Assembly (NCBI GenBank): GCA_024516155.1
Contig: JAJJXM010000007.1
Location: 930,001-994,000, forward strand
Direction: 5' to 3'
DNA from: Pyronema omphalodes
Lineage: Eukaryota > Ascomycota > Pezizomycetes > Pezizales > Pyronemataceae
Length of the DNA stretch: 64,000 bases
Part shown: positions 1 to 64,000 of the stretch, piece by piece
Layout of the letters: the number at the start of each line of letters is the position of its first letter
Position numbering within the stretch: the first letter of the stretch is position 1
Made by a program: the position numbers and the translations under genes
Notes under the pieces: generated by a model
Databases searched by the model: none
Seen by the model: only the letters and a program-made list of their open reading frames with translations
What the model was told of the DNA's origin: nothing

Positions 1-829
1 CTGTGGGGGTGGGGGGGGGGGTTTACTGGTAGCCGTGAGTTAGGTTCTGAAGTTTTAGCCGACAGAACCAGCTCTGCCGTTTACTTGCGTTTACAGACTG
101 CTGCTGCTGCGACGCTTCGACTTCCTAAGTTCCGAGGGGTGGGGCGGGAGGGAAAGGTGGAGGGGGGTGATATCCCGGCTATCTGGCTATTTGTTTATCG
201 CTTTGTTTCAGCTGTTTCAGACGTTTCATCCGTGCACTGTCACCTATACCTAGAAGCCCTATATAGAAGTCCCGGGAATCCCGGGAATCCCGAGCCCTAC
301 AAACATACATAGAAGTCCCGAGCCCTAGATATCCTGAACCCTAGAACCCCCAAAGCCCTATGTAGAAGCCCCGTCTGGGAAGTCCCGGACCGGAACCCTA
401 GAAGACCCGGGAAGTTGGGAACATATGACGAGAAGCCGAGTGTTCCGTTCCAATTTCCAATTTCCAATTCGCGTCCCGAAATACCCTGCACCCCCACCCC
501 GAAACCTTCTCCACCCCCACGCCCCGAGTCTCCGAGTCTCCGAGTCTCCGAGTATGTATCCGTTACCCGATTAAAGCTACCTACAGCACCAAGTGGCAAG
601 CACCATCCCCGAGCGACACATATCACACCGACACCACCGTACCGAAAGTCCGAAGGTTCGAAGCTACAATGTAGTCGGGTACATACTATCCCACCTAAGC
701 TCTAGCTCCATATCTGCGCTATGTAAAGATAATCTCCTGTTAGCGTAGTTTACATAGCATAGCATAGCACCTGCCACCATACATATAGAATGGAAAGCTT
801 GATGTGTTTCTTCACCGATGATATGGTAT

Positions 830-846
830 GGGGGGGGGGGGGGGGG
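830..846. repeat. Poly-G tract (17 G)
   Basis: An uninterrupted run of 17 G on the plus strand, in gene-free DNA. It is one of several long G/C homopolymers in the window. Confidence 0.9.
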
Positions 847-1662
847 TTATTTTTGTTTTTTGTTTCGGGGGGTTGTTTTTTCACCGACGTGGATCGGTAT
901 GTAGAAGAAAAGAAGAAAAGAAGAAAAGAAGCTTGTGGAATAATCCACGCATAGCATCCACCCATAGAATCCAAAGGTTCCGAAGGATCCGAAGACAAGA
1001 TTCCAAGAAGCTGGAAAGCTTGAAATATAGTATCGATGGGGAAGTTATGCTAAACCATAGGCTATCGAGTTATCATGTTATCTCGAAAAAAAACAGAGAG
1101 TGATCGGCCAGATGTCTAAAAATAACATATCGATACTGTATGTATCTATATATATCTATATCCATAAACACTATGCCTTTTTTTGAACTCTAGAAATTAT
1201 CATATGGTTCAATTGCGTCACGTTACTTGCATATCTAGTTCTTCGCTACGCTTCATGGTTATGGTATAGCTATGTTTTCAAGAACCTGAGCAGGGGATGT
1301 AGTGGTTTACCATAACTTCATAACTTCAAAACTTCATAACTTGATAACTTCCATTTCACTTAGATTCCTCTTACTTACAAAATATTTTTAATAATCCTTT
1401 TTAATATTCTCAGTTTGAAAAGAAGTTTTTATGATTATTATTATTATCAATCTATAGGTTCATACCGATATAAATTTACGCCATAACTTCCCCAGTACTC
1501 ATCTCATCTCATGCTTTAGTAAACATAAACCAAAAAAAAAAAAAATTTATAATTATGACCCCATACCCATACCCATCATCCTACATACCTAACTACCTAA
1601 CCTAACCCACACTTACACCTATGTATTCCCATTACCATTACCATTATCCACCCCCCAATCAA

Positions 1663-1675
1663 CCCCCCCCCCCCC
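1663..1675. repeat. Poly-C tract (13 C)
   Basis: An uninterrupted run of 13 C in low-complexity DNA rich in CCATTA-like words. Confidence 0.85.
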
Positions 1676-3376
1676 ACACCATAACTCTCAGCCTTAAATC
1701 TCAGCTTCTGATATCCACCTGCATGCATGCTTACATACATACATACATATCACATACCATCACTTCAAATCAGCCAAAAATACCAATCACAGCCCAAGGG
1801 CTTGTTTGAAGCTCGCTAATCAGGGTTGTGTTCAGCTGGTATGGTGGTAGGTGGTGGTATGCTGGTTTATGGGGATGGATATGCTGGTTTATGGGGATGG
1901 GATGGATACATGACTGTAGCGAGGTTTGAAGTGGTAGGATATGCTATGTATGCTATGTATGCTACATGGAGCTATGGAAATATGGAAATGTGGGTGATGG
2001 ACAGTGGACTGCTATATCGCTGCTAACTGCCAACTGCTGACTGCTAGCTGATAGACTATCATAAACCTCCAAATAACCAATAACTTCATTATTTCAACCC
2101 TGACAACAACCCTAACAACGACAATGGCGACAACAAAAATATCAACAAGAATAAACAACCCCCACAACCACCCATAGGTTCTCCCCAGAAACCCCCATCA
2201 TCACTTCTTAAACCAAAATACCAACGCTACATACATAGAGTTACGGGGACCGGTATACTGAAACCCGTTACCCATAAGCCATCAAGCTACTGCTACTGCT
2301 ACTGCCAGTACGGAATGGTGGGGGTGACCGGGTGCGGATATAGAACAGCTGAAGATGATAATTCTACCGATTTATATTGATCCTATGATCTCATCGGCAT
2401 CAGCACCGGCTGACTAGATGACTATGTAGATGCCTAGATGACTAGATGACTAGATGAATATCTAAGGCACCAAGACACAAAAGCACCAAAGCTAAAGGCA
2501 CTTGGGAATAAGAAAAAGAAAAGGGGATATGAATACATAAGCTAATGATAATGATAACTTTGGAGATTTTAGGATTGGGGATTGGGGATTTGAAATTTGG
2601 GAACTAGGCTAGGTTAGGCGTAGCTATATTCGTAATTCGGTTTGGATCAGAAGTTCCAGCAAAAAAAAAAGAGGCTTGTATATATGGATATGGATATAGA
2701 TATGGATAAAGATATAGATATGTAGTCAGAATTTAAGTACTTAATGTGTATATACTTCGGCTACAGACTACAGTTATTCGGAGAGTATGTAGTGAAATTA
2801 GTTGTTTAGTTGATGAGAAGAGATGAGATGAGATGATAAATAAGTCTTGAACTTATATTTTGGATCCGAATCATTCGATAAAACAGAATTAACTTACTTC
2901 AACAAATGTAGCTACGATTACTACTCCAACTAATATTCTAACCATATCATATGTCATCTCCAAGTTTATTTGCTTTTATGTAACAACTGACGATAACATC
3001 ACATGATATAATAATCCTTGTGCCATTCAAATCCCAAATCCCAAAGACATCAGCCCTATGGTGTATGTATATAAACCAGTATACAGTACCCGGGTATTTT
3101 TATCCTATCCTATCTTCCTTTATTTTATTTTTTCTTATCCCTAACGCCCCGACGCCCTACCACCCTAACGCCCAACGCCCAAACGCCCAATCGACATTCC
3201 ATCTCAACCATCTCAACCATCTCCCGCTTCTGAAATAACTGGAAACAAAACCCAAGACCTATCATCTCGTTTTTTCTTTTTTTTTGGCCTTATTTTCTTT
3301 CCTTTTTTCATGCATCTAGACTTTGGTCCTTGGTCCTTAGTTCTTGGTCTTTTTGATAACCCGATAACCCAGACAA

Positions 3377-3395
3377 CCCCCCCCCCCCCCCCCCC
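3377..3395. repeat. Poly-C tract (19 C)
   Basis: An uninterrupted run of 19 C on the plus strand within low-complexity intergenic DNA. Confidence 0.9.
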
Positions 3396-3640
3396 GGTCC
3401 TACCCACTCGGAAATAAGCGACCAACCAAGCGACCAGGCGTACAAATCGAAATAACCCAAAACCTTATCTCGTAGTCCCAAGGTCATATGATGACATTCT
3501 ACATGATCCACCCCGGTTCTGGAGATTCGGTTGTCTATCGCCCGATTATGTATTGTTAAAGTATTTCAGCGAGGTGGGGTGTATATGTGTGTATATGTTC
3601 TTGGGTATGTATTTGTGTGATCAAGGCAAGTATTGTTGTT

Positions 3641-3753
3641 TGGATACTGGATACTGGGTACTGGATACTGGGTACTGGGTACTGGGTACTTGGGTACTGG
3701 GTATTTGGATACTGGGTGTTTGGGTGCTTGGAGACTTGGATACTTGGATACTG
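3641..3753. repeat. TACTGG minisatellite
   Basis: About 110 bp of degenerate tandem units of the types GGATACTG and GGTACTGG, drifting to ACTTGG units at the right end. No coding sense is evident. Confidence 0.8.
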
Positions 3754-3973
3754 TGGTAGTAGTAGAAATACTACGGCATTTTTTGAGACGGGATGGAGTT
3801 TAAGGTTTCATAACCCTATGAAAATTGAAGAATTCCTCATCATAAGACCGTAACTATGTAATTTCCTAACCCCTACTCCATGCTTTTGATTTTCTTGTCT
3901 GGAAAATCCGGGAATTGGGAATATGTATACCATGCATGATTACTGTTAACAAATTCCATCTTGTCTTGCATAT

Positions 3974-4115
3974 TGTATACCCTATACCCATACCCTTATC
4001 CTTACCATTACCCATACCCTTCCTTACCCTTACCCATACCCCTCCTTACCCCTACCCCTACCCTTATCCTTATGCTTACCCTTACCCTTATTCTTACCAT
4101 TATTCCAACCCCAAT
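3974..4115. repeat. C-rich CCCTTA/CCCATA-like run
   Basis: About 140 bp of irregular CCCTTA, CCCATA and CCCCTA words on one strand. It resembles degenerate telomere-type sequence but has no regular CCCTAA array, so I treat it as interstitial simple sequence. Confidence 0.65.
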
Positions 4116-4456
4116 ACCCATTAATGATTAATGATGAATGATTAATAATTACTTCATATCAATGTTACAATATCAATATCATCCTTAACCCTATTCCAAT
4201 GCCAAGCTCCCAAGCTCAATTAATCCCCATTTACTCATTTCCTTCAACCTTTCCTTCGTTCTCAATATCACAGAAAACCATAATCCTACACATGATGGAA
4301 GGTTTTTTTTGCAAAAAAAATTAGGTTTCTTTAAACTACACCATGTCTTGGTAAAGTATAATTCATATTTCATAATTTATAAACCATGATGTATATATAT
4401 ATAAAAGAAAAAAAAAAACAAAAAAAAAGAAATCACTGTTGAGTAAAAAGACTGGA

Positions 4457-4563
4457 TATAATAGATAACTGATAATAGATAATAGATAAAAGATAATAGA
4501 TAATTGATAATAGATAATAGATAATAGATAATTGATAAAAGATAATAGATAATAGATAATAGA
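4457..4563. repeat. GATAATA microsatellite
   Basis: About 105 bp of AT-rich tandem GATAATA/GATAATT units with small variations. Non-coding. Confidence 0.8.
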
Positions 4564-5597
4564 TCGGGTATCTAAGATTCTAATTTCTCGGTATTTTGAT
4601 TCTTAGTTAATTCTTAGTTAATTCGCATCTATATACCAAAACCAACATAAAAGTAGAACAAAAAAACAAAAAAAAAAAAAGAATTTATAACCACTAAACA
4701 CCAAATTATAAACAATAAACACCATAAACTCCCCGCCAACTCCCCTGCATCCCGTCATCAACCCACCCCCCACAACCGCATCTCTTTCCCGCCGCACCAT
4801 TAGATCCAAAACAGTAGACACCTGCACCGTCGCTCGCTCGGTAGCCCATTCATTCCCGCATCCGCACCATCTCCAGTCACCAGTCGCCAGTCACCAGTTG
4901 CTCCTGCACCATCGCACCGTCGCACGATCCTCCAGCACCATGCGCTGCACCCCGCTTAACCAACATTGCGCACAGATACTCTACTAAGTATTCCCCTGCA
5001 GCGCCATCACATCAATCACATATCTGATCGCGACCATCTTCGCATATCCATGGACCGGGGAGTTCTCGAAGCCATGCCACCACACAGACCCTTCGCCAAT
5101 GCGGAGCTATCTCGCCATCTCATCATCTCATCTACTCTTCCTGTGTATATGTATGTACATATCTGAGCGCGGAGATGCGGAGGGAGCTATCGATCCCACC
5201 ACCACCACCACCACCACCATCACCGGCACCAGCACCGCTACCGAAAGCTGTCACTGTCACATCCACCATTGCAAGATGCTGATCTAGAGCTTCTGGAGCT
5301 TCTGGAAGCGACTGCACCATCTTGCACCGTCTCGCTTCATCCTCCGACTATGCTTCGCTTTGCTTCGCTTTACTTCGCTACTGCTCCTGTCCTCACCGAT
5401 AGCTCCCGCTATGTCACCGCCATCTCGCCGCGCGTTCCAACCCCGTCTTGTCTCGTCTCCTGTTCCTACCCCCATCTTAGTAACGTCTATCGCCGGCGTC
5501 TCCTCCTCCCCCCGTCCCGCCCCCACCCACGTCCCGCCCCCACACACATACCAGCATCCACCCCAACATCCCCCTCCCCAAAAATACACAACCACAT

Positions 5598-8349
5598 CTA
5601 AGCAAAAGAATCCCCGGATTTCCTTTCCTCCTCGCGTCTAATCTCCTCTTCCTGGGTTTCACGTTCCAGACGCTGTTTCTTTTTCCGTTCATAAACGGCT
5701 CTTATGGTTCGTTTTAGCTGGTCTTTTCCTTCGGCGAAGTTTGCTTTTGCTAGGGAGGTTAGGGAGTCGATTTGTTCGGGTGTCCACTGGGGATGGTATG
5801 TCAGCTACTACTGTACTGTTTATGGATGGGTGGATGGTAGGCTGGGTAGGTAGGATGGGATGAATAATTAACCAGGGTAGGGTAGGGTAGGGTACAAACC
5901 TCAAAGTTCCAGGTACTCAAGTACGCACTCGTATCAGGATCAACACCGGGAACATCTTTATGAGGAATAAGTGGTAAATAAGCCACGACGATTCCCGCTT
6001 CAGGTCTCATAACCTCCCATTCCTCCTCGACAGCTTTTCCCTTTGGAGGTTCCTCGTCGCTTTCTCTAGTCTCTGTGCTGCCTACCCATATCGTGCAAGG
6101 TCCTAGGGATTTCTTTTTCATGTTAATGCTGCGTTCTTGTGCTTGAATATCTTCATGACCATCTGCTGCTGCTTCTGCCATTTTCTCTTCCGCTTCTTCT
6201 TTAGAAGCTGCGGTTGCGTCTTCTAGTTCCTTCACTGTATCGGCGGTGGTTTCATCTTCCTTGGGCCAGCCGATGGATACTGGCCAGCCTCGGATTTTTC
6301 GTTGCTTGGCGTATCCTTCTACATATCCGATCCAGTTTGCAACCTTGACATCGGCACTGCTGTCGAATGCGATAACTACATCTACACCTCGTCCTTTTCT
6401 CATAAGTGGGTAGACTCCGAGGTTATTACTCATTCCACTATCCATTAATTGAATCGTCTCGGCGTCGTGAAGACTCTCGGGACAAGTGGGCGGAAGCTGG
6501 TCTTTGAGACCTTTGATGAAGTTCGGAACCGAGGCGGGGTCAAAGGGGTGGACTTTGACCAATGAGGCTTTCCTTTGGAGAACCATAGAGTCGAGGGTGG
6601 ACATGATGGATACGGAGGTTACGAAGGGACGGATTTCGGCGTAGTAGTGGGAGAGGGTTGCGCAGAATGCACTACCCCAGATTCCGAGGAGGAGCGGGAG
6701 TTGGATCTCGGGGATTTGCTGGGAGAGGTTGTGGCCGTATTCGTATTTTCGGCCGAGGCCCCAGGTGGGTATACCGGCTGAGAAGATAAGTCAGTCACTG
6801 TAGCTATCGGGGATATTGGAGAGGGGAATACGGGACTAAACATACCTTCTAGATCTTCGGAGTAGAATTCAAAAGGAGTGGCTTCAAACCATTGGAACCA
6901 ATCACTTTGTTGTGTCGAATCGTCCTGAGCTTCCTTCTCCTTCTGTTTCGCCTCCGCAGCTTCCACAATTTTCCCACTGTCCTTGTTTTCCGTCTCATTA
7001 CCGACCCCGGGGATCTCATGACGAACTGCTGTGTAGATTGGTAAAGGCTGTTCACCGTTCTCCAAAAACCGTTTCTGCTGACTCAACTTTAAATCCCTAT
7101 CATCAATCCTGTGGGGATCTTCTGGAACCAACAACCTCGCTCCAAGCAGCAGTCCATAAAGATCCACCAATCCAAACTGTGAATAACCAACCCTCAACTT
7201 CTCCACAATCCCCCGGAGGAGATACTTATTAGTGGGTACTGTATCAATTAAATCCAGAACGGCGGGCGGATACGCAATGTGTACTCCGATTCTAGTCTTC
7301 AAATGTTCAATCACCTTCCCAAAATCCTGTTGTCCGATTGAAGAAAGGTAAATCGACTGTAACCAACAACTACCGGAAACTCCAGCGGTGTAGGTTATAC
7401 AATCATATAACCCACTTTCATGAAGTGCTTGATAGTAACCAGCTCCCGCAACCATAGCTCTTAACCCACCTCCAGAGCCAGTACTTGCGATAATCGGTAC
7501 ATCGTCAGGGTGGATTTCCTCCTCCGGAATTTCAAGATATTTCGCCAGCGCTTTCTTAGTATGTTCCCTGCGCTTCCTCAAAAACTCTTTCTCTTCGTCA
7601 CACAGATCTGCACTTAGTCTAACCTTAGCATCCCTAGCTACCTCGGGGTTCACAAGCGGATCTCTAGCTTCTGTCCAGATTGTGTCGGCCAAAGAACCGG
7701 GTTCCATGTTGAGTTCTCGTTGGAGCTTGGTTATCCAGACAGGAAGCCCGATGGACCAGTCTGGGAGAACATTCCCGAGGGAGATGGTAGAGAGGATGCT
7801 GGTATTTAAGGCGGATAGACGGTCTGTGAATTTCTGCCATTGCGTGTCTAAGGCGGCTTCTTTTTGATTTTCGGTTTGTGTAGAGGAAGCAGAAGCGGAA
7901 CGGGAGCGGGTTGCTGGTGCTGGTGCTGCCTCGGAACCTTTAACCGCACCGCCGACATCGACGTCTTCTCCATCAATAGGGAGGGCTTTCGTGATCGGCG
8001 CGGTAGTAGTCGTGAGTGTTCGTCGTCGAGACTGTGTGGAATAGAAGGCGGCTACAGCACCAACTGTTACCAGAGCTCCGAAACCGAGTTTCGTGGTGTA
8101 ATGCATGTTTGTGATGCTGCCGTTGAAGCGGATTGTACGGCGCCTTACAGCAGCTGCGGGAGATGCGGGGCGGAAGGTGGAATGGATCTGGTTTGTTGCA
8201 TCCGTCGCCGTCGTCGTCGTCGGGGGAGGACGGGAATGGATCTGGCTTGCTGCATTCGGTGGCGTCGTCGGATGAGCGCCGGATGTGTCAGGGGTAGTAT
8301 GCTTTTCTGATTTCGAATTCGGATTCTGATGATTCTCCATGCCACTCAC
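5598..8349 (-). CDS. Cytosolic phospholipase A2 family protein (PlaA-like)
   Basis: Three exons: 8349..6846, 6777..5900 and 5786..5598, giving 856 residues. The family hydrolyses glycerophospholipids with a Ser-Asp dyad. Seen here: an oxyanion-type glycine run STGSGGGLRAM, the nucleophile elbow GVSGS with Ser325, a central IPTWGLGRKYEYG block, and the Asp motif MDSG with Asp614. A Ser/Thr/Pro-rich N-terminus precedes a hydrophobic stretch at about 88-103, and an Arg-rich patch (65-74) could suit organelle import; Aspergillus nidulans PlaA of this family is reported as mitochondrial. The C-terminus is a charged helix rich in Glu, Lys and Arg. Both introns keep frame with GT..AG ends. The first ATG was taken; Met82 is an alternative start. 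Divergent from EXO70. Confidence 0.9.
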
Positions 8350-8858
8350 TTATTCAGATGCTTCAAGAGATGAAGACCATCTCCTGTTGTGTCTCAGAGG
8401 GATAAATCATTTATTTAATTTCTAGTCAATTTCGAAAAACCTATTCTGTCCTAATCTTCTCCCCCGCCTCCCCGACAACCTGATGTCCCAACATTTCTAG
8501 CTGAGGTAGAGAAGGGGTGATGTCATGGCAGCGTTAACAAGGTCTGGGCTGCAAGTTTTTGGCATGTGACGATGGTGGGGTATTTGCGAGGCGAAGGCTG
8601 CACCGCCACAAATAAAACAAGGCCCACGCCAATCGTTGTCGAGCCGAGCAATGCGCCACACTCAGCCACAGAGAAAGCTCCCCCTGTACCCCTGTCACCA
8701 TGCCAGGGACCACTCCCGAAACTCCGCGAGAAGCTGAGAACGCGCATCGCATCATTGAATACCGACACATCTTCAGCATCGCGCATCGTCGGTAGCGGCG
8801 AATAATTGCACAACCTCAGCTAAAGAGTCGCCGCGTTGTAAATACAAAAACACGCATC
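8350..8858. promoter_or_regulatory. Divergent promoter region, phospholipase A2 / EXO70
   Basis: These 509 bp lie between the two start codons of oppositely transcribed genes and must hold both promoters and 5' leaders. No clear TATA box is seen. A short reverse frame inside has no recognisable product. Confidence 0.55.
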
Positions 8859-11046
8859 ATGAAGGGGTTGCGTATGGACGAGCTATCTGCGGAGGTGGAA
8901 GTTCTGGAGTCGTAAGGAGCACTGGAGCACTTGCTGAAACGGAGCTTTGCTAACAACTCCCAGTCGACTAAACAACACAAAACTTCTCACTACAAAGATC
9001 TCGTTGTCATTACAGAAGCTGTCGGCAAGTGCACAACAAGTCGAACAGGCTGTTAAACCAATCCATAGAGAAACTCAAGCTCTATCGCTCTTGACAGACC
9101 GTTTGTGCTTCCGGAATAGCTACACTACCGGCGCGGGGTATTGACGCGTGATAGGTATTGATTCAACGATTAGTGCGATTGAACGCGTTCAGAAACCTAC
9201 CGATGCAGTATCTCAAGAAGAAGGAACAATCCGGCGCGGGTGGGTTATGCAGACCTTACTGGGATGGCATATCGTTGACCAGTATTCATTACTACAGACC
9301 CGAGAAAGTCGGCTTATCGCAATACCTTGCTTCGCTCAAGAATGTGAACGAGAGCTTGACCCAGCTCAAACAGTCTAACCTACGCAGTTCACAAAAGGCG
9401 GTGCAGCAAATGACGGGATTGTTGAAGGCGGGAAGTTTACAGTTGGAGGAGCTTTTCCGTCAAACTCTTGCAGAAGACTCACAACCCATTGAACCTCTTC
9501 ATTACCTAACTAAAGGTATGTTTCCATTTCGTAGTTGGTGGTAGGTTTACTATCGCTAATATATACTGTAGAACTACCCTTCCCAACCTTCTCCTCCCAA
9601 AAAATCAACACCCTCGCCGTCCTCAACGACTTCCTCTCATCCACCCTCGCCGTCGCCTCCGGCCTCCAATCCAATGCCACCTCAATCTACGCCGAAGTCC
9701 GGGGTCCCTACATCACCTCATCCCTCAGCTCCCTAGCTCTAGCCACCATCAACACAACCCGTCGTACGGCCTCCACAGTGTACGAGCGGGGCTCCAACGG
9801 TATCGGAATGTACACGAGTTCCCTAGAAGCCATCTTCGACGCAGAATACGAAAACATCTGTCACCTCTTCCCATCCTCTTCCTGGTCCGCAGTCTACCAC
9901 GGCACCACCTCCCAGGCCATGTCAGTCTTTAAACGCACAGTCCAAGATCTAAACACCTTCATAAGCCGTAACATGTCCACCGACATGTTCCTAGCCTACG
10001 AAGTGATCGAATGTGTCCAGCCCACCTCTCAGAGATTGAAAGATAAAACCGGAGAGCAGAGAGAGTTTACAGAGACTTTGAAACCGATCCGACAAACTGC
10101 GCAAGGATCTTTTGCTTTCGTGCTTGAGGATCTAAAACGACAGGGTGCTGCTATGATGACTTTACCGGTTGATTATACAGTCGCAGAGATTTGTAAGGAT
10201 ACTATGATGAGATTACAGAAGATCTCGGAGTATCAGTCAAGTATCTGTGGCCTACTTATCTCGCTGGGTGATGGCAACTGGAAACGTGCTTATGATCCTT
10301 CTACACTAACCCTGAGCAACTTTGATGTAGGAGCAGATGGAGGGTTGATGCTATCCCACTTTCTGTTGGATGTAGTAGATCAACTCATCACAGAGCTTGA
10401 ACAGAAAGCACAGGCGTTATTGAAGAAGAAGAGTAATATTGCCGTTTTCATGGTGAATAATGTGGCGTTTATTGAAAGTAGTATCAGGAGGAGTGAGCTG
10501 TATAAGATCATGACTAGTACGGCTTTGAGCAAGGTGGAAAGATGGAGGAAGGATGCGGTCAAGATGTATATGGAGGCTTGGAAGGAGTGTGCGGCGTTTT
10601 TGATGGATGTTACATACACTGCTAAACAGGCGGGTCAGAAGCCTCTTAGTGGAAAGGAAAAGGAAGGTGTGAAGGATAAGTTTAAGGTACGTTTTTTTTA
10701 TCCTTTTAAACTCATATCTATATCCCATCATCTTGGATTTGGATTTTGGATCCTCCTGCTTGCCTTTGAAACCTGGAATCGAATTGGTCCAGTGATAGGA
10801 GGATAGAGGATATAAAGAACAAAAACTAACACCAAACAGAATTTCAACGTCTCCTTCGAAGAATTGGTCCAGAAACATAAAAGCTACACATTCCCGGATA
10901 AAGATGTAAGAGCTATGTTATCGAAAGAAATCGGCTTTGTTAGTCCCCTATATGGAAGGTTTTATGAAAAGTATAAGGATACTATCAATCCTAAACATGT
11001 CAAATTCGATCGCCAGGCCTTGGAGGTCGTTTTATCAAGTTTGTAA
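8859..11046 (+). CDS. exo70: Exocyst complex subunit EXO70
   Basis: Six exons: 8859..8911, 8964..9100, 9155..9239, 9298..9515, 9572..10686 and 10840..11046, giving 604 residues. EXO70 tethers secretory vesicles to the plasma membrane by binding PI(4,5)P2 and Rho GTPases within the exocyst. The N-terminal coiled coil carries the family pattern SRLNNTKLLTTKI, followed by AIERVQKPTDAV, EEGTIRRG and GLSQYLASL. The long central exon covers the helical-bundle body. The C-terminus LYGRFYEKY...VKFDRQALEVVLSSL is the conserved lipid-binding end of the family. All five introns are short (52-153 bp), use GT..AG and keep frame; several show CTAAC-like branch sites. Length is close to other fungal EXO70 proteins. 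Confidence 0.93.
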
Positions 11047-11055
11047 ACCCTGGGA

Positions 11056-11078
11056 GGGGGGGGGGGGGGGGGGGGGGG
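11056..11078. repeat. Poly-G tract (23 G)
   Basis: The longest G run in the window, only 9 bp after the EXO70 stop codon, so probably within its 3' untranslated region. Confidence 0.9.
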
Positions 11079-11946
11079 TTTAAGTGACTGGGGCGGAGGA
11101 ATGGGGCTGGAGCGGAGGAATGGCGCTGAACTTCGAAGCTGCTCAAGCAAGCCGCTTAAGCAAGCAGCGTAGAGCTACCGGCGGAGAAGGTAGCGGTGGT
11201 AGCGAAGGGATACCAACGGATATAGCAAAGTAGGGATACATTAAGAACACAATACCGTGGAGGATGTATTGGTTGGTTGAACCTTGAAATAGTTTACTTT
11301 TCTTTTTTTCTCATTTCTTTTTTCTTTTTGTTCTTTGGCTTTTATTTTCTTTGGTTTTTTGCGCTTTCTTTGGCTTTTTTTGCGTTTTTTTTTTTTTTTT
11401 GCGCTTTTGCGTTTTCTGAAAGCTTGATATATCCTGTATGTAAGATAGATAAGGAGGTTAATTCGTAATATGTGAATTTTAATTGTAGATGAATCATACT
11501 GGGGATGGATTTCGGGTTTGTGGGATGCTGTGATGGTGACGTGATGGTGACATGATGGTGATGTTGCGGTGATGGTGATGTTGCGGAGATGTTGCGGAGA
11601 TGTTGCGGTGATGCTAGGAGTTGTGATGTGATGTTGCGCTGATAGCAAATGTGAGGTGCTGTGCGGAGGGAAGGTGCACTGCCAATAACCTCGAAGATTC
11701 CGAAGACAATATCGTGATACTGGTTTTATGCTGATTGCATATTGCTTGGAAGTTATCGATTATGGTCATATACATATACATATACTTCCGTAATTACAGT
11801 CTCGCTACATACGTCTGCTTGCGGATGATGGCGGATGATGACCATACAATACATACGATACGATACAACAGGTTTACGGTCGAATATCAAATTTGAATTC
11901 AAATTCAAATTTAAAATCTCATTTAAATCATGAATGTAAATGTAAA

Positions 11947-12029
11947 ACCAACCAACCAACCAACCAACCAACCAACCAACCAACCAACCAACCAACCAAC
12001 CAACCAACCAACCAACCAACCAACCAACT
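11947..12029. repeat. (CCAA)n microsatellite
   Basis: About 20 near-perfect tandem CCAA units. The open reading frame it creates on the minus strand (Gly/Trp/Leu/Val) is an artefact of the repeat. Confidence 0.95.
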
Positions 12030-12094
12030 ATAACTCTAACTTTACATATGTATATTAATCATCACCATCATCATTACCACCGTTGTTATAACTG

Positions 12095-12244
12095 GAGGAC
12101 TTCCCATCGCTCTATAGCAGCGGACGGGAACCACAAAAAGACCTTTTCTATAGAGCGCGGATAGAGCACAGCACTCGTATCGCATGGTTGAAGTTGGGGT
12201 TGTTCTATCCACTCCGAATATGGTGGAAGCGATGGGAAATCCTC
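12095..12244. repeat. 150-bp segment bounded by 16-bp inverted repeats
   Basis: The ends read GAGGACTTCCCATCGC at the left and, on the opposite strand, GAGGATTTCCCATCGC at the right (15 of 16 identical). Inside are further inverted CTATAGA words. The structure could fold back and resembles a very small MITE, but no clear target-site duplication is visible. Confidence 0.45.
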
Positions 12245-12935
12245 TACTATACTTCAAATCATCATTTTTTTTTTTTTTTTTTTTTTTTGATATGTGGCAA
12301 TTGCCGTCGCTTCCGTATTTCGTGTCCCTTCTTTGGTGGTTACGCGTATCGAAAGCTCTAAGCTTTGCTCAGGCTCGAATTGTTATTAGGGTAGGGTTAG
12401 AGCTAGGTAGAGTCTAACATACATAGACGAAGATGATGACTGGTCACTGGGCTCGACTATTGACATGGTCATCGACATAGCTGGCAGGCGAACGAACAGG
12501 CATCTCAGAGGCGCAATCAGCAGCAAGCTGGGGCGCAGGCGACAGCAACTTGCCTGGGTAAACCAGGATCATCGTCACACAACCGCAACTCAGTACAACA
12601 ACAGGATGGGTTCAGGGAGTTTATACCGCACCTTCACCTTTGGCTAGGTTGCTTTACCTTACGATACTTGTGCATATATCTACGAAGCTATAGGGCTAAG
12701 CTGCCTGTCTTGAGACGGTATATTATATACGCGATATTCACGATATCCACGATTCCCACGATTCCCACGATACCACGATACATATCGTCTCTCACGGCTA
12801 CATATCATCACCACGCGATCCGCAACAGGCCATACTACAGACACAGCGCGCCCCGCACGCAACCATAGCTCCACCATCCTCCATACGACGCCTCACCACA
12901 GCTCCGTAGCTTCTATCTCGAGCTTCACTACAGCC

Positions 12936-14699
12936 ATGGTATCACCTCCTCCACCCCCTCACTACAACCCATGTTGCCGCTCACCTGTCTGGTCCCCGTA
13001 TATCACATCCTTAGCTGTGCTCAACAATTCCCCTCCCCGAACCCGCGCTGACTTATCCTGATAACAACAGGCCTCCCTTCTCCGATCTCTAGTAGCAGGT
13101 CCGCGATTACGTCACGATAGCGACCTGGATCTTTGCTACGTCTCCGGCGGTCCTCAGGATAATGTTATTGGACAATCACAGATACCGGCTCATGGTGCTG
13201 CAATAAGTCCTACCAGTATTATTAGTCCTAGTACTACGGCTACTCCGGTGGTTTCTGTTACGCTGGTTCCCGGGGTTAATGCGCCGGGAAATATGGGGGG
13301 GAATAATGTGGATTTCATCAGTAGTCCTGTTTCTGCTCATACTACAGCTGCGGCCGGTGTTGCAGCTACAGCTACCCCCGCCCCCGCCCCAGCTCCTGTC
13401 CCGGCCCCAGCTCCTACCCCGGCACCGGCCCCAGCTCCTACCCCGGCACCGGCCTCGGCTCAGGCCTCGGCCCCGCCCACCGAATCAACCGAGCCCCCGC
13501 CTCTCGGCCCCGAACCAACGATAATAGCCATGTCCACGCCCGCCCTGGGAACCAGCAGTCTCTACCGGAACCCGCTACCAGACGTCCTCCGCTTCCTACA
13601 ATCCACGCACCGAGACTCCTGGCGAATCTTTGAATTCCGAGCGGAGGGCTGCGGGTATAAAGATACCGATGTCATGAACCTTGTTAGTCATTATCCATGG
13701 CCGGATCATCATGCGCCGCCTTTTGTTCATTTCCCCGCTGTTGTTGCAGAGATGCGGGAACATTTAACGGGGGATCCGCAGGGGAGGGTCGCAGTGGTGC
13801 ATTGTAAGGCTGGAAAGGGACGTAGCGGGACTGTTGCTTGTGCTTACCTGATGGCGGAACATGGGTGGAGTAAGGAAGCTGCCATGGCGAGGTTTACGGA
13901 ACGGAGAATGAGAAGAGGGTTTGGAGAGGGGGTTTCGATTCCTAGTCAGAGGAGGTATTTGAATTATGTGGAGAAGTGGATAGCGATGGGAAAAGTATAT
14001 CAACCCCGCGCGGTAAGGATACTGCATATACAGATCTATGGATTGAGACAGGGCGTTAGGGTCAGTGTGCAGGGGTATATAGAAGGAGGAAAAAAAATTC
14101 ATGATTACCACAGATTTAAGAAATCGGAACGACAGGTTATGAAACGGGATGAAGCAGGGGGGAAATGTGATGTTGTGTTAACCCCAGATACTACGGATGG
14201 AGGTATCGTGGTTCCAGGAGGAGATATTAATCTAGACTTTGTAAAAAAGACGAAGGTTTATGGAATGGGATTGGTCACTAGTGTAAGCCATGTTTGGTGG
14301 AACGCATGGTGGGAAGGAGATGGTGCGGAGAACGGAACCTTTGAAATACAGTGGGAGGAATTAGATGGTGTTAAGGGAACACGACAAAAGGGAAGAAGAG
14401 GTTGGGATAGATGTTTAGTTGTCTGGAGCCTAGAAGCACAGGGTGCCGATGGAGCCGCGGTAGAGCAGCAGAACAATCAACACGGCGAACGGAACAATAA
14501 TCACAGTGAAGAACAGCAGCAACTGGGACGCGATTCGGAAATTGGCTTGCTGAGACCATTGGAGATTAGAGATGGGGAAAGTATTATTGGATCAAGTTTG
14601 GGAGCTCCTACTCCGGATGTGTCGCCGAGAGAAAGTAGAGATGGACCCCTGGATACGGCTAAGAATTTGGGGGAACGGTTTATTGCGCAGAGACCTTAG
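12936..14699 (+). CDS. tep1: PTEN-like phosphatidylinositol phosphatase with long insert
   Basis: Coding from 13071 to 14699 is one open frame. The 5' end is inferred: an ATG-only exon at 12936..12938 spliced to 13071 gives MASLLRSLVAGPRLRH, matching fungal PTEN starts, for 543 residues; an exon from the ATG at 12970 to 12996 would also keep frame. PTEN removes the 3-phosphate of PI(3,4,5)P3. The P-loop HCKAGKGRSGT has Cys246 and Arg252, and the WPD-like loop YPWPDHH has Asp213. A C2-like domain follows (AVRILHIQIYGLRQGVRVSVQGY), then an acidic, Gln/Asn-rich tail. Between DLDLCYV (about 19-25) and IIAMSTPALGTSSLYRNPL (from about 153) lies an insert of about 115-125 residues rich in Pro and Ala, absent from usual PTENs at this loop. 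Confidence 0.87.
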
Positions 14700-15481
14700 G
14701 GTATGGTGGTTGTCGTGCTTGGATTGGGTGCTGGAAATGGATTCGGTTGGTTTGGGATTTATGCTTAATACCTACTTACTTACCTACCTACCTTGAATTA
14801 CCTAGAATCCCTAGATGAATGGATAGATAGATAGATAGAAATCATAGAATGATACCCAGTGGCTGTTACTGAGTCTTAACTATTCTACCTAACATCCCGC
14901 AACATAAACTGATATGAAATGGCGCGAGATATACAACGAGATTCTGAACACTAAACGGCATGAATCGTAATGATCCGCTGATAGAGCTTGGTTACAGAAT
15001 TGTGCGGAAGATCAATGCCAGGCTTCTCGGGAAAGGGAATTTTATTATTCGAGAAGATTATAGATTTTCTTCCTTCCTTCCTTCCTTCCTTTCTCGAAGT
15101 CTAATCCTATTGTCGTGGCCTACAGGCCTGCCATCTTCCACACCATAAAATCCGTCCTGCACAAGAAAAAAAACAACATAGAAGGAGAAAGTTGTCAGTC
15201 TTCTGAGAGTAGGGAATATGCAATATTCGGCGAGATGCTAAGCAACGCATGTGTTGCCATGATACGAGAATCAATGGATTTAAAGAATTGCATCGGATCA
15301 CGTGGTAAAACAAATTGTGCGTTTCAATTACTAATTCATGGCCATTTAGTCTTAATGACGTCCTAACGCATCAGAATTTACCTCCTGATATCTACCGCTA
15401 GTCTAGATGTACATGTATCGAATCCCCATACTGTACAACATCAATTCACCAAAACAAGCAACATGGACAAATCACTCGCCA
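14700..15481. other. Intergenic
   Basis: No gene supported. Contains a short GATA run near 14820 and a CTTC run near 15070. Confidence 0.6.
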
Positions 15482-16111
15482 TCAAAACGGTACTCTCATA
15501 ACTCCATCAGTTAAATAACCATACATGGCCATACCCAATAAATCAAAGCCGCCTTCTTTTGCCATCCAAGCTCTAGTAATTTCCATATATTCCCACGTAA
15601 TCAAATAAGCCTTCCAAATTTCCTCCACCGGCTCCCAAAATTCCCTATACCAACCGCCTTCTAAAACAATCCTCCTCAAAACCCCTCCAAAATACCATAA
15701 CCAACCACCATACCAAAACGCAACCAGCAAAGAAATCATAACAAACCGGAACATAATCTCCTTATGAAACCTTCTTCTGGCTGGAAACAACCCCACTTGC
15801 ATCTCCAAGAAATCCAATTGCGTGATTGTTAAGCAGATAAAAAACATTATATATTCAAGGATTGATAACCCGAATAATATCGATCTGATAACACCTCGTC
15901 GATGTTCTTTGATGCAGAGTTGTTTATCGGATGATGAGTTACAGTGTGTGTTCAGAAGGAGAGATGGGGGGATGGGGTATTTCGTTATCAGGTAGAGAAT
16001 GGCGAGATACCATCGTACCCCGTGGAAGATTATGTGCTGGAGCTTGGTCTGCGTTATTGGTGCGGTGAAAAGTCCTTCGTGGCGAGGGATTCGGAAATCG
16101 ATTTCTTCCAT
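15482..16111 (-). CDS. Orphan multi-pass membrane protein
   Basis: A 209-residue single-exon frame with about four hydrophobic segments (about residues 30-50, 77-97, 122-145 and a weaker one near the C-terminus) and a basic loop. The composition, rich in Trp, Tyr, Ile and Leu, and its length favour a real membrane protein. The frame stays open upstream of the chosen ATG for about 180 bp without another ATG, so a further 5' exon is possible. I recognise no family motif; a relation to fungal wax-synthase-like membrane proteins is only a weak impression and I do not claim it. Confidence 0.5.
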   Translation of the reverse strand: MEEIDFRIPRHEGLFTAPITQTKLQHIIFHGVRWYLAILYLITKYPIPPSLLLNTHCNSSSDKQLCIKEHRRGVIRSILFGLSILEYIMFFICLTITQLDFLEMQVGLFPARRRFHKEIMFRFVMISLLVAFWYGGWLWYFGGVLRRIVLEGGWYREFWEPVEEIWKAYLITWEYMEITRAWMAKEGGFDLLGMAMYGYLTDGVMRVPF

Positions 16112-17069
16112 GATCTGGGGGAGCCGGATGGGGAGGCGCTGTGATATGTTGGGGATATGGCGCGTTGAGATGACGGAGGTTGGTTGCTGAAGATGTGGAG
16201 TAAGATTGTGGTCAGGGGTAGTAAGGAAGGTTAATGGAAGCAGAGATGGAGAAGTGGAGTTTGTATACAGTACGCGCAGGGGAAGTCATTGTGGGGTTTG
16301 ACTTCGCGATAACAGTAAGGTAGATATATTGTTATTATATTCGATGAAGCAAAATTACAAGTATTCATTTCGCATCGTTTATATCCAGTTTTGGCCGCTG
16401 TTTTTGTAGATTATTCCCCATACCAAGTTCTGTCAAGCGGCGATATTTTTCTTGCTGATTCCCTGAGATCACTGTTCTCTAGGGCATGGTTTCTATTTTC
16501 AAATATATCGATAAGAAGAGGCGCGTTATGACTATTCTGCGTTTCTCTTACAGATTACTATAACTTATGTACTGATTATCCAGTGGAGGAAGGCAAGGAA
16601 GAGCATCCAAGTAATGGTGCTGTAATCATAGACCTGGTCATAATAATGACTTTCCAAATATCTTGGGGATATAGTATCATGCGTTAAAAGTACAAATGTT
16701 ATACTGGTCCATAATTATATGCGTTTCTGTGGGCATTTAGATCCTCCCTCTTATGTTCTAAAATGACATTCGAAACTTGGACACGTGCGGACTATCAGCC
16801 GAGTTGGTTATACAAGAAAATGCTACTCAACCATTATCTATAAATACCTTGACCCCATCGGTTTCTCCAAACATTACATAATCGGCAGCCACCCCAGTAA
16901 TGCCAGATCTTTCAACCAGTGTATGAACTATCCTTGTTCCTTCCATCGTTATCCCCATCTCACACGCTTCCGCTGGTCTTCATTCCTTAAAACCAGTTGA
17001 ATTACATCCTAATCGCTTGAATCCCTACAAATCTATTGACACTCATTAGTCACTGTACCATCATCGCAT
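16112..17069. other. Intergenic
   Basis: Nothing convincing; possible 5' part of the preceding minus-strand gene at the left edge. Short plus-strand frames overlap it and look like shadows. Confidence 0.5.
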
Positions 17070-17426
17070 CTATGGTATATATCTCTTCCAGAGTAACCTT
17101 ACCCTATCTCTCAAGCAGTAGACCCAAACAAAAGGCATCACCAATGCAAAAGAACCAAATATCGTTACAAGAACAATAGTCAAAAGTTTGCTCTGTTCCC
17201 AGCATTCAGGATTTTCTTCTTTCGTGCCTTTGCATACCTGAACGGCAGCGGCAGATTGACAGATAACCAATATTACCAGCATATAAAGAAGAAAACTTCG
17301 ATAACGGCGACTATAATTGCGGTACATACTGAAGCGAGTTAAGCAGGCGATGAGTTGAGTAATTTTCTTGTAATCTGGTGGTGATAGTTGAGTAACAGGT
17401 AGAGCAAGATGTGATGCAGATGCCAC
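17070..17426 (-). CDS. Small membrane protein, hypothetical
   Basis: A 118-residue frame with two hydrophobic segments, about residues 46-64 and 81-105, separated by a short hydrophilic loop with two Cys (CKGTKEENPEC). The C-terminus is basic. If translation began at the internal Met34, the first segment would look like a signal peptide and the product would be a tiny type I membrane protein. No family recognised. It stands alone in gene-poor DNA. Confidence 0.4.
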   Translation of the reverse strand: MASASHLALPVTQLSPPDYKKITQLIACLTRFSMYRNYSRRYRSFLLYMLVILVICQSAAAVQVCKGTKEENPECWEQSKLLTIVLVTIFGSFALVMPFVWVYCLRDRVRLLWKRYIP

Positions 17427-18874
17427 AGGTGCAGTGTTTGATATTTAAAGCACATGAGTGCTAAAAAAGACCCTGAATATGCGTGCTGTGGTCACGGTGA
17501 TTTTTAAGATTCTTTGTTTCAGTAATTGCATGTTTCAATGGTGCCGGTCACTTCATAGAGATCGCGTGACAGGGGTTTAACGCCTGCAACAACCCCCGCC
17601 CCCAACGCCAACCCGTTCAACACTTTACTGTAAAAACAAAGAGTTGATTTTGATGCTGAAGAGTTGGAATATGGATTGGGGGGAGAAATTCCGGGCTTCA
17701 AATTTCAGTCTATAGGCGTGGTTCCTGAGCTATAAACGCTGTGTAGAAGGCCATCTTTTTGGTGATGCGAGTATTTAGAACCGGTCGGGTATTTAGAAAC
17801 ACAATGGGCGAAGCGATGGGCATTTTAGACCTTTGCTCGTATAGCTGGAGGTATCGCCGGTACGTCTCCATTGAACGGACTCTGCCAGAATAAGGATAGT
17901 ATATGCCCCTTGAGCGTGGTGCAAATCGAGTGACAGAAAATGTTCACATCCAAGTATCTCTTCTGTGCAACATCATGCTCATGAGTCGTCACGCGATGCC
18001 AAATAACGATGAATCATATTTTGTAATTACCAAGACTTAGCGAAGGACCTATCTCTAATAAGTGGTTGGTACTTTGTCTTATCATTATAGAATTGCAAAA
18101 TCGCTAATAACCTGCTCTTGATTCGGCTAGGTAAGGCTATGTCCATGCTTTTGTCGTATGCCGGACGTGATGCATAAACAACTACCGAATCGCGCTTACA
18201 AGCTAACGTTTATTTTTATTTAAAGGTCCTCAGATCAATCGAGGACTTCCTTTCACGTTATTACGGAGAATAGCTAGAGATCATTCAAGGGGCGTAGGTA
18301 TTACCTTCTTTGTTTACGATGCCCAGAAGAAATTTAGTATTTCATGGAAGATTTACACAGAATGAGTGCTTCATTTCCACGTCATTTCTGGTAATTAGAC
18401 AGAGGGCGAGTGATATGTCGTGGCGTTAGGCGCCTGTAAACAGGAATCCATTGAAGAGTGAGGAGGGCGATACTGTATGATAATGTCTACCTTCTCCTCT
18501 CTCAATGTGCTCTAGACAAGAGCTACTTTTGATCAGTCATTGAAGTTAAATCTAATCTTATATGCTATGCACTGTTGTCTTTAATTTGGTTAGAGTTGCA
18601 CCTTGGTATCTAGCTCGGCCAACCTTCCCATCTGAATCGTAACTCGGTAGCGAGGAAGAATTCGTGCTGAAAGGGTTTGGAAAAAGCAAGGTTAGGTAGT
18701 ATGTTTCTGTAATCCAAAAAGATTTGAAAGAAGGAAGCCGCAGAGTGAAACTTTTACAGTATACCTTATTCTTGAGGTTAGGGATATAGGTTCAAAGGTT
18801 ATTTGACATTGTAACGGGTCCTAAAGTTTACTCTTTAGTATTTTTGGAAACACTACGTGCTGAGCGGTTCTTGT
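17427..18874. other. Intergenic
   Basis: About 1.4 kb with no supported gene and no striking repeat. Confidence 0.55.
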
Positions 18875-19123
18875 TTATCCATTTATCCACTCCTTTATTT
18901 CATCATATTTTGACTTAGGCCTGAAAGCCTTCTGCAGCATAAAATAGTCCCGCTCCCGTCCTCGTGGTCTAAGCCACCTGGTGAGGCCCGCGTTAAACGG
19001 TTTCTCATCAACTCTAACTTTAAATTTCCTTGATGGCACCATATCCCTTGGTCTCCGAAACCCGAAGTCCGGATCCGCTGTGTACCCCGACGGACATAGG
19101 GATAGTGTAACGTTGAAGATCAT
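18875..19123 (-). CDS. Possible small orphan or gene fragment
   Basis: An 82-residue frame starting at ATG 19123. It is rich in Arg, Lys, Phe and Asp with a balanced codon set, which looks more protein-like than neighbouring random frames (for instance DFGFRRPRDMVPSRKFKVRV). No known domain is recognised and no partner exon is evident. It may be a decayed fragment. Confidence 0.25.
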   Translation of the reverse strand: MIFNVTLSLCPSGYTADPDFGFRRPRDMVPSRKFKVRVDEKPFNAGLTRWLRPRGRERDYFMLQKAFRPKSKYDEIKEWING

Positions 19124-20328
19124 TATCGGGTCGGTGTGCGGTCATTTATTCCCATCTTAGAAAAATACCCAGCACGGAAAGGTTGATGGGTGGTTATGTC
19201 CAAGAGTTGTTGTCGTCCCCTTAGTGGCCGTTTATGATAACCCCGACATAGCAGCTACTCAGGTTACTATTCCTGTTAAAACTGGGGAATTTGATAATAT
19301 TACATACACTGCCTAGAAATCATTCTCTCTTCCTGGAGATATCCCCTATGCTTTCACAACAGTGAAACAGCTGGTGACTCTATACCATCATTTATAATAA
19401 CTTTTGCTTATATTATTCTGATGTATTGAAACACAGAACGCAGGAAGTTAATATGATGACCATTTGTTGTTATCTTGGCTTCATAGAATAGGAAATAGTT
19501 ATACTGCTCGACATTCCTGTGCATATGATGTTTATGCCCTGCATCGGGAACGAAACTGAGCCACAGATGTAATATCTGAGAATACGGGATTCATCAAGGA
19601 TTCATAATTCCATAGTAATTATTGAAGCAATAAATCAATTGAATAACAATTTTGCAGGTAGAGTCTTGTTGTTCCCGACGTGTTTGAAGAGAGAAAAAAT
19701 GGTAGAGGAGGTGTAGTAAAACGAAACAAAGAACATTGATGAACACGAGAGACGTGAAAGGGAAAGGAGATTATGGAGTAATTCTAGAACCACAAAGAAA
19801 GAGAATTAGCTATCAAAATCGTTTGTTATGTGATTCGTGATGTGCTTGCTGTCGTTATATGCTCGTTTGTGTGACTCGTGACTTGTGATGTGCTTTTATT
19901 CGAAACTTACCTTGCTACACTACCAGGCATACAAGCGATATTTTTGAATGGCCATTTGATTTTTTTTATCCACAATATAATAGCTTCGTATCGCGTAGAT
20001 TGATTTTGTCTTGTGGTTTTATGCCATCGCGTCGTGTCAAACGCTCGAAAAACATATAGAGTGGATCCACTCACCGCAATTGGAATAGCTAAGGTTCAGT
20101 TCTGATTTCCGAGTCTTGGCTGTTGTACTCTACAGCTACGATACAGCCGCAGTATGCACTAACACAGGGAAGGTGGGTTTGAAATATGCATGACATATTT
20201 GATGAATCAGCTTCTTGCTTTGCTCTGGTTAGATTGACATGGCTATATGTATATGAAGAACGCATCATGTGATGCAGTGTAGGCTAAGACTGGGGAATGA
20301 GAACTGAACCTAATCATGTTTCGGTGGA

Positions 20329-20347
20329 GGGGGGGGGGGGGGGGGGG
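20329..20347. repeat. Poly-G tract (19 G)
   Basis: Uninterrupted run of 19 G in intergenic DNA. Confidence 0.9.
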
Positions 20348-22524
20348 TCTTGTCCGATATATTTGTCGATTTTGTATCAGATTTTCAGTCACCACCGAGA
20401 CGGTAGATATCGTTGATGCATCTCTGGTGCTCGGGTATTACCGCTGTGCACTGGTTCATCCCCCCTGCCCCCCTCCTCATCCCCACGGCAGAGCATAGAA
20501 ATTATATGCACGCAATCGGCGGGCATTTTATAATTTTCTCTGGAGAAAGCCGCACGGGGTAAAGTCTTCAGGACAAATCGACTGTATCCCGGTGGATCCT
20601 TGTATGTATGGTCATCACGGAAAAGGAATCCAATCGCCGATTGATTCAGGTTATGGTTTCTTAAACTGGGTATTGATGGGGCGTACAAAAAAGTAAATTA
20701 TGCCCGCCGTTGGATTTGATCTCCGCCTCGCAGGCTTGCAGCGCAGCATCCCGAAGCACGCTGCGCGCTGCGTACCGTGCGCACCCGGGATGATGCCAAC
20801 GGATTGAGGGACAGCGGACTTGTGGGGCTTGTGATATGCGGGCTTGTCTTTGATAACTTTGGCTTCATCTCGTAAAGCAACCAACAATCTGGAACCACAG
20901 CGATTGAATCCATCATATTCAAGCACTTTCGTGACACGGAATCATCCAGATCTTGAGCTACTTGAATTTAGTTCGGCCCGAAGTTCAAAATCAACACATC
21001 CATTTAACCCGCATCCGCACGCGCGCACCGTAGGTTTGTCTCATTTGTTTTATTATACATACTACCGTATAAATCATTCTCCTAAAACACGTCTGAAACT
21101 CATCCTGCAAAGTGTAATTTACTCTTACACCTCCAACTGCAAATTCCGATGCAACCCCGCCACCTTGATTGGCTGAAGCTCAACCCAACTGAGTGGACGC
21201 CAATTATCCATCGGTTAGCCTTGGACTCGACATCACAACGGACTCCGCGTTGTGCTCGCTATGAAGCTCCATCACTTGATAACCCCCAATCCTGCCTCTT
21301 GCTCCATGAAATTTCCAACGAATTTCGTTTTTCATTAAGAATTTTGATACAGTAGCACAATTTTGATGCCACTTACTCCCTATCCATAGCGAAAAGCAAA
21401 GATAAACCCCCAAAATCTAAAATCTAAATATCATCAAGTATATTCGTATAGACTGTATCCCCCGATATCTCTCCGTGTCACAAAGATTATATCACTCAAG
21501 GTCTTGATATTCCCTGTTTCTGTTCTAGAGCATGTAATTTTCCCGAGCGCGAAGTTAGCTGGGCGATCTTTGGAGAAGCCGGGTATGACGGGCCTCCCAG
21601 GACAAAACAAGCGCCGAGAAAAACTGGTGCATGCTAGAAAATGTAGTTAAAAGGATCCTCCCGAGCCGGAAGGCACGGATTCGTAGGCACCCGTAGGATC
21701 TATCTAGCGAGCGAGCGAGTTGAAATGTGATAGCACAGGGCTCCCAGGGCTGAGGGGAGATTTTCTGGGGGATTTTCAACCAGAGTTGACCGGTAACTGG
21801 CGTATTTTCCGGGGAGCTGGGGTGCAGAAAATATAAGCTAGGTCCCGAACATCCTTAATCCAACCCGATAACCTTGAATTTTCGTATCGTAGCGATGCTC
21901 CTCCTGAAATTAGTCACATCACACTCATTGTATCCCCAGGAACTTCCCCGGATAGCTGCGGAATATCTACGACGCTATCAAAACCTATGCCCTAGCTTTG
22001 AGTTCTGACAGTCGAATCACAGTAAACGGATTTGTTTCGTGAATTGCCGAAATACATGGGAATAGCTGACGGCAGGAGGTGCTCTATGTTTTACGGGCTC
22101 GACAGGCTATGTAGGACTGATCCTTCATGGAAAGTTCCGTGCAGCAAGCTGATTATGGTGGTTATAGAATTGCAGGGTGAGGTTAGCAGGGTGTGGATTA
22201 CAGGATAGTACAGCAGGAAGGTTAATACCCACGAGGAAGTGTGTACAGCCTCGCTCCCCCCGAAGGTGTATCGTTTAGCATGTTAGTTACTCAGATAATA
22301 ATAATAATAACCTCAGTCTTGTCATCAACTGTAAAGCACTCTAATCGAACTCTATCTTTCCCGTTCCCAATTCGTCTCAGTGGCGGACCTGGAAGTCCCC
22401 GTTGGTGGTGAATTTGTCTAGAGGTGGCCAGTTCATATCCATGCAGATTCTCGGTGTCCAAACATGGATTCTCGACGGCAATGATGTTGATGGGGTCGGA
22501 GGTTGTGTTCACCCTCCTCCGACG

Positions 22525-22541
22525 CCCCCCCCCCCCCCCCC
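22525..22541. repeat. Poly-C tract (17 C)
   Basis: Uninterrupted run of 17 C in intergenic DNA, about 870 bp upstream of the permease start. Confidence 0.9.
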
Positions 22542-23407
22542 ATCGCCACCACCCATCTAACGCACCTGGTCTATCCAACCCGCCGGCTTTCACATCAGAT
22601 ATATGGCCCTTTCCCTGTGACGGCTACTATTTCTAGCCCCATACATATCACCCCCGCAACTGCACTTTATTATTAAGGTAGCTAGGCCCGTGATTGTATG
22701 TATGTGAGTGTTCTTGGTGTGCGCATCTGTCTCTCTGTCAGTCGGACCTGTCGCTCGTTAGGAGGGTGTCGGCCTTTTCTGCGTCCTCTCACTGTCCGGA
22801 TCGTCCCATTCCCGAATTCTTAACTGCCAGTAGCCGCTTGCTTGATTAAAGAAGAAGCAAAATCATAGCTTCGTCGGTTTCGCCCTGGCTCAAACAGTTT
22901 AATTCCCTGGATTCCTGGAGTATTCCTGCAGTAAAACCATTACTGTCCTCCTCACACCCGGCAAAACCATCATCGTCACCGACTGCTATTTTCCTAATTA
23001 ACCATTGTTATACAAAAACATCTTACAGCCACTCAGCTACAATATATCCATTTAACCACCTGGCCAGACTCGGATTCAGCTCAAGGTAGTCTGCGATAGT
23101 AAACCACACTAGATACGATCCCGCCTAAAAAAAAGGGTTACTAAACCGCATCTATACAAACCACCATCCCATCTGCGACGCTTACTTTGTAGCGAAGGCG
23201 TCCATACGATACCGTCCGGCGGCGAGAGGACTTCCCCTCCGACCAACATCCGAGCCTCAACGCTTCTTCATCTCTATCGCCTGATCGTCGCTTTCAACAG
23301 AGCCTTGCTCCGTCGAGAAAACCCCCATCTCGCGAAGCACCTAACCTTCTTTTCATCGCCAGTTACTTCGCCAATCATTCATTCCTACGCGCCACCCCTC
23401 CTCAAGC

Positions 23408-25489
23408 ATGTCGGGTCGCCGCATGTCGTCCGACGTTGAGCTGGTGAGCATGCGATCCGACGCCAGTGAAAGTACAGCCGAAGCCTTCCCCACATTCTAC
23501 CAACGCAATAATAACGGCAACAACCGGGGGACATCAACTTCTGGGGAGTTTGATCGAAGAAAAGGGCCCGTGGAACTTCGACAGCTGCCTAGGTTGACGG
23601 ATGAAGACCTTGGAGATGATAGGGTAGAATATGTTCCGATGCCGGAGAGGAAGAAGTTGGGTTACTTTTCAACAGCGGCGTTGATTGTGAGCAAGATGAT
23701 CGGTACCGGAGTGTTTGCGAAACCTTCTGTGGTATTGATGAATTGCGGTGGAAGAGGTGTCGCGTTGTTCTTGTGGGTCGCCTGTGGGTTGATGAGTTTA
23801 GCTGGGTACGTTTGCCGTAGTGTTCGTTGCGCGCCGGACCTTAAAGGTTCCGACCTAGTATGGAGCCGAAATTTGTTTTAAGTGGTGCCTAACAAATGTG
23901 CAGGTTGCTGATTTATGTAGAGTTGGGGATAACGCTACCATTCTCTGGTGCTGAAGTGGTTTATGTAAGGCTTTCTTCCTGGTGCAATTTATGTATTAAA
24001 ACTGACAGGAAAATAGGTTGAAGAATGCTATCCCCGCCCGAAATATCTCGCCGTAATAGTTATCGCCTGGTTATTTATCCTTCTTACACATTTCGCCGGA
24101 AATACTATCGCTTTTGCAAAGTTAATACTACAAGCCTTCGAACCCGGCGAAGCAAATCCCGACTATCGACTACAAAAGTTCCTTGCGCTATGTCTTTTGA
24201 CTGCTGTTTGCTTGCTACATATTTTCTCCCGAAATATGGGAATTTTTGTCAACAATATGCTTGCGACCTACAAAGTTGGATTGGTGGTATTTATTATCTT
24301 AGTCGGATTTGCAGCGATGGGTGGTGCTCGAGGAAAAGGCGCTACTTCCGACGAACCCTACGGCATGGTAAATTGGGACAACGCCATGGCAACGAAAACT
24401 ATGAGTATGTGGGAATATTCCAATGCAATATTAGGAGTATTATGGGCCTACACCGGTTGGGAAAACGCCAATTACGTCTTATCAGAAGTCCGTCGGCCTC
24501 GTGGCAACGAATCCAAAGTTTTCAAAGTCGCAGCCTTTTCCTCAATCGGATTAATCACAGTTTTGTACGTCTTGGCAAATGTGGCATATTTTACAGTTCT
24601 CAGTGACAAAGAGCTAGCATCAGGAGGAGAAATGGTTGCGGCCAAATTCTTCGTCAAGGTCTTCGGAGAAGGCTGGTTTATTGAAAGAGGCTTCAAGGTT
24701 CTTGTTGCACTGTCGATCATGGGAAATTTCATCTCGTCTACATACGGACTTGCGAGAGTTAAACAGGAAATCGCAAAGCTGCGTATCCTGCCTTTCTCAA
24801 AGTTTTTTGCGAGACAGAGTCATTATGACACTCCTGTGGGCGCCTTGGTACTGCATTGGTTTATCGCAGCTACTTTTATTGTAGGATGCCTTGATTTTCT
24901 TCTTAGTTTTGAGCGATCACGCTAATACTGTTTCAATAGATCTTCACGCCATCTAACAAGGACGATGCCGCCTACAACCTTATCACCGATCTCTTCATCT
25001 ACGGCCAGAACTGGATGATAATTGTGGTCTCTCTAGGTGTAGTCTGCTTACGGTACCGACGAACTGGACCCGCCCGATGGGAACCACATATGCTCCCCTG
25101 GTGGGTGTTACTTACTGTTATCGGAGTTTATGTCCCACTTAATCTCTTCATTATCGTGCTCACCTGGTGGCCACCTATGTCGCAACCGACTAGTGGAATT
25201 CCGACATTTGTTACACCTGGAGTTGCTACTGGTATTATTGTTGCCGGTTTTATTTATTGGGTTATATTTGCCAAGATTATGCCATGGCTTGGTTATCATA
25301 TCGATTCTCAGCCGGATGAACTGGTCGATGGAAGTCGCATTGTTACTTATAAGGTTGATTGCTCCCTCTCTGAACACCGATGGAATGATTGCTAATGAGA
25401 TGAAACAATAGCGTTATAAAACTGGATTTGCTGAAAAGGCTTCAGTATGGTGGGGAAAATATATGACGCTGAAAAAACGTCGAGATTAA
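23408..25489 (+). CDS. mup1: Amino-acid permease, Mup1-type (LAT/APC)
   Basis: Five exons: 23408..23805, 23904..23964, 24017..24880, 24940..25353 and 25412..25489, giving 604 residues. The family imports methionine and related amino acids across the plasma membrane. The cytosolic N-terminus (about 1-95) is followed by the APC signature region IGTGVFAKPS in the first membrane helix, and about twelve hydrophobic segments overall. Other family-like blocks are SGAEVVYVEECYPRPKYL, FAGNTIAFAKLIL, GWENANYVLSEVRRPRG and YGLARVKQEIAK. All four introns are GT..AG and keep frame; the last uses a weaker GTTGAT donor. Tandem with a second transporter gene 1 kb downstream. Confidence 0.88.
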
Positions 25490-26482
25490 TGGCTGCAGGG
25501 ACAGTAGTCCTTACTTGGCGTCCGGGTTTGATTTTTATCATCATTATTCTTTGAGCGAGGCGTTACCTTTACTAGCGTATTTGGAGTTCTTTGCTTAACC
25601 TGTTTATTGTTGTTTCTTGCTTTTACTTCTGTTTTTTTGGGGCTATTTTTTTGTTTTTATTCTTTTGCGATATAAGCGGCGTTTTGGACACGGTAACATC
25701 GGCTGGTATGGTATGGTTAGGGAAAATTTTCTATTCTCAAATGTATATATTGACTTTTAACTTTAAAATGTATGGGATTTCATGAATCCTGACGGTCTGG
25801 GGCTTGACCCTAAATTTTTGAGGAGCTTATGTATAGGTTTTACCGAGTAATCAGTGAAGACGATCGAGTGTAAATTAACCCGGCAAATCAAACAGGGACT
25901 CAAATGATGTCCCACATGGTACCTGACAGGTGCAAATCCCTTATATTTGGATCTTCCGGCAAGGCGACGGGCATTACGTTTAGCTATGAAATATGGTAAA
26001 TTTTAAGCTTAAATCCACCTCCCCGGCGTTCCGAAGCTTGTTCATCTCCCGTTCATCTCATTGCTTGGGGTAGAGTACATTAGTTTCCATACCATTACGA
26101 TAGCTCGAAACTATCGTAGAAGCACATCATTAGTCCACGATTCCCAACGACGTAGGGATTGTTCTAGAGTATGGAATAGGTGGCTAGCTCATTTCCACAT
26201 CATAAGAACCACTGCAGGTCTCACCTTCCTCCGGAGCTAAATTATCTGCGAACCTAAACGTCTCGGAAATCGGAACTTCGACAACAACGGATGCTTCAAG
26301 CTTTGGAATATGTATCTACCCGTATCCCACTCGTCATGACACGGCTCGAGTTTCCCCGGTAACTGCAAGGGAGCTTTGTCCAGGGTATTTCCCGTCCGGC
26401 ATATCTAAATCCGATCTTCAGTCGTACACACGAATTTTTTTCTTCTGCATTTAGACACCTGATCTTCAGCTCCCCTTAGGCG
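25490..26482. other. Intergenic between two transporter genes
   Basis: About 1 kb holding the permease 3' end and the MFS promoter. A short palindrome ACGATAG...CTATCGT lies near 26097-26117. No gene supported. Confidence 0.55.
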
Positions 26483-28351
26483 ATGGTAAAAGAGTTAACA
26501 ATGTCAACACCTGCAACAAAATCCCCCGGCCTGCCATCTAAACAACTCAGCATATCAACCTCACTCCATGAACCATCATCATCATCATCACCACCATCAA
26601 CAGCCCGAGATATGACATACCCAAACACAAACACAAACCGACCCGGCATCCTATCAACTTCAGAAGTCGACAGTACCTATGCCCAAAAAGCATCCGCAAT
26701 CAACAAAGCAATTCAAGAGATTGGTATGGGAAGATACCAATGGGGTTTATTTTTTACCTGTGGATTTGGATGGTTTATGGACAGCGTATGTTTCGACATC
26801 CCAATTCATCGATTCGGCCGAGATTTGGGATTAGTAATATGTATCTCAATGGAAACTGATTAGGTGATGATAATAGTTATGGCAATCGATTCCGGGAATT
26901 ATTTTACCAGTTGTAGTTTCTGAGCTTAGACCGGGGAGAATCGAGTATTTGGCTTTGGCGCAGAATTGTAGGTTCTCTATTCTCGAAGGGTTAGAGGATA
27001 TGCTAATTATAATGGTGGACAGTGGGACTGGCGATAGGGTCGTTGGGTTGGGGGTTGACAGCGGATGTCGTGGGGAGGAGGTGGGCTTTTAATCTAACGC
27101 TCCTGCTCACGGGGTTGTTTGGATTAGTCGGAGGAGCTCCGACAACATTTGCGGGACTTGCAGTGATGGTAGCCCTCTGGAGTTTGGGAGTGGGAGGGAA
27201 TATTCCAGTTGATTCGGCGGTGTTATTGGAGTTTTTGCCGGGGAGTCATCAGTGGTTACTAAGTGCTATGAATATTTGGTGGTGTATTGGTCAGATCTGT
27301 AAGTATCATTTCCGTGATTTCCTTTTCTATAAGTATAAAATAAGTCAGCTGATCATAATCCCAAAGTTGGAACGGGAATGGCTTGGGTGTTGTTTGTCGG
27401 CCATACTTGCATGGGAACTGGAGAGACTGAATGTACGCCAAAGAAGAATCAAGGATGGAGATATCTCTTGTTCTTTATGGGCGGTTTAACTCTGATGTTA
27501 TTCCTTATCCGCTTCTTCCTTTTCTCTCTCCACGAATCCCCGAAATTTCTCATGGGCCAAGGAAATGACGAAGCAGCCGCCATCTCAGTTCAAAAGCTCG
27601 CCTCCGACAACCGAGTATCCACCAATTTCACCGCTGCTGACCTCTCCGCCATCTCTGGTACCACGGAAAAGCCCCACAAAACGGCTCATATACGTTCCCT
27701 CTTCTGCACTCCCAAGTTGATCCGGAGCAGCCTAATAATTGCACTGATGTGGTTCCTAACCGGCCTTGGGTTCCCATTGTACAACGCCTTCCTACCTTAT
27801 TTCCTTTCCAGGATGCGGGCGGGAACACAGAAGGGATATTCAGACTCGATGCGGGACTATATGATTATTCTAGTGTGTAACATCCCGGGAGTCTTTTTGG
27901 GGACAGTGGCGATTGAGATTCCTAGTCTGGGAAGACGGGGTGTTATGAGTTTAGGGGCTATTATGACGGGAGCGTTTTTGATTGCTGGGACGACAGCGAA
28001 GACTCAAGGAGCGCTGTTGGCGTGGAACTGTGCATATGCTGTAGCAGGGACTATGATGGCGGGGACTATGTATGGTGAGCAAATATCTTTAAACATCCAT
28101 TGACATAAGAGAGATGAAGCTGACTAGATATAGCGTATACTCCAGAGGTATTTCCGACAAAAGACAGAGGAACTGGAAGTGGGTTGGCTATGGCTGCAAA
28201 TAGACTCGGGGGGATTGTTGCACCGGTGGTGGCTATGTATGCGAATTTGGACACGCCAGTACCAGTGTATGTTTCGGGCGCGATGTTTTTGGTCGCAGGA
28301 GTAGTGATGTGGGCACTGCCGTTTGAGGGTCGGGGAAAGACGAGTTTGTAG
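26483..28351 (+). CDS. MFS transporter (sugar/organic-ion porter type)
   Basis: Five exons: 26483..26785, 26877..26967, 27023..27298, 27367..28074 and 28134..28351, giving 531 residues. About twelve membrane segments are expected. After a Ser/Thr/Pro-rich cytosolic N-terminus comes IGMGRYQWGLFFTCGFGWFMDS, then the MFS motif A as GLTADVVGRRWAF and a mid-protein LHESPKFL resembling the PESPR motif. The C-terminal half has YTPEVFPTKDRGTGSG, typical of SV2-like and related porters. The substrate cannot be told. Introns are 55-91 bp, GT..AG, all in frame; exon 2 is reached by an AATAG acceptor at 26876. Confidence 0.85.
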
Positions 28352-28942
28352 GGCTGAGGATTGCGGAAAGGATGGTGGAGGGATCCATGTTGTTGCGCAT
28401 TATTTTTGTTGCGCACGGTGTGGGTACAGAGGCGGTCACGCTATAGAATGACGTATTGAAAATGTAAATTCCGCAGCGGTAAACCACGTGATACGATCAA
28501 ACTCAGATTGATGGCAGCGTATTTTTATTTCCTCGTTTAGTTCTCAATAATCCACACTAGTGAGCAGGACGACACTATGTGCTCAATGTACCTGCAGCAA
28601 TATTTGGGTAATTCTAGTACATCCGGAGTCCATGTGGGGAATCCATCAATTGTTCTATGGTTCTGGTCACAGCCCGAATCTCGCCGCCAGTTATCTCATT
28701 GGGGTTCCTAGCGTTAAGTTGCTATGGCGCCTCACAGGTCATTCCGCACGCCATCAAGTTCTTCACCACCGATCACCCGTGCACTTTCTACGTCATAATC
28801 ATATCCCAACAAGCCCGATTTCGCTTCGCAAAACTCGCCTGGTGCACATATTAGAAAACAGCTGATATATTCCCCTAATCGCAATACCTGCCCTTCCTAC
28901 CCCAACTGATCTTCCTCAATAGCCCTAGCTTTACGCGTACTC
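28352..28942. other. Intergenic
   Basis: Space between the stop codons of two convergent genes. No gene supported. Confidence 0.5.
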
Positions 28943-29597
28943 TTATATGCCCTCTTCGTTATCATCAAATTGGACGCTACGAGGCCTGGTAGGTGTAGCC
29001 CAATCCTGAACATCAATCGTCAAAGAGTCCATATCTAAATCCGTGTCTGCACCACGAGTAACTCTGTTATGGTTACAATTTGCCAAGAGCCATTTGATGT
29101 CAGCCTCGCATGGTACCCTGAGAACATACCAAGGCTCGTTGATTTTATTCTTGAGCTGAACTAGAGAGAGGTTAAAATATAAACTATCTAGACAGGTAAT
29201 GCAGATAATTCGAACATACTGTGGACGGATCGCAACTGGCCGTTGGGGAGGGAGATCTGGAACTCGACAGAGTATTCCCCGTACCCTGGGATTGGCTTCC
29301 TACCGGCCATCTGGCAGAACTGTTGATGGGATGTGACGATATCTGAAGTAACGCCGATGGCACCGGTGTTGTAGCAGAAGGATGCTAGGTAAGAGATTGC
29401 GATTTCTGGCCTTTCCAACGAAGCAGTGTAGTGAACTGCTGTGATTCTCTTGAGGATAAAAATAGCCAATTATGAGGTGCATACGCAAGGGATAAGATTC
29501 GGGCTTTATTTACCAAGAATAATGTAGATATTGTCTACCTGCAATAAAAGTAACTGCTCAAGTCGTCCGATTCGAAACTCCAAGCTCTCGCGCTTCC
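28943..29597 (-). CDS. Orphan multi-exon protein, 5' end unresolved
   Basis: At least three exons: 29597..29514, 29438..29220 and 29160..28943, coding about 173 residues with no stop and consistent phase. The first begins after a TTTCAG acceptor; I could not place the start exon. The product starts with a coiled-coil-like segment (KRESLEFRIGRLEQLLLL), passes through SLERPEIAISYLASFCYN, and ends in an acidic tail. I do not recognise a family. The internal splice sites and clean terminal stop argue for a real gene. It is convergent with the MFS gene. Confidence 0.5.
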
Positions 29598-31168
29598 CTG
29601 AAACTCAAGACTTTAATTAAAAACTGATTGCCCTAGGTCATGATACATCACTCGGTACTCTCTGTCAAGGTAATGGAACCTTAAGCCATTGTACGTTAAT
29701 TATCGATTTTTCCTGGTTTTAGAGACTCCGCTATGTTTTTAAATTTCTGAATGACATAACTAGGGTGAATATTAGGCACAAAAACGTGGGGTTCCGCTGC
29801 GTGCTTGATTCTCAGCACTCAAGCCACAGAAGAATAACCAAGCTATTTCTTGCCATAACTATCAATGGAGCTAAACTTGTGATCTTCAATTGATTTCTAT
29901 GAGTTTCCTGCGTGTGGGCTTTCATGGACTTTCTGTATTGCTTTGCTATTCATCATCTAAAACCTTTTTGTATCCTTCTAGCTGTGATTCTCCATCGCTT
30001 TGTTTTCACCAATGTCGAATCCAATGCACGCTCATAACGTTCTGTCATAACCCCCCGCTTATAGATGGGCCATGTAGCATCTTATGTGCAGGAACCGTCT
30101 GCTGCGACGTGTCGAAGATAACTAAGTTTCTAGAATAAAGATTTTGTAGTGCTTGTTATCCCTAAAGTGTCCTGAAAAGAGAGAGGCTAGTATTGCAAAA
30201 CGGAATCACGTCATCGCGGTGCTAGCACAATCAGCAGGTAAATGTTCATGAAATCCCTTTCCCGTAGCCCAAGACTCACAATAGTCGTACTTACCGCCTC
30301 AACAAATCAAACCTACCCCACTGCCACCGTAACCGGTTTTTGGATCCTGTAAGAATACGGCAGGATAGCTCCCGCAGCACAACGTCCATTGCCTTGAACG
30401 ACAGCTGGCCTTTCAGTTATTGAAGCACGCCAGAAGATGCCTCTTTAAACATAACTATAATCCTTCTCGACTACCGTACAAAGCTCTATATCCACGCGTC
30501 TATGGCTGATTCTACCGGCATAGGTACTTGTGCGAATGCTGGGATTGCAGGGGGGCCAGTAGCGGGAATGGCGCTAGTATAGATGTTGTGTGGGTGCCGT
30601 TTTGGAGGAAGAAGACGGTAGAACCAAATGCTGAGCAGGAGCAGACAGGCTAAGAATAAAGACCACCGTTTTATACTCCTACGTCGGATGCGAAGTAAGA
30701 GCAGGGGTCTCGGTATGAGTAGGTTGTGTCAAAGCAGCTGCTGGGGATGATGGCGGGGCTGGACCCGACGGCGACGGTGGTTGGGCACCCTCGAGTAGCA
30801 TAGGTACAATATACGTGGGTGGGTAAGTAGACATAATGGGGTTGTCAAATTTTTGGGTTTGGTGGAGCAAGGAGGATGGATAGTGATGGAGTCGTGAAGT
30901 CAAGTTGATAGTTGTAGGGTAGGGTTGACGTGCATGATACCGCGGGTGTTCCTGCAGGAGTTGGCGATGAGAAGCCGGGGTGCTCTATATAAATTGATGA
31001 TTAGTATTTAACTGCAGTCTCGCGTCTTTGAAGTACTTTTCCATGCGGACTGACGAGCTTTCAAGCTCGGCTGAAGGCGGACCATGTGATGCTAGTAATC
31101 CGTATGTCGTCATCCGAAAGTCTCATAATTCTCCAAGCGAGACTTGGAAAACTTCCTTTCACAACACA
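29598..31168. other. Mostly intergenic
   Basis: Apart from the interrupted minus-strand frame at 30486-30834, nothing is supported. It includes the promoter of the PP2C gene and probably a start exon of the preceding orphan. Confidence 0.45.
30486..30834 (-). pseudogene. Possible frameshifted single-pass membrane protein gene
   Basis: From ATG 30834 a Pro-rich frame (MSTYPPTYIVPMLLEGAQPP) runs to a stop at about 30679. The next frame continues directly with a basic patch RIRRRSIKRW, a hydrophobic segment LFLACLLLLSIWFY and a Pro/Ala-rich tail to a stop at 30486. Together they look like one short type II-like membrane protein broken by one frame change. A real frameshift, a sequencing error or an unseen small intron could explain it. 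Confidence 0.3.
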
Positions 31169-32390
31169 ATGCCTCATTTCATTCCACGATTCTTTTCTCG
31201 CGCCCTGCCCAGCGCACGTAACTTTTCTACCACACGAAATGCCGCTGCTATGAAATATCATATTGCCTGTGCCTACAGTCCTAAAGGCACCACTTACCAC
31301 CCTGAACGTGACCTCTGGACTTTGACCGCGGATACGCCTCTCCCGTTCCCACACCGAGATGTACTCCGATCCGATGCTGGACAGGACGCATTCTTTGTCT
31401 CGAGGCCTACTTGTGCCCCAGGCTCAGTTGCTGTCGGGATTGTAAGTCTCAGGCTCGTTACGCAACTTGGAGGTCTCAGCTAATCTTTCCAGGCGGACGG
31501 TAAATAGACTTCTCACAAAGAGTAGCCGGAGAGTTGCTAAATAACGATAAAGGTGTAACTAGATTCGGCGGCTTCGATTTCGATTCCACACTCTTCTCGC
31601 AAGGTCTCTGTGCCCGCATGGCAGAAGCAGACCCAGTGTCCAGCGCCGTGGAAATTATCTCCATCGGGTTCGACAAGCTGAAAATGTCTGGCAATATCTT
31701 TGGTGGCAGCACAGCATGTGTTGCCTTGTTTGACCGCGAGGGAAATGTTTCTACCGCGAAGTAAGGATCACCACTGTCTATTTTGCTTGGGTTCAAACAC
31801 TGACACGTGATTTTTTATAGCCTCGGCGATTCCGGTCTCGTGATCCTACGTGCTGGTAAGGGAGCTTACCAGACCAAGACTCAGAGAATGGTATGTCCTG
31901 TTCTGTGATTAAACCAAGCCTGAGCTGATGGAGTACTTAGATTGGCGGAGCAGCCCAACTCGCGATACCCCCGTTGGAACTCGAGAAAGAAATGATCAGC
32001 GACCTCCCAGGTACAGCATATCTCGATGAACATAAGATCCAACATGGAGACGTTGTACTTCTTGCTACCGATGGGCTATGGGATAACCTTAAGCGTCTCA
32101 AAGATGCCAACACTGAGGATCCGGGATCCGTGATCGATATGGTTACTGAGGCTATGGTTGGATGTGGGGCTTGGGTTAAGAATGCGCATGCTGGACGTGA
32201 GTCGGTTAGCGTCTATCCTGGGCTTGAGCATATGATTGCTACGAAAACGGATGGAATTGAGAGCTGTGTCGCAAAGACGGTCTTGGAGAAGGTGAAGGTA
32301 GCGAGTGACAGGCCTGAGGGAAAGAAGGATGATATCACCGTTATGGTGGTATTTGCGACAGCTGAAGGTGGAGAGAGAGATATGACGTAG
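31169..32390 (+). CDS. ptc7: PP2C-type Ser/Thr phosphatase, Ptc7-like, mitochondrial
   Basis: Five exons: 31169..31441, 31493..31499, 31553..31760, 31821..31890 and 31941..32390, giving 335 residues. Yeast Ptc7 is a metal-dependent phosphatase of mitochondria affecting coenzyme Q synthesis. The N-terminus MPHFIPRFFSRALPSARNF is Arg/Ser/Phe-rich like a matrix presequence. Family motifs: DAGQDAFFVS, ADG (Asp93, on the 7-nt exon), GGSTACVALFD, GDSG (Asp166), LLATDGLWDN (Asp230) and KKDDIT (Asp316-Asp317). The usual ADGVGGW reads ADGVTRF here, with equal spacing to the next block FSQGLC. All junctions are GT..AG and in frame. Upstream frame without ATG was not used. Confidence 0.82.
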
Positions 32391-32740
32391 GAGTTAGGTT
32401 GATATTTGATGATCATGTTGTGGCAAGTGATGTGGCTAGTGCGCTGTCCCGCACTGCCGCGGCGATCGACAACGGATAGCCGCAGTCCATGTCTCATGCA
32501 GGGAGCCTGTCAGCTTTTTAAGATTAATCTAAAGTTCATACCCAAATTCGCAAGGATATTCCTGTGATACCTCCTAACTTCCCCGTGTTTTCATGGTTCA
32601 GATAAGGTAAATTCGTGATCACCAACGTCAGCAATTTTCCTCATGATGTATATGGTATTTTATTACAAGTAAAATTCCCTATTCCAGTGTACAATACACA
32701 CTTTACAAAATACCTTACTTATAAACAGAATCAAAAATAT
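32391..32740. other. Intergenic, convergent ends
   Basis: 350 bp between the stops of the PP2C gene and the minus-strand membrane protein gene; nothing else seen. Confidence 0.6.
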
Positions 32741-33680
32741 TCATACAGCGTCGGCTCCCCTTCTAATCGGGGTACTTGGAAAACTCGCAGACATATACGG
32801 ACTTCCAACCCCGGCAGACTCAGCTCTCCTTGCCAGTGGCAACTTCATAGATATAGGACTTTCGGCCCTCGGCGTCCGACGTCCCAAAGACAGACTCCCC
32901 AAACTTCCCAATATCGGACTCTCCGGAAAGAGATCAGGTCGTGTAGCGCGATTAAGTGCCGCTTCCGCTGCCGTGATGGACGCACCAAAACTCCCGCTTC
33001 TGGCGCTGCTCGGTGGTTTTGGAAATCTCAAACCACGACCGGTGCTTAGTGTACTTCGAATACTCCGGACTTCGGAGACCGAAAAAGCGTCGTCTTCATC
33101 CGGTATCGGTGGAATTTTTATGGGAGCCAGGTTTGGTCGCTTTGAATGGAAACTTGCAGCAGGCGGTCGCAAAATCAATGTTGGTGTTGCCCTGGGATTA
33201 TGTGAATTTGGCGTCGGAGTTCTTCGGCTTGATGTCGGAGTAGCCCTATGGCCCAGTTTAGGGGTAACTCGGCTCGATACCGGCGTAGGAGTGGATCTCG
33301 AATCCGGTATAACGGTTGGTCTAGTTGACTCAGTTGAGTTTAATAATACGCCATCGCCATCGACGATTGACGCGGCTTTTTTCAGGTACTGTCGGCGTCG
33401 GCGGATTCCGCAGTACAGTAAAATCATAATCAGAAACAAAAATGCAACGATGCCGATAACAATCAACACAGTTATTCCGGGCTTGAACTCGAATGAAGGA
33501 GTGACATTTGGGGTTTGTGTTGGTAATGTTGTATAAACGAATGTCGGTGGAGCTGGCGAATTATCGAGAACAAGCTCCGTGGGGGCTGCGAATATTGCGC
33601 TTGTTTTCTATTCTCATTTGTTAAATCTTAGTCCCAGCAAAGCGAAGGAAAATACGCACAGATGCTGATGTCTCGGTCAT
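32741..33680 (-). CDS. Single-pass membrane protein with Ser/Thr/Pro-rich tail
   Basis: Two exons proposed: 33680..33660 and 33607..32741, giving 295 residues. The large exon is well supported; the 21-nt start exon is inferred from a GTGCGT donor, a CTAAG branch site and matching phase. A Thr/Pro-rich ectodomain of about 50 residues precedes a membrane segment (about 52-73, ITVLIVIGIVAFLFLIMILL) and a basic stop-transfer RRRRQYLKK. The cytosolic tail is rich in TPTP, SPI and Arg-Ser patches, suited to phosphorylation. The plan resembles fungal surface sensors of the Mid2/WSC kind, but no ectodomain signature is present, so function is unassigned. Confidence 0.6.
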
Positions 33681-35440
33681 CGCTCTTAAGAGGCCGTCAG
33701 GGCATTGCGACAAGCCGCCGCCGTATCAACAGCGAGGGGTTCCGGGCGGTTTTTACGTCGCGAAATCCAGTATTTCTGCCTATTTATATAATCTGCATAG
33801 GGGTAATATTTAGCTCCATAGAATCGTATAGTAGGCCTGGTAATCGAATGACTGCCAAATTATGACTATTCGAGTGCGAGAAGATGATATTCCCACATAT
33901 GCAAGGGACATTGGATGTGGATGGTGGCAAATATGGCATTAGAGGTTTGTACGGGCTATTATGGATAAACATCTTGCATCGTATCAACTAGTCTCGACAT
34001 CAGGACAGTAGATCTACAAGGATGGGCCCTCGATACTTATGCAGAGGTCATTTTAAATAAAAAGACTGACCCCGATCAATCTGGCTAGAAGGACGTACTA
34101 GGTAGAATTTATTCTATTTTTCCTATGCGTAAGTTGAGAAGGTCGCTCTCCGGTTCCCCGGGATATGGTGCATCATATTCGCGATGTTAATATCTCAATT
34201 ATCCTGAAGTAATTCCCATCCACTGAGATTAAACCGATATTCGATGCTACGTAACCTTCAATACCGCAATTTCCATTAAGAAGGCACCTCAAGTCTACTA
34301 CTGATGCATAAATTACAAATAGATACTCTCCTACTTCAAAATGCAGGTTTTCCAGTCCGGTAGTCGCATAAAATCATCGTTGATGCAAGCTATAGGAGTA
34401 ACTGATCCACACGACCAAGACAAATTAGTTCTACCTTCTATTTCTGCGCACGCTCACCGGACCCCACAGTACTTTTAAGTGAATGTTAGAGAAATGTTAG
34501 CCAGGGACCCCCAGTCGGACCCTCAGTAAGCTTGCGAAGTCCTGCGAAACTAACAGACCTTAGTATTACCTAGGATTGTGAGCCACGTGGGAAATCGCGT
34601 GTCCGCTTCTTGTTCTTCGAATGTTTTCCAGGCAGAGCTAAATATGTCATCTTTGTACCCACTGGACGCCCAATGGGGGCTGCTGCTGGCTTCATCTTTA
34701 GGCTGTGGAAGTAATGGGTGATATTGACCGCCAAACAATTTTTACAAATCAATTCAGTGGTCTGAGAGTGAGCAATAGACAGATGTAGCAGCGGTGATAG
34801 AGCCTCAAGGAATTAAGATTTCTCTGGCGCTATTCAATATATCAATGAAGATTTGGAGAAATTGGAAGTGGTAATACACGGAGATTTGCGTACGATGTCG
34901 TAAAATTGAGGGCGAGGAGACGGAATTCGGCGGGCCATTACGCATCCAGGCTTTCATCTGACATCACTCACACGAAGACGGCTCACGATACTGGTAATCT
35001 GTCAGTTGGTGTTGATGTCGACATAAAATCTCCATAGTTATTATCTTGTTAAGAATATCACCAATAAAGCCAATTAAGCAATTTGGGATAATAATATTTG
35101 GTAGGTATTCATCGACTGACTGAATAATCTCTCTGCTTTCTAAACGTTCGGACTCCTTTTCGATAGGTGTAGGCTACGAAAGGCCGCTTACAAAAGTTCC
35201 ATAGTGAGACCATTGTACAAGATAGAACTGTATAGCTAGACATTCAAGGAGTGAAAGTAATAAATAACAATGGCAGATTTGGTAGAATGTGGAGCTCCAA
35301 TCATTGATGATATTTTCTCATCGATGGTGTTTCATTGATGTGAGAGTCACAGCCATTGAAATGATTTGGTTACGTATTCTGTCTAATGGTATTCTGTACA
35401 TAATGGTTTATCCCATTTCCCATCGTATCATATCAGCCAT
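33681..35440. other. Intergenic
   Basis: About 1.76 kb with no supported gene. Short frames near 34550-34750 have no recognisable product. A longer 5' end of the preceding membrane-protein gene is possible at the left edge. Confidence 0.5.
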
Positions 35441-36239
35441 CTACCACTTCTCCTTCGCATTTCTGATATCAATCTCCCAAGTAAAGCATCTCTTAGGCTG
35501 AGTGTGCAACCACCAATAAGAATCCGCAATAGCCTCGGGAGAAATCCTATCCTCCAACGGTATGTTCTTTAAACCCGGATGGTCCCTGCTGTTCGGGATA
35601 TCAATCGGCCCGTCGATAATTGCGTGTGCAACGTGCACCCCTTGTGGTGCGAATTCCTTTGCGAGTGACTGACTGAGAGCACGCATTGCCCACTTCGGCG
35701 TCGCAAATGCAGCCGAATTCGCATTCGCTTTAACGCTTGCCGTTGCACCCGTAAAAATCAAAGATGGACAATAATCCGATGGCTCGTCGGCTGCATGCTT
35801 TAGCAAAAGCGGTAGCGAATGGTGAGAAAATAGGTACGCCCCACTGTTTTCATTAATTAGCTAATAGAAACAAATGGGGTAATGGCGGTAATTACGTCAC
35901 AACATCGTTGGCACTTTTCCAGTCTTCGAGGGATAGCTGTAAGAAAGGCTTTATCGTTCTACCAGAAACGTTGAAGATTGCTGCCGCGAGAGATGAGGAT
36001 GGGTAAAGCTGGGTAATCTTTCGAAAGGCGTTCGAAATGCTATCAGGATCCGTAACGTCGGTAGAAATTCCGACACCATCACCACCCTGAGACTTGATGG
36101 AATTGAGAACGCCGTCAAGTGTTGATTGTGAACGAGCAAGAAGCGCGACTGTGTAGGATTTTGCGAAGCGGTGTGCAACGGATGAACCAGTACCAGTTCC
36201 GACACCAGCGATGATGGCAAGCGGTTTAGTAGCGGACAT
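35441..36239 (-). CDS. Short-chain dehydrogenase/reductase (SDR)
   Basis: Two exons: 36239..35896 and 35843..35441, giving 248 residues, a usual size for classical SDRs. A Rossmann fold begins with a Gly-rich dinucleotide site AGVGTGTGSSVA, then the TDVTDPDS acidic turn and NVSG where NNAG is usual. The active-site region reads FTGATASVKANANSAAFATPK: the general Tyr-x-x-x-Lys is Phe-x-x-x-Lys. I believe related bacterial SDRs with the same FAxxK pattern exist, so this may be a family trait. Substrate unknown. The intron is 52 bp, with a GTAATT donor and a CTAAT branch site. Confidence 0.85.
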
Positions 36240-37134
36240 TGTGGATAACGACGTTACCTCAGAATAGAAGGGCCTTGTTCTAAAACAATTATGGAATCCA
36301 AAACCGAGCGCAGGCGAATGTTTTAAGCTCAGAATTCGGAGTTTTGATTTCTAATGCCTTCGGCGTCATCCACGTCCAGCCGGTGACGTGATGACCCGCG
36401 TATCACTAATGTGCTTATGGTTAGACATTGGCAGCAGAGTTATGGGCATGTGGTTTAGCACTGATCGCAAGATAAGATGGATTTGTGTATTAGATAATCA
36501 ACGTCCAGGGGAAAGTGACACGCCCGTTGGACTCCGGAACACGCCGCTTTATGCAACGCGACCATCTCAACCTTCACAATATTATCAACGATTGTGCAAC
36601 TTTTAAAGAATTGATCATTATCATTTATCAGACCCCTAATGTAATATGATAAAATATTTGGCGGTGCTTTAGGTTTCTAACTCGCTTGGGCAGTTGCAGC
36701 TTAATGAGATCGTACCGACATCAGGAATTATACGAAGTTACTGCAGTGCATATGTTGTGTTTGCTGATGCGGTTTTAACAACAAAATTTTGTGCAGCACA
36801 AACCGATCTCACGATCAATGTTACAATAATTTACGAAAGTTTCCGCTAATGCAAAAATACGAGGCTACGGGCCCAAGGGAATGGATCGGCTGTGAAAGAG
36901 GCGAATACCAAGTATGCCGCCCTGAATCTAGCATAAAGTGATATATCATGTTTTGTAGACGCGGATAGAAGCTTCTGCAGGGTTATGTCTCAACAGGTGT
37001 TAGCAATCTTCACCAGCTTAAGCCTCCTATACAAATCTCAAGATATAAAGTGGCTGCCCATTCAAATTTTCTAATACTTCATGAGCCAGAATCTTTTTCT
37101 CCAGTACCGTACATAAAACCACAAAATCGCCATC
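36240..37134. other. Intergenic
   Basis: About 0.9 kb between the divergent SDR and Pro-rich orphan genes. No other gene supported. Confidence 0.55.
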
Positions 37135-37605
37135 ATGAGCTACATACGACCTCTTGAGACAATGGAGCCACCGACTCCCACATGGCTACTAGGACCTCCA
37201 AATAACCCATACGAATGGCAACAAGGGCCCATTCCCACATTACCACCGATATCTATTCCTATGATTAGCGGCGACGAAGATAGAGACCTACCGTTATTGC
37301 ATCCACCCCGTGCTTCAGGCCCTCCAGCTCAGGATACTTTTATCACAATGAAACAGTTTCAAGATCGCGAACAGAATCTCCGAGATCTTGGTCTGCTGAG
37401 GAACCCTGGAGAGTTAATTGATGAGCCTGATACAGCTAAATTACGGCAAGCTGTCAAAAGGTGGGAACGGCGTTACCGCCCTCAATACAACAGCCTGTCC
37501 AGTGGCCAAGGTCACTCGCGAGCTCAGGAACGGATAGCAGAATTGATAATCCATGCAGTAAGAAGTTACAATGAAGTGTTGATAATCTGGGAAGGGCGGG
37601 GGTGA
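37135..37605 (+). CDS. Pro-rich orphan protein
   Basis: A single-exon frame of 156 residues. The first 65 residues are Pro-rich and disordered in character (PPTPTWLLGPPNNPYEW). The second half is charged and helical, with many Arg, Gln and Glu (DREQNLRDLGLL, KRWERRYRPQYN, RAQERIAELIIHAVRSYNEVLI). No signal peptide, membrane segment or known domain is seen. Codon use is ordinary and the ATG context (CATCATGAGC) is acceptable. Unknown function. Confidence 0.5.
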   Translation: MSYIRPLETMEPPTPTWLLGPPNNPYEWQQGPIPTLPPISIPMISGDEDRDLPLLHPPRASGPPAQDTFITMKQFQDREQNLRDLGLLRNPGELIDEPDTAKLRQAVKRWERRYRPQYNSLSSGQGHSRAQERIAELIIHAVRSYNEVLIIWEGRG

Positions 37606-39237
37606 CGGTGGCTGGGTGTATTTCTGGAGTTAGGAAAACGTAAGACTGGATGTAAAATAGGGTTGACAACTAGGCTTTTCAAGAATGAGATGATGAAGAA
37701 CGCCAGATAGCCTTGCCATGGATGCGGATTGACCGTCATCTAAGCTTGGAGAAGCCTAGGCAGAGCCCAGTGGATGGATCTCCAAATTCACGCGTGTATC
37801 TAGTTGTTTGGTGTTACTGTTGTATAATCAGGCCATATGGCTTGCGAAAGTGCAATTCTTAAAGAAACAAAGACCGCTTGTAACTCGAGTTTTAACTTGT
37901 TCTGATCTAGCACTACTGCGTAATCCCTGTCACACGTTGACGACATCCAGATACGTTTATCGACAGTTGCACCATGATAAGCATCAAATGCAGCCATCCG
38001 ACCCCACTGAGATGCCTGTAAAACCAACAGCATTAACCCGGACTTCAAAAATGACAGGTAAAAGAGATTCATCTTACAACGCAGATGAAGATATTCCAAA
38101 TACCTAGGGAATATTCATGGTTATTTCGGAGTAAAATCTTCTGTCCCCCAGTCATTCAAACTAACCGTTATTGACGCCCGCAGATCGCCAGGGCTTCGCA
38201 ACGTTACCCACAGACGAAATATGCGGCAATAATACCACCTTAAATTTATTTATATTCTTGTACCTGGCACAGAGATAGTCATAGTTAACGTGACCCAACT
38301 TAGCGCTTCGCAAATAGTAAACAAACAACATTACATGATGGCCACACAAAGCAGCCCGAAACAATTTCAACTTTCCTAATTCTCTCCCTAATAAAATCTA
38401 CTGCCTTATACTCCTCTTGCTACCCTTACCAACCGAATTTACTGTAAACCTATCCCAAAAGTCCACACTGCCACCTGACCCAGTATAACCTTACCTCCAT
38501 TATAAGTTGAAATGAACATAGTTATATTAATGAAGAATGCATGGCTGAGATATTCAAAAAAATAATTGACATAAGTCGGCGATTTTAACAGGTTTATTCA
38601 TAATACGCTGGCTGAGGCTTAGAAGGCTCACGCAGGACAAACGAAATGGAAATACCATCTTTAAGGTCTAAGCTACTTGGAGAAGTGAGCTAATCTCCTA
38701 CATCCAAATGATCTGCTTGGTTAAGGAAATAAAATCAAAGAAAAGAGTGGTAATTTAGGTAGATGGTTGTGTTGATGCGTGTGATATTCGGTGATTGTGC
38801 GTATGCAGCTAGCCAATGTTGCCACTGTCAATCTTGGCAGCTTCAACATGCGGTGTTGGAAATAGTGCAGAAACTATTGATGATAGGAATACAGAGTCTA
38901 CACAACACTAACTTGACATGATATTAGAGATGAATAACAGCACGGAAGGCAAACGAGTGCGCCAAGAACATTGGGAAGGTTTGAGCAACAGCAACTCTAT
39001 AAAGGCCAGGTATCAAGGTTCATCTGGGTTTATCCGAGTTGATTCGGCCAACAGTGTTTCTTGATCTGCCGAAGCGTAGTAGAAGCGCAACCGAATGATG
39101 AGATGGCTACCTGGTGCACCATACACCGTTCATTCCATCAACCACCTGATAGCCTTTTATTGATCAAGTTTCGAAATAGTACATTTCTAGCCAGTTTAAA
39201 TATACCATACTGCTTTTGCCGGGGCAATTTCTTAGCC
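37606..39237. other. Intergenic
   Basis: About 1.6 kb without a supported gene or notable repeat. Confidence 0.55.
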
Positions 39238-41170
39238 TTAGATAAATGGCTTTAATGTGCTTACGTGAACCTGCTGTTTCTCATTTGTGGGAGCCCCTCC
39301 CCCTTCTCCAGCTGCATTGATTGAGCTGGTTTTTGCTCCGTGGCATCCAAAAGATAAAAACGCTGCAGCAACGAGAGTGAGAAATGATTGAGTACCGAGT
39401 AGAGTACCCAAGATCATCCACTAGTGAACTAGAATTAGCAAGGTTTTCTTGACAAAAGAAATAGAGCAGTGTCCTACCATACGCTCCCAGTTAACCGTTA
39501 ATTTCACTCCAACACTCAACGCATCACCTGAGCCAATTTTCTTTGTATTTAAAGTATCCATCACCGCAATAGCACCAGCCACCCACCTCCCTAGAACATT
39601 TGCAGTCTCCACATTATCATGACCTGTGAGATTTCCCCAGGCTACACTGGTACTGAAATGCATCATTGAATGGTTTGCTGACGACCTTGAATGACCAGCA
39701 TTCAAGGCAATAGAAGCTCCTAATATCCGAGCGATTTCATCAGGGAATTCGTGCAGGTCATTCACAGTATTTCTGTTATACACTTGAGAGACAATTACAG
39801 TGCAGTTAAAAAGAACCCAGTCGTGCTTTTCTGTCCCGGTGTCGTGGTCGTGAAAACTGCCGGCGTAGAGACGGACACAGCGTGGTCCACATGGGTATAA
39901 GTCATTTTCCGGCTGAGAGTATGCCCATACTCTTGATGTTTGGTAAGTACGAGGTCTACAGAAGAAAAAGAGGGTAAGTATTAAGCTTACGTTCCGTTCC
40001 CCTCGTAGGCCTAAACTAGTTAACGCGAGTAACGGGCCAAGATATATTCTATAATTGGTCACTAACCTCAAGCCAGGTAATGTCCTGTGATGTGTTGACA
40101 AAAAGTGTATCTCCCTCCTTCATGATTGGAAGCGAAGTACACTGTGGTTTAATTTCGACATAACGGTCGGTCCTAAACGAGAGATGTTGATGAGAAGGTT
40201 GTAAATTATATTCGCGAAAGTGGTATTTCCAATTCGGCAAGCCATTTGGAGTCTGTTCTACCGCCGGCTTAACATTATTTAATGATGTATCGTTCGGGTC
40301 CATCGTAGCGATACCAATACCAACTAGTGGTACCTGATATCAGCCTCGATCAATATTTTGAACAAGGAATAAGAACAAACTTTGACCGTACGTATGAGCG
40401 ATATTCCATTGCTCATCCCGTGACGAAACTGGTGCTGTTCCATCGTAGTCGGTATCATGAACAGCTTCATAAATATTCCCTTTCCGGAAGACAGAGTTGA
40501 TCGGCCAAAATCCGTCCATTGATGTCATATTAACAACGTGGTTCGAGTGTAGACGGATAACGTTGCCTGGATCATATGAATACGCCATGCCTAAAAGGAT
40601 GATACCAATGTTGGCTCCCTGTGGCCTTTAGCTCCTGATCAGGAAATAGACAAGAAGCATCTTACAATCCCGAAAATGAGGACATAAGCGATCAGGAATA
40701 CAGCACGGTAAAAAGTCAGTTTAGTATGAAATTTCAACATGTGTTTACCACATTCAACCCAGCTCTGGAGCAGTTTTTTGAACTCTTCTGAGGGCACTCC
40801 TAGGATCGTCTCGGCTGTGACATTGTAGACATCATTGCAGATGACGAAAATATCCTTACAAGCTTCCTAGTACACCACAGCTTTCAGTATTTTCCAGTAG
40901 ATTATTGAAATGACGCTTAAGACATACTGGAAAATTTAGCGAGAGACCCAGGATTGCCGCATTAGCCCAAACATTGAACCATCGCTTAGTTGTCGAGGTT
41001 GTAACACCCTTCCGCTCGTAGTGTAGGAGGGTTCCGAAGATGGATGCGCAGCAGATTGTGGTAAGGAGCCAACGGATAGCAAGCCGCCGCCACTGATGTT
41101 TTGATGTTACTGTCAAGCCGGAGTCCATCGTGGAAGTTGCGTCAGACGAGAGGTTTCGGCTGGGAGACAT
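39238..41170 (-). CDS. Fungal multi-pass membrane protein of unknown function
   Basis: Seven exons proposed: 41170..40928, 40866..40666, 40618..40381, 40323..40067, 40010..39991 (20 nt), 39955..39478 and 39420..39238, giving 539 residues with phase kept throughout. The N-terminal region has membrane segments (WLLTTICCASIFGTLL, FNVWANAAILGLSLNF, RAVFLIAYVLIFGI) and the C-terminus another (WMILGTLLGTQSFLTLVAAAFL). Between them is a probable extracellular domain with VWAYSQPENDLYPCGPRCVRLYAG. This plan fits a large family of uncharacterised ascomycete membrane proteins. The exon 3/4 junction and the 35-bp intron at 39956-39990 are the least certain points. Confidence 0.68.
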
Positions 41171-42422
41171 GAAATCCTGCGCAGAATCTCATTGTCTTAT
41201 ATTTTATTTTGTGCTTCTACATACGTTGCAAATATATCGTAAAAATCCATGATAAGGTGCTCGCTTGAAATATTGTAACCATCCATAACGGCAATAGAAC
41301 CACTGGCAAAAGGCTCGGTAAGCCGAGCAATCATCACAGAATACATGCATTGGAGAATTTTGCATCCAGATGGATTAGGTTGTTGTTTTATTTCTTGGCG
41401 GCTCTAAGTTAAGGTAAGCCGAGAAATCATCATGGAATACATTCATTGGAGAATTTTGCATCCAGATGGATTAGGTTGTTGTTTTAGTTCTTGGCGACTC
41501 AAAGTTAAGGTAACCTCACAGGCTAGTGATGTGAGCATTGGTTGTTGGCCGAAATTTAGCGACGCCACGAGATGCTCAAAGCTTTTGTTACCTAATTAAT
41601 TAACGTTGTTTGCTACGCGCATAAGCGCGATAATGGAATGTGACAAGATTTTCAGACCGGTTGATAGGTTGAATAACAACGGACCCAGCCGATCTTTGAC
41701 ACGTTTATGGAAGCACAGTGGTAGCCACCGAACAATGGTGGTGTCACTTATCGCGCTGCAGTCGCCAAGGAAAACGAAGAAATCTTCCACTTGTCACTAC
41801 AAGTTCAAAAAATGGTCGTTAATGATAAAACATGTAGTTGAAATATTAAAGCGCTTTTATGAACTTTTCTTAGCTCATATACGATGATAGCTACCTCACC
41901 TTTTTCTTCGTTATAATTTGTATCTATTATGAACGCTGGCCCGTAGTTTAGATCATTTAGAATTCCTTGAAATTGAGAGGATAAAACGTGTCTTTACTAA
42001 ATGATTTAGTTGAGCTGTGTGCATTCCCAAGGATTGTTCTTTGACGTTTCAAAATACTTCACGAAATACACCACGTACTATTCCTTGGCGCAAGGAGACT
42101 ATCTTCAGGGAAAGACAGATAAGAATATTCATAACCCAATCAATCAGAAGACCCTATTATGGTAAATGCAAAGTTTTTTTGTCCCTCCATGTACAGATGC
42201 GTTGCCGTAGCATGAGAACTCAGGCCAGAATCTGGTCCTTACGTTTTGTACGTATCTTCTCCTACCCATACATTTGTCTCTGTCAAGAGTCTATCTTGGA
42301 ACGCTACATAATACTGTTTCTTTCGTCTTCCTGGACATAATACACATGGATGGGATACTATAGTACGCTCCGTATAAAATGTGCAACAGTGCAATTATTT
42401 ACATCACTTGTGGTGCGCCCTG
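41171..42422. other. Intergenic
   Basis: No gene supported. It contains a 96-bp tandem duplication at its left and ends at the terminal repeat of the mobile element, whose left target-site copy CCTG is at 42419-42422. Confidence 0.55.
41317..41508. repeat. 96-bp tandem duplication
   Basis: Two adjacent copies, 41317-41412 and 41413-41508, both starting GGTAAGCCGAG and sharing GGAGAATTTTGCATCCAGAT. They differ at only a handful of positions. Non-coding. Confidence 0.9.
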
Positions 42423-42464
42423 CCCTATGGTACAAGAAAACGAGTGAGAGTGGTTTAGTTCAAA

Positions 42465-43010
42465 CACCTTCGTGGTTTAGCTAAACACCGAAAGTGTTTA
42501 GTTAAACACCCTAAACACCAAAGTTGTTTAGTCTGATTTAAGGTGTTTAGCTAAACCACCCATCGTTGTTTCAAAGTGTTTAGTTAAACACCCCTAAACA
42601 CCGAAGTTGTTTAGTGTGATTTAAGGTGTTTAGCTAAACCACCTAGCGTTGTTTAGTTAAACAACTACCTTGATTTTTTTTTTTTGTGGGGTTTATTTAA
42701 ACACCCTAGGGGTGTTTAAATAAACACCTTCTTTTCCGCTTATTCTTCGGTATTTATTTAAACATCCTAGGGGTGTTTAGATAAACACCCTAGAGGTGTT
42801 TAAGGATGTTTAAATAAACACCTCTTTTTTCGCTTATTCTTTGGTGTTTATTTAAACACCCTAGGGGTGTTTAAGGATGTTTAAATAAACACCTTCTTTT
42901 TTACATATTCTTTGGGGTTTATTTGAACACCCTAGGGGCGTTTAAATAAACACCTTCTTCTTCGCCTATTCTTCGGGGTTTATTTGAACTATCCTCTGAC
43001 GTTTAAATAA
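42465..43010. repeat. Palindromic GGTGTTTA array (left)
   Basis: Repeated palindromic modules such as AAACACCCTAGGGGTGTTT and TTTAAATAAACACC, spaced by CTTCTTTTCCGCTTATTC-like linkers. Two sub-blocks exist: GTGTTTAGTTAAACACC modules repeating at about 78-80 bp, then CCTAGGGG-centred modules repeating at about 75-90 bp. The motif occurs in both orientations. Confidence 0.85.
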
Positions 43011-43689
43011 ACATCTACAGTCCACTTCCTAGGGATGGCGTTTCCATGGTTCATATAAATCACCCTGCAGTGTTCTACTGAACATTCAGTTTTAACCTGT
43101 AGAGCTGTGTTCTGCTTATGTTTGTTGATGGAAGTGGATATGGCCTTAGTGCGCATCCCTTCCTTATGTTCTGTTCGTTCTGCCGTTGTTGTTCCTCGTT
43201 CTTCATCCATTTCATTCACTTGTTTCTCCACCTCCATCTTTCCCTCTTGTTTGACTGTAAGTTTTTCCTCATGTCAAATGTTTGTCCCTCAACAGAATTT
43301 GCTAGTTCATACACCATACACCACCGGAGGGAAAAAAGAGAGAGAGAGGGGGGGAATTGGGATATGAACTTCTAGATACTCGCTGAGTCAAGTACTGCAA
43401 ACCAACCCCACAAATATCCACAATGCTAACCAGACAAACAGGATGCTCAGAAAACCTAAGTCTATTTATTGAAGCGATCCATGATTCCAGCATATGTAAG
43501 GGTCAATTAAAAAAGGCACAAAGCGAATGGTACTATACAGAGAGCAGGAGCAGGAGTAGGAGGGGTGAGGAGGGAGGTGGGAGGTTCCTGTATGTATAGA
43601 TAGAGGACCTGGCAATAGCTAGAGACATGTTATATAATGAGCGAGTGGTTTAGTAATTAATTTAAAACATTTAAAAAATATCTGAGGTG

Positions 43690-44110
43690 CTTGATCAAAC
43701 CACTATTGTGCAAGGTGTTTAAATCGGTGTTTAAAGGTGTCTAGTAGGTGTTTAGATCGGTGTTTAAAGGTGTTTAAAGGTGTTTAAATCGGTGTTTAAA
43801 TCGTTGTTTAAAGGTGTTTAGTAGGTGTTTAAAGAGGTGTTTAAAGGTGTTTAAAGGTGTTTAAATCGGTGTTTAAATCGTTGTTTAAAGGTGTTTAGTA
43901 GGTGTTTAAAGGTGTTTAGTAGGTGTTTAAAGAGGTGTTTAGTAGGTGTTTAAAGGTGTTTAGTAGGTGTTTAAAGAGGTGTTTAGTAGGTGTTTAAAGA
44001 GGTGTTTAGTAGGTGTTTAAAGGTGTTTAGTAGGTGTTTAAAGAGGTGTTTAGTAGGTGTTTAAAGGTGTTTAGTAGGTGTTTAAAGAGGTGTTTAGTAA
44101 ATGAATTTTG
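43690..44110. repeat. Direct GGTGTTTA array (right)
   Basis: About 35 direct copies of GGTGTTTA followed by AA, AATC, AAGA or GTA, making units such as AGGTGTTTAAAGAGGTGTTTAGT. All copies keep one orientation, in contrast to the left array. Confidence 0.9.
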
Positions 44111-44297
44111 CGGGTGTTTGAATTAAACACCTTTTGTGGTTTAAAGTGTGGTTTGATTAAACACCTTTTTTTTGTACCACAGGGCCTGATAATCATCTCC
44201 CCCTGTAGTATTTAGTGCGTTAATATGCAGACTTATTTACTGGAGCATCGTAAATACAATCAAAATTTGCTAAGATGGATTCATTGGGCTCCTCATA

Positions 44298-45927
44298 TTA
44301 TCTACCAAAACCATGCGCCCATGAGTATATCTGCATCAAATCTGTGTAACTTGGATCCGCTCCATCATCTGAATCGCTTTCACCGTCCGAATCGTCTTCG
44401 TCATCCGAATCCTCTTCATCGTCCGAACCTTCTGCATCTTGTGCATCCTCCTCATCGTCCAAATCCCTCACCTCGTTCATATCCTCTATATTCTCTGAGC
44501 TACCCGACGCATCACTGTTACTCCAAATATCTGGGTTTCTCAAAAATTCACAGAGACGTTTCAGAGAAAGCATGTCCAACCTTAGTTTCGCTATATCCTG
44601 TAATTTGGCAGGATAAACATCAAGTGCATGGCCATTCGGATGTCCCATGTGAACGTATGCCTTCTTGAATTCATATGCGTCCTCCGGAACAGCAATGTCG
44701 TAGCAACCATCATTATCGCTTGATAGGCAAAACTCGAAGTGGTCCAATTCCGGCAACTTTTCTCGGATTTCGTCGAAGACCTCATACCATCTTTGAGGGA
44801 AATTAATTTGCCACAACGTATGCCAAGGATCAACTGTCACGTAAGACAATGGGAACTCATAAATCTCGGTGTACCTATCCAGATTGCAACTAGTGATCCT
44901 GGTGTGGCTGATAATGGCACAGTCAATAAGCTGCAGATTCTTTAATGTTAACGAATGTGAGTAGATCCATTTAAACTGTTCCTCCTTGCCAAAACAATAT
45001 TTGTGAAGTATCAGAGTCTCCAGCTGGCGGAAAACAACATCCTGTGTGACTAATCTTAGGGCAGGATTGTAGCCTGAGCCGCAACGGTCATTATTAATCT
45101 CAAGGAACTTCAAGTTCTCTGCAGCGTGGGCAAGCCACTGTCGGGGAAACCCTTCCATTCTCTCCCAGTTGGAGTGTTCCCTACGGTTCCAGATGGCAAA
45201 GTTAATTCGCAGCTCGGTAATATGACCCATAACTACCCGGAAGTCTCTTTCCCATGGAATTTCGTCATCTGGAACGCCGTGGTTGATCGTAAGCTTCTGG
45301 ATATTAGGGCACTTATCTGGGGATATTGCCCGAAACATTGTACTTAAAACAAAATGGTTGAATCCAAGATATCCGTCGTATCCACCGTAATATTGAACAT
45401 AATCTTCTGGAAAGTTGAGCTTGAAATGGCAAAGATTCTGGAAAAGATTTAACTTCTGTAAGGCAGATCTGAAAGGCGACCGGATATTTCGTGAGACTGT
45501 TCCCCATTGATCCTTGCCTATATAACTTACATTAGCTTATTCAGGATTCACGTTAACTTCATTTTGTATATGTACCAAAGTCCAGTACAAATGTCCTGAC
45601 AATCATGCGTAACGAATCAACATTAATGATATTGTTGAGTAATCTTACGCCTCTGTCCGGAGAGTACACGTAGTTATCGCACGGAGATCTTCGAATATCA
45701 TGCCGGGTGTCGTTGTGGAAAAGAACGACTTGCGTGAATAAAGCTTCTGTTGCAAACCCAGAAAGCTGCTTACACACAAGTCGTAGTCTGCGGAGGCAAA
45801 AGACATCCACTCCATTATCGCATTGGACGTCTGAGTGATTGTCAAAGAAATGTGAACCGTTAGACGAGCCTGCCCAACGAACAATTCGCCGCAATATCTC
45901 GGGAGGTAAATCGAGTAAGTTGGACAT
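44298..45927 (-). CDS. F-box protein with acidic C-terminal tail
   Basis: Two exons: 45927..45576 and 45517..44298, giving 523 residues. The N-terminus LLDLPPEILRRIVRWAG...CLRRLRLVCKQLSGFATEALF (about 4-70) is an F-box, which would bind Skp1 in an SCF ubiquitin ligase. The middle has Leu-rich, LRR-like spacing (LKFLEINND, LETLILHKY, LKNLQLIDC) that probably selects the substrate. The last 50 residues are an Asp/Glu/Ser run, likely disordered and a casein-kinase-2 target. The 58-bp intron is GT..AG in frame. The mobile element ends 113 bp beyond its stop codon. Confidence 0.82.
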
Positions 45928-47844
45928 AGCTTGTAGGCGGTATATCGGCAGTTATGGCTGATAGATTCTAGAAGGTGCGGCTGAAATTGGTGATGATGTA
46001 GTGTGATGAAGATAAAGAGCTCTATTTTAACTGTGTCGGGATCAGAATCCTTGCTTGAGCTCAGAACTGATCCATTCGGCGGGGGCCCGAACTATGATTT
46101 TGACCCTCAAAAGGAGTGTCTTCAACACGAGTATCTGCAACCACACCCAAAATATTGAATGTTGGCTTCAACTCCTTCCTGTACCGACGTTAAAGTTGGT
46201 AAACTGTTTATTACCGCCAAAGCAATGGTCAATAGCCATGCTCCGCTATGTTGCGTATGAATACGGGGCTTCTAGGTACCGAGATCGAACCCATCGCCAA
46301 ATATTGGGGCACTCCACTGGAAACCCACAGGTAAAATAGCATACATATGGGCCATGATATTTGGGGGTTGGTGACAAAAAGACATTCACCACTGGTGTCA
46401 GTCGTTATTTCCGGTGAAGTTACTGTAACCGAAGTTACAATGAATTCGTTGTACGTGATTGCAAATTATTTCCCGGGGCCATCCTGGGATACGGCTTCAA
46501 TGTGAATGGTGCTAAGTTTTCATTTCTTTGATGTATCAGTCAAGAAAGCAGGACTCATGCCTAGCTGCACACATAAACTTGTGGCGTGCGTCTCATCTGC
46601 TTAGGGAATCTCCCCAGGCCTACAGCAGTTAACAGATGCGAAGATAAGGAATCAATTACAACTGATTCAACACCAGATTTTCTCACATGATATTTTATTT
46701 CTCTCAATTAACCCCTCAGTCCACCAGGTAGGGTCAAAGCGCCGGTTGAGGGTCGCAGAACTATCCGTCATGCGATATCACTCGGTAGAATGCTTTATGA
46801 CGTCCACGAATGGCGCCTCAATTCTTCCACGACTCTTTTCAGTCCCTCTTATTGAATAATACAGAGATATTATGGACGTTTCTACACCTTTGAATGACAA
46901 CCCACTGGACTGGTCCTGGAGCCTTGAATGCGCGTCAACCTGTCCCAACGTCTGGAGAGTGTCCGGGGACGTTGGCCCACGTTATTTGACCAGTGAGCCC
47001 AGGCAGGCTGAGTCTGGTACTGTAAGGGGAGGGGAGTGAGTAGCATTTGGTAAAGGTTCTCGATAACAAATTTGCCTGCAGCAAATCGGTCCCGCAGAGT
47101 ACCTCTCTGGTCCGTGGGTATTTTTGAGGGGACATGGGACGAGCTTTTTTCGACCTTGCGGAACTAATGAATGATTCATTCCCTAATTTTGACCTTTAGG
47201 TGAAAGGTCTTTGATTTCTCAATGTCCGCCCATTCCATTAGACCTATCTAGCGGCAGCATCTTTGGGCACCAGTCAGCACTCGCACTAGCGAGTCGGCGA
47301 TTATGTTTAACCCTGCGCATGGACAGAAGTGCATTGATTAGTCAAAATTTTAGCTAGAGATTAGTTTCGCATCTGCAAATTTTGATTAACTCTGAATAAT
47401 CGCTGCTGCTGTAATAGCGAATATATTATCGTCGTAGTTTGCCCGTTAGCTGCATGTTTGGCAGGACTTTCGGTGTGCAAAAGTGCAACGTTCAGTGTGG
47501 CAAAGTCCTTTCACAGTGTGATCAAAGTTTTACGATTCAGTTTACTCAATTTTATGAATCAAGGCATCTAAAAGACAAGAACATTTCCACCGCGATTATC
47601 CGCAGTAGTCCACGCTAGACAACGCCGCACTTTCTCCGACCACTAGCATTCATATATCCGCACGTACACAACGCATCATACCAGGTACCGTTTTCCGAGC
47701 CACTACGGCTTACATACCCAATTTCCACTACCAAAAGTACACGCCGCCCAAACAGAGACACAGTATTAAAACCCATACCCAAAAACTCCATTTTCCTTAC
47801 AACGCACCGAAACAAAGAAATATCAATTCCGTCACAACTTTCTC
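45928..47844. other. Intergenic
   Basis: About 1.9 kb between two minus-strand genes with no supported gene. Confidence 0.55.
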
Positions 47845-50182
47845 TTACATTGCCCCTCTCGCAGACCCCGGTGGATTCACCTCCTTCATCTCCGGACTTC
47901 TTTGCCTCTGTTCAAATCCCTCCGGCAACGGTGGCGGATAATGCCCCTGAATCTGTCCGCTCATCGACCCATTCGCCGGGCTACCCAACCTTACTGGACT
48001 CCCCGGGCTGCGTGGAAGCGGCGGTGGGCTCCAACCTTCAACCTCAGGTGCTGGAGTATGCCCTTGCGGCAGCTCTACCGGAGCCTGTTGTATTCCACCA
48101 CCAGGCGTTACAGGCGAATCCCCAAAATCATGAAATAACCTAGGCGAATAACCTCCAATTCCGGTTGCATACTGGCCGCTCTGATCTAGGGGTGGATGGG
48201 GATGCGGTGGGGGTGAGTAGATACTGTTGTTGTTAACCCAGTTTCCTGCAGTTGGCGAAGTAGAGCCGGGTGGATATTGTGGTACGGGTGCTAGGACTCC
48301 CGGGGCGCCACTATCGCGGGCTTTGTAGACAGGCGGCTGATCCTGCGGGGCAGCGGAGTAGGCGGTCTTTTTCCTGCGGCGGAGGATGAAGAAGGCAGCT
48401 AGCCCTCCTAACAGTAGGAGACCGACGATTATCGGGACTAGGATGGTGGCTCGTTTCGCATTCGTTGAAAACGGACCGTCGTCGTTTGCACCGGAGGTTT
48501 TTTTGGGGCCTGTAGGGGCTGAGCGAGTGGGCTGACGTTCCACAATGGCTACTGGACGGCCAAAGAGGCGCTCGACTTCAGGGGAGTTAAATCCTTTGTC
48601 AGGTTTTGGTTGCGAGGAAAGACCCTTTTCGTCACCACCAATTATATTACGGATGTCGGAAGGTACGCTGTATCTATTACGATCGGGAATATATTTACCC
48701 CAATAATAAGATTCGCTACCACCGTCAACTTTACTCAATACCAGGTTATGCTGGCCCCAAATGTCTGGAGCGTCGCAATTTTTCGCGTTGGGATCTTTAG
48801 GGAATTGACCTCCAATTACCATCATTTGAGCGTTCTTTATAACGGAACAGGTTAGGTCGTAGTGCGGGAAGTCATAGTTCACAGTACCATTTGTTGGTGC
48901 CTTTGGGCCGGCGATTGGGTAGAGCTTGATCCATTTGAAGCTGGGGACGGTGAGGACATAGACGTCATCGAAACCTGTGGAGTTGACACCGAAACCGAGA
49001 CCACCGTAGATATAGCTAGAGATATCATTATTAATTCACGCTCATGGCGTTGAATATATACATGAATGACATACATATTTGATGAAAGCTTCGACTCGGC
49101 CGTTGCTACACCGCCGCAGAATCGTCTTCTTGGCTCCGGAATATCGCCAGTTGCGTTCTGGGTATACCATTTCTGACTTCCCATGTCGTAAATATCTGTT
49201 ATAAAATGTTAATCCTCATCATTTCCAAAAAGAAAACCCGCAGCAAAATAAAGATAATCCCGGAACATACCTATAGTATCCATTGGTAAAAACTCCTCCT
49301 TCGCACCATCCTCCATCCCAATCCTGATACCCCCAAAGTTAAGTAACATTCCCTTATCCCCAAACGGCACATAATGCAGAGTTCCTTCAGCACGTCCCTT
49401 CCCATCAGCTGGGCCCGTCCTATTCGCCCATACATCTTCCTCCATATTATATTCCAATAACTTATTCATCGCCTTCCTCCCCCCCTGCCAATTTACATTA
49501 CTTCGATCGCTCTGATATCCACCTAAATAATATCCCATACCAAGATGCTCTACGCTAGTTCCAGCGCCAAATGATAACCGCGTTATAGATCGGTCAGTAG
49601 GGTCCCGCGTCGACCATTTGTCGAAGTATGTGTCGTAGGTCCAAAGCTGGAAGCTCATCTCGCGCATGACACTAGCGTCGGGGTATTCACCGCCGTATTG
49701 GAACAGACGTCCGTTGGTGCCATCCGCCCATAATATACCACCGATAACGGAGGGTACTTCAGCGGGTTTACTGAGGTTTGTGCGGAGAATCGGCATATCC
49801 AACGGCTTGCCGCTATCGGAGACGGTAACATCGAGATCGTGAAATAGAAGTCGTTCATCTAACGCAAGCAATCAGCGATGTAATTCAAGTCAAACGGCTA
49901 GGGAATAGAGTGAAGTAAATGCATACTTGTAAAGTTTTGGCCGCCTTTGTTGGGGAGGTTTAACTGGCCATCATTGATATACAATCGATTGTTGATAACG
50001 GCGGCTAGGCGCAGGTGTCAGTAACTGCAATGCGCATCCGCAAGTAGTGAGCCGTGATGTTTGGGAATTCTGGAGATACCTTCATGACTAAACCGTCGAC
50101 AGAAATCCTTCTTCGGATCATATTGTTGTGCCAGTGCCGTGGTCCAAGCCGTGGCTACAACCAAGTATTTCCACAAACTCAT
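47845..50182 (-). CDS. Kelch-repeat type I membrane protein
   Basis: Five exons: 50182..50080, 50004..49927, 49858..49271, 49195..49075 and 49015..47845, giving 686 residues. A signal peptide (MSLWKYLVVATAWTTALA) leads into an extracellular beta-propeller with kelch blades: RRFSHEAAVINNRLYINDG, GRLFQYGGEY, LGMGYYLGGYQ, LLNFGGIR, YIYGGLGFG and MMVIGGQF. A membrane segment (ATILVPIIVGLLLLGGLAAFF) and RRRKK stop-transfer follow. The cytosolic tail of about 190 residues is Pro/Gly-rich (PPPHPHPP, YPPPLPEGF). This is a widespread fungal arrangement of unknown cell-surface function. All introns keep frame. Confidence 0.88.
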
Positions 50183-53044
50183 CGCGGTTGGAAGTTGAAC
50201 AGCGATGGAGAGATAAAGCTGGGAAATCCAACAGCTGGGTAATGCAATAGGTTTTCGTAGGGGTTATGATGACTGGGCCCTTTGAATCTGGGTGACTGGT
50301 TGCCTTATCGTTGGCTGAATGTCATCAATCACCCGATCAGAACCGGATGTTTCAGATTCTTCTCCAATTTGGTGGGAGGCCTGGACAACACAACACAGAA
50401 ATACGATATGACCTATGCACAGGAGCGAAGTGTTAATGTTGCGCTGAATTGTGGGATGCTTCAGCCACAAGTAACATGTTCCAGAATGAATCAGGCTACT
50501 TTGCACGGGATGTAATTTTACTGCACCAATCAAAAAAGAAACAGCTGATATGCACAAAATATAAAGATCAAAATATGTAACTGCGTGTTAGTGCGACAAA
50601 CATGTAGTGACACGGTGATCACAACCCGGTGAAGTCATCACATCACAGATGACAACCCTCTAATAGACACAATCGACTTAATGCGTCGCGTCAATTGCCC
50701 GGATAATACATCAGTGGTAAGAATGCCTCCAATCCAATGTAAGAAGTAGACATGTAGGCCCCCATTTGTTGCTGCGAAGTCAGCAGGAAAAGTGCGGTGC
50801 AATTGAAATTAGACGTGGGTAAGGGCTCTAATATCGACCGACACCAACACTCATAGGAAGCTTATGTTTGCGGCGATAGAACCGGGTTGATAGGGAGTAA
50901 TCAAGCTCAGCCGCACACACAGGTGCCTTCGTTTTCGCTTCGTAGCCAACCAGAAGTCTTGGTTAGCCCGGATAGTATTATTCCCTGCAGTGGATCATAC
51001 CCAGCATGGTGTTACCACCGGTGCATCTGCATGCGTGCAAATCACTCTGCCTTGCCGATCTGGCCAAAGGATGTGAGTGCACGCATTTGAAGATGACGGC
51101 GGATATGAACGATATGTTGAAAGGGGTTAGTCAGTCATCCTTTCAAGAGAAAGAGTAGCCGTTCTTTTCACTTGAGGATAACTAACTCAAAATTGATTTT
51201 GCCAATAGCGATATCTGTTTGTCGTTGCCGATCACGATGTCGGTAAAGCTCGGAAGAAGGTCAAGGGATGTGCTATTTTAGGCTGGTGGCACCGAACGAC
51301 TGTTGTCAGATTCAGGAAGCAATTGGCTACAGCCACCGGGAAAGATACATGAGAATGCACTCGGGGGACAACTTAAGTACGGCGCACCCCGTAGAAATCT
51401 GACATAGGAATCGGGTAATTTCAACTACAGAGGTTTCCTGAGAAAAAGTAATAGTTTCTGAGCCTTGGGAAGCCGATTTCAACTATCATCATTGAAGGAT
51501 ATGTGGTGCTTCATGGACGGCAGTTTCTCGGCATTTGCAGCGGTATCGGGGGACAAAGTTCGGGTACAGTGATACAATAGAGAGCCGGACTTACCATTGT
51601 ATCCGAGTGTACTTGTATGGACATTGGTCAATTGGCATGCATATATATGTAGCTCGTTATTTAAGAAATGAAACGAACTTTAAAATTTGGAATTGCCATT
51701 TGGATTAAGTGTCAGCACCGGGCCACCCGAGCGTACGCAGGGTGAGGTGCTCCCTCTAGGGATTTGAACGATGAGAAAACTGAATGGTCGTCATTATAAG
51801 CAAGTCGTCAAATTCGGAGGACGACTGTTGTATGGCCTGGTTGAGGGTGTACATGGGATTTGTCAAGTGGCTTGGCGCACAAGCTATCACCGTTCGCGAC
51901 ATGAGTAATCATGAGACATCAACATCCTTCACCGCATTATTTCTCAGCGACACAGCCCTTCTACATCGTATTTTCGCATTATGATTTTTTGGCCACGTAC
52001 CCTTTCGTAGATATGACGGATTTTCTGTAGCTACAGAGTAATTCATGGGTCGCATTGAACATCGTCTCGTCTATGAGTGCAACGGATCCTATAAGGGATA
52101 GACAACATTTAGTATGTATTTCCGATTGAGAACAGATATAGCTGGTGGCAATATCTTCCCAAAGAAGGGAAAACCTCTGTAAAATCAATTTCAAGTCGTT
52201 TGTTAAGCTTCAGTTTCGTCCGTCGCCAAGACCCGTCCCATGCAGGTCTGAAGGAGCCGCGCCCACTATTGATAAAGACCGATGAAAGGCAATCATAACG
52301 ATGGAAATCGTGAACAGAGTGTCAGTAGACTCTCGGATATAATTGCTCTGCAAAACTGGATTTGCCGGAACTATAGAAGTATACGTAAATGATGATTAAG
52401 GCAACTTATTGAATTTTTCTTATCAATGACCGCTGGCGACGCGACATGGAGCGCGTAAAACTTGTTCTAAAAGCTGCGGTTAACGAGTAAGTTGCACTTG
52501 AGTTTTCACCGCGCTCCATAATTAGAGTAGGCGCACCACTGGCTAGCGATTAACGTTAATCATTCGGAGAAACTAAACGTGACGAAAATTTTTATGAAGC
52601 TGTTTCGAGCGCGCTTTATAGTATTGCCGCCATTGTGCGACTTGACTCGGAGGACGAACAGAGGCAACCAACCAATCGTGTGACGAGCGCAATCACGTCT
52701 GTGCGTGTGATATTTCATGATTGGTGAATTTACATAGGCGGCAGTTAAAATAGACTACAATTGCTACATGAACTATACTTCAGCTTTAACACAGTGTTTG
52801 GTTACATATGATAACATTTATTGTAGGTGATGTGGGTTTAGTCGGAATCATCAAGGTTCGGTATAAACCGAGCATTGCCTTTTCCGCTGCCGACGGTCAC
52901 GGGACGGCGGGCATCTCGCTCTTTACGATTGAGTGTCTCGGGCCCGCCACTCTGTCCGAGTTTGAGAAGCGCATATGTTGTTACCCTGCCATCGCAATTT
53001 TCCTTGACGTAACTGAACGTCATCTCATTGCGTTGGGGTAACTA

Positions 53045-53084
53045 ACGCGTGGATGACGTACGTTACCGCCACGCGTCGACGCGT
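53045..53084. promoter_or_regulatory. Cluster of three ACGCGT (MCB-like) sites
   Basis: ACGCGT at 53045-53050, 53071-53076 and 53079-53084; the last two form a perfect 14-bp palindrome. ACGCGT is the core bound by the fungal MBF (Mbp1/Swi6) G1/S factor. It lies about 630 bp before the Cys-rich protein start; a regulatory role is inferred. Confidence 0.35.
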
Positions 53085-53408
53085 TAAGTTGTCGGTCGAA
53101 AGCGCGTATCGGACGCGACGTGAGTTGCTAAGGGTTTCCCAGGAAAGACACACTAAAGAAGCAGCGCTACATATCGTTTACTGCAGTAGCCAGGGCAGAC
53201 AGGTCGCGCTCGCGCTGTCAAAATAGTAATTACGGCAACCGAGAGATCCCAAGCGTTCCGTTCTCTGACGTAGTGCAAAACTAGACACTCTTCACCGCCA
53301 TTCGGATGTCGGATTCTCAAAAACTTCAACGAAAATACAGAGTCTCTAGCAGGTCTTCAGCAAACCTGTAACAGAAAAATTTTACCACACCATGAGAGAA
53401 CAATTCCT

Positions 53409-53415
53409 TATATAA
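53409..53415 (+). promoter_or_regulatory. TATA-like box of the Cys-rich protein gene
   Basis: TATATAA about 300 bp before the start codon, in sparse surroundings. It would imply a leader of about 270 nt rich in pyrimidines. Suited to a strongly expressed gene, as the codon bias also suggests. Confidence 0.45.
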
Positions 53416-53713
53416 GATGTGATCTTTGACCGTAATTTGATCCAGCACCAAACACCGCATTCACAGCAGTTCGATTAAAGCATTCGCATAATCAGCAATC
53501 TTCAATTTCAATAATATCTCCCCCGATAACTAAATCTGTACGATTCCGCTTCCAATACATCCATCAGTTCATTCAGCATTTCCTTCAATCCATCCATCAT
53601 TTCCTTCGGGATTGATTCCTTCACATTTCCTTCAATACAACACTCCATTCATCTATCCTTCTGTGCGATTTTCGGAAACAGATTGGCTAACAATTTCACA
53701 GTAATCCATCAAA

Positions 53714-55114
53714 ATGCAAATGCAGATCTGCCACTCCCTCATCATGGCCGTCGTTGCCCTCGGCGGACTTTCTCAGGTTCGGGCCGCTCCCATGCCCGCT
53801 CCTGGAGTCCCTTGCCCCTGCCCGGCTCCTTGCGACCCCTGCTTCGATGCAGTCGCCCCTCTCGCCCGCTGTGGATGTGTTACTCCTTGCAACTGTGGAG
53901 CCCGTCCCGCCGCTGTCAACATTGTTAACGGAGGATGTGGATGCCGTGGACCTTGCGGATGCGGACCCGCTCCCGCCGCTGTCAACATCGCCAACCTTGG
54001 ACGCAACTGCTGCTGCCCTGGACCTTGCAACTGCGGACCCGCCGAGAAGGCTCTTGGCCTCGCTGCTGAGGTCTTGAACCCTTGCAACCCTTGTGGATGC
54101 CCTGCTCCCTGCGCTTGCCCCGCTCCCTGCGCTCCTGTTCCCTGCGCCCCCGCTCCCTGCGGTCCCATCGCCGTCAACGACACCCCCAACATCCACCAGG
54201 AGGTGAACCTCCCCTGTGACGTCCCCTGCGGATGCCCCACCCCTTGCAACGCTGGCGCTGCATTGGCTGTTAACCAGATCAACAACTGCGGTAACTGTGG
54301 CTGCCCCGCTCCTTGCGGATGCCCCGCTCCCTGCCCCGCTCCTTGCGACCCCTGCAACAAAGCCACCGTCGCCTGCTCTTCCGCCTCCGCCACCGCCGTC
54401 GCCTCCAACCCTAACTGCGCCTGTCCCGACCCTTGCGCCTGCCCCCCCTGTGGCTGCCCCGCTCCTTGTGACTGCGCCGTAGTCCAGCCCACCGACTGCT
54501 CTCCTTGTATTGAGGTCCCCATCGCCGCTCCCTGTGCCCCCTGCAACCCCCCCGTTGAGGCCTGCGCCGAGGCCGAGGCCACCATCACCAAGCGCTCCAA
54601 CTGCTTCTCCATCAACGCTCCCGACTGCGGATGCCGTACCCCCTGCGGATGTGGCCCCAACTTCCTCGGAGCCGACATCTCCGGATTCGCTCGCAACATC
54701 GCCAACGACGCTGCTGCCAACAACATTGCCGCTCCCGGTCCCTTCCCCTGTGACGCCCCCTGCAACCCCTGCCCCCCTTGCAACCCCTGCCCCCCTTGCA
54801 ACCCCTGCCCTCCCTGTGGTCCTATCGTCGCTCCCGTTCCTCAGTTCCAGGCTCCTTGCGACACCACCGTTGTAGAGCCCGCTATCAACCGTCTTAACCC
54901 CACTTTGGTCTCTGAGCACACCGACATCCAGCCTGTCAACATTGTTCAGCCTTTCCACGATGTTACCCAGCCCATTGTTGATGAGACTATCCAGCCCATC
55001 CACAGCGCCACTGTCAACGACCCTATTGTCCAGCAGCAGGTTGCTCCTTGCAAGGAGTGTGGTTGCAACCCTTGCGCTTGCTGCGGACCTTTCTCTCGTG
55101 GAGTTGTTGTTTAA
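53714..55114 (+). CDS. Cys/Pro-rich secreted repetitive protein
   Basis: A single exon of 466 residues. A signal peptide ends near residue 24 (GLSQVRA before APMPAPG). I count 71 Cys in the mature part, about one residue in six, mostly as CPAPC, CGC, CxPC and CNPCPPC units. Two weak longer repeats read PAAVNIVNGGCGCRGPCGCGP and a near copy. A Kex2-like Lys-Arg follows ATIT near the middle. The C-terminal quarter has a Cys-free Val/Gln/Pro stretch before a last Cys cluster. Codons are strongly biased to C-ending forms, unlike the neighbours, which suggests very high expression. No known family recognised; a disulphide-bonded wall, adhesive or metal-binding role is conjecture. Confidence 0.8.
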   Translation: MQMQICHSLIMAVVALGGLSQVRAAPMPAPGVPCPCPAPCDPCFDAVAPLARCGCVTPCNCGARPAAVNIVNGGCGCRGPCGCGPAPAAVNIANLGRNCCCPGPCNCGPAEKALGLAAEVLNPCNPCGCPAPCACPAPCAPVPCAPAPCGPIAVNDTPNIHQEVNLPCDVPCGCPTPCNAGAALAVNQINNCGNCGCPAPCGCPAPCPAPCDPCNKATVACSSASATAVASNPNCACPDPCACPPCGCPAPCDCAVVQPTDCSPCIEVPIAAPCAPCNPPVEACAEAEATITKRSNCFSINAPDCGCRTPCGCGPNFLGADISGFARNIANDAAANNIAAPGPFPCDAPCNPCPPCNPCPPCNPCPPCGPIVAPVPQFQAPCDTTVVEPAINRLNPTLVSEHTDIQPVNIVQPFHDVTQPIVDETIQPIHSATVNDPIVQQQVAPCKECGCNPCACCGPFSRGVVV

Positions 55115-55776
55115 ATGATGCTGATGACGATGACAGTTATGAATTGAATACCCAATTGCATGTTTTGTTTTGTTTTTTTGCTTTTTGAAAATGGTGGATG
55201 ATAATGTTTAAACCCGATAATGTATACTTGTGTAATGTTTTTGTCTGGCTTTTTTTGCTTTTTTTGTCATCTTTCAAGTTGATAGGTTTGTGGAAATGTA
55301 ATAAAAAACTTTGCAGCTGGTCTGCAACCGAAAACTTATTGTCCAGAATTCACTACGTGATTGTGATATTTATCAATGTTTTATGTACTGGAATAATAAT
55401 TTTCAGAGAATTGTGCTTTCGCTGAAGTTTTCAGTTTTTAATGTCAACAAACTTCATAGGAAATAACACCATTTCTTACCAAAAAGTTACTCAGCACATG
55501 TTGATAACGTTGCATAGTTAGGGCTACGACCTAGTCGGATCTGTGCACCCCTGTCGATCCGTGCCTGACTTTCTTCACTAGCCCCCGTTACGATAACGCG
55601 ACAACGCGACGCACCACCGCAACAAGTTTACCCGTACAAACTCGCAACTCATACATACGCCTATTTTCATCACCCGTCAATACTCCAACCGAAAAAGAAC
55701 CCATGACGCATATAACCAACCACATGCCACAACATTTCACCTCCACAAGACCAACCGAAACATACTCTCCAAAACA
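55115..55776. other. Intergenic, convergent ends
   Basis: About 660 bp between the stops of the Cys-rich protein gene and the repeat-protein gene. T-rich sequence follows the first stop, as in a 3' UTR. Confidence 0.55.
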
Positions 55777-57894
55777 TCACCGACCTGGTTCATCCTCACA
55801 ACACTCACAGCGAGTCGGTATGCAGCATAGCCACTTACATATCCCATGAAGCACCCTTGTCCCAAAGCGTACACTTTTTTCACGCCTCACATTCCTCGCT
55901 TCCTCACCGAGGGGTGCGGCCGGCGCCACCTCCGGATCCTCTCCATACCCGGGACTATCCAAACTCATTGGCAGTGATTCATAATATGGTGCTTTTCGAT
56001 TAGCCCAACTATGCTTAGGATCAATGCTTGTCGTTGGATTCGAGGCGGGTAAGGTTGTTTCAGACGTCTCTTGCGGACCAGGCGGAGAGCCCATGTTGCT
56101 TTCTACAGGTTCTTGTGAGGGCAGGTAATCGGTGGCCGATGGTGGGTCCATTTCAGAGATGGATCCAGAGGACTGGGTACTTGTTGCTGAGTCTTGAGAC
56201 GCAGAGAGACTGGCAAGTTCGATATCATTTTCGTCGCGTAGTGGAAGAGAATGTGTCTCGATATTCTCACTACCAGGGGGTTGAAGATACAACCGCCTCT
56301 CGTTATGGGGGAATCCTTCCTCTGGAACATAGATTGTCGCCCCACTACTAGAACTTAACCGAGACTGGCTCTCTGCCGTATCAGGCTGTGGAGCAGGCTG
56401 TGGACCTAGTGGGTTTGTTTCAGAGATGGGTTCAGAGGACTGGATAACTGTTGCTGAGTCTTGAGACGCAGAGAGACTGGCAAGTTCGATATCATTTTCG
56501 TCGCCTAGTGGAAGAGAATGCGTTTCGATATTTTCACTACCAGGGGGTTGAAGATATAGCCGCCCCTCGTTGTTGGGGAATCCTTCTTCTGGAACATAAA
56601 TTGTCGCCCCGCTGCTAGAACTTGACCGTGACTGACTCCCTGTTGTATGAGGCTGTGGAATATGCGTTTGATTATCGTCCTCCAAGACCGCAATGGTGGT
56701 ATCGCTACTAGGACTTGTCACAGACCGATTCTCTGCCGTATCAGGCTGCGGAGCAGGCTGTAGAGCCGGTGAGTCCGTTTCAGATATGGGTCCAGAGCAC
56801 AGGATATCCGTTGCTAAGTCTTGAGACGCAGACAGATTGGCAAGTTCGATATCATTTTCGTCGCCTAGTGGAAGAGAATGCGTTTCGATATTTTCACTAC
56901 CAGGGGGTTGAAGATATAGCCGCCCCTCGTTGTTGGGGAATCCTTCTTCTGGAACAAAGATTGTCGCCCCGCTGCTAGAACTTGACCGTGACTGACTCCC
57001 TGTTGTATGAGGCTGTGGAATATGCGTTTGATTATCGTCCTCGAAGACCGCAATGGTGGTATCGCTACTAGGACTTGTCACAGACCGACTCTCTGCCGTA
57101 TCAGACTGCGGAGCAGGCTGTGGACCTGGTGGGTTCGTTTCAGAGATGGATTCAGAGGACCGTGTACCAGTTGCTGAGTCATTATCGTCCTCTAAGTCCT
57201 GGGGGGTGGTATCGCTACTAGGACTTGCCGCGGACTGACTCTCTGCCGTATCAGGCTGTGGAGCAGGTTGTGGGCCAGGAGGTGGGGTCGGGGGAGGAGA
57301 AACAGGTGGACGCGGCCACGGTGCTTCGATATCCGGGTTAGATGACCCATCCAGAGACGATAAAGCATTGTTGATCGGTACGTCATCCTCCGGTGTAGGA
57401 TTCACAGTATCTGACTGTACAGAACCGTTCGCAGCCTCACTTTGTTCTGATGCAGCTTTATTATCCTCGGCCAACGAAACATTGGTATCTGCGTATGACA
57501 GGTTGCTTTCGGTATAGGTATTGCTATTTTGGAGGTATTCTGTTGCTATAGCCTCGCCATCTACGAAAACGTTTGTGAGTGATTCTGGCCCAATATTGCC
57601 AAGCCATCGCTGAACCTGTCTCTGTACGTCGGTTGTCAAAGGGAAGCTGGGCTGGGAATCTTCGTTGTCATTGACAGTTACTGTAGCCGAGGGACAAGAA
57701 CGTCCGTCATCTTGAACACTCTCGGTGTCGAAGTATGTAGTTTCTGCAGATGATGCGCAATCCGTATCTTCATGGTCGTGGAGAACATTCGTTACCTCCG
57801 ATTCATCTGTTTCGTCGTTGACAGATAGTGGCTGGTAAGATGGGTGTCGCATGGTAACGGGGGTTTCCGTAGGCTGTGAACTACTTGGACACAT
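55777..57894 (-). CDS. Repetitive acidic protein with C-terminal Cys cluster
   Basis: A single-exon frame of 705 residues from ATG 57894; an ATG 14 codons later is an alternative. It is Ser/Glu/Asp/Pro-rich and likely disordered. The middle has a 120-residue unit (360 bp) present twice almost identically and a third time shortened by 31 residues, with blocks GATIYVPEEGFPNNEGRLYL, QPPGSENIETHSLPL and NDIELASLSASQD. PQPAPQPDTAES linkers recur. The C-terminus turns basic (RREKSVRFGTRVLHG) and ends in CKWLCCIPTRCECCEDE, a Cys/Trp cluster that could be lipid-modified or bind metal. No domain recognised. Confidence 0.68.
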   Translation of the reverse strand: MCPSSSQPTETPVTMRHPSYQPLSVNDETDESEVTNVLHDHEDTDCASSAETTYFDTESVQDDGRSCPSATVTVNDNEDSQPSFPLTTDVQRQVQRWLGNIGPESLTNVFVDGEAIATEYLQNSNTYTESNLSYADTNVSLAEDNKAASEQSEAANGSVQSDTVNPTPEDDVPINNALSSLDGSSNPDIEAPWPRPPVSPPPTPPPGPQPAPQPDTAESQSAASPSSDTTPQDLEDDNDSATGTRSSESISETNPPGPQPAPQSDTAESRSVTSPSSDTTIAVFEDDNQTHIPQPHTTGSQSRSSSSSGATIFVPEEGFPNNEGRLYLQPPGSENIETHSLPLGDENDIELANLSASQDLATDILCSGPISETDSPALQPAPQPDTAENRSVTSPSSDTTIAVLEDDNQTHIPQPHTTGSQSRSSSSSGATIYVPEEGFPNNEGRLYLQPPGSENIETHSLPLGDENDIELASLSASQDSATVIQSSEPISETNPLGPQPAPQPDTAESQSRLSSSSGATIYVPEEGFPHNERRLYLQPPGSENIETHSLPLRDENDIELASLSASQDSATSTQSSGSISEMDPPSATDYLPSQEPVESNMGSPPGPQETSETTLPASNPTTSIDPKHSWANRKAPYYESLPMSLDSPGYGEDPEVAPAAPLGEEARNVRREKSVRFGTRVLHGICKWLCCIPTRCECCEDEPGR
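56190..57150. repeat. Intragenic tandem repeat, 360-bp unit
   Basis: Anchors of the unit fall at 56269, 56536 and 56896, so spacing is 267 and 360 bp, both multiples of three. The two rightmost copies differ by only a few bases over 200 bp, a sign of recent duplication or ongoing homogenisation. Confidence 0.88.
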
Positions 57895-58910
57895 ATTTTC
57901 AAGCCAGAATGATATCAAAAAATGTTAATCTGTGACAAAACCAAAAATATGTGTTGTATTAAAGATAACAGAATAGTTGAGGTTGGAAGAGCATTGGTAT
58001 TGTTGAGAGTATTGAAGATTGGATAGTGTAGGAGGTTGAGGAATGTGAGATGTAACCATTCTTTGTTCCAAGGATATTGCACGTGGAAACAAGTGGAGAT
58101 GGATATATATGTCTCAGCTGAGGTTTTGAGTTGTAGGCGTGCATCATTCATCGTATATTAAGAAGTAGGAATAGCCCAAAACCGAAGATCCTGACGAACG
58201 AGTACTTTTTGATAGTATAGTGTATTACCGCAAAGGGTACGCAAATCAAACGCAGAAATGACTTCAATGACTTCAATGACTTACAAAGCTAAATTATATC
58301 ATCCTACCTGATCCTTCCTATTAGATATTGAAAGACGATTTTCCACTTCCATCATCGGTATCTAGAAATTCGGTTGGAACGGTGATACTTTGTAACACTT
58401 GAGCTTCAGCGTATCTTAATATATACTAAAGATGCCCCGTAGGACAATCTGCTCAGTGGTTTGCATACGTACGATCCAACATCTAATGCTTGTCCTCAAA
58501 AGTAGTTGTCAGGATGATATTGTAAGGGAAAAACGGAGTCTACTAAAGGGCTCGCAAAGCTCGGGAAATTATGGAGCGGCTATATCTTCACATTTACTCG
58601 AAAGCACACATAGTATGTAGAACATTGAGTAGAAGCACTATCGGGGTTGCATAATTCAGGCGTGTGGCTGTTGATCGATAAGATGAAGCATGTTAAAGAA
58701 AAGTAGGGAATGCATTCATGGAACCATGAAGAAGCAAATAGAATTCCATAACAGTAATTATGATTTAAAACCATTTTATATAGGGAAGTTCGCATAGAAC
58801 GTTTTCTGGTACTAGCATAAAGTGTCTTGCACAAAGACAATCACCACAACCAATTAATTACTTCGACATCGCATCATGGCGCTATACAGTTCGGTCTTAC
58901 ACTTAAACAT
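57895..58910. other. Intergenic
   Basis: About 1 kb with no supported gene; includes the promoter of the repeat-protein gene. Confidence 0.55.
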
Positions 58911-60230
58911 TTATAAATTCTGCAAATGATCTGCCACTCGAGCCGCTCCTTCGTCTTCTTCATCTTCTACATCCTGAACTTTCCACAGCCCAAGCTTTTC
59001 ACCAAGTCGATATCCCCAGTCATGGTTACGATGTTTGTTAACGGATGAAGGATGCCCACATATCGCCCTCAACTTATCCTCCCAAGGTGTATGTCTCCAC
59101 CACTCATCAAATTTATTATCGGGCTTCAAGACCAAAGGTCTTTGCAAGGGACGAGGTTCAAGCCTTGTATTCCTGGGAGTCTTGTACAATGCCGACATTA
59201 AAAACGGATCCCTGATCATGTCGCGGTGATGAGCAAGCATTTCGTTCTGTGATAGCACGAGCAAGATCTTCAGAGCTTGTAACGCATCCTTCCGGTCTCC
59301 AGCTGCGTTCACTTTCAGCAAACTGTATACCTTCGAGCGACGCTGCTTGTCCGCGTTGCAAATGACTAATCGTTCTCCGTTGCAATAAACTGTCGGAGCT
59401 CCCTCATCCCAGGCGCTGTTCAGAGTGGCTTGCTCCGCGTAATGATCGTCCAGTGTTTTCCAGTCTAGGTGAAACCAGTAATGTAAAAATGGTTTCGAGG
59501 AGTGGTCCTTTCCTTCCGGGCACTTATAAGTATATTTCCACATCTCATGTGGTCCTTCCAAATAATATCTTGCCTCTGGTCTGCCAGCATCTTTCTGTTG
59601 TGGAGGTTAGTAAAATATTGTTTATCACGAGGCGTACAGAAAGCATACCATGATTGCGCGAAAGAGATCAAAGAAACGAGTATTCCGTTTTTTCTGGTAC
59701 GCCACTTTCTTACTTGATTTTGTTCCGTGCAAAGCCTGTTTGAATTTACTGTCATATCTGAGTTCGTGATTCACCTGGAGTTGTAGTTCGCGATCGGTCA
59801 TATACAACAGGCGAATTTTGTCCGGGTCCAAGAAGGGATCTTGATACTCCCATTTTGCATTGTCTGGCGTAGAGCCTTGTGAGTCGACTTCCTATGCTTG
59901 CGTCTCCGTACCAAGTTTATGGGCGGGATGCTTCTCATGAGGCTCTGAGCCAGCCAATTCTTCTCTTGCCGTTAGAGGCGGTTGAGCTTCCGATTTCTGG
60001 ACATCTCCGGGGGCTTCCGATCGTGGATGGGTATTTCTGTAGATACATTCTTCATATTCACTAACCAAATCTGAATAAGTGCTGGAGGGAGATGAAGGTG
60101 GGGGATGTTCTGGGTGACTCCCTGCCGATCTTGTTCTATTTGTAGCCAACCCCCGGAGGGAGGAGAGACGTCGGGCAAGACGCTTACGAATACCAGGCGC
60201 CCGTGGCGGTATGTCCGATGGATCTTCCAT
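58911..60230 (-). CDS. Orphan protein gene; in-frame TAG or 36-nt intron
   Basis: Exon 60230..59649, intron 59648..59595 and exon 59594..58911 are in phase. The first exon has one in-frame TAG near 59892. Removing a GT..AG interval at 59911..59876 (36 nt) also removes the stop and keeps frame, giving about 410 residues. The N-terminus is basic and Ser/Pro-rich (RKRLARRLSSLRGL, HPPPSSPSSTYSDL). The C-terminal half looks globular with Trp-rich blocks (HEMWKYTYKCPEG, HYWFHLDWKTLDDHY, FDEWWRHTPWEDKLR) and an acidic end. No family recognised. Whether the gene is intact depends on that short interval. Confidence 0.55.
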
Positions 60231-62556
60231 GATATTTTTGAATCTGTTCGTGCCGATTGAGAGAGGAGATACGAAGCAAAATGTGTTGTGGATGTCCGTC
60301 CAAAAGTGGATGATGGAGGAGGGTGGGAAGTAGTTGCACAGAGACCAAAGGTGTAGGAAAGAAGATGGGGAATTTATTAGCTGCTCGCGTAGCAGCGGCC
60401 AGGGTAAGATTATGGACTTTTATGACAACAGCGGCTCACGCCAGTGAGCAATCCACGGGCGGCACACGGCCAAAGTCTGAAATGCATAGTTCCTAGCAAC
60501 GCGGCGGGGGCGGCTCGGAATTAAACGCAGAGCAAATCTCACAAAATACAGGCGATCGCAGCCGAATTTGAGAATGGTACACGGTATGAAATTATAACGG
60601 ACGAAGGTAGTACTTTGAAGCTCGCCAGCAACAGCATACAACTTTTTGTCGTCCGTGAATACAGGGTAATCGCGCATGTTCGCTAAACGTTCCAAAGGCC
60701 CTCGAAAAATCTATCGCGGTGACAGTTAGCGAACCAGAAACTTCGTAATTTAAGTGGCTAAAGTATTCATGTAGTTGATTTGGTAACGTAAAGGTGAGCA
60801 GGTCAGGTAATTCAAGTGCTTTTTTCATGAAGAGTAATTAAACATTACTAGCGTTGTGTGTTAGTCCACCGGCCATACAATTTGTTAGTCTTTGTTGAAA
60901 ATACCGTTGATGTTGTTGGGCGCTGTGATGATATTGTGGTTATCGTGATTCCTGCTCTAGCGGTACAGCTTTATCTGTGAGGGAAGGCTGACCTAGTTGC
61001 TGTTGACAGGTGTGTCTTAAGTGCAAATATAGAGAAAATATTGTGTACATGACTGCTTGTTATCTCAAAAACAATTACAATCTTCAATAAATAAACAGAG
61101 AAACGTTATCAATTGATAAACTTGTATAATATCTTCATTTAATGTGGACAATTTTCGGTATGTGTTGTAGTGGTGACTGTTCCCAATTTTTGGCCGTGAA
61201 GACAGAAGAATTAGGCTCTGTTTTTAAAGTTTATAAGCTGCCGACATGCGGGTAATGCTCATGGATTTTAACTGTGAATACATATCCATCAGTTTTGATG
61301 TGTACAGGGACATCATTCGGCCGCTTTGGAATTCTCTTCTAACGTTAAGTGTAGTGAATGGAGGGTTGGTTGAGGGTTGACGGTAGGGCATTCAGGTGCT
61401 TGATTCAACAAGCTAGCAAATTGTACTCGAGTTTCAAACTATGGACCAGGCTGAGCTGCACGGCGCCGCACTCTAAAAATAAGGCTTACCGAGCCCTAAC
61501 CTTCATTCCGGGGACAAGGAAGCGCGGTGACAGGGATGTTCAGCAGGTGACGACAACGGCGGCAACGCAACCACAATGCCGGAAACCAATAGAACAGTAT
61601 TTCAGCAGTGTAAAAACTTAGTCAACCATCTAAATGTATTAGGCTCAATGATTGATTTAATGTCACTACCATAAGAAATACAACGCTTACTTTGTATTTA
61701 CAGAAGAAGCACAATGGGAACGTTAGTCGTAGTCGTGGAGATGAAAGACTGGACGGGGTACGTACCCGGCCCTGAGCACGGCCACACACGGTCTGGTTTA
61801 TTAAACACGTAGTTCTGAATGATGTTCAATGCCCGTACGTGAACGGATTTAGCGTTGCTGGCTTGATCATCCGAATTCCGGCCACTATGTATGTACTTTC
61901 CTACCCGAGCTCCGAAACCGGATGTCTCAGCTCACCCCGACCTCTCCAGTGACTCCTAAACTGTATTAACGATATGGAGGAAAGACATTCAGATTTACCA
62001 CCAGAAAAGTCCGAGTCATGCGGAGGGTCATTAAATATAAATATTCGATGACATCCGATGTCTAGATAGCCTTCCGAGATGAAATTACACAGCATAGATC
62101 TAACTAAAAGCTTGACGACCAATTAACGGTTCCCCATTACCATCGTAGGGCTTCGGAAAAAACCAGACGCCGAAAAGTAACTATCTTTATCCGCCGAAAT
62201 AATATACGGGGTTCTGATAAACCTAACGACGGCTTCAGAAATCACTATTATACCTTGCGCAGCCTGCCCCAAACGCCAAGTCATACGCAGACGCGGCTTT
62301 CTCAACGGCGTTTCGTAATTGTTTCATCCCGCTGCAACGGCGGCTAAACACCTCGTAGCGTCCTACCGGCAATGTAATTCACTTCATATATTACCACACC
62401 CCCAACACTACATGCGTTTCTTCATTTTCCTTGTGCATAACTCGAAAATACATTTTGCTTACGATTTTTTTTTGTTGGTGTCTAAGCCGGATCTAGGATA
62501 CACTTTCTTTCTTCTGTTTCTCCGGAACTGTTTCTTCGCACCTAATTCCAGCCGCC
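60231..62556. other. Mostly intergenic
   Basis: Apart from the interrupted frame at 60420-60828, no gene is supported. The last 200 bp contain T-rich DNA upstream of the PEBP gene, probably its promoter. Confidence 0.5.
60420..60828 (-). pseudogene. Possible frameshifted orphan gene
   Basis: From ATG 60828 a frame reads MKKALELPDLLTFTLPNQLH through SLTVTAIDFS at about 60710. One base later another frame continues with RGPLERLANMRDYPVFTDDKK and a basic, aromatic-rich stretch to a stop at 60420. Both halves look protein-like, about 135 residues together, which suggests one coding region broken by a one-base shift. No family recognised. Confidence 0.3.
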
Positions 62557-63664
62557 ATGTTACCGCTCCTATTTCTTCTTCCCTTCCTTGCACGGGTTGC
62601 ATTATGTCAAATTCCAACGGAATTTTCCTCAACGTTCGACAAGACCTCCGGAATCCAACTCGTTGTTTCCGTCGGCGGCACGGAGATTGAAAACGGTCAA
62701 CTAGTTCCATTATCGGAAACTAAAAAACTGCCAACCTTCGCATTAGGACCATCCTCACCCGTCAATACCAGTAGCAAATACATCATCGTCGCGGTGGATC
62801 CTGACGCGCCTTCCCGTTCTAATCCTATCCTCGCGCAGTTCTTACATTATATGAACACGGATTTTTCTCCGGTGTCTGCAACAAACAGAAATATCACAAG
62901 TAGTAATGACAGACCGACGGTGAAATATATTGCCCCTAGCCCGCCGATTGGAACAGGGGCACATAGATATGTTTGGTTACTTTATCAACAACCAGATGGG
63001 TTTCAGGCAAAGAATATTCCAACGGCGGATAGAGTTGGTTTTAATGTCACAAAGTGGGCGGAGGAGAATGGACTAAAGCCTGCGATATCAGGGAGTTACT
63101 GGGTATCTGAATTTGGTGGTGAGTTTTGAATGTTTTGTTTTGTTTTTTCCAAAAAAAAAAAAAAAAAAATCAAAACCGAAAAAAAAACTTCATAATCATC
63201 AATTCCATCTAACCCGGATGCTAATTTTTTCTGTAGACGGGAAACTCGGAGTCGGTGATTTGACCGAGGTGCCAATTGTTTCCAACCCGAGCGGTGGTCG
63301 GGATAGTGGAAGTGGTACACCAACACTGCTACCGAGATCGAGTAGCACACGATACGGTAACAGCACTGCCACTTTAATCAGGTCGGGGAACTATACACGG
63401 ACGGTGACACGAAGCCGGGGAGCAGTAACTACCGCGACACCTTTAATTACCGATGCTCCTATAGCATCCGAGGATACGGGTCCTACGATGACTATGACAG
63501 AGATCGTAACGCTTCCATTTGAGTCTGGGACTAGCGCGTCAAATTCAATAAGAAATGGAACGGCAGTATCGAGAGCACCTGGATCGGATGCTGTAGGAAG
63601 GTTTGAGGGGAGGGCTTGGTGGTTGTTGATGGCAGTTTTGGGGGCACATTTCGTGGTTCACTAG
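62557..63664 (+). CDS. Secreted PEBP family protein, probably GPI-anchored
   Basis: Two exons: 62557..63118 and 63237..63664, giving 329 residues. A signal peptide (MLPLLFLLPFLARVALC) is followed by a phosphatidylethanolamine-binding fold: VAVDPDAPSRSNP (Asp81-Pro-Asp83), ILAQFLHYMN and GAHRYVWLLYQQP (136-146), which line the anion pocket of the family (Tfs1, Raf kinase inhibitor). After about residue 190 comes a Ser/Thr/Gly-rich linker of 120 residues and a hydrophobic end (AWWLLMAVLGAHFVV), the pattern of GPI attachment. The 118-bp intron has a long A run and a CTAAT branch site. Function of the extracellular forms is unknown. Confidence 0.87.
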
Positions 63665-64000
63665 ATGAAAGAAAGCTAGAACGGATGTAACAATATTTTC
63701 CGTCTGATCATGGGATGAAAAGAAAGGGATATAGATAGATTTGCATGTAATGTGACCATGACTACAGATACATATCATCGTACTTGTAGTTTGTTTTTGC
63801 TCTGTCGTGGAGGCTGTGGAAGTATGTACGGTACACAAAGTACTCATTACTGTGGTGCAAAACCCGTATCAATTACGGGATCTTAGATCTTTGGTGTCGC
63901 GTTGAAGCATCCTGACGGAACGGTGTAATCATACAGTTGTCAAACCTCATTCGTTGAAGCTAAAATTGTTGTAACCAATGGTAAGAACATTCCATACTGA
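63665..64000. other. Intergenic
   Basis: 3' flank of the PEBP gene; no gene seen before the window ends. Confidence 0.6.

What the first reader, a model, noticed from the sequence alone, without database searches (positions are those of the whole stretch)
53714..55114. Extremely Cys/Pro-rich, codon-biased secreted protein
71 Cys in about 442 mature residues in CPAPC/CGC/CNPCPPC units, a clear signal peptide, a TATA-like box, and C-ending codons unlike the neighbours. It looks like an abundant structural surface or adhesive protein without a known family.
Basis: partly seen in the sequence, partly recalled or inferred. Interest (0 to 1): 0.8.

Follow-up and report, generated by a model that had tools for sequence, protein, structure and literature searches.

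The report
Cysteine-proline-rich secreted cup-fungus protein
A cup fungus probably close to Pyronema carries an intact, codon-optimised gene for a secreted protein that is about one-sixth cysteine; it matched no family searched but has a relative in the same genome, and it is most likely a disulfide-linked building material of the fungal surface or matrix.

Summary
Window 53714-55114 (+) is an intact 466-codon frame with 71 Cys and 84 Pro in the 442 residues after the presumed signal peptide. CPxPC occurs 10 times against 0.4 in shuffles; CC is avoided. Codon usage is like EF-1alpha and unlike 11 neighbouring frames. No hit in Pfam, NCBIfam, PDB sequences or the large protein set. It is not alone: gene C152 (1094 aa) of the same genome shares a C-terminal module (52% over 63 aa, 72.8 bits; maximum 25 in 200 shuffles), a co-linear Kex2-like site and the signal-peptide start. 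C152 links on to C168 and to C212, which looks like a Kex2-processed repeat protein. Best reading: an abundant extracellular structural protein, cut once by Kex2 and cross-linked by disulfides. Frame and relationship are shown; secretion is read from sequence; abundance rests on codons; structural role, cut and cross-links are inferred. Stage and location are unknown. Tested features set it apart from minicollagens, hydrophobins and KEPs.

The parts
53409..53416 (+). TATATAAG, possible TATA box, 305 bases before the ATG
   Evidence: weak, no TATAWA within 600 bases upstream of C152, C168 or C212
53686..53701 (+). GCTAAC branch-like motif followed by CACAG: possible 3' end of an intron in the 5' leader; a CTAAY motif lies 16-39 bases before the ATG in all 4 genes compared
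   Evidence: inferred, no transcript seen
53714..55114 (+). coding sequence of the Cys/Pro-rich protein, 466 aa, single open frame
53714..53785 (+). presumed signal peptide, residues 1-24 (start MQMxIxHS resembles C152 and C168, not C212)
   Evidence: by eye; (17 aa, 47%, E 0.002 and 7e-4, weak on their own)
53786..54595 (+). N-terminal Cys/Pro part, residues 25-294, 51 Cys, all 10 CPxPC units
54590..54595 (+). Kex2-like dibasic site, residues K293-R294 in ITKR|SNCFSI, the only KR of the protein
   Evidence: same context ICKRSNTFSI in C152; cutting inferred
54596..55111 (+). C-terminal part, residues 295-466, 20 Cys, with three CNPCPPC units
54893..55042 (+). conserved module, residues 394-443, shared with C152:593643-593822

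Best explanation
The gene encodes an abundant secreted structural protein of the fungal wall or extracellular matrix. Steps: (1) a signal peptide sends it into the ER (read from the sequence by eye, cleavage inferred); (2) in the oxidising ER and outside, its Cys residues, set among prolines as CxC, CPxPC and CNPC units, form disulfides; the chain looks like short proline-spaced segments rather than a known domain, and the odd number of Cys in the N-terminal part (51) leaves at least one for a bond outside that part (inferred); (3) a single Kex2-like cut at KR|SNCFSI separates the Cys/Pro part from a C-terminal part that carries the module conserved with C152 (site shown, cutting inferred); (4) the parts are built into an insoluble cross-linked layer (inferred). 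Codon usage says that the gene is tuned for heavy translation at some stage.
For: Intact frame, 71 Cys of 442. Ordered Cys/Pro units: 10 CPxPC against a shuffle mean of 0.4, CC avoided; Pro before 38 of 71 Cys. Codon adaptation to EF-1alpha+GAPDH 0.733 (0.728 without Cys and Pro codons) against 0.215-0.317 in 11 neighbouring frames and 0.169 antisense. Module with 52% identity to C152, found in both directions; dN 0.40 and dS 3.1 by NG86 over 50 codons, dS saturated. Co-linear Kex2-like site and similar signal start. A kexin P-domain is in the genome. C152, C168 and C212 also have signal-like starts by eye and repetitive low-complexity Cys-containing blocks. No known domain found in it or in C152.
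Against: No transcript, protein or location data. The neighbours in the codon comparison are mechanical frames, some probably with introns; the reference is two gene pieces, and one of them (GAPDH) scores only 0.556 with 29% C at third positions, inside the neighbours' range. CxxC and CxxxC are no commoner than in shuffles. The whole-C152 genome search did not list this gene at E<=10, although the module searches did. No orthologue in the protein set, although at least one P. domesticum protein is there: rapid change, loss or missing annotation. Orphan genes of P. confluens have lower median expression than conserved ones (PMC3778014). No transmembrane or GPI test and no structure prediction were run.
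Confidence: 0.55

Rival explanations
1. Kex2 precursor: the N-terminal Cys/Pro part is a spacer or pro-part, and the C-terminal part released after KR|SNCFSI is the active product (signal, defence or surface-active polypeptide).
For: One KR site in the same context as in C152; the C-terminal part holds the conserved module; C212, linked through C152, is a repeat precursor with 18 KR sites, several followed by EA.
Against: Only one site, two fragments, no repeated product; the product would be 172 aa, long for a released peptide (recalled).
Confidence: 0.18
2. Extracellular metal binder: the many thiols bind copper, zinc or cadmium like a large metallothionein.
For: 20 CxC and 16 CxxC pairs; no Tyr or Trp and one Met after the signal peptide.
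Against: The signal-like start would take the thiols to an oxidising place; Pro before 38 of 71 Cys and only 4 Lys are unlike metallothioneins (their traits recalled); no Pfam match.
Confidence: 0.12
3. Secreted antimicrobial or interaction protein, like the small secreted families expanded in P. confluens (CBM_14, Defensin_2; PMC3778014, passages).
For: Signal-like start, Cys-rich, no match outside the genome.
Against: 466 aa with Cys/Pro units and no defensin or chitin-binding match in Pfam.
Confidence: 0.08
4. Spurious frame in GC-rich sequence.
For: Two antisense frames are open over the same stretch.
Against: Codon adaptation 0.733 against 0.169 antisense; protein-level similarity in both directions with dN below a saturated dS.
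Confidence: 0.02

Closest known systems
C152, C168 and C212 proteins of the same genome, and Pyronema domesticum FPQ18DRAFT_334964 (orthologue of C168)
   Same: C152: shared module, IxKRSNxFSI site and signal start. C168: signal start only. C212: only through C152. All have KR sites.
   Different: 5.4-10.4% Cys against 15.5% here; 2 to 18 KR sites against one; by eye they carry Asn/Gln-rich and Gly-Cys blocks that are not prominent here.
Kex2-processed repeat proteins (KEPs; PMC6339444, abstract and passages seen)
   Same: Signal-like start, a KR site, linked through C152 to C212, which looks like a KEP.
   Different: Two fragments and no repeated product; the published pipeline asks for at least four fragments and a motif in at least three.
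Cnidarian minicollagens (PMC4863159, passages seen)
   Same: Secreted, Cys set three residues apart in places, prolines; polymerise by disulfides.
   Different: No CX3CX3CX3CX3CC domain; longest Gly-X-Y run 4 triplets against 12-16.
Hydrophobins (recalled) and the Kex2-released repellent Rep1 (PMC9769878, passages seen)
   Same: Fungal surface proteins, Cys-paired or Kex2-released.
   Different: No eight-Cys hydrophobin spacing and no Pfam match; not a repeat precursor.

Membership tests
Kex2-processed repeat protein (KEP) | at least four fragments after Kex2 cutting, with a similar motif in at least three | tested here: not met
   one KR, no RR or KK, two fragments; definition from PMC6339444 passages. 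For C212: 23 fragments at KR/RR, 7 with FNQN; the authors' own pipeline was not run
Kex2 substrate in general | dibasic KR site in the mature protein and a kexin in the genome | tested here: met
   K293-R294, PF01483 P-domain over cut-off at one place; cutting itself not testable here
Minicollagen | CX3CX3CX3CX3CC domain | tested here: not met
   no match; definition from PMC4863159
Minicollagen | 12-16 Gly-X-Y triplets | tested here: not met
   longest run 4 triplets
Hydrophobin | eight Cys in C-CC-C-C-CC-C spacing (recalled) | tested here: not met
   no match; no Pfam family at E<=10
CFEM | eight-Cys domain, Pfam model | tested here: not met
Metallothionein | short cytosolic metal-binding Cys-rich protein (recalled) | tested here: inconclusive
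   signal-like start by eye and no Pfam family speak against it; metal binding not testable
In-genome relatives of C152 | shared C-terminal module and IxKRSNxFSI site | tested here: met

The most novel reading that the evidence does not exclude
A lineage-specific fungal material: a disulfide-hardened Cys/Pro protein, working like minicollagen cross-linking domains but of separate origin, that arose in Pyronema-like cup fungi from relatives of Kex2-processed repeat proteins by keeping a single Kex2 site and expanding CPxPC units. Peptide precursors would thus have been turned into a structural layer.
Probability: 0.22. Interest if true: 0.65.

Novelty: new variant of a known kind. Interest (0 to 1): 0.42.

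Why it matters
Pyronema serves as a model for fruiting-body formation and grows fast on burnt soil (PMC10455484, passages), and more than 20% of P. confluens orphan genes rise in sexual development (PMC3778014, section 9). A codon-optimised surface protein without a described family could be a main component of fruiting body, spore or wall, could be tested there, and could offer a disulfide-set biomaterial. The link to Kex2-processed repeat proteins would show how a peptide-precursor family can turn into structural proteins.

Tried and rejected
Profile and sequence searches found no family: Pfam (C152; C168), NCBIfam, whose models are for bacteria and archaea and so say little, PDB sequences (module profile). 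C212 gave only a sub-threshold Extensin_1 match, 18.7 bits against a cut-off of 105. In the large protein set none of the 7,997 scored candidates passed E<=0.001 for the whole protein and none of 15 passed E<=10 for residues 370-466.

A degenerate DNA pattern for CPxPCxC gave 21 matches in the genome against 4 for the reversed pattern; 3 lie in this gene, 13 are one identical sequence at scattered places, 5 are single. Of those 5, two were opened: C222 overlaps a frame that looks like acetolactate synthase by eye, C155 only short frames; the other three and the 13 were not opened.

The host could not be named by rDNA: the 5.8S family found nothing. Weak extra matches to the VDTPVVD-type repeats of C212 at C178, C183 and C192 (E 8e-5 to 0.005) were taken as low complexity and not followed.

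Papers: 'CPAPC' gave 13 papers, 10 listed, none on such a protein by title; Pyronema + cysteine-rich + cell wall gave two, neither on such a protein by title and start of abstract; a Pezizomycetes/Cys/Pro wall-protein search listed 15 of 48, mostly plant papers; Pyronema + secretome terms listed 8 of 51. Supplements could not be read, so Pyronema gene tables were not seen.

A loose CFEM spacing pattern matched and was rejected because Pfam did not. The YN00 estimate of dN/dS failed with a numerical error; only NG86 is given.

Full report
What is there. The frame at 53714-55114 is intact and encodes 466 residues. After the presumed signal peptide, 71 of 442 residues are Cys and 84 Pro. CPxPC occurs 10 times (shuffle mean 0.4, maximum 4 in 2000), CC only 3 times (mean 11.3), CxC 20 times (mean 11.1, maximum 21); CxxC and CxxxC are within the shuffles. 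Pro stands directly before 38 of 71 Cys (mean 13.6, maximum 27) and directly after 15 (mean 13.4). The non-random element is thus cysteine preceded by proline, in CPxPC units, rather than a strict Cys period. Short tandem repeats lie at 54098-54166, 54421-54479 and 54756-54816.

Coding status and expression. With EF-1alpha and GAPDH pieces as reference, codon adaptation is 0.733 (0.728 without Cys and Pro codons). Eleven neighbouring mechanical frames, chosen from 23 others, give 0.215-0.317, the long antisense frame 0.169; C152, C168 and C212 give 0.573, 0.710 and 0.618; EF-1alpha 0.883 and GAPDH 0.556, both part of the reference. Third-position C is 59% here, 51% in EF-1alpha, 29% in GAPDH, 18-31% in the neighbours. 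This argues for heavy translation and for the + frame. Limits: two reference pieces, neighbours not curated. TATATAAG 305 bases upstream is real but not shared by the three related genes. All four genes have a CTAAY motif 16-39 bases before the ATG, which suggests an intron in the leader; no transcript was seen.

Host. The related C168 protein is 92% identical over its whole length to P. domesticum FPQ18DRAFT_334964. Pyronema or a near relative is therefore inferred. 5.8S rRNA was not found.

Relatives. A genome search with the C-terminal 94 residues found the gene itself and C152:593643-593822 (E 2.3e-13, 53%). The reverse search with 151 residues of C152 found itself and this gene (E 1.6e-6, 49%); a search with the whole of C152 did not list it. 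BLASTP gives 72.8 bits over 63 aa (52%), against a maximum of 25.0 in 200 shuffles; the first 17 residues also align with C152 (E 0.002) and C168 (E 7e-4), and in a MAFFT alignment I[TC]KRSNxFSI is co-linear. Over 50 ungapped codons dN is 0.40 and dS 3.1 by NG86 (saturated), with identity by codon position 0.66, 0.70 and 0.42. C152 is related to C168 (60 and 68% in two blocks) and to C212 (again). Direct similarity of this gene to C168 is the signal start, and with C212 only matches at chance level were seen; its link to C212 is through C152 alone.

Kex2. This protein has one KR site (K293-R294), C152 eight, C168 two, C212 eighteen. Cut at KR and RR, C212 gives 23 fragments, 7 with an FNQN motif, several starting with EA after KR, as in alpha-factor precursors with a Ste13 site (passage in PMC9769878; the EA motif is recalled). 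C212 thus looks like a Kex2-processed repeat protein by the published criteria (PMC6339444, passages), while the protein of the finding does not. A kexin P-domain is in the genome.

Mechanism. Shown: frame, composition, module, site, codon usage. Inferred: secretion, cut, disulfides, wall or matrix location. The N-terminal part has 51 Cys and the C-terminal 20, so at least one thiol of the former is free or bonded elsewhere. In P. confluens more than 20% of orphan genes are upregulated in sexual development against less than 5% in other groups, but orphan genes have lower median expression overall (PMC3778014, section 9). Whether this gene is among them was not tested, and the second half of that result speaks against assuming abundance from orphan status.

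Comparison. Features of minicollagens, hydrophobins, CFEM and KEPs were tested and not met; metallothionein is inconclusive but unlikely. It would work most like disulfide-polymerised Cys/Pro domains, but is not shown to be a member of any of these.

Verdict. A real, unusual gene with relatives in its own genome, filed as a new variant of a known kind: a Cys/Pro-rich extracellular structural protein.

Noticed in passing
G000:C212:198284-202066 (L013:3785-7567): 1261-aa frame with 18 KR sites, 7 of 23 fragments with FNQN, EA after several KR, and Cys-Gly blocks: looks like an undescribed Kex2-processed repeat protein.
   Followed up: partly
G000:C152:591417-594698 (L004:3418-6699): 1094-aa protein with a signal-like start, Asn/Gln-rich blocks, AIPISNLAADS-type repeats and eight KR sites; no Pfam match.
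   Followed up: partly
window 42490-44100: Dense array of palindromic TTTAAACACC / GGTGTTTAAA repeats (74 inverted pairs in 42400-44200; tandem arrays).
   Followed up: no
window 55777-57918 (-): 713-aa frame with 267- and 360-bp tandem repeats over 56151-57157 and a Cys-containing C-terminal end; only a sub-threshold Pfam match.
   Followed up: no
window 62557-63129 (+): Phosphatidylethanolamine-binding protein (PF01161, E 5e-15) with a signal-like start by eye.
   Followed up: no
G000:C162:369515 and 392450: Two EF-1alpha-like matches about 23 kb apart with equal scores, perhaps a recent duplication or an assembly repeat.
   Followed up: no
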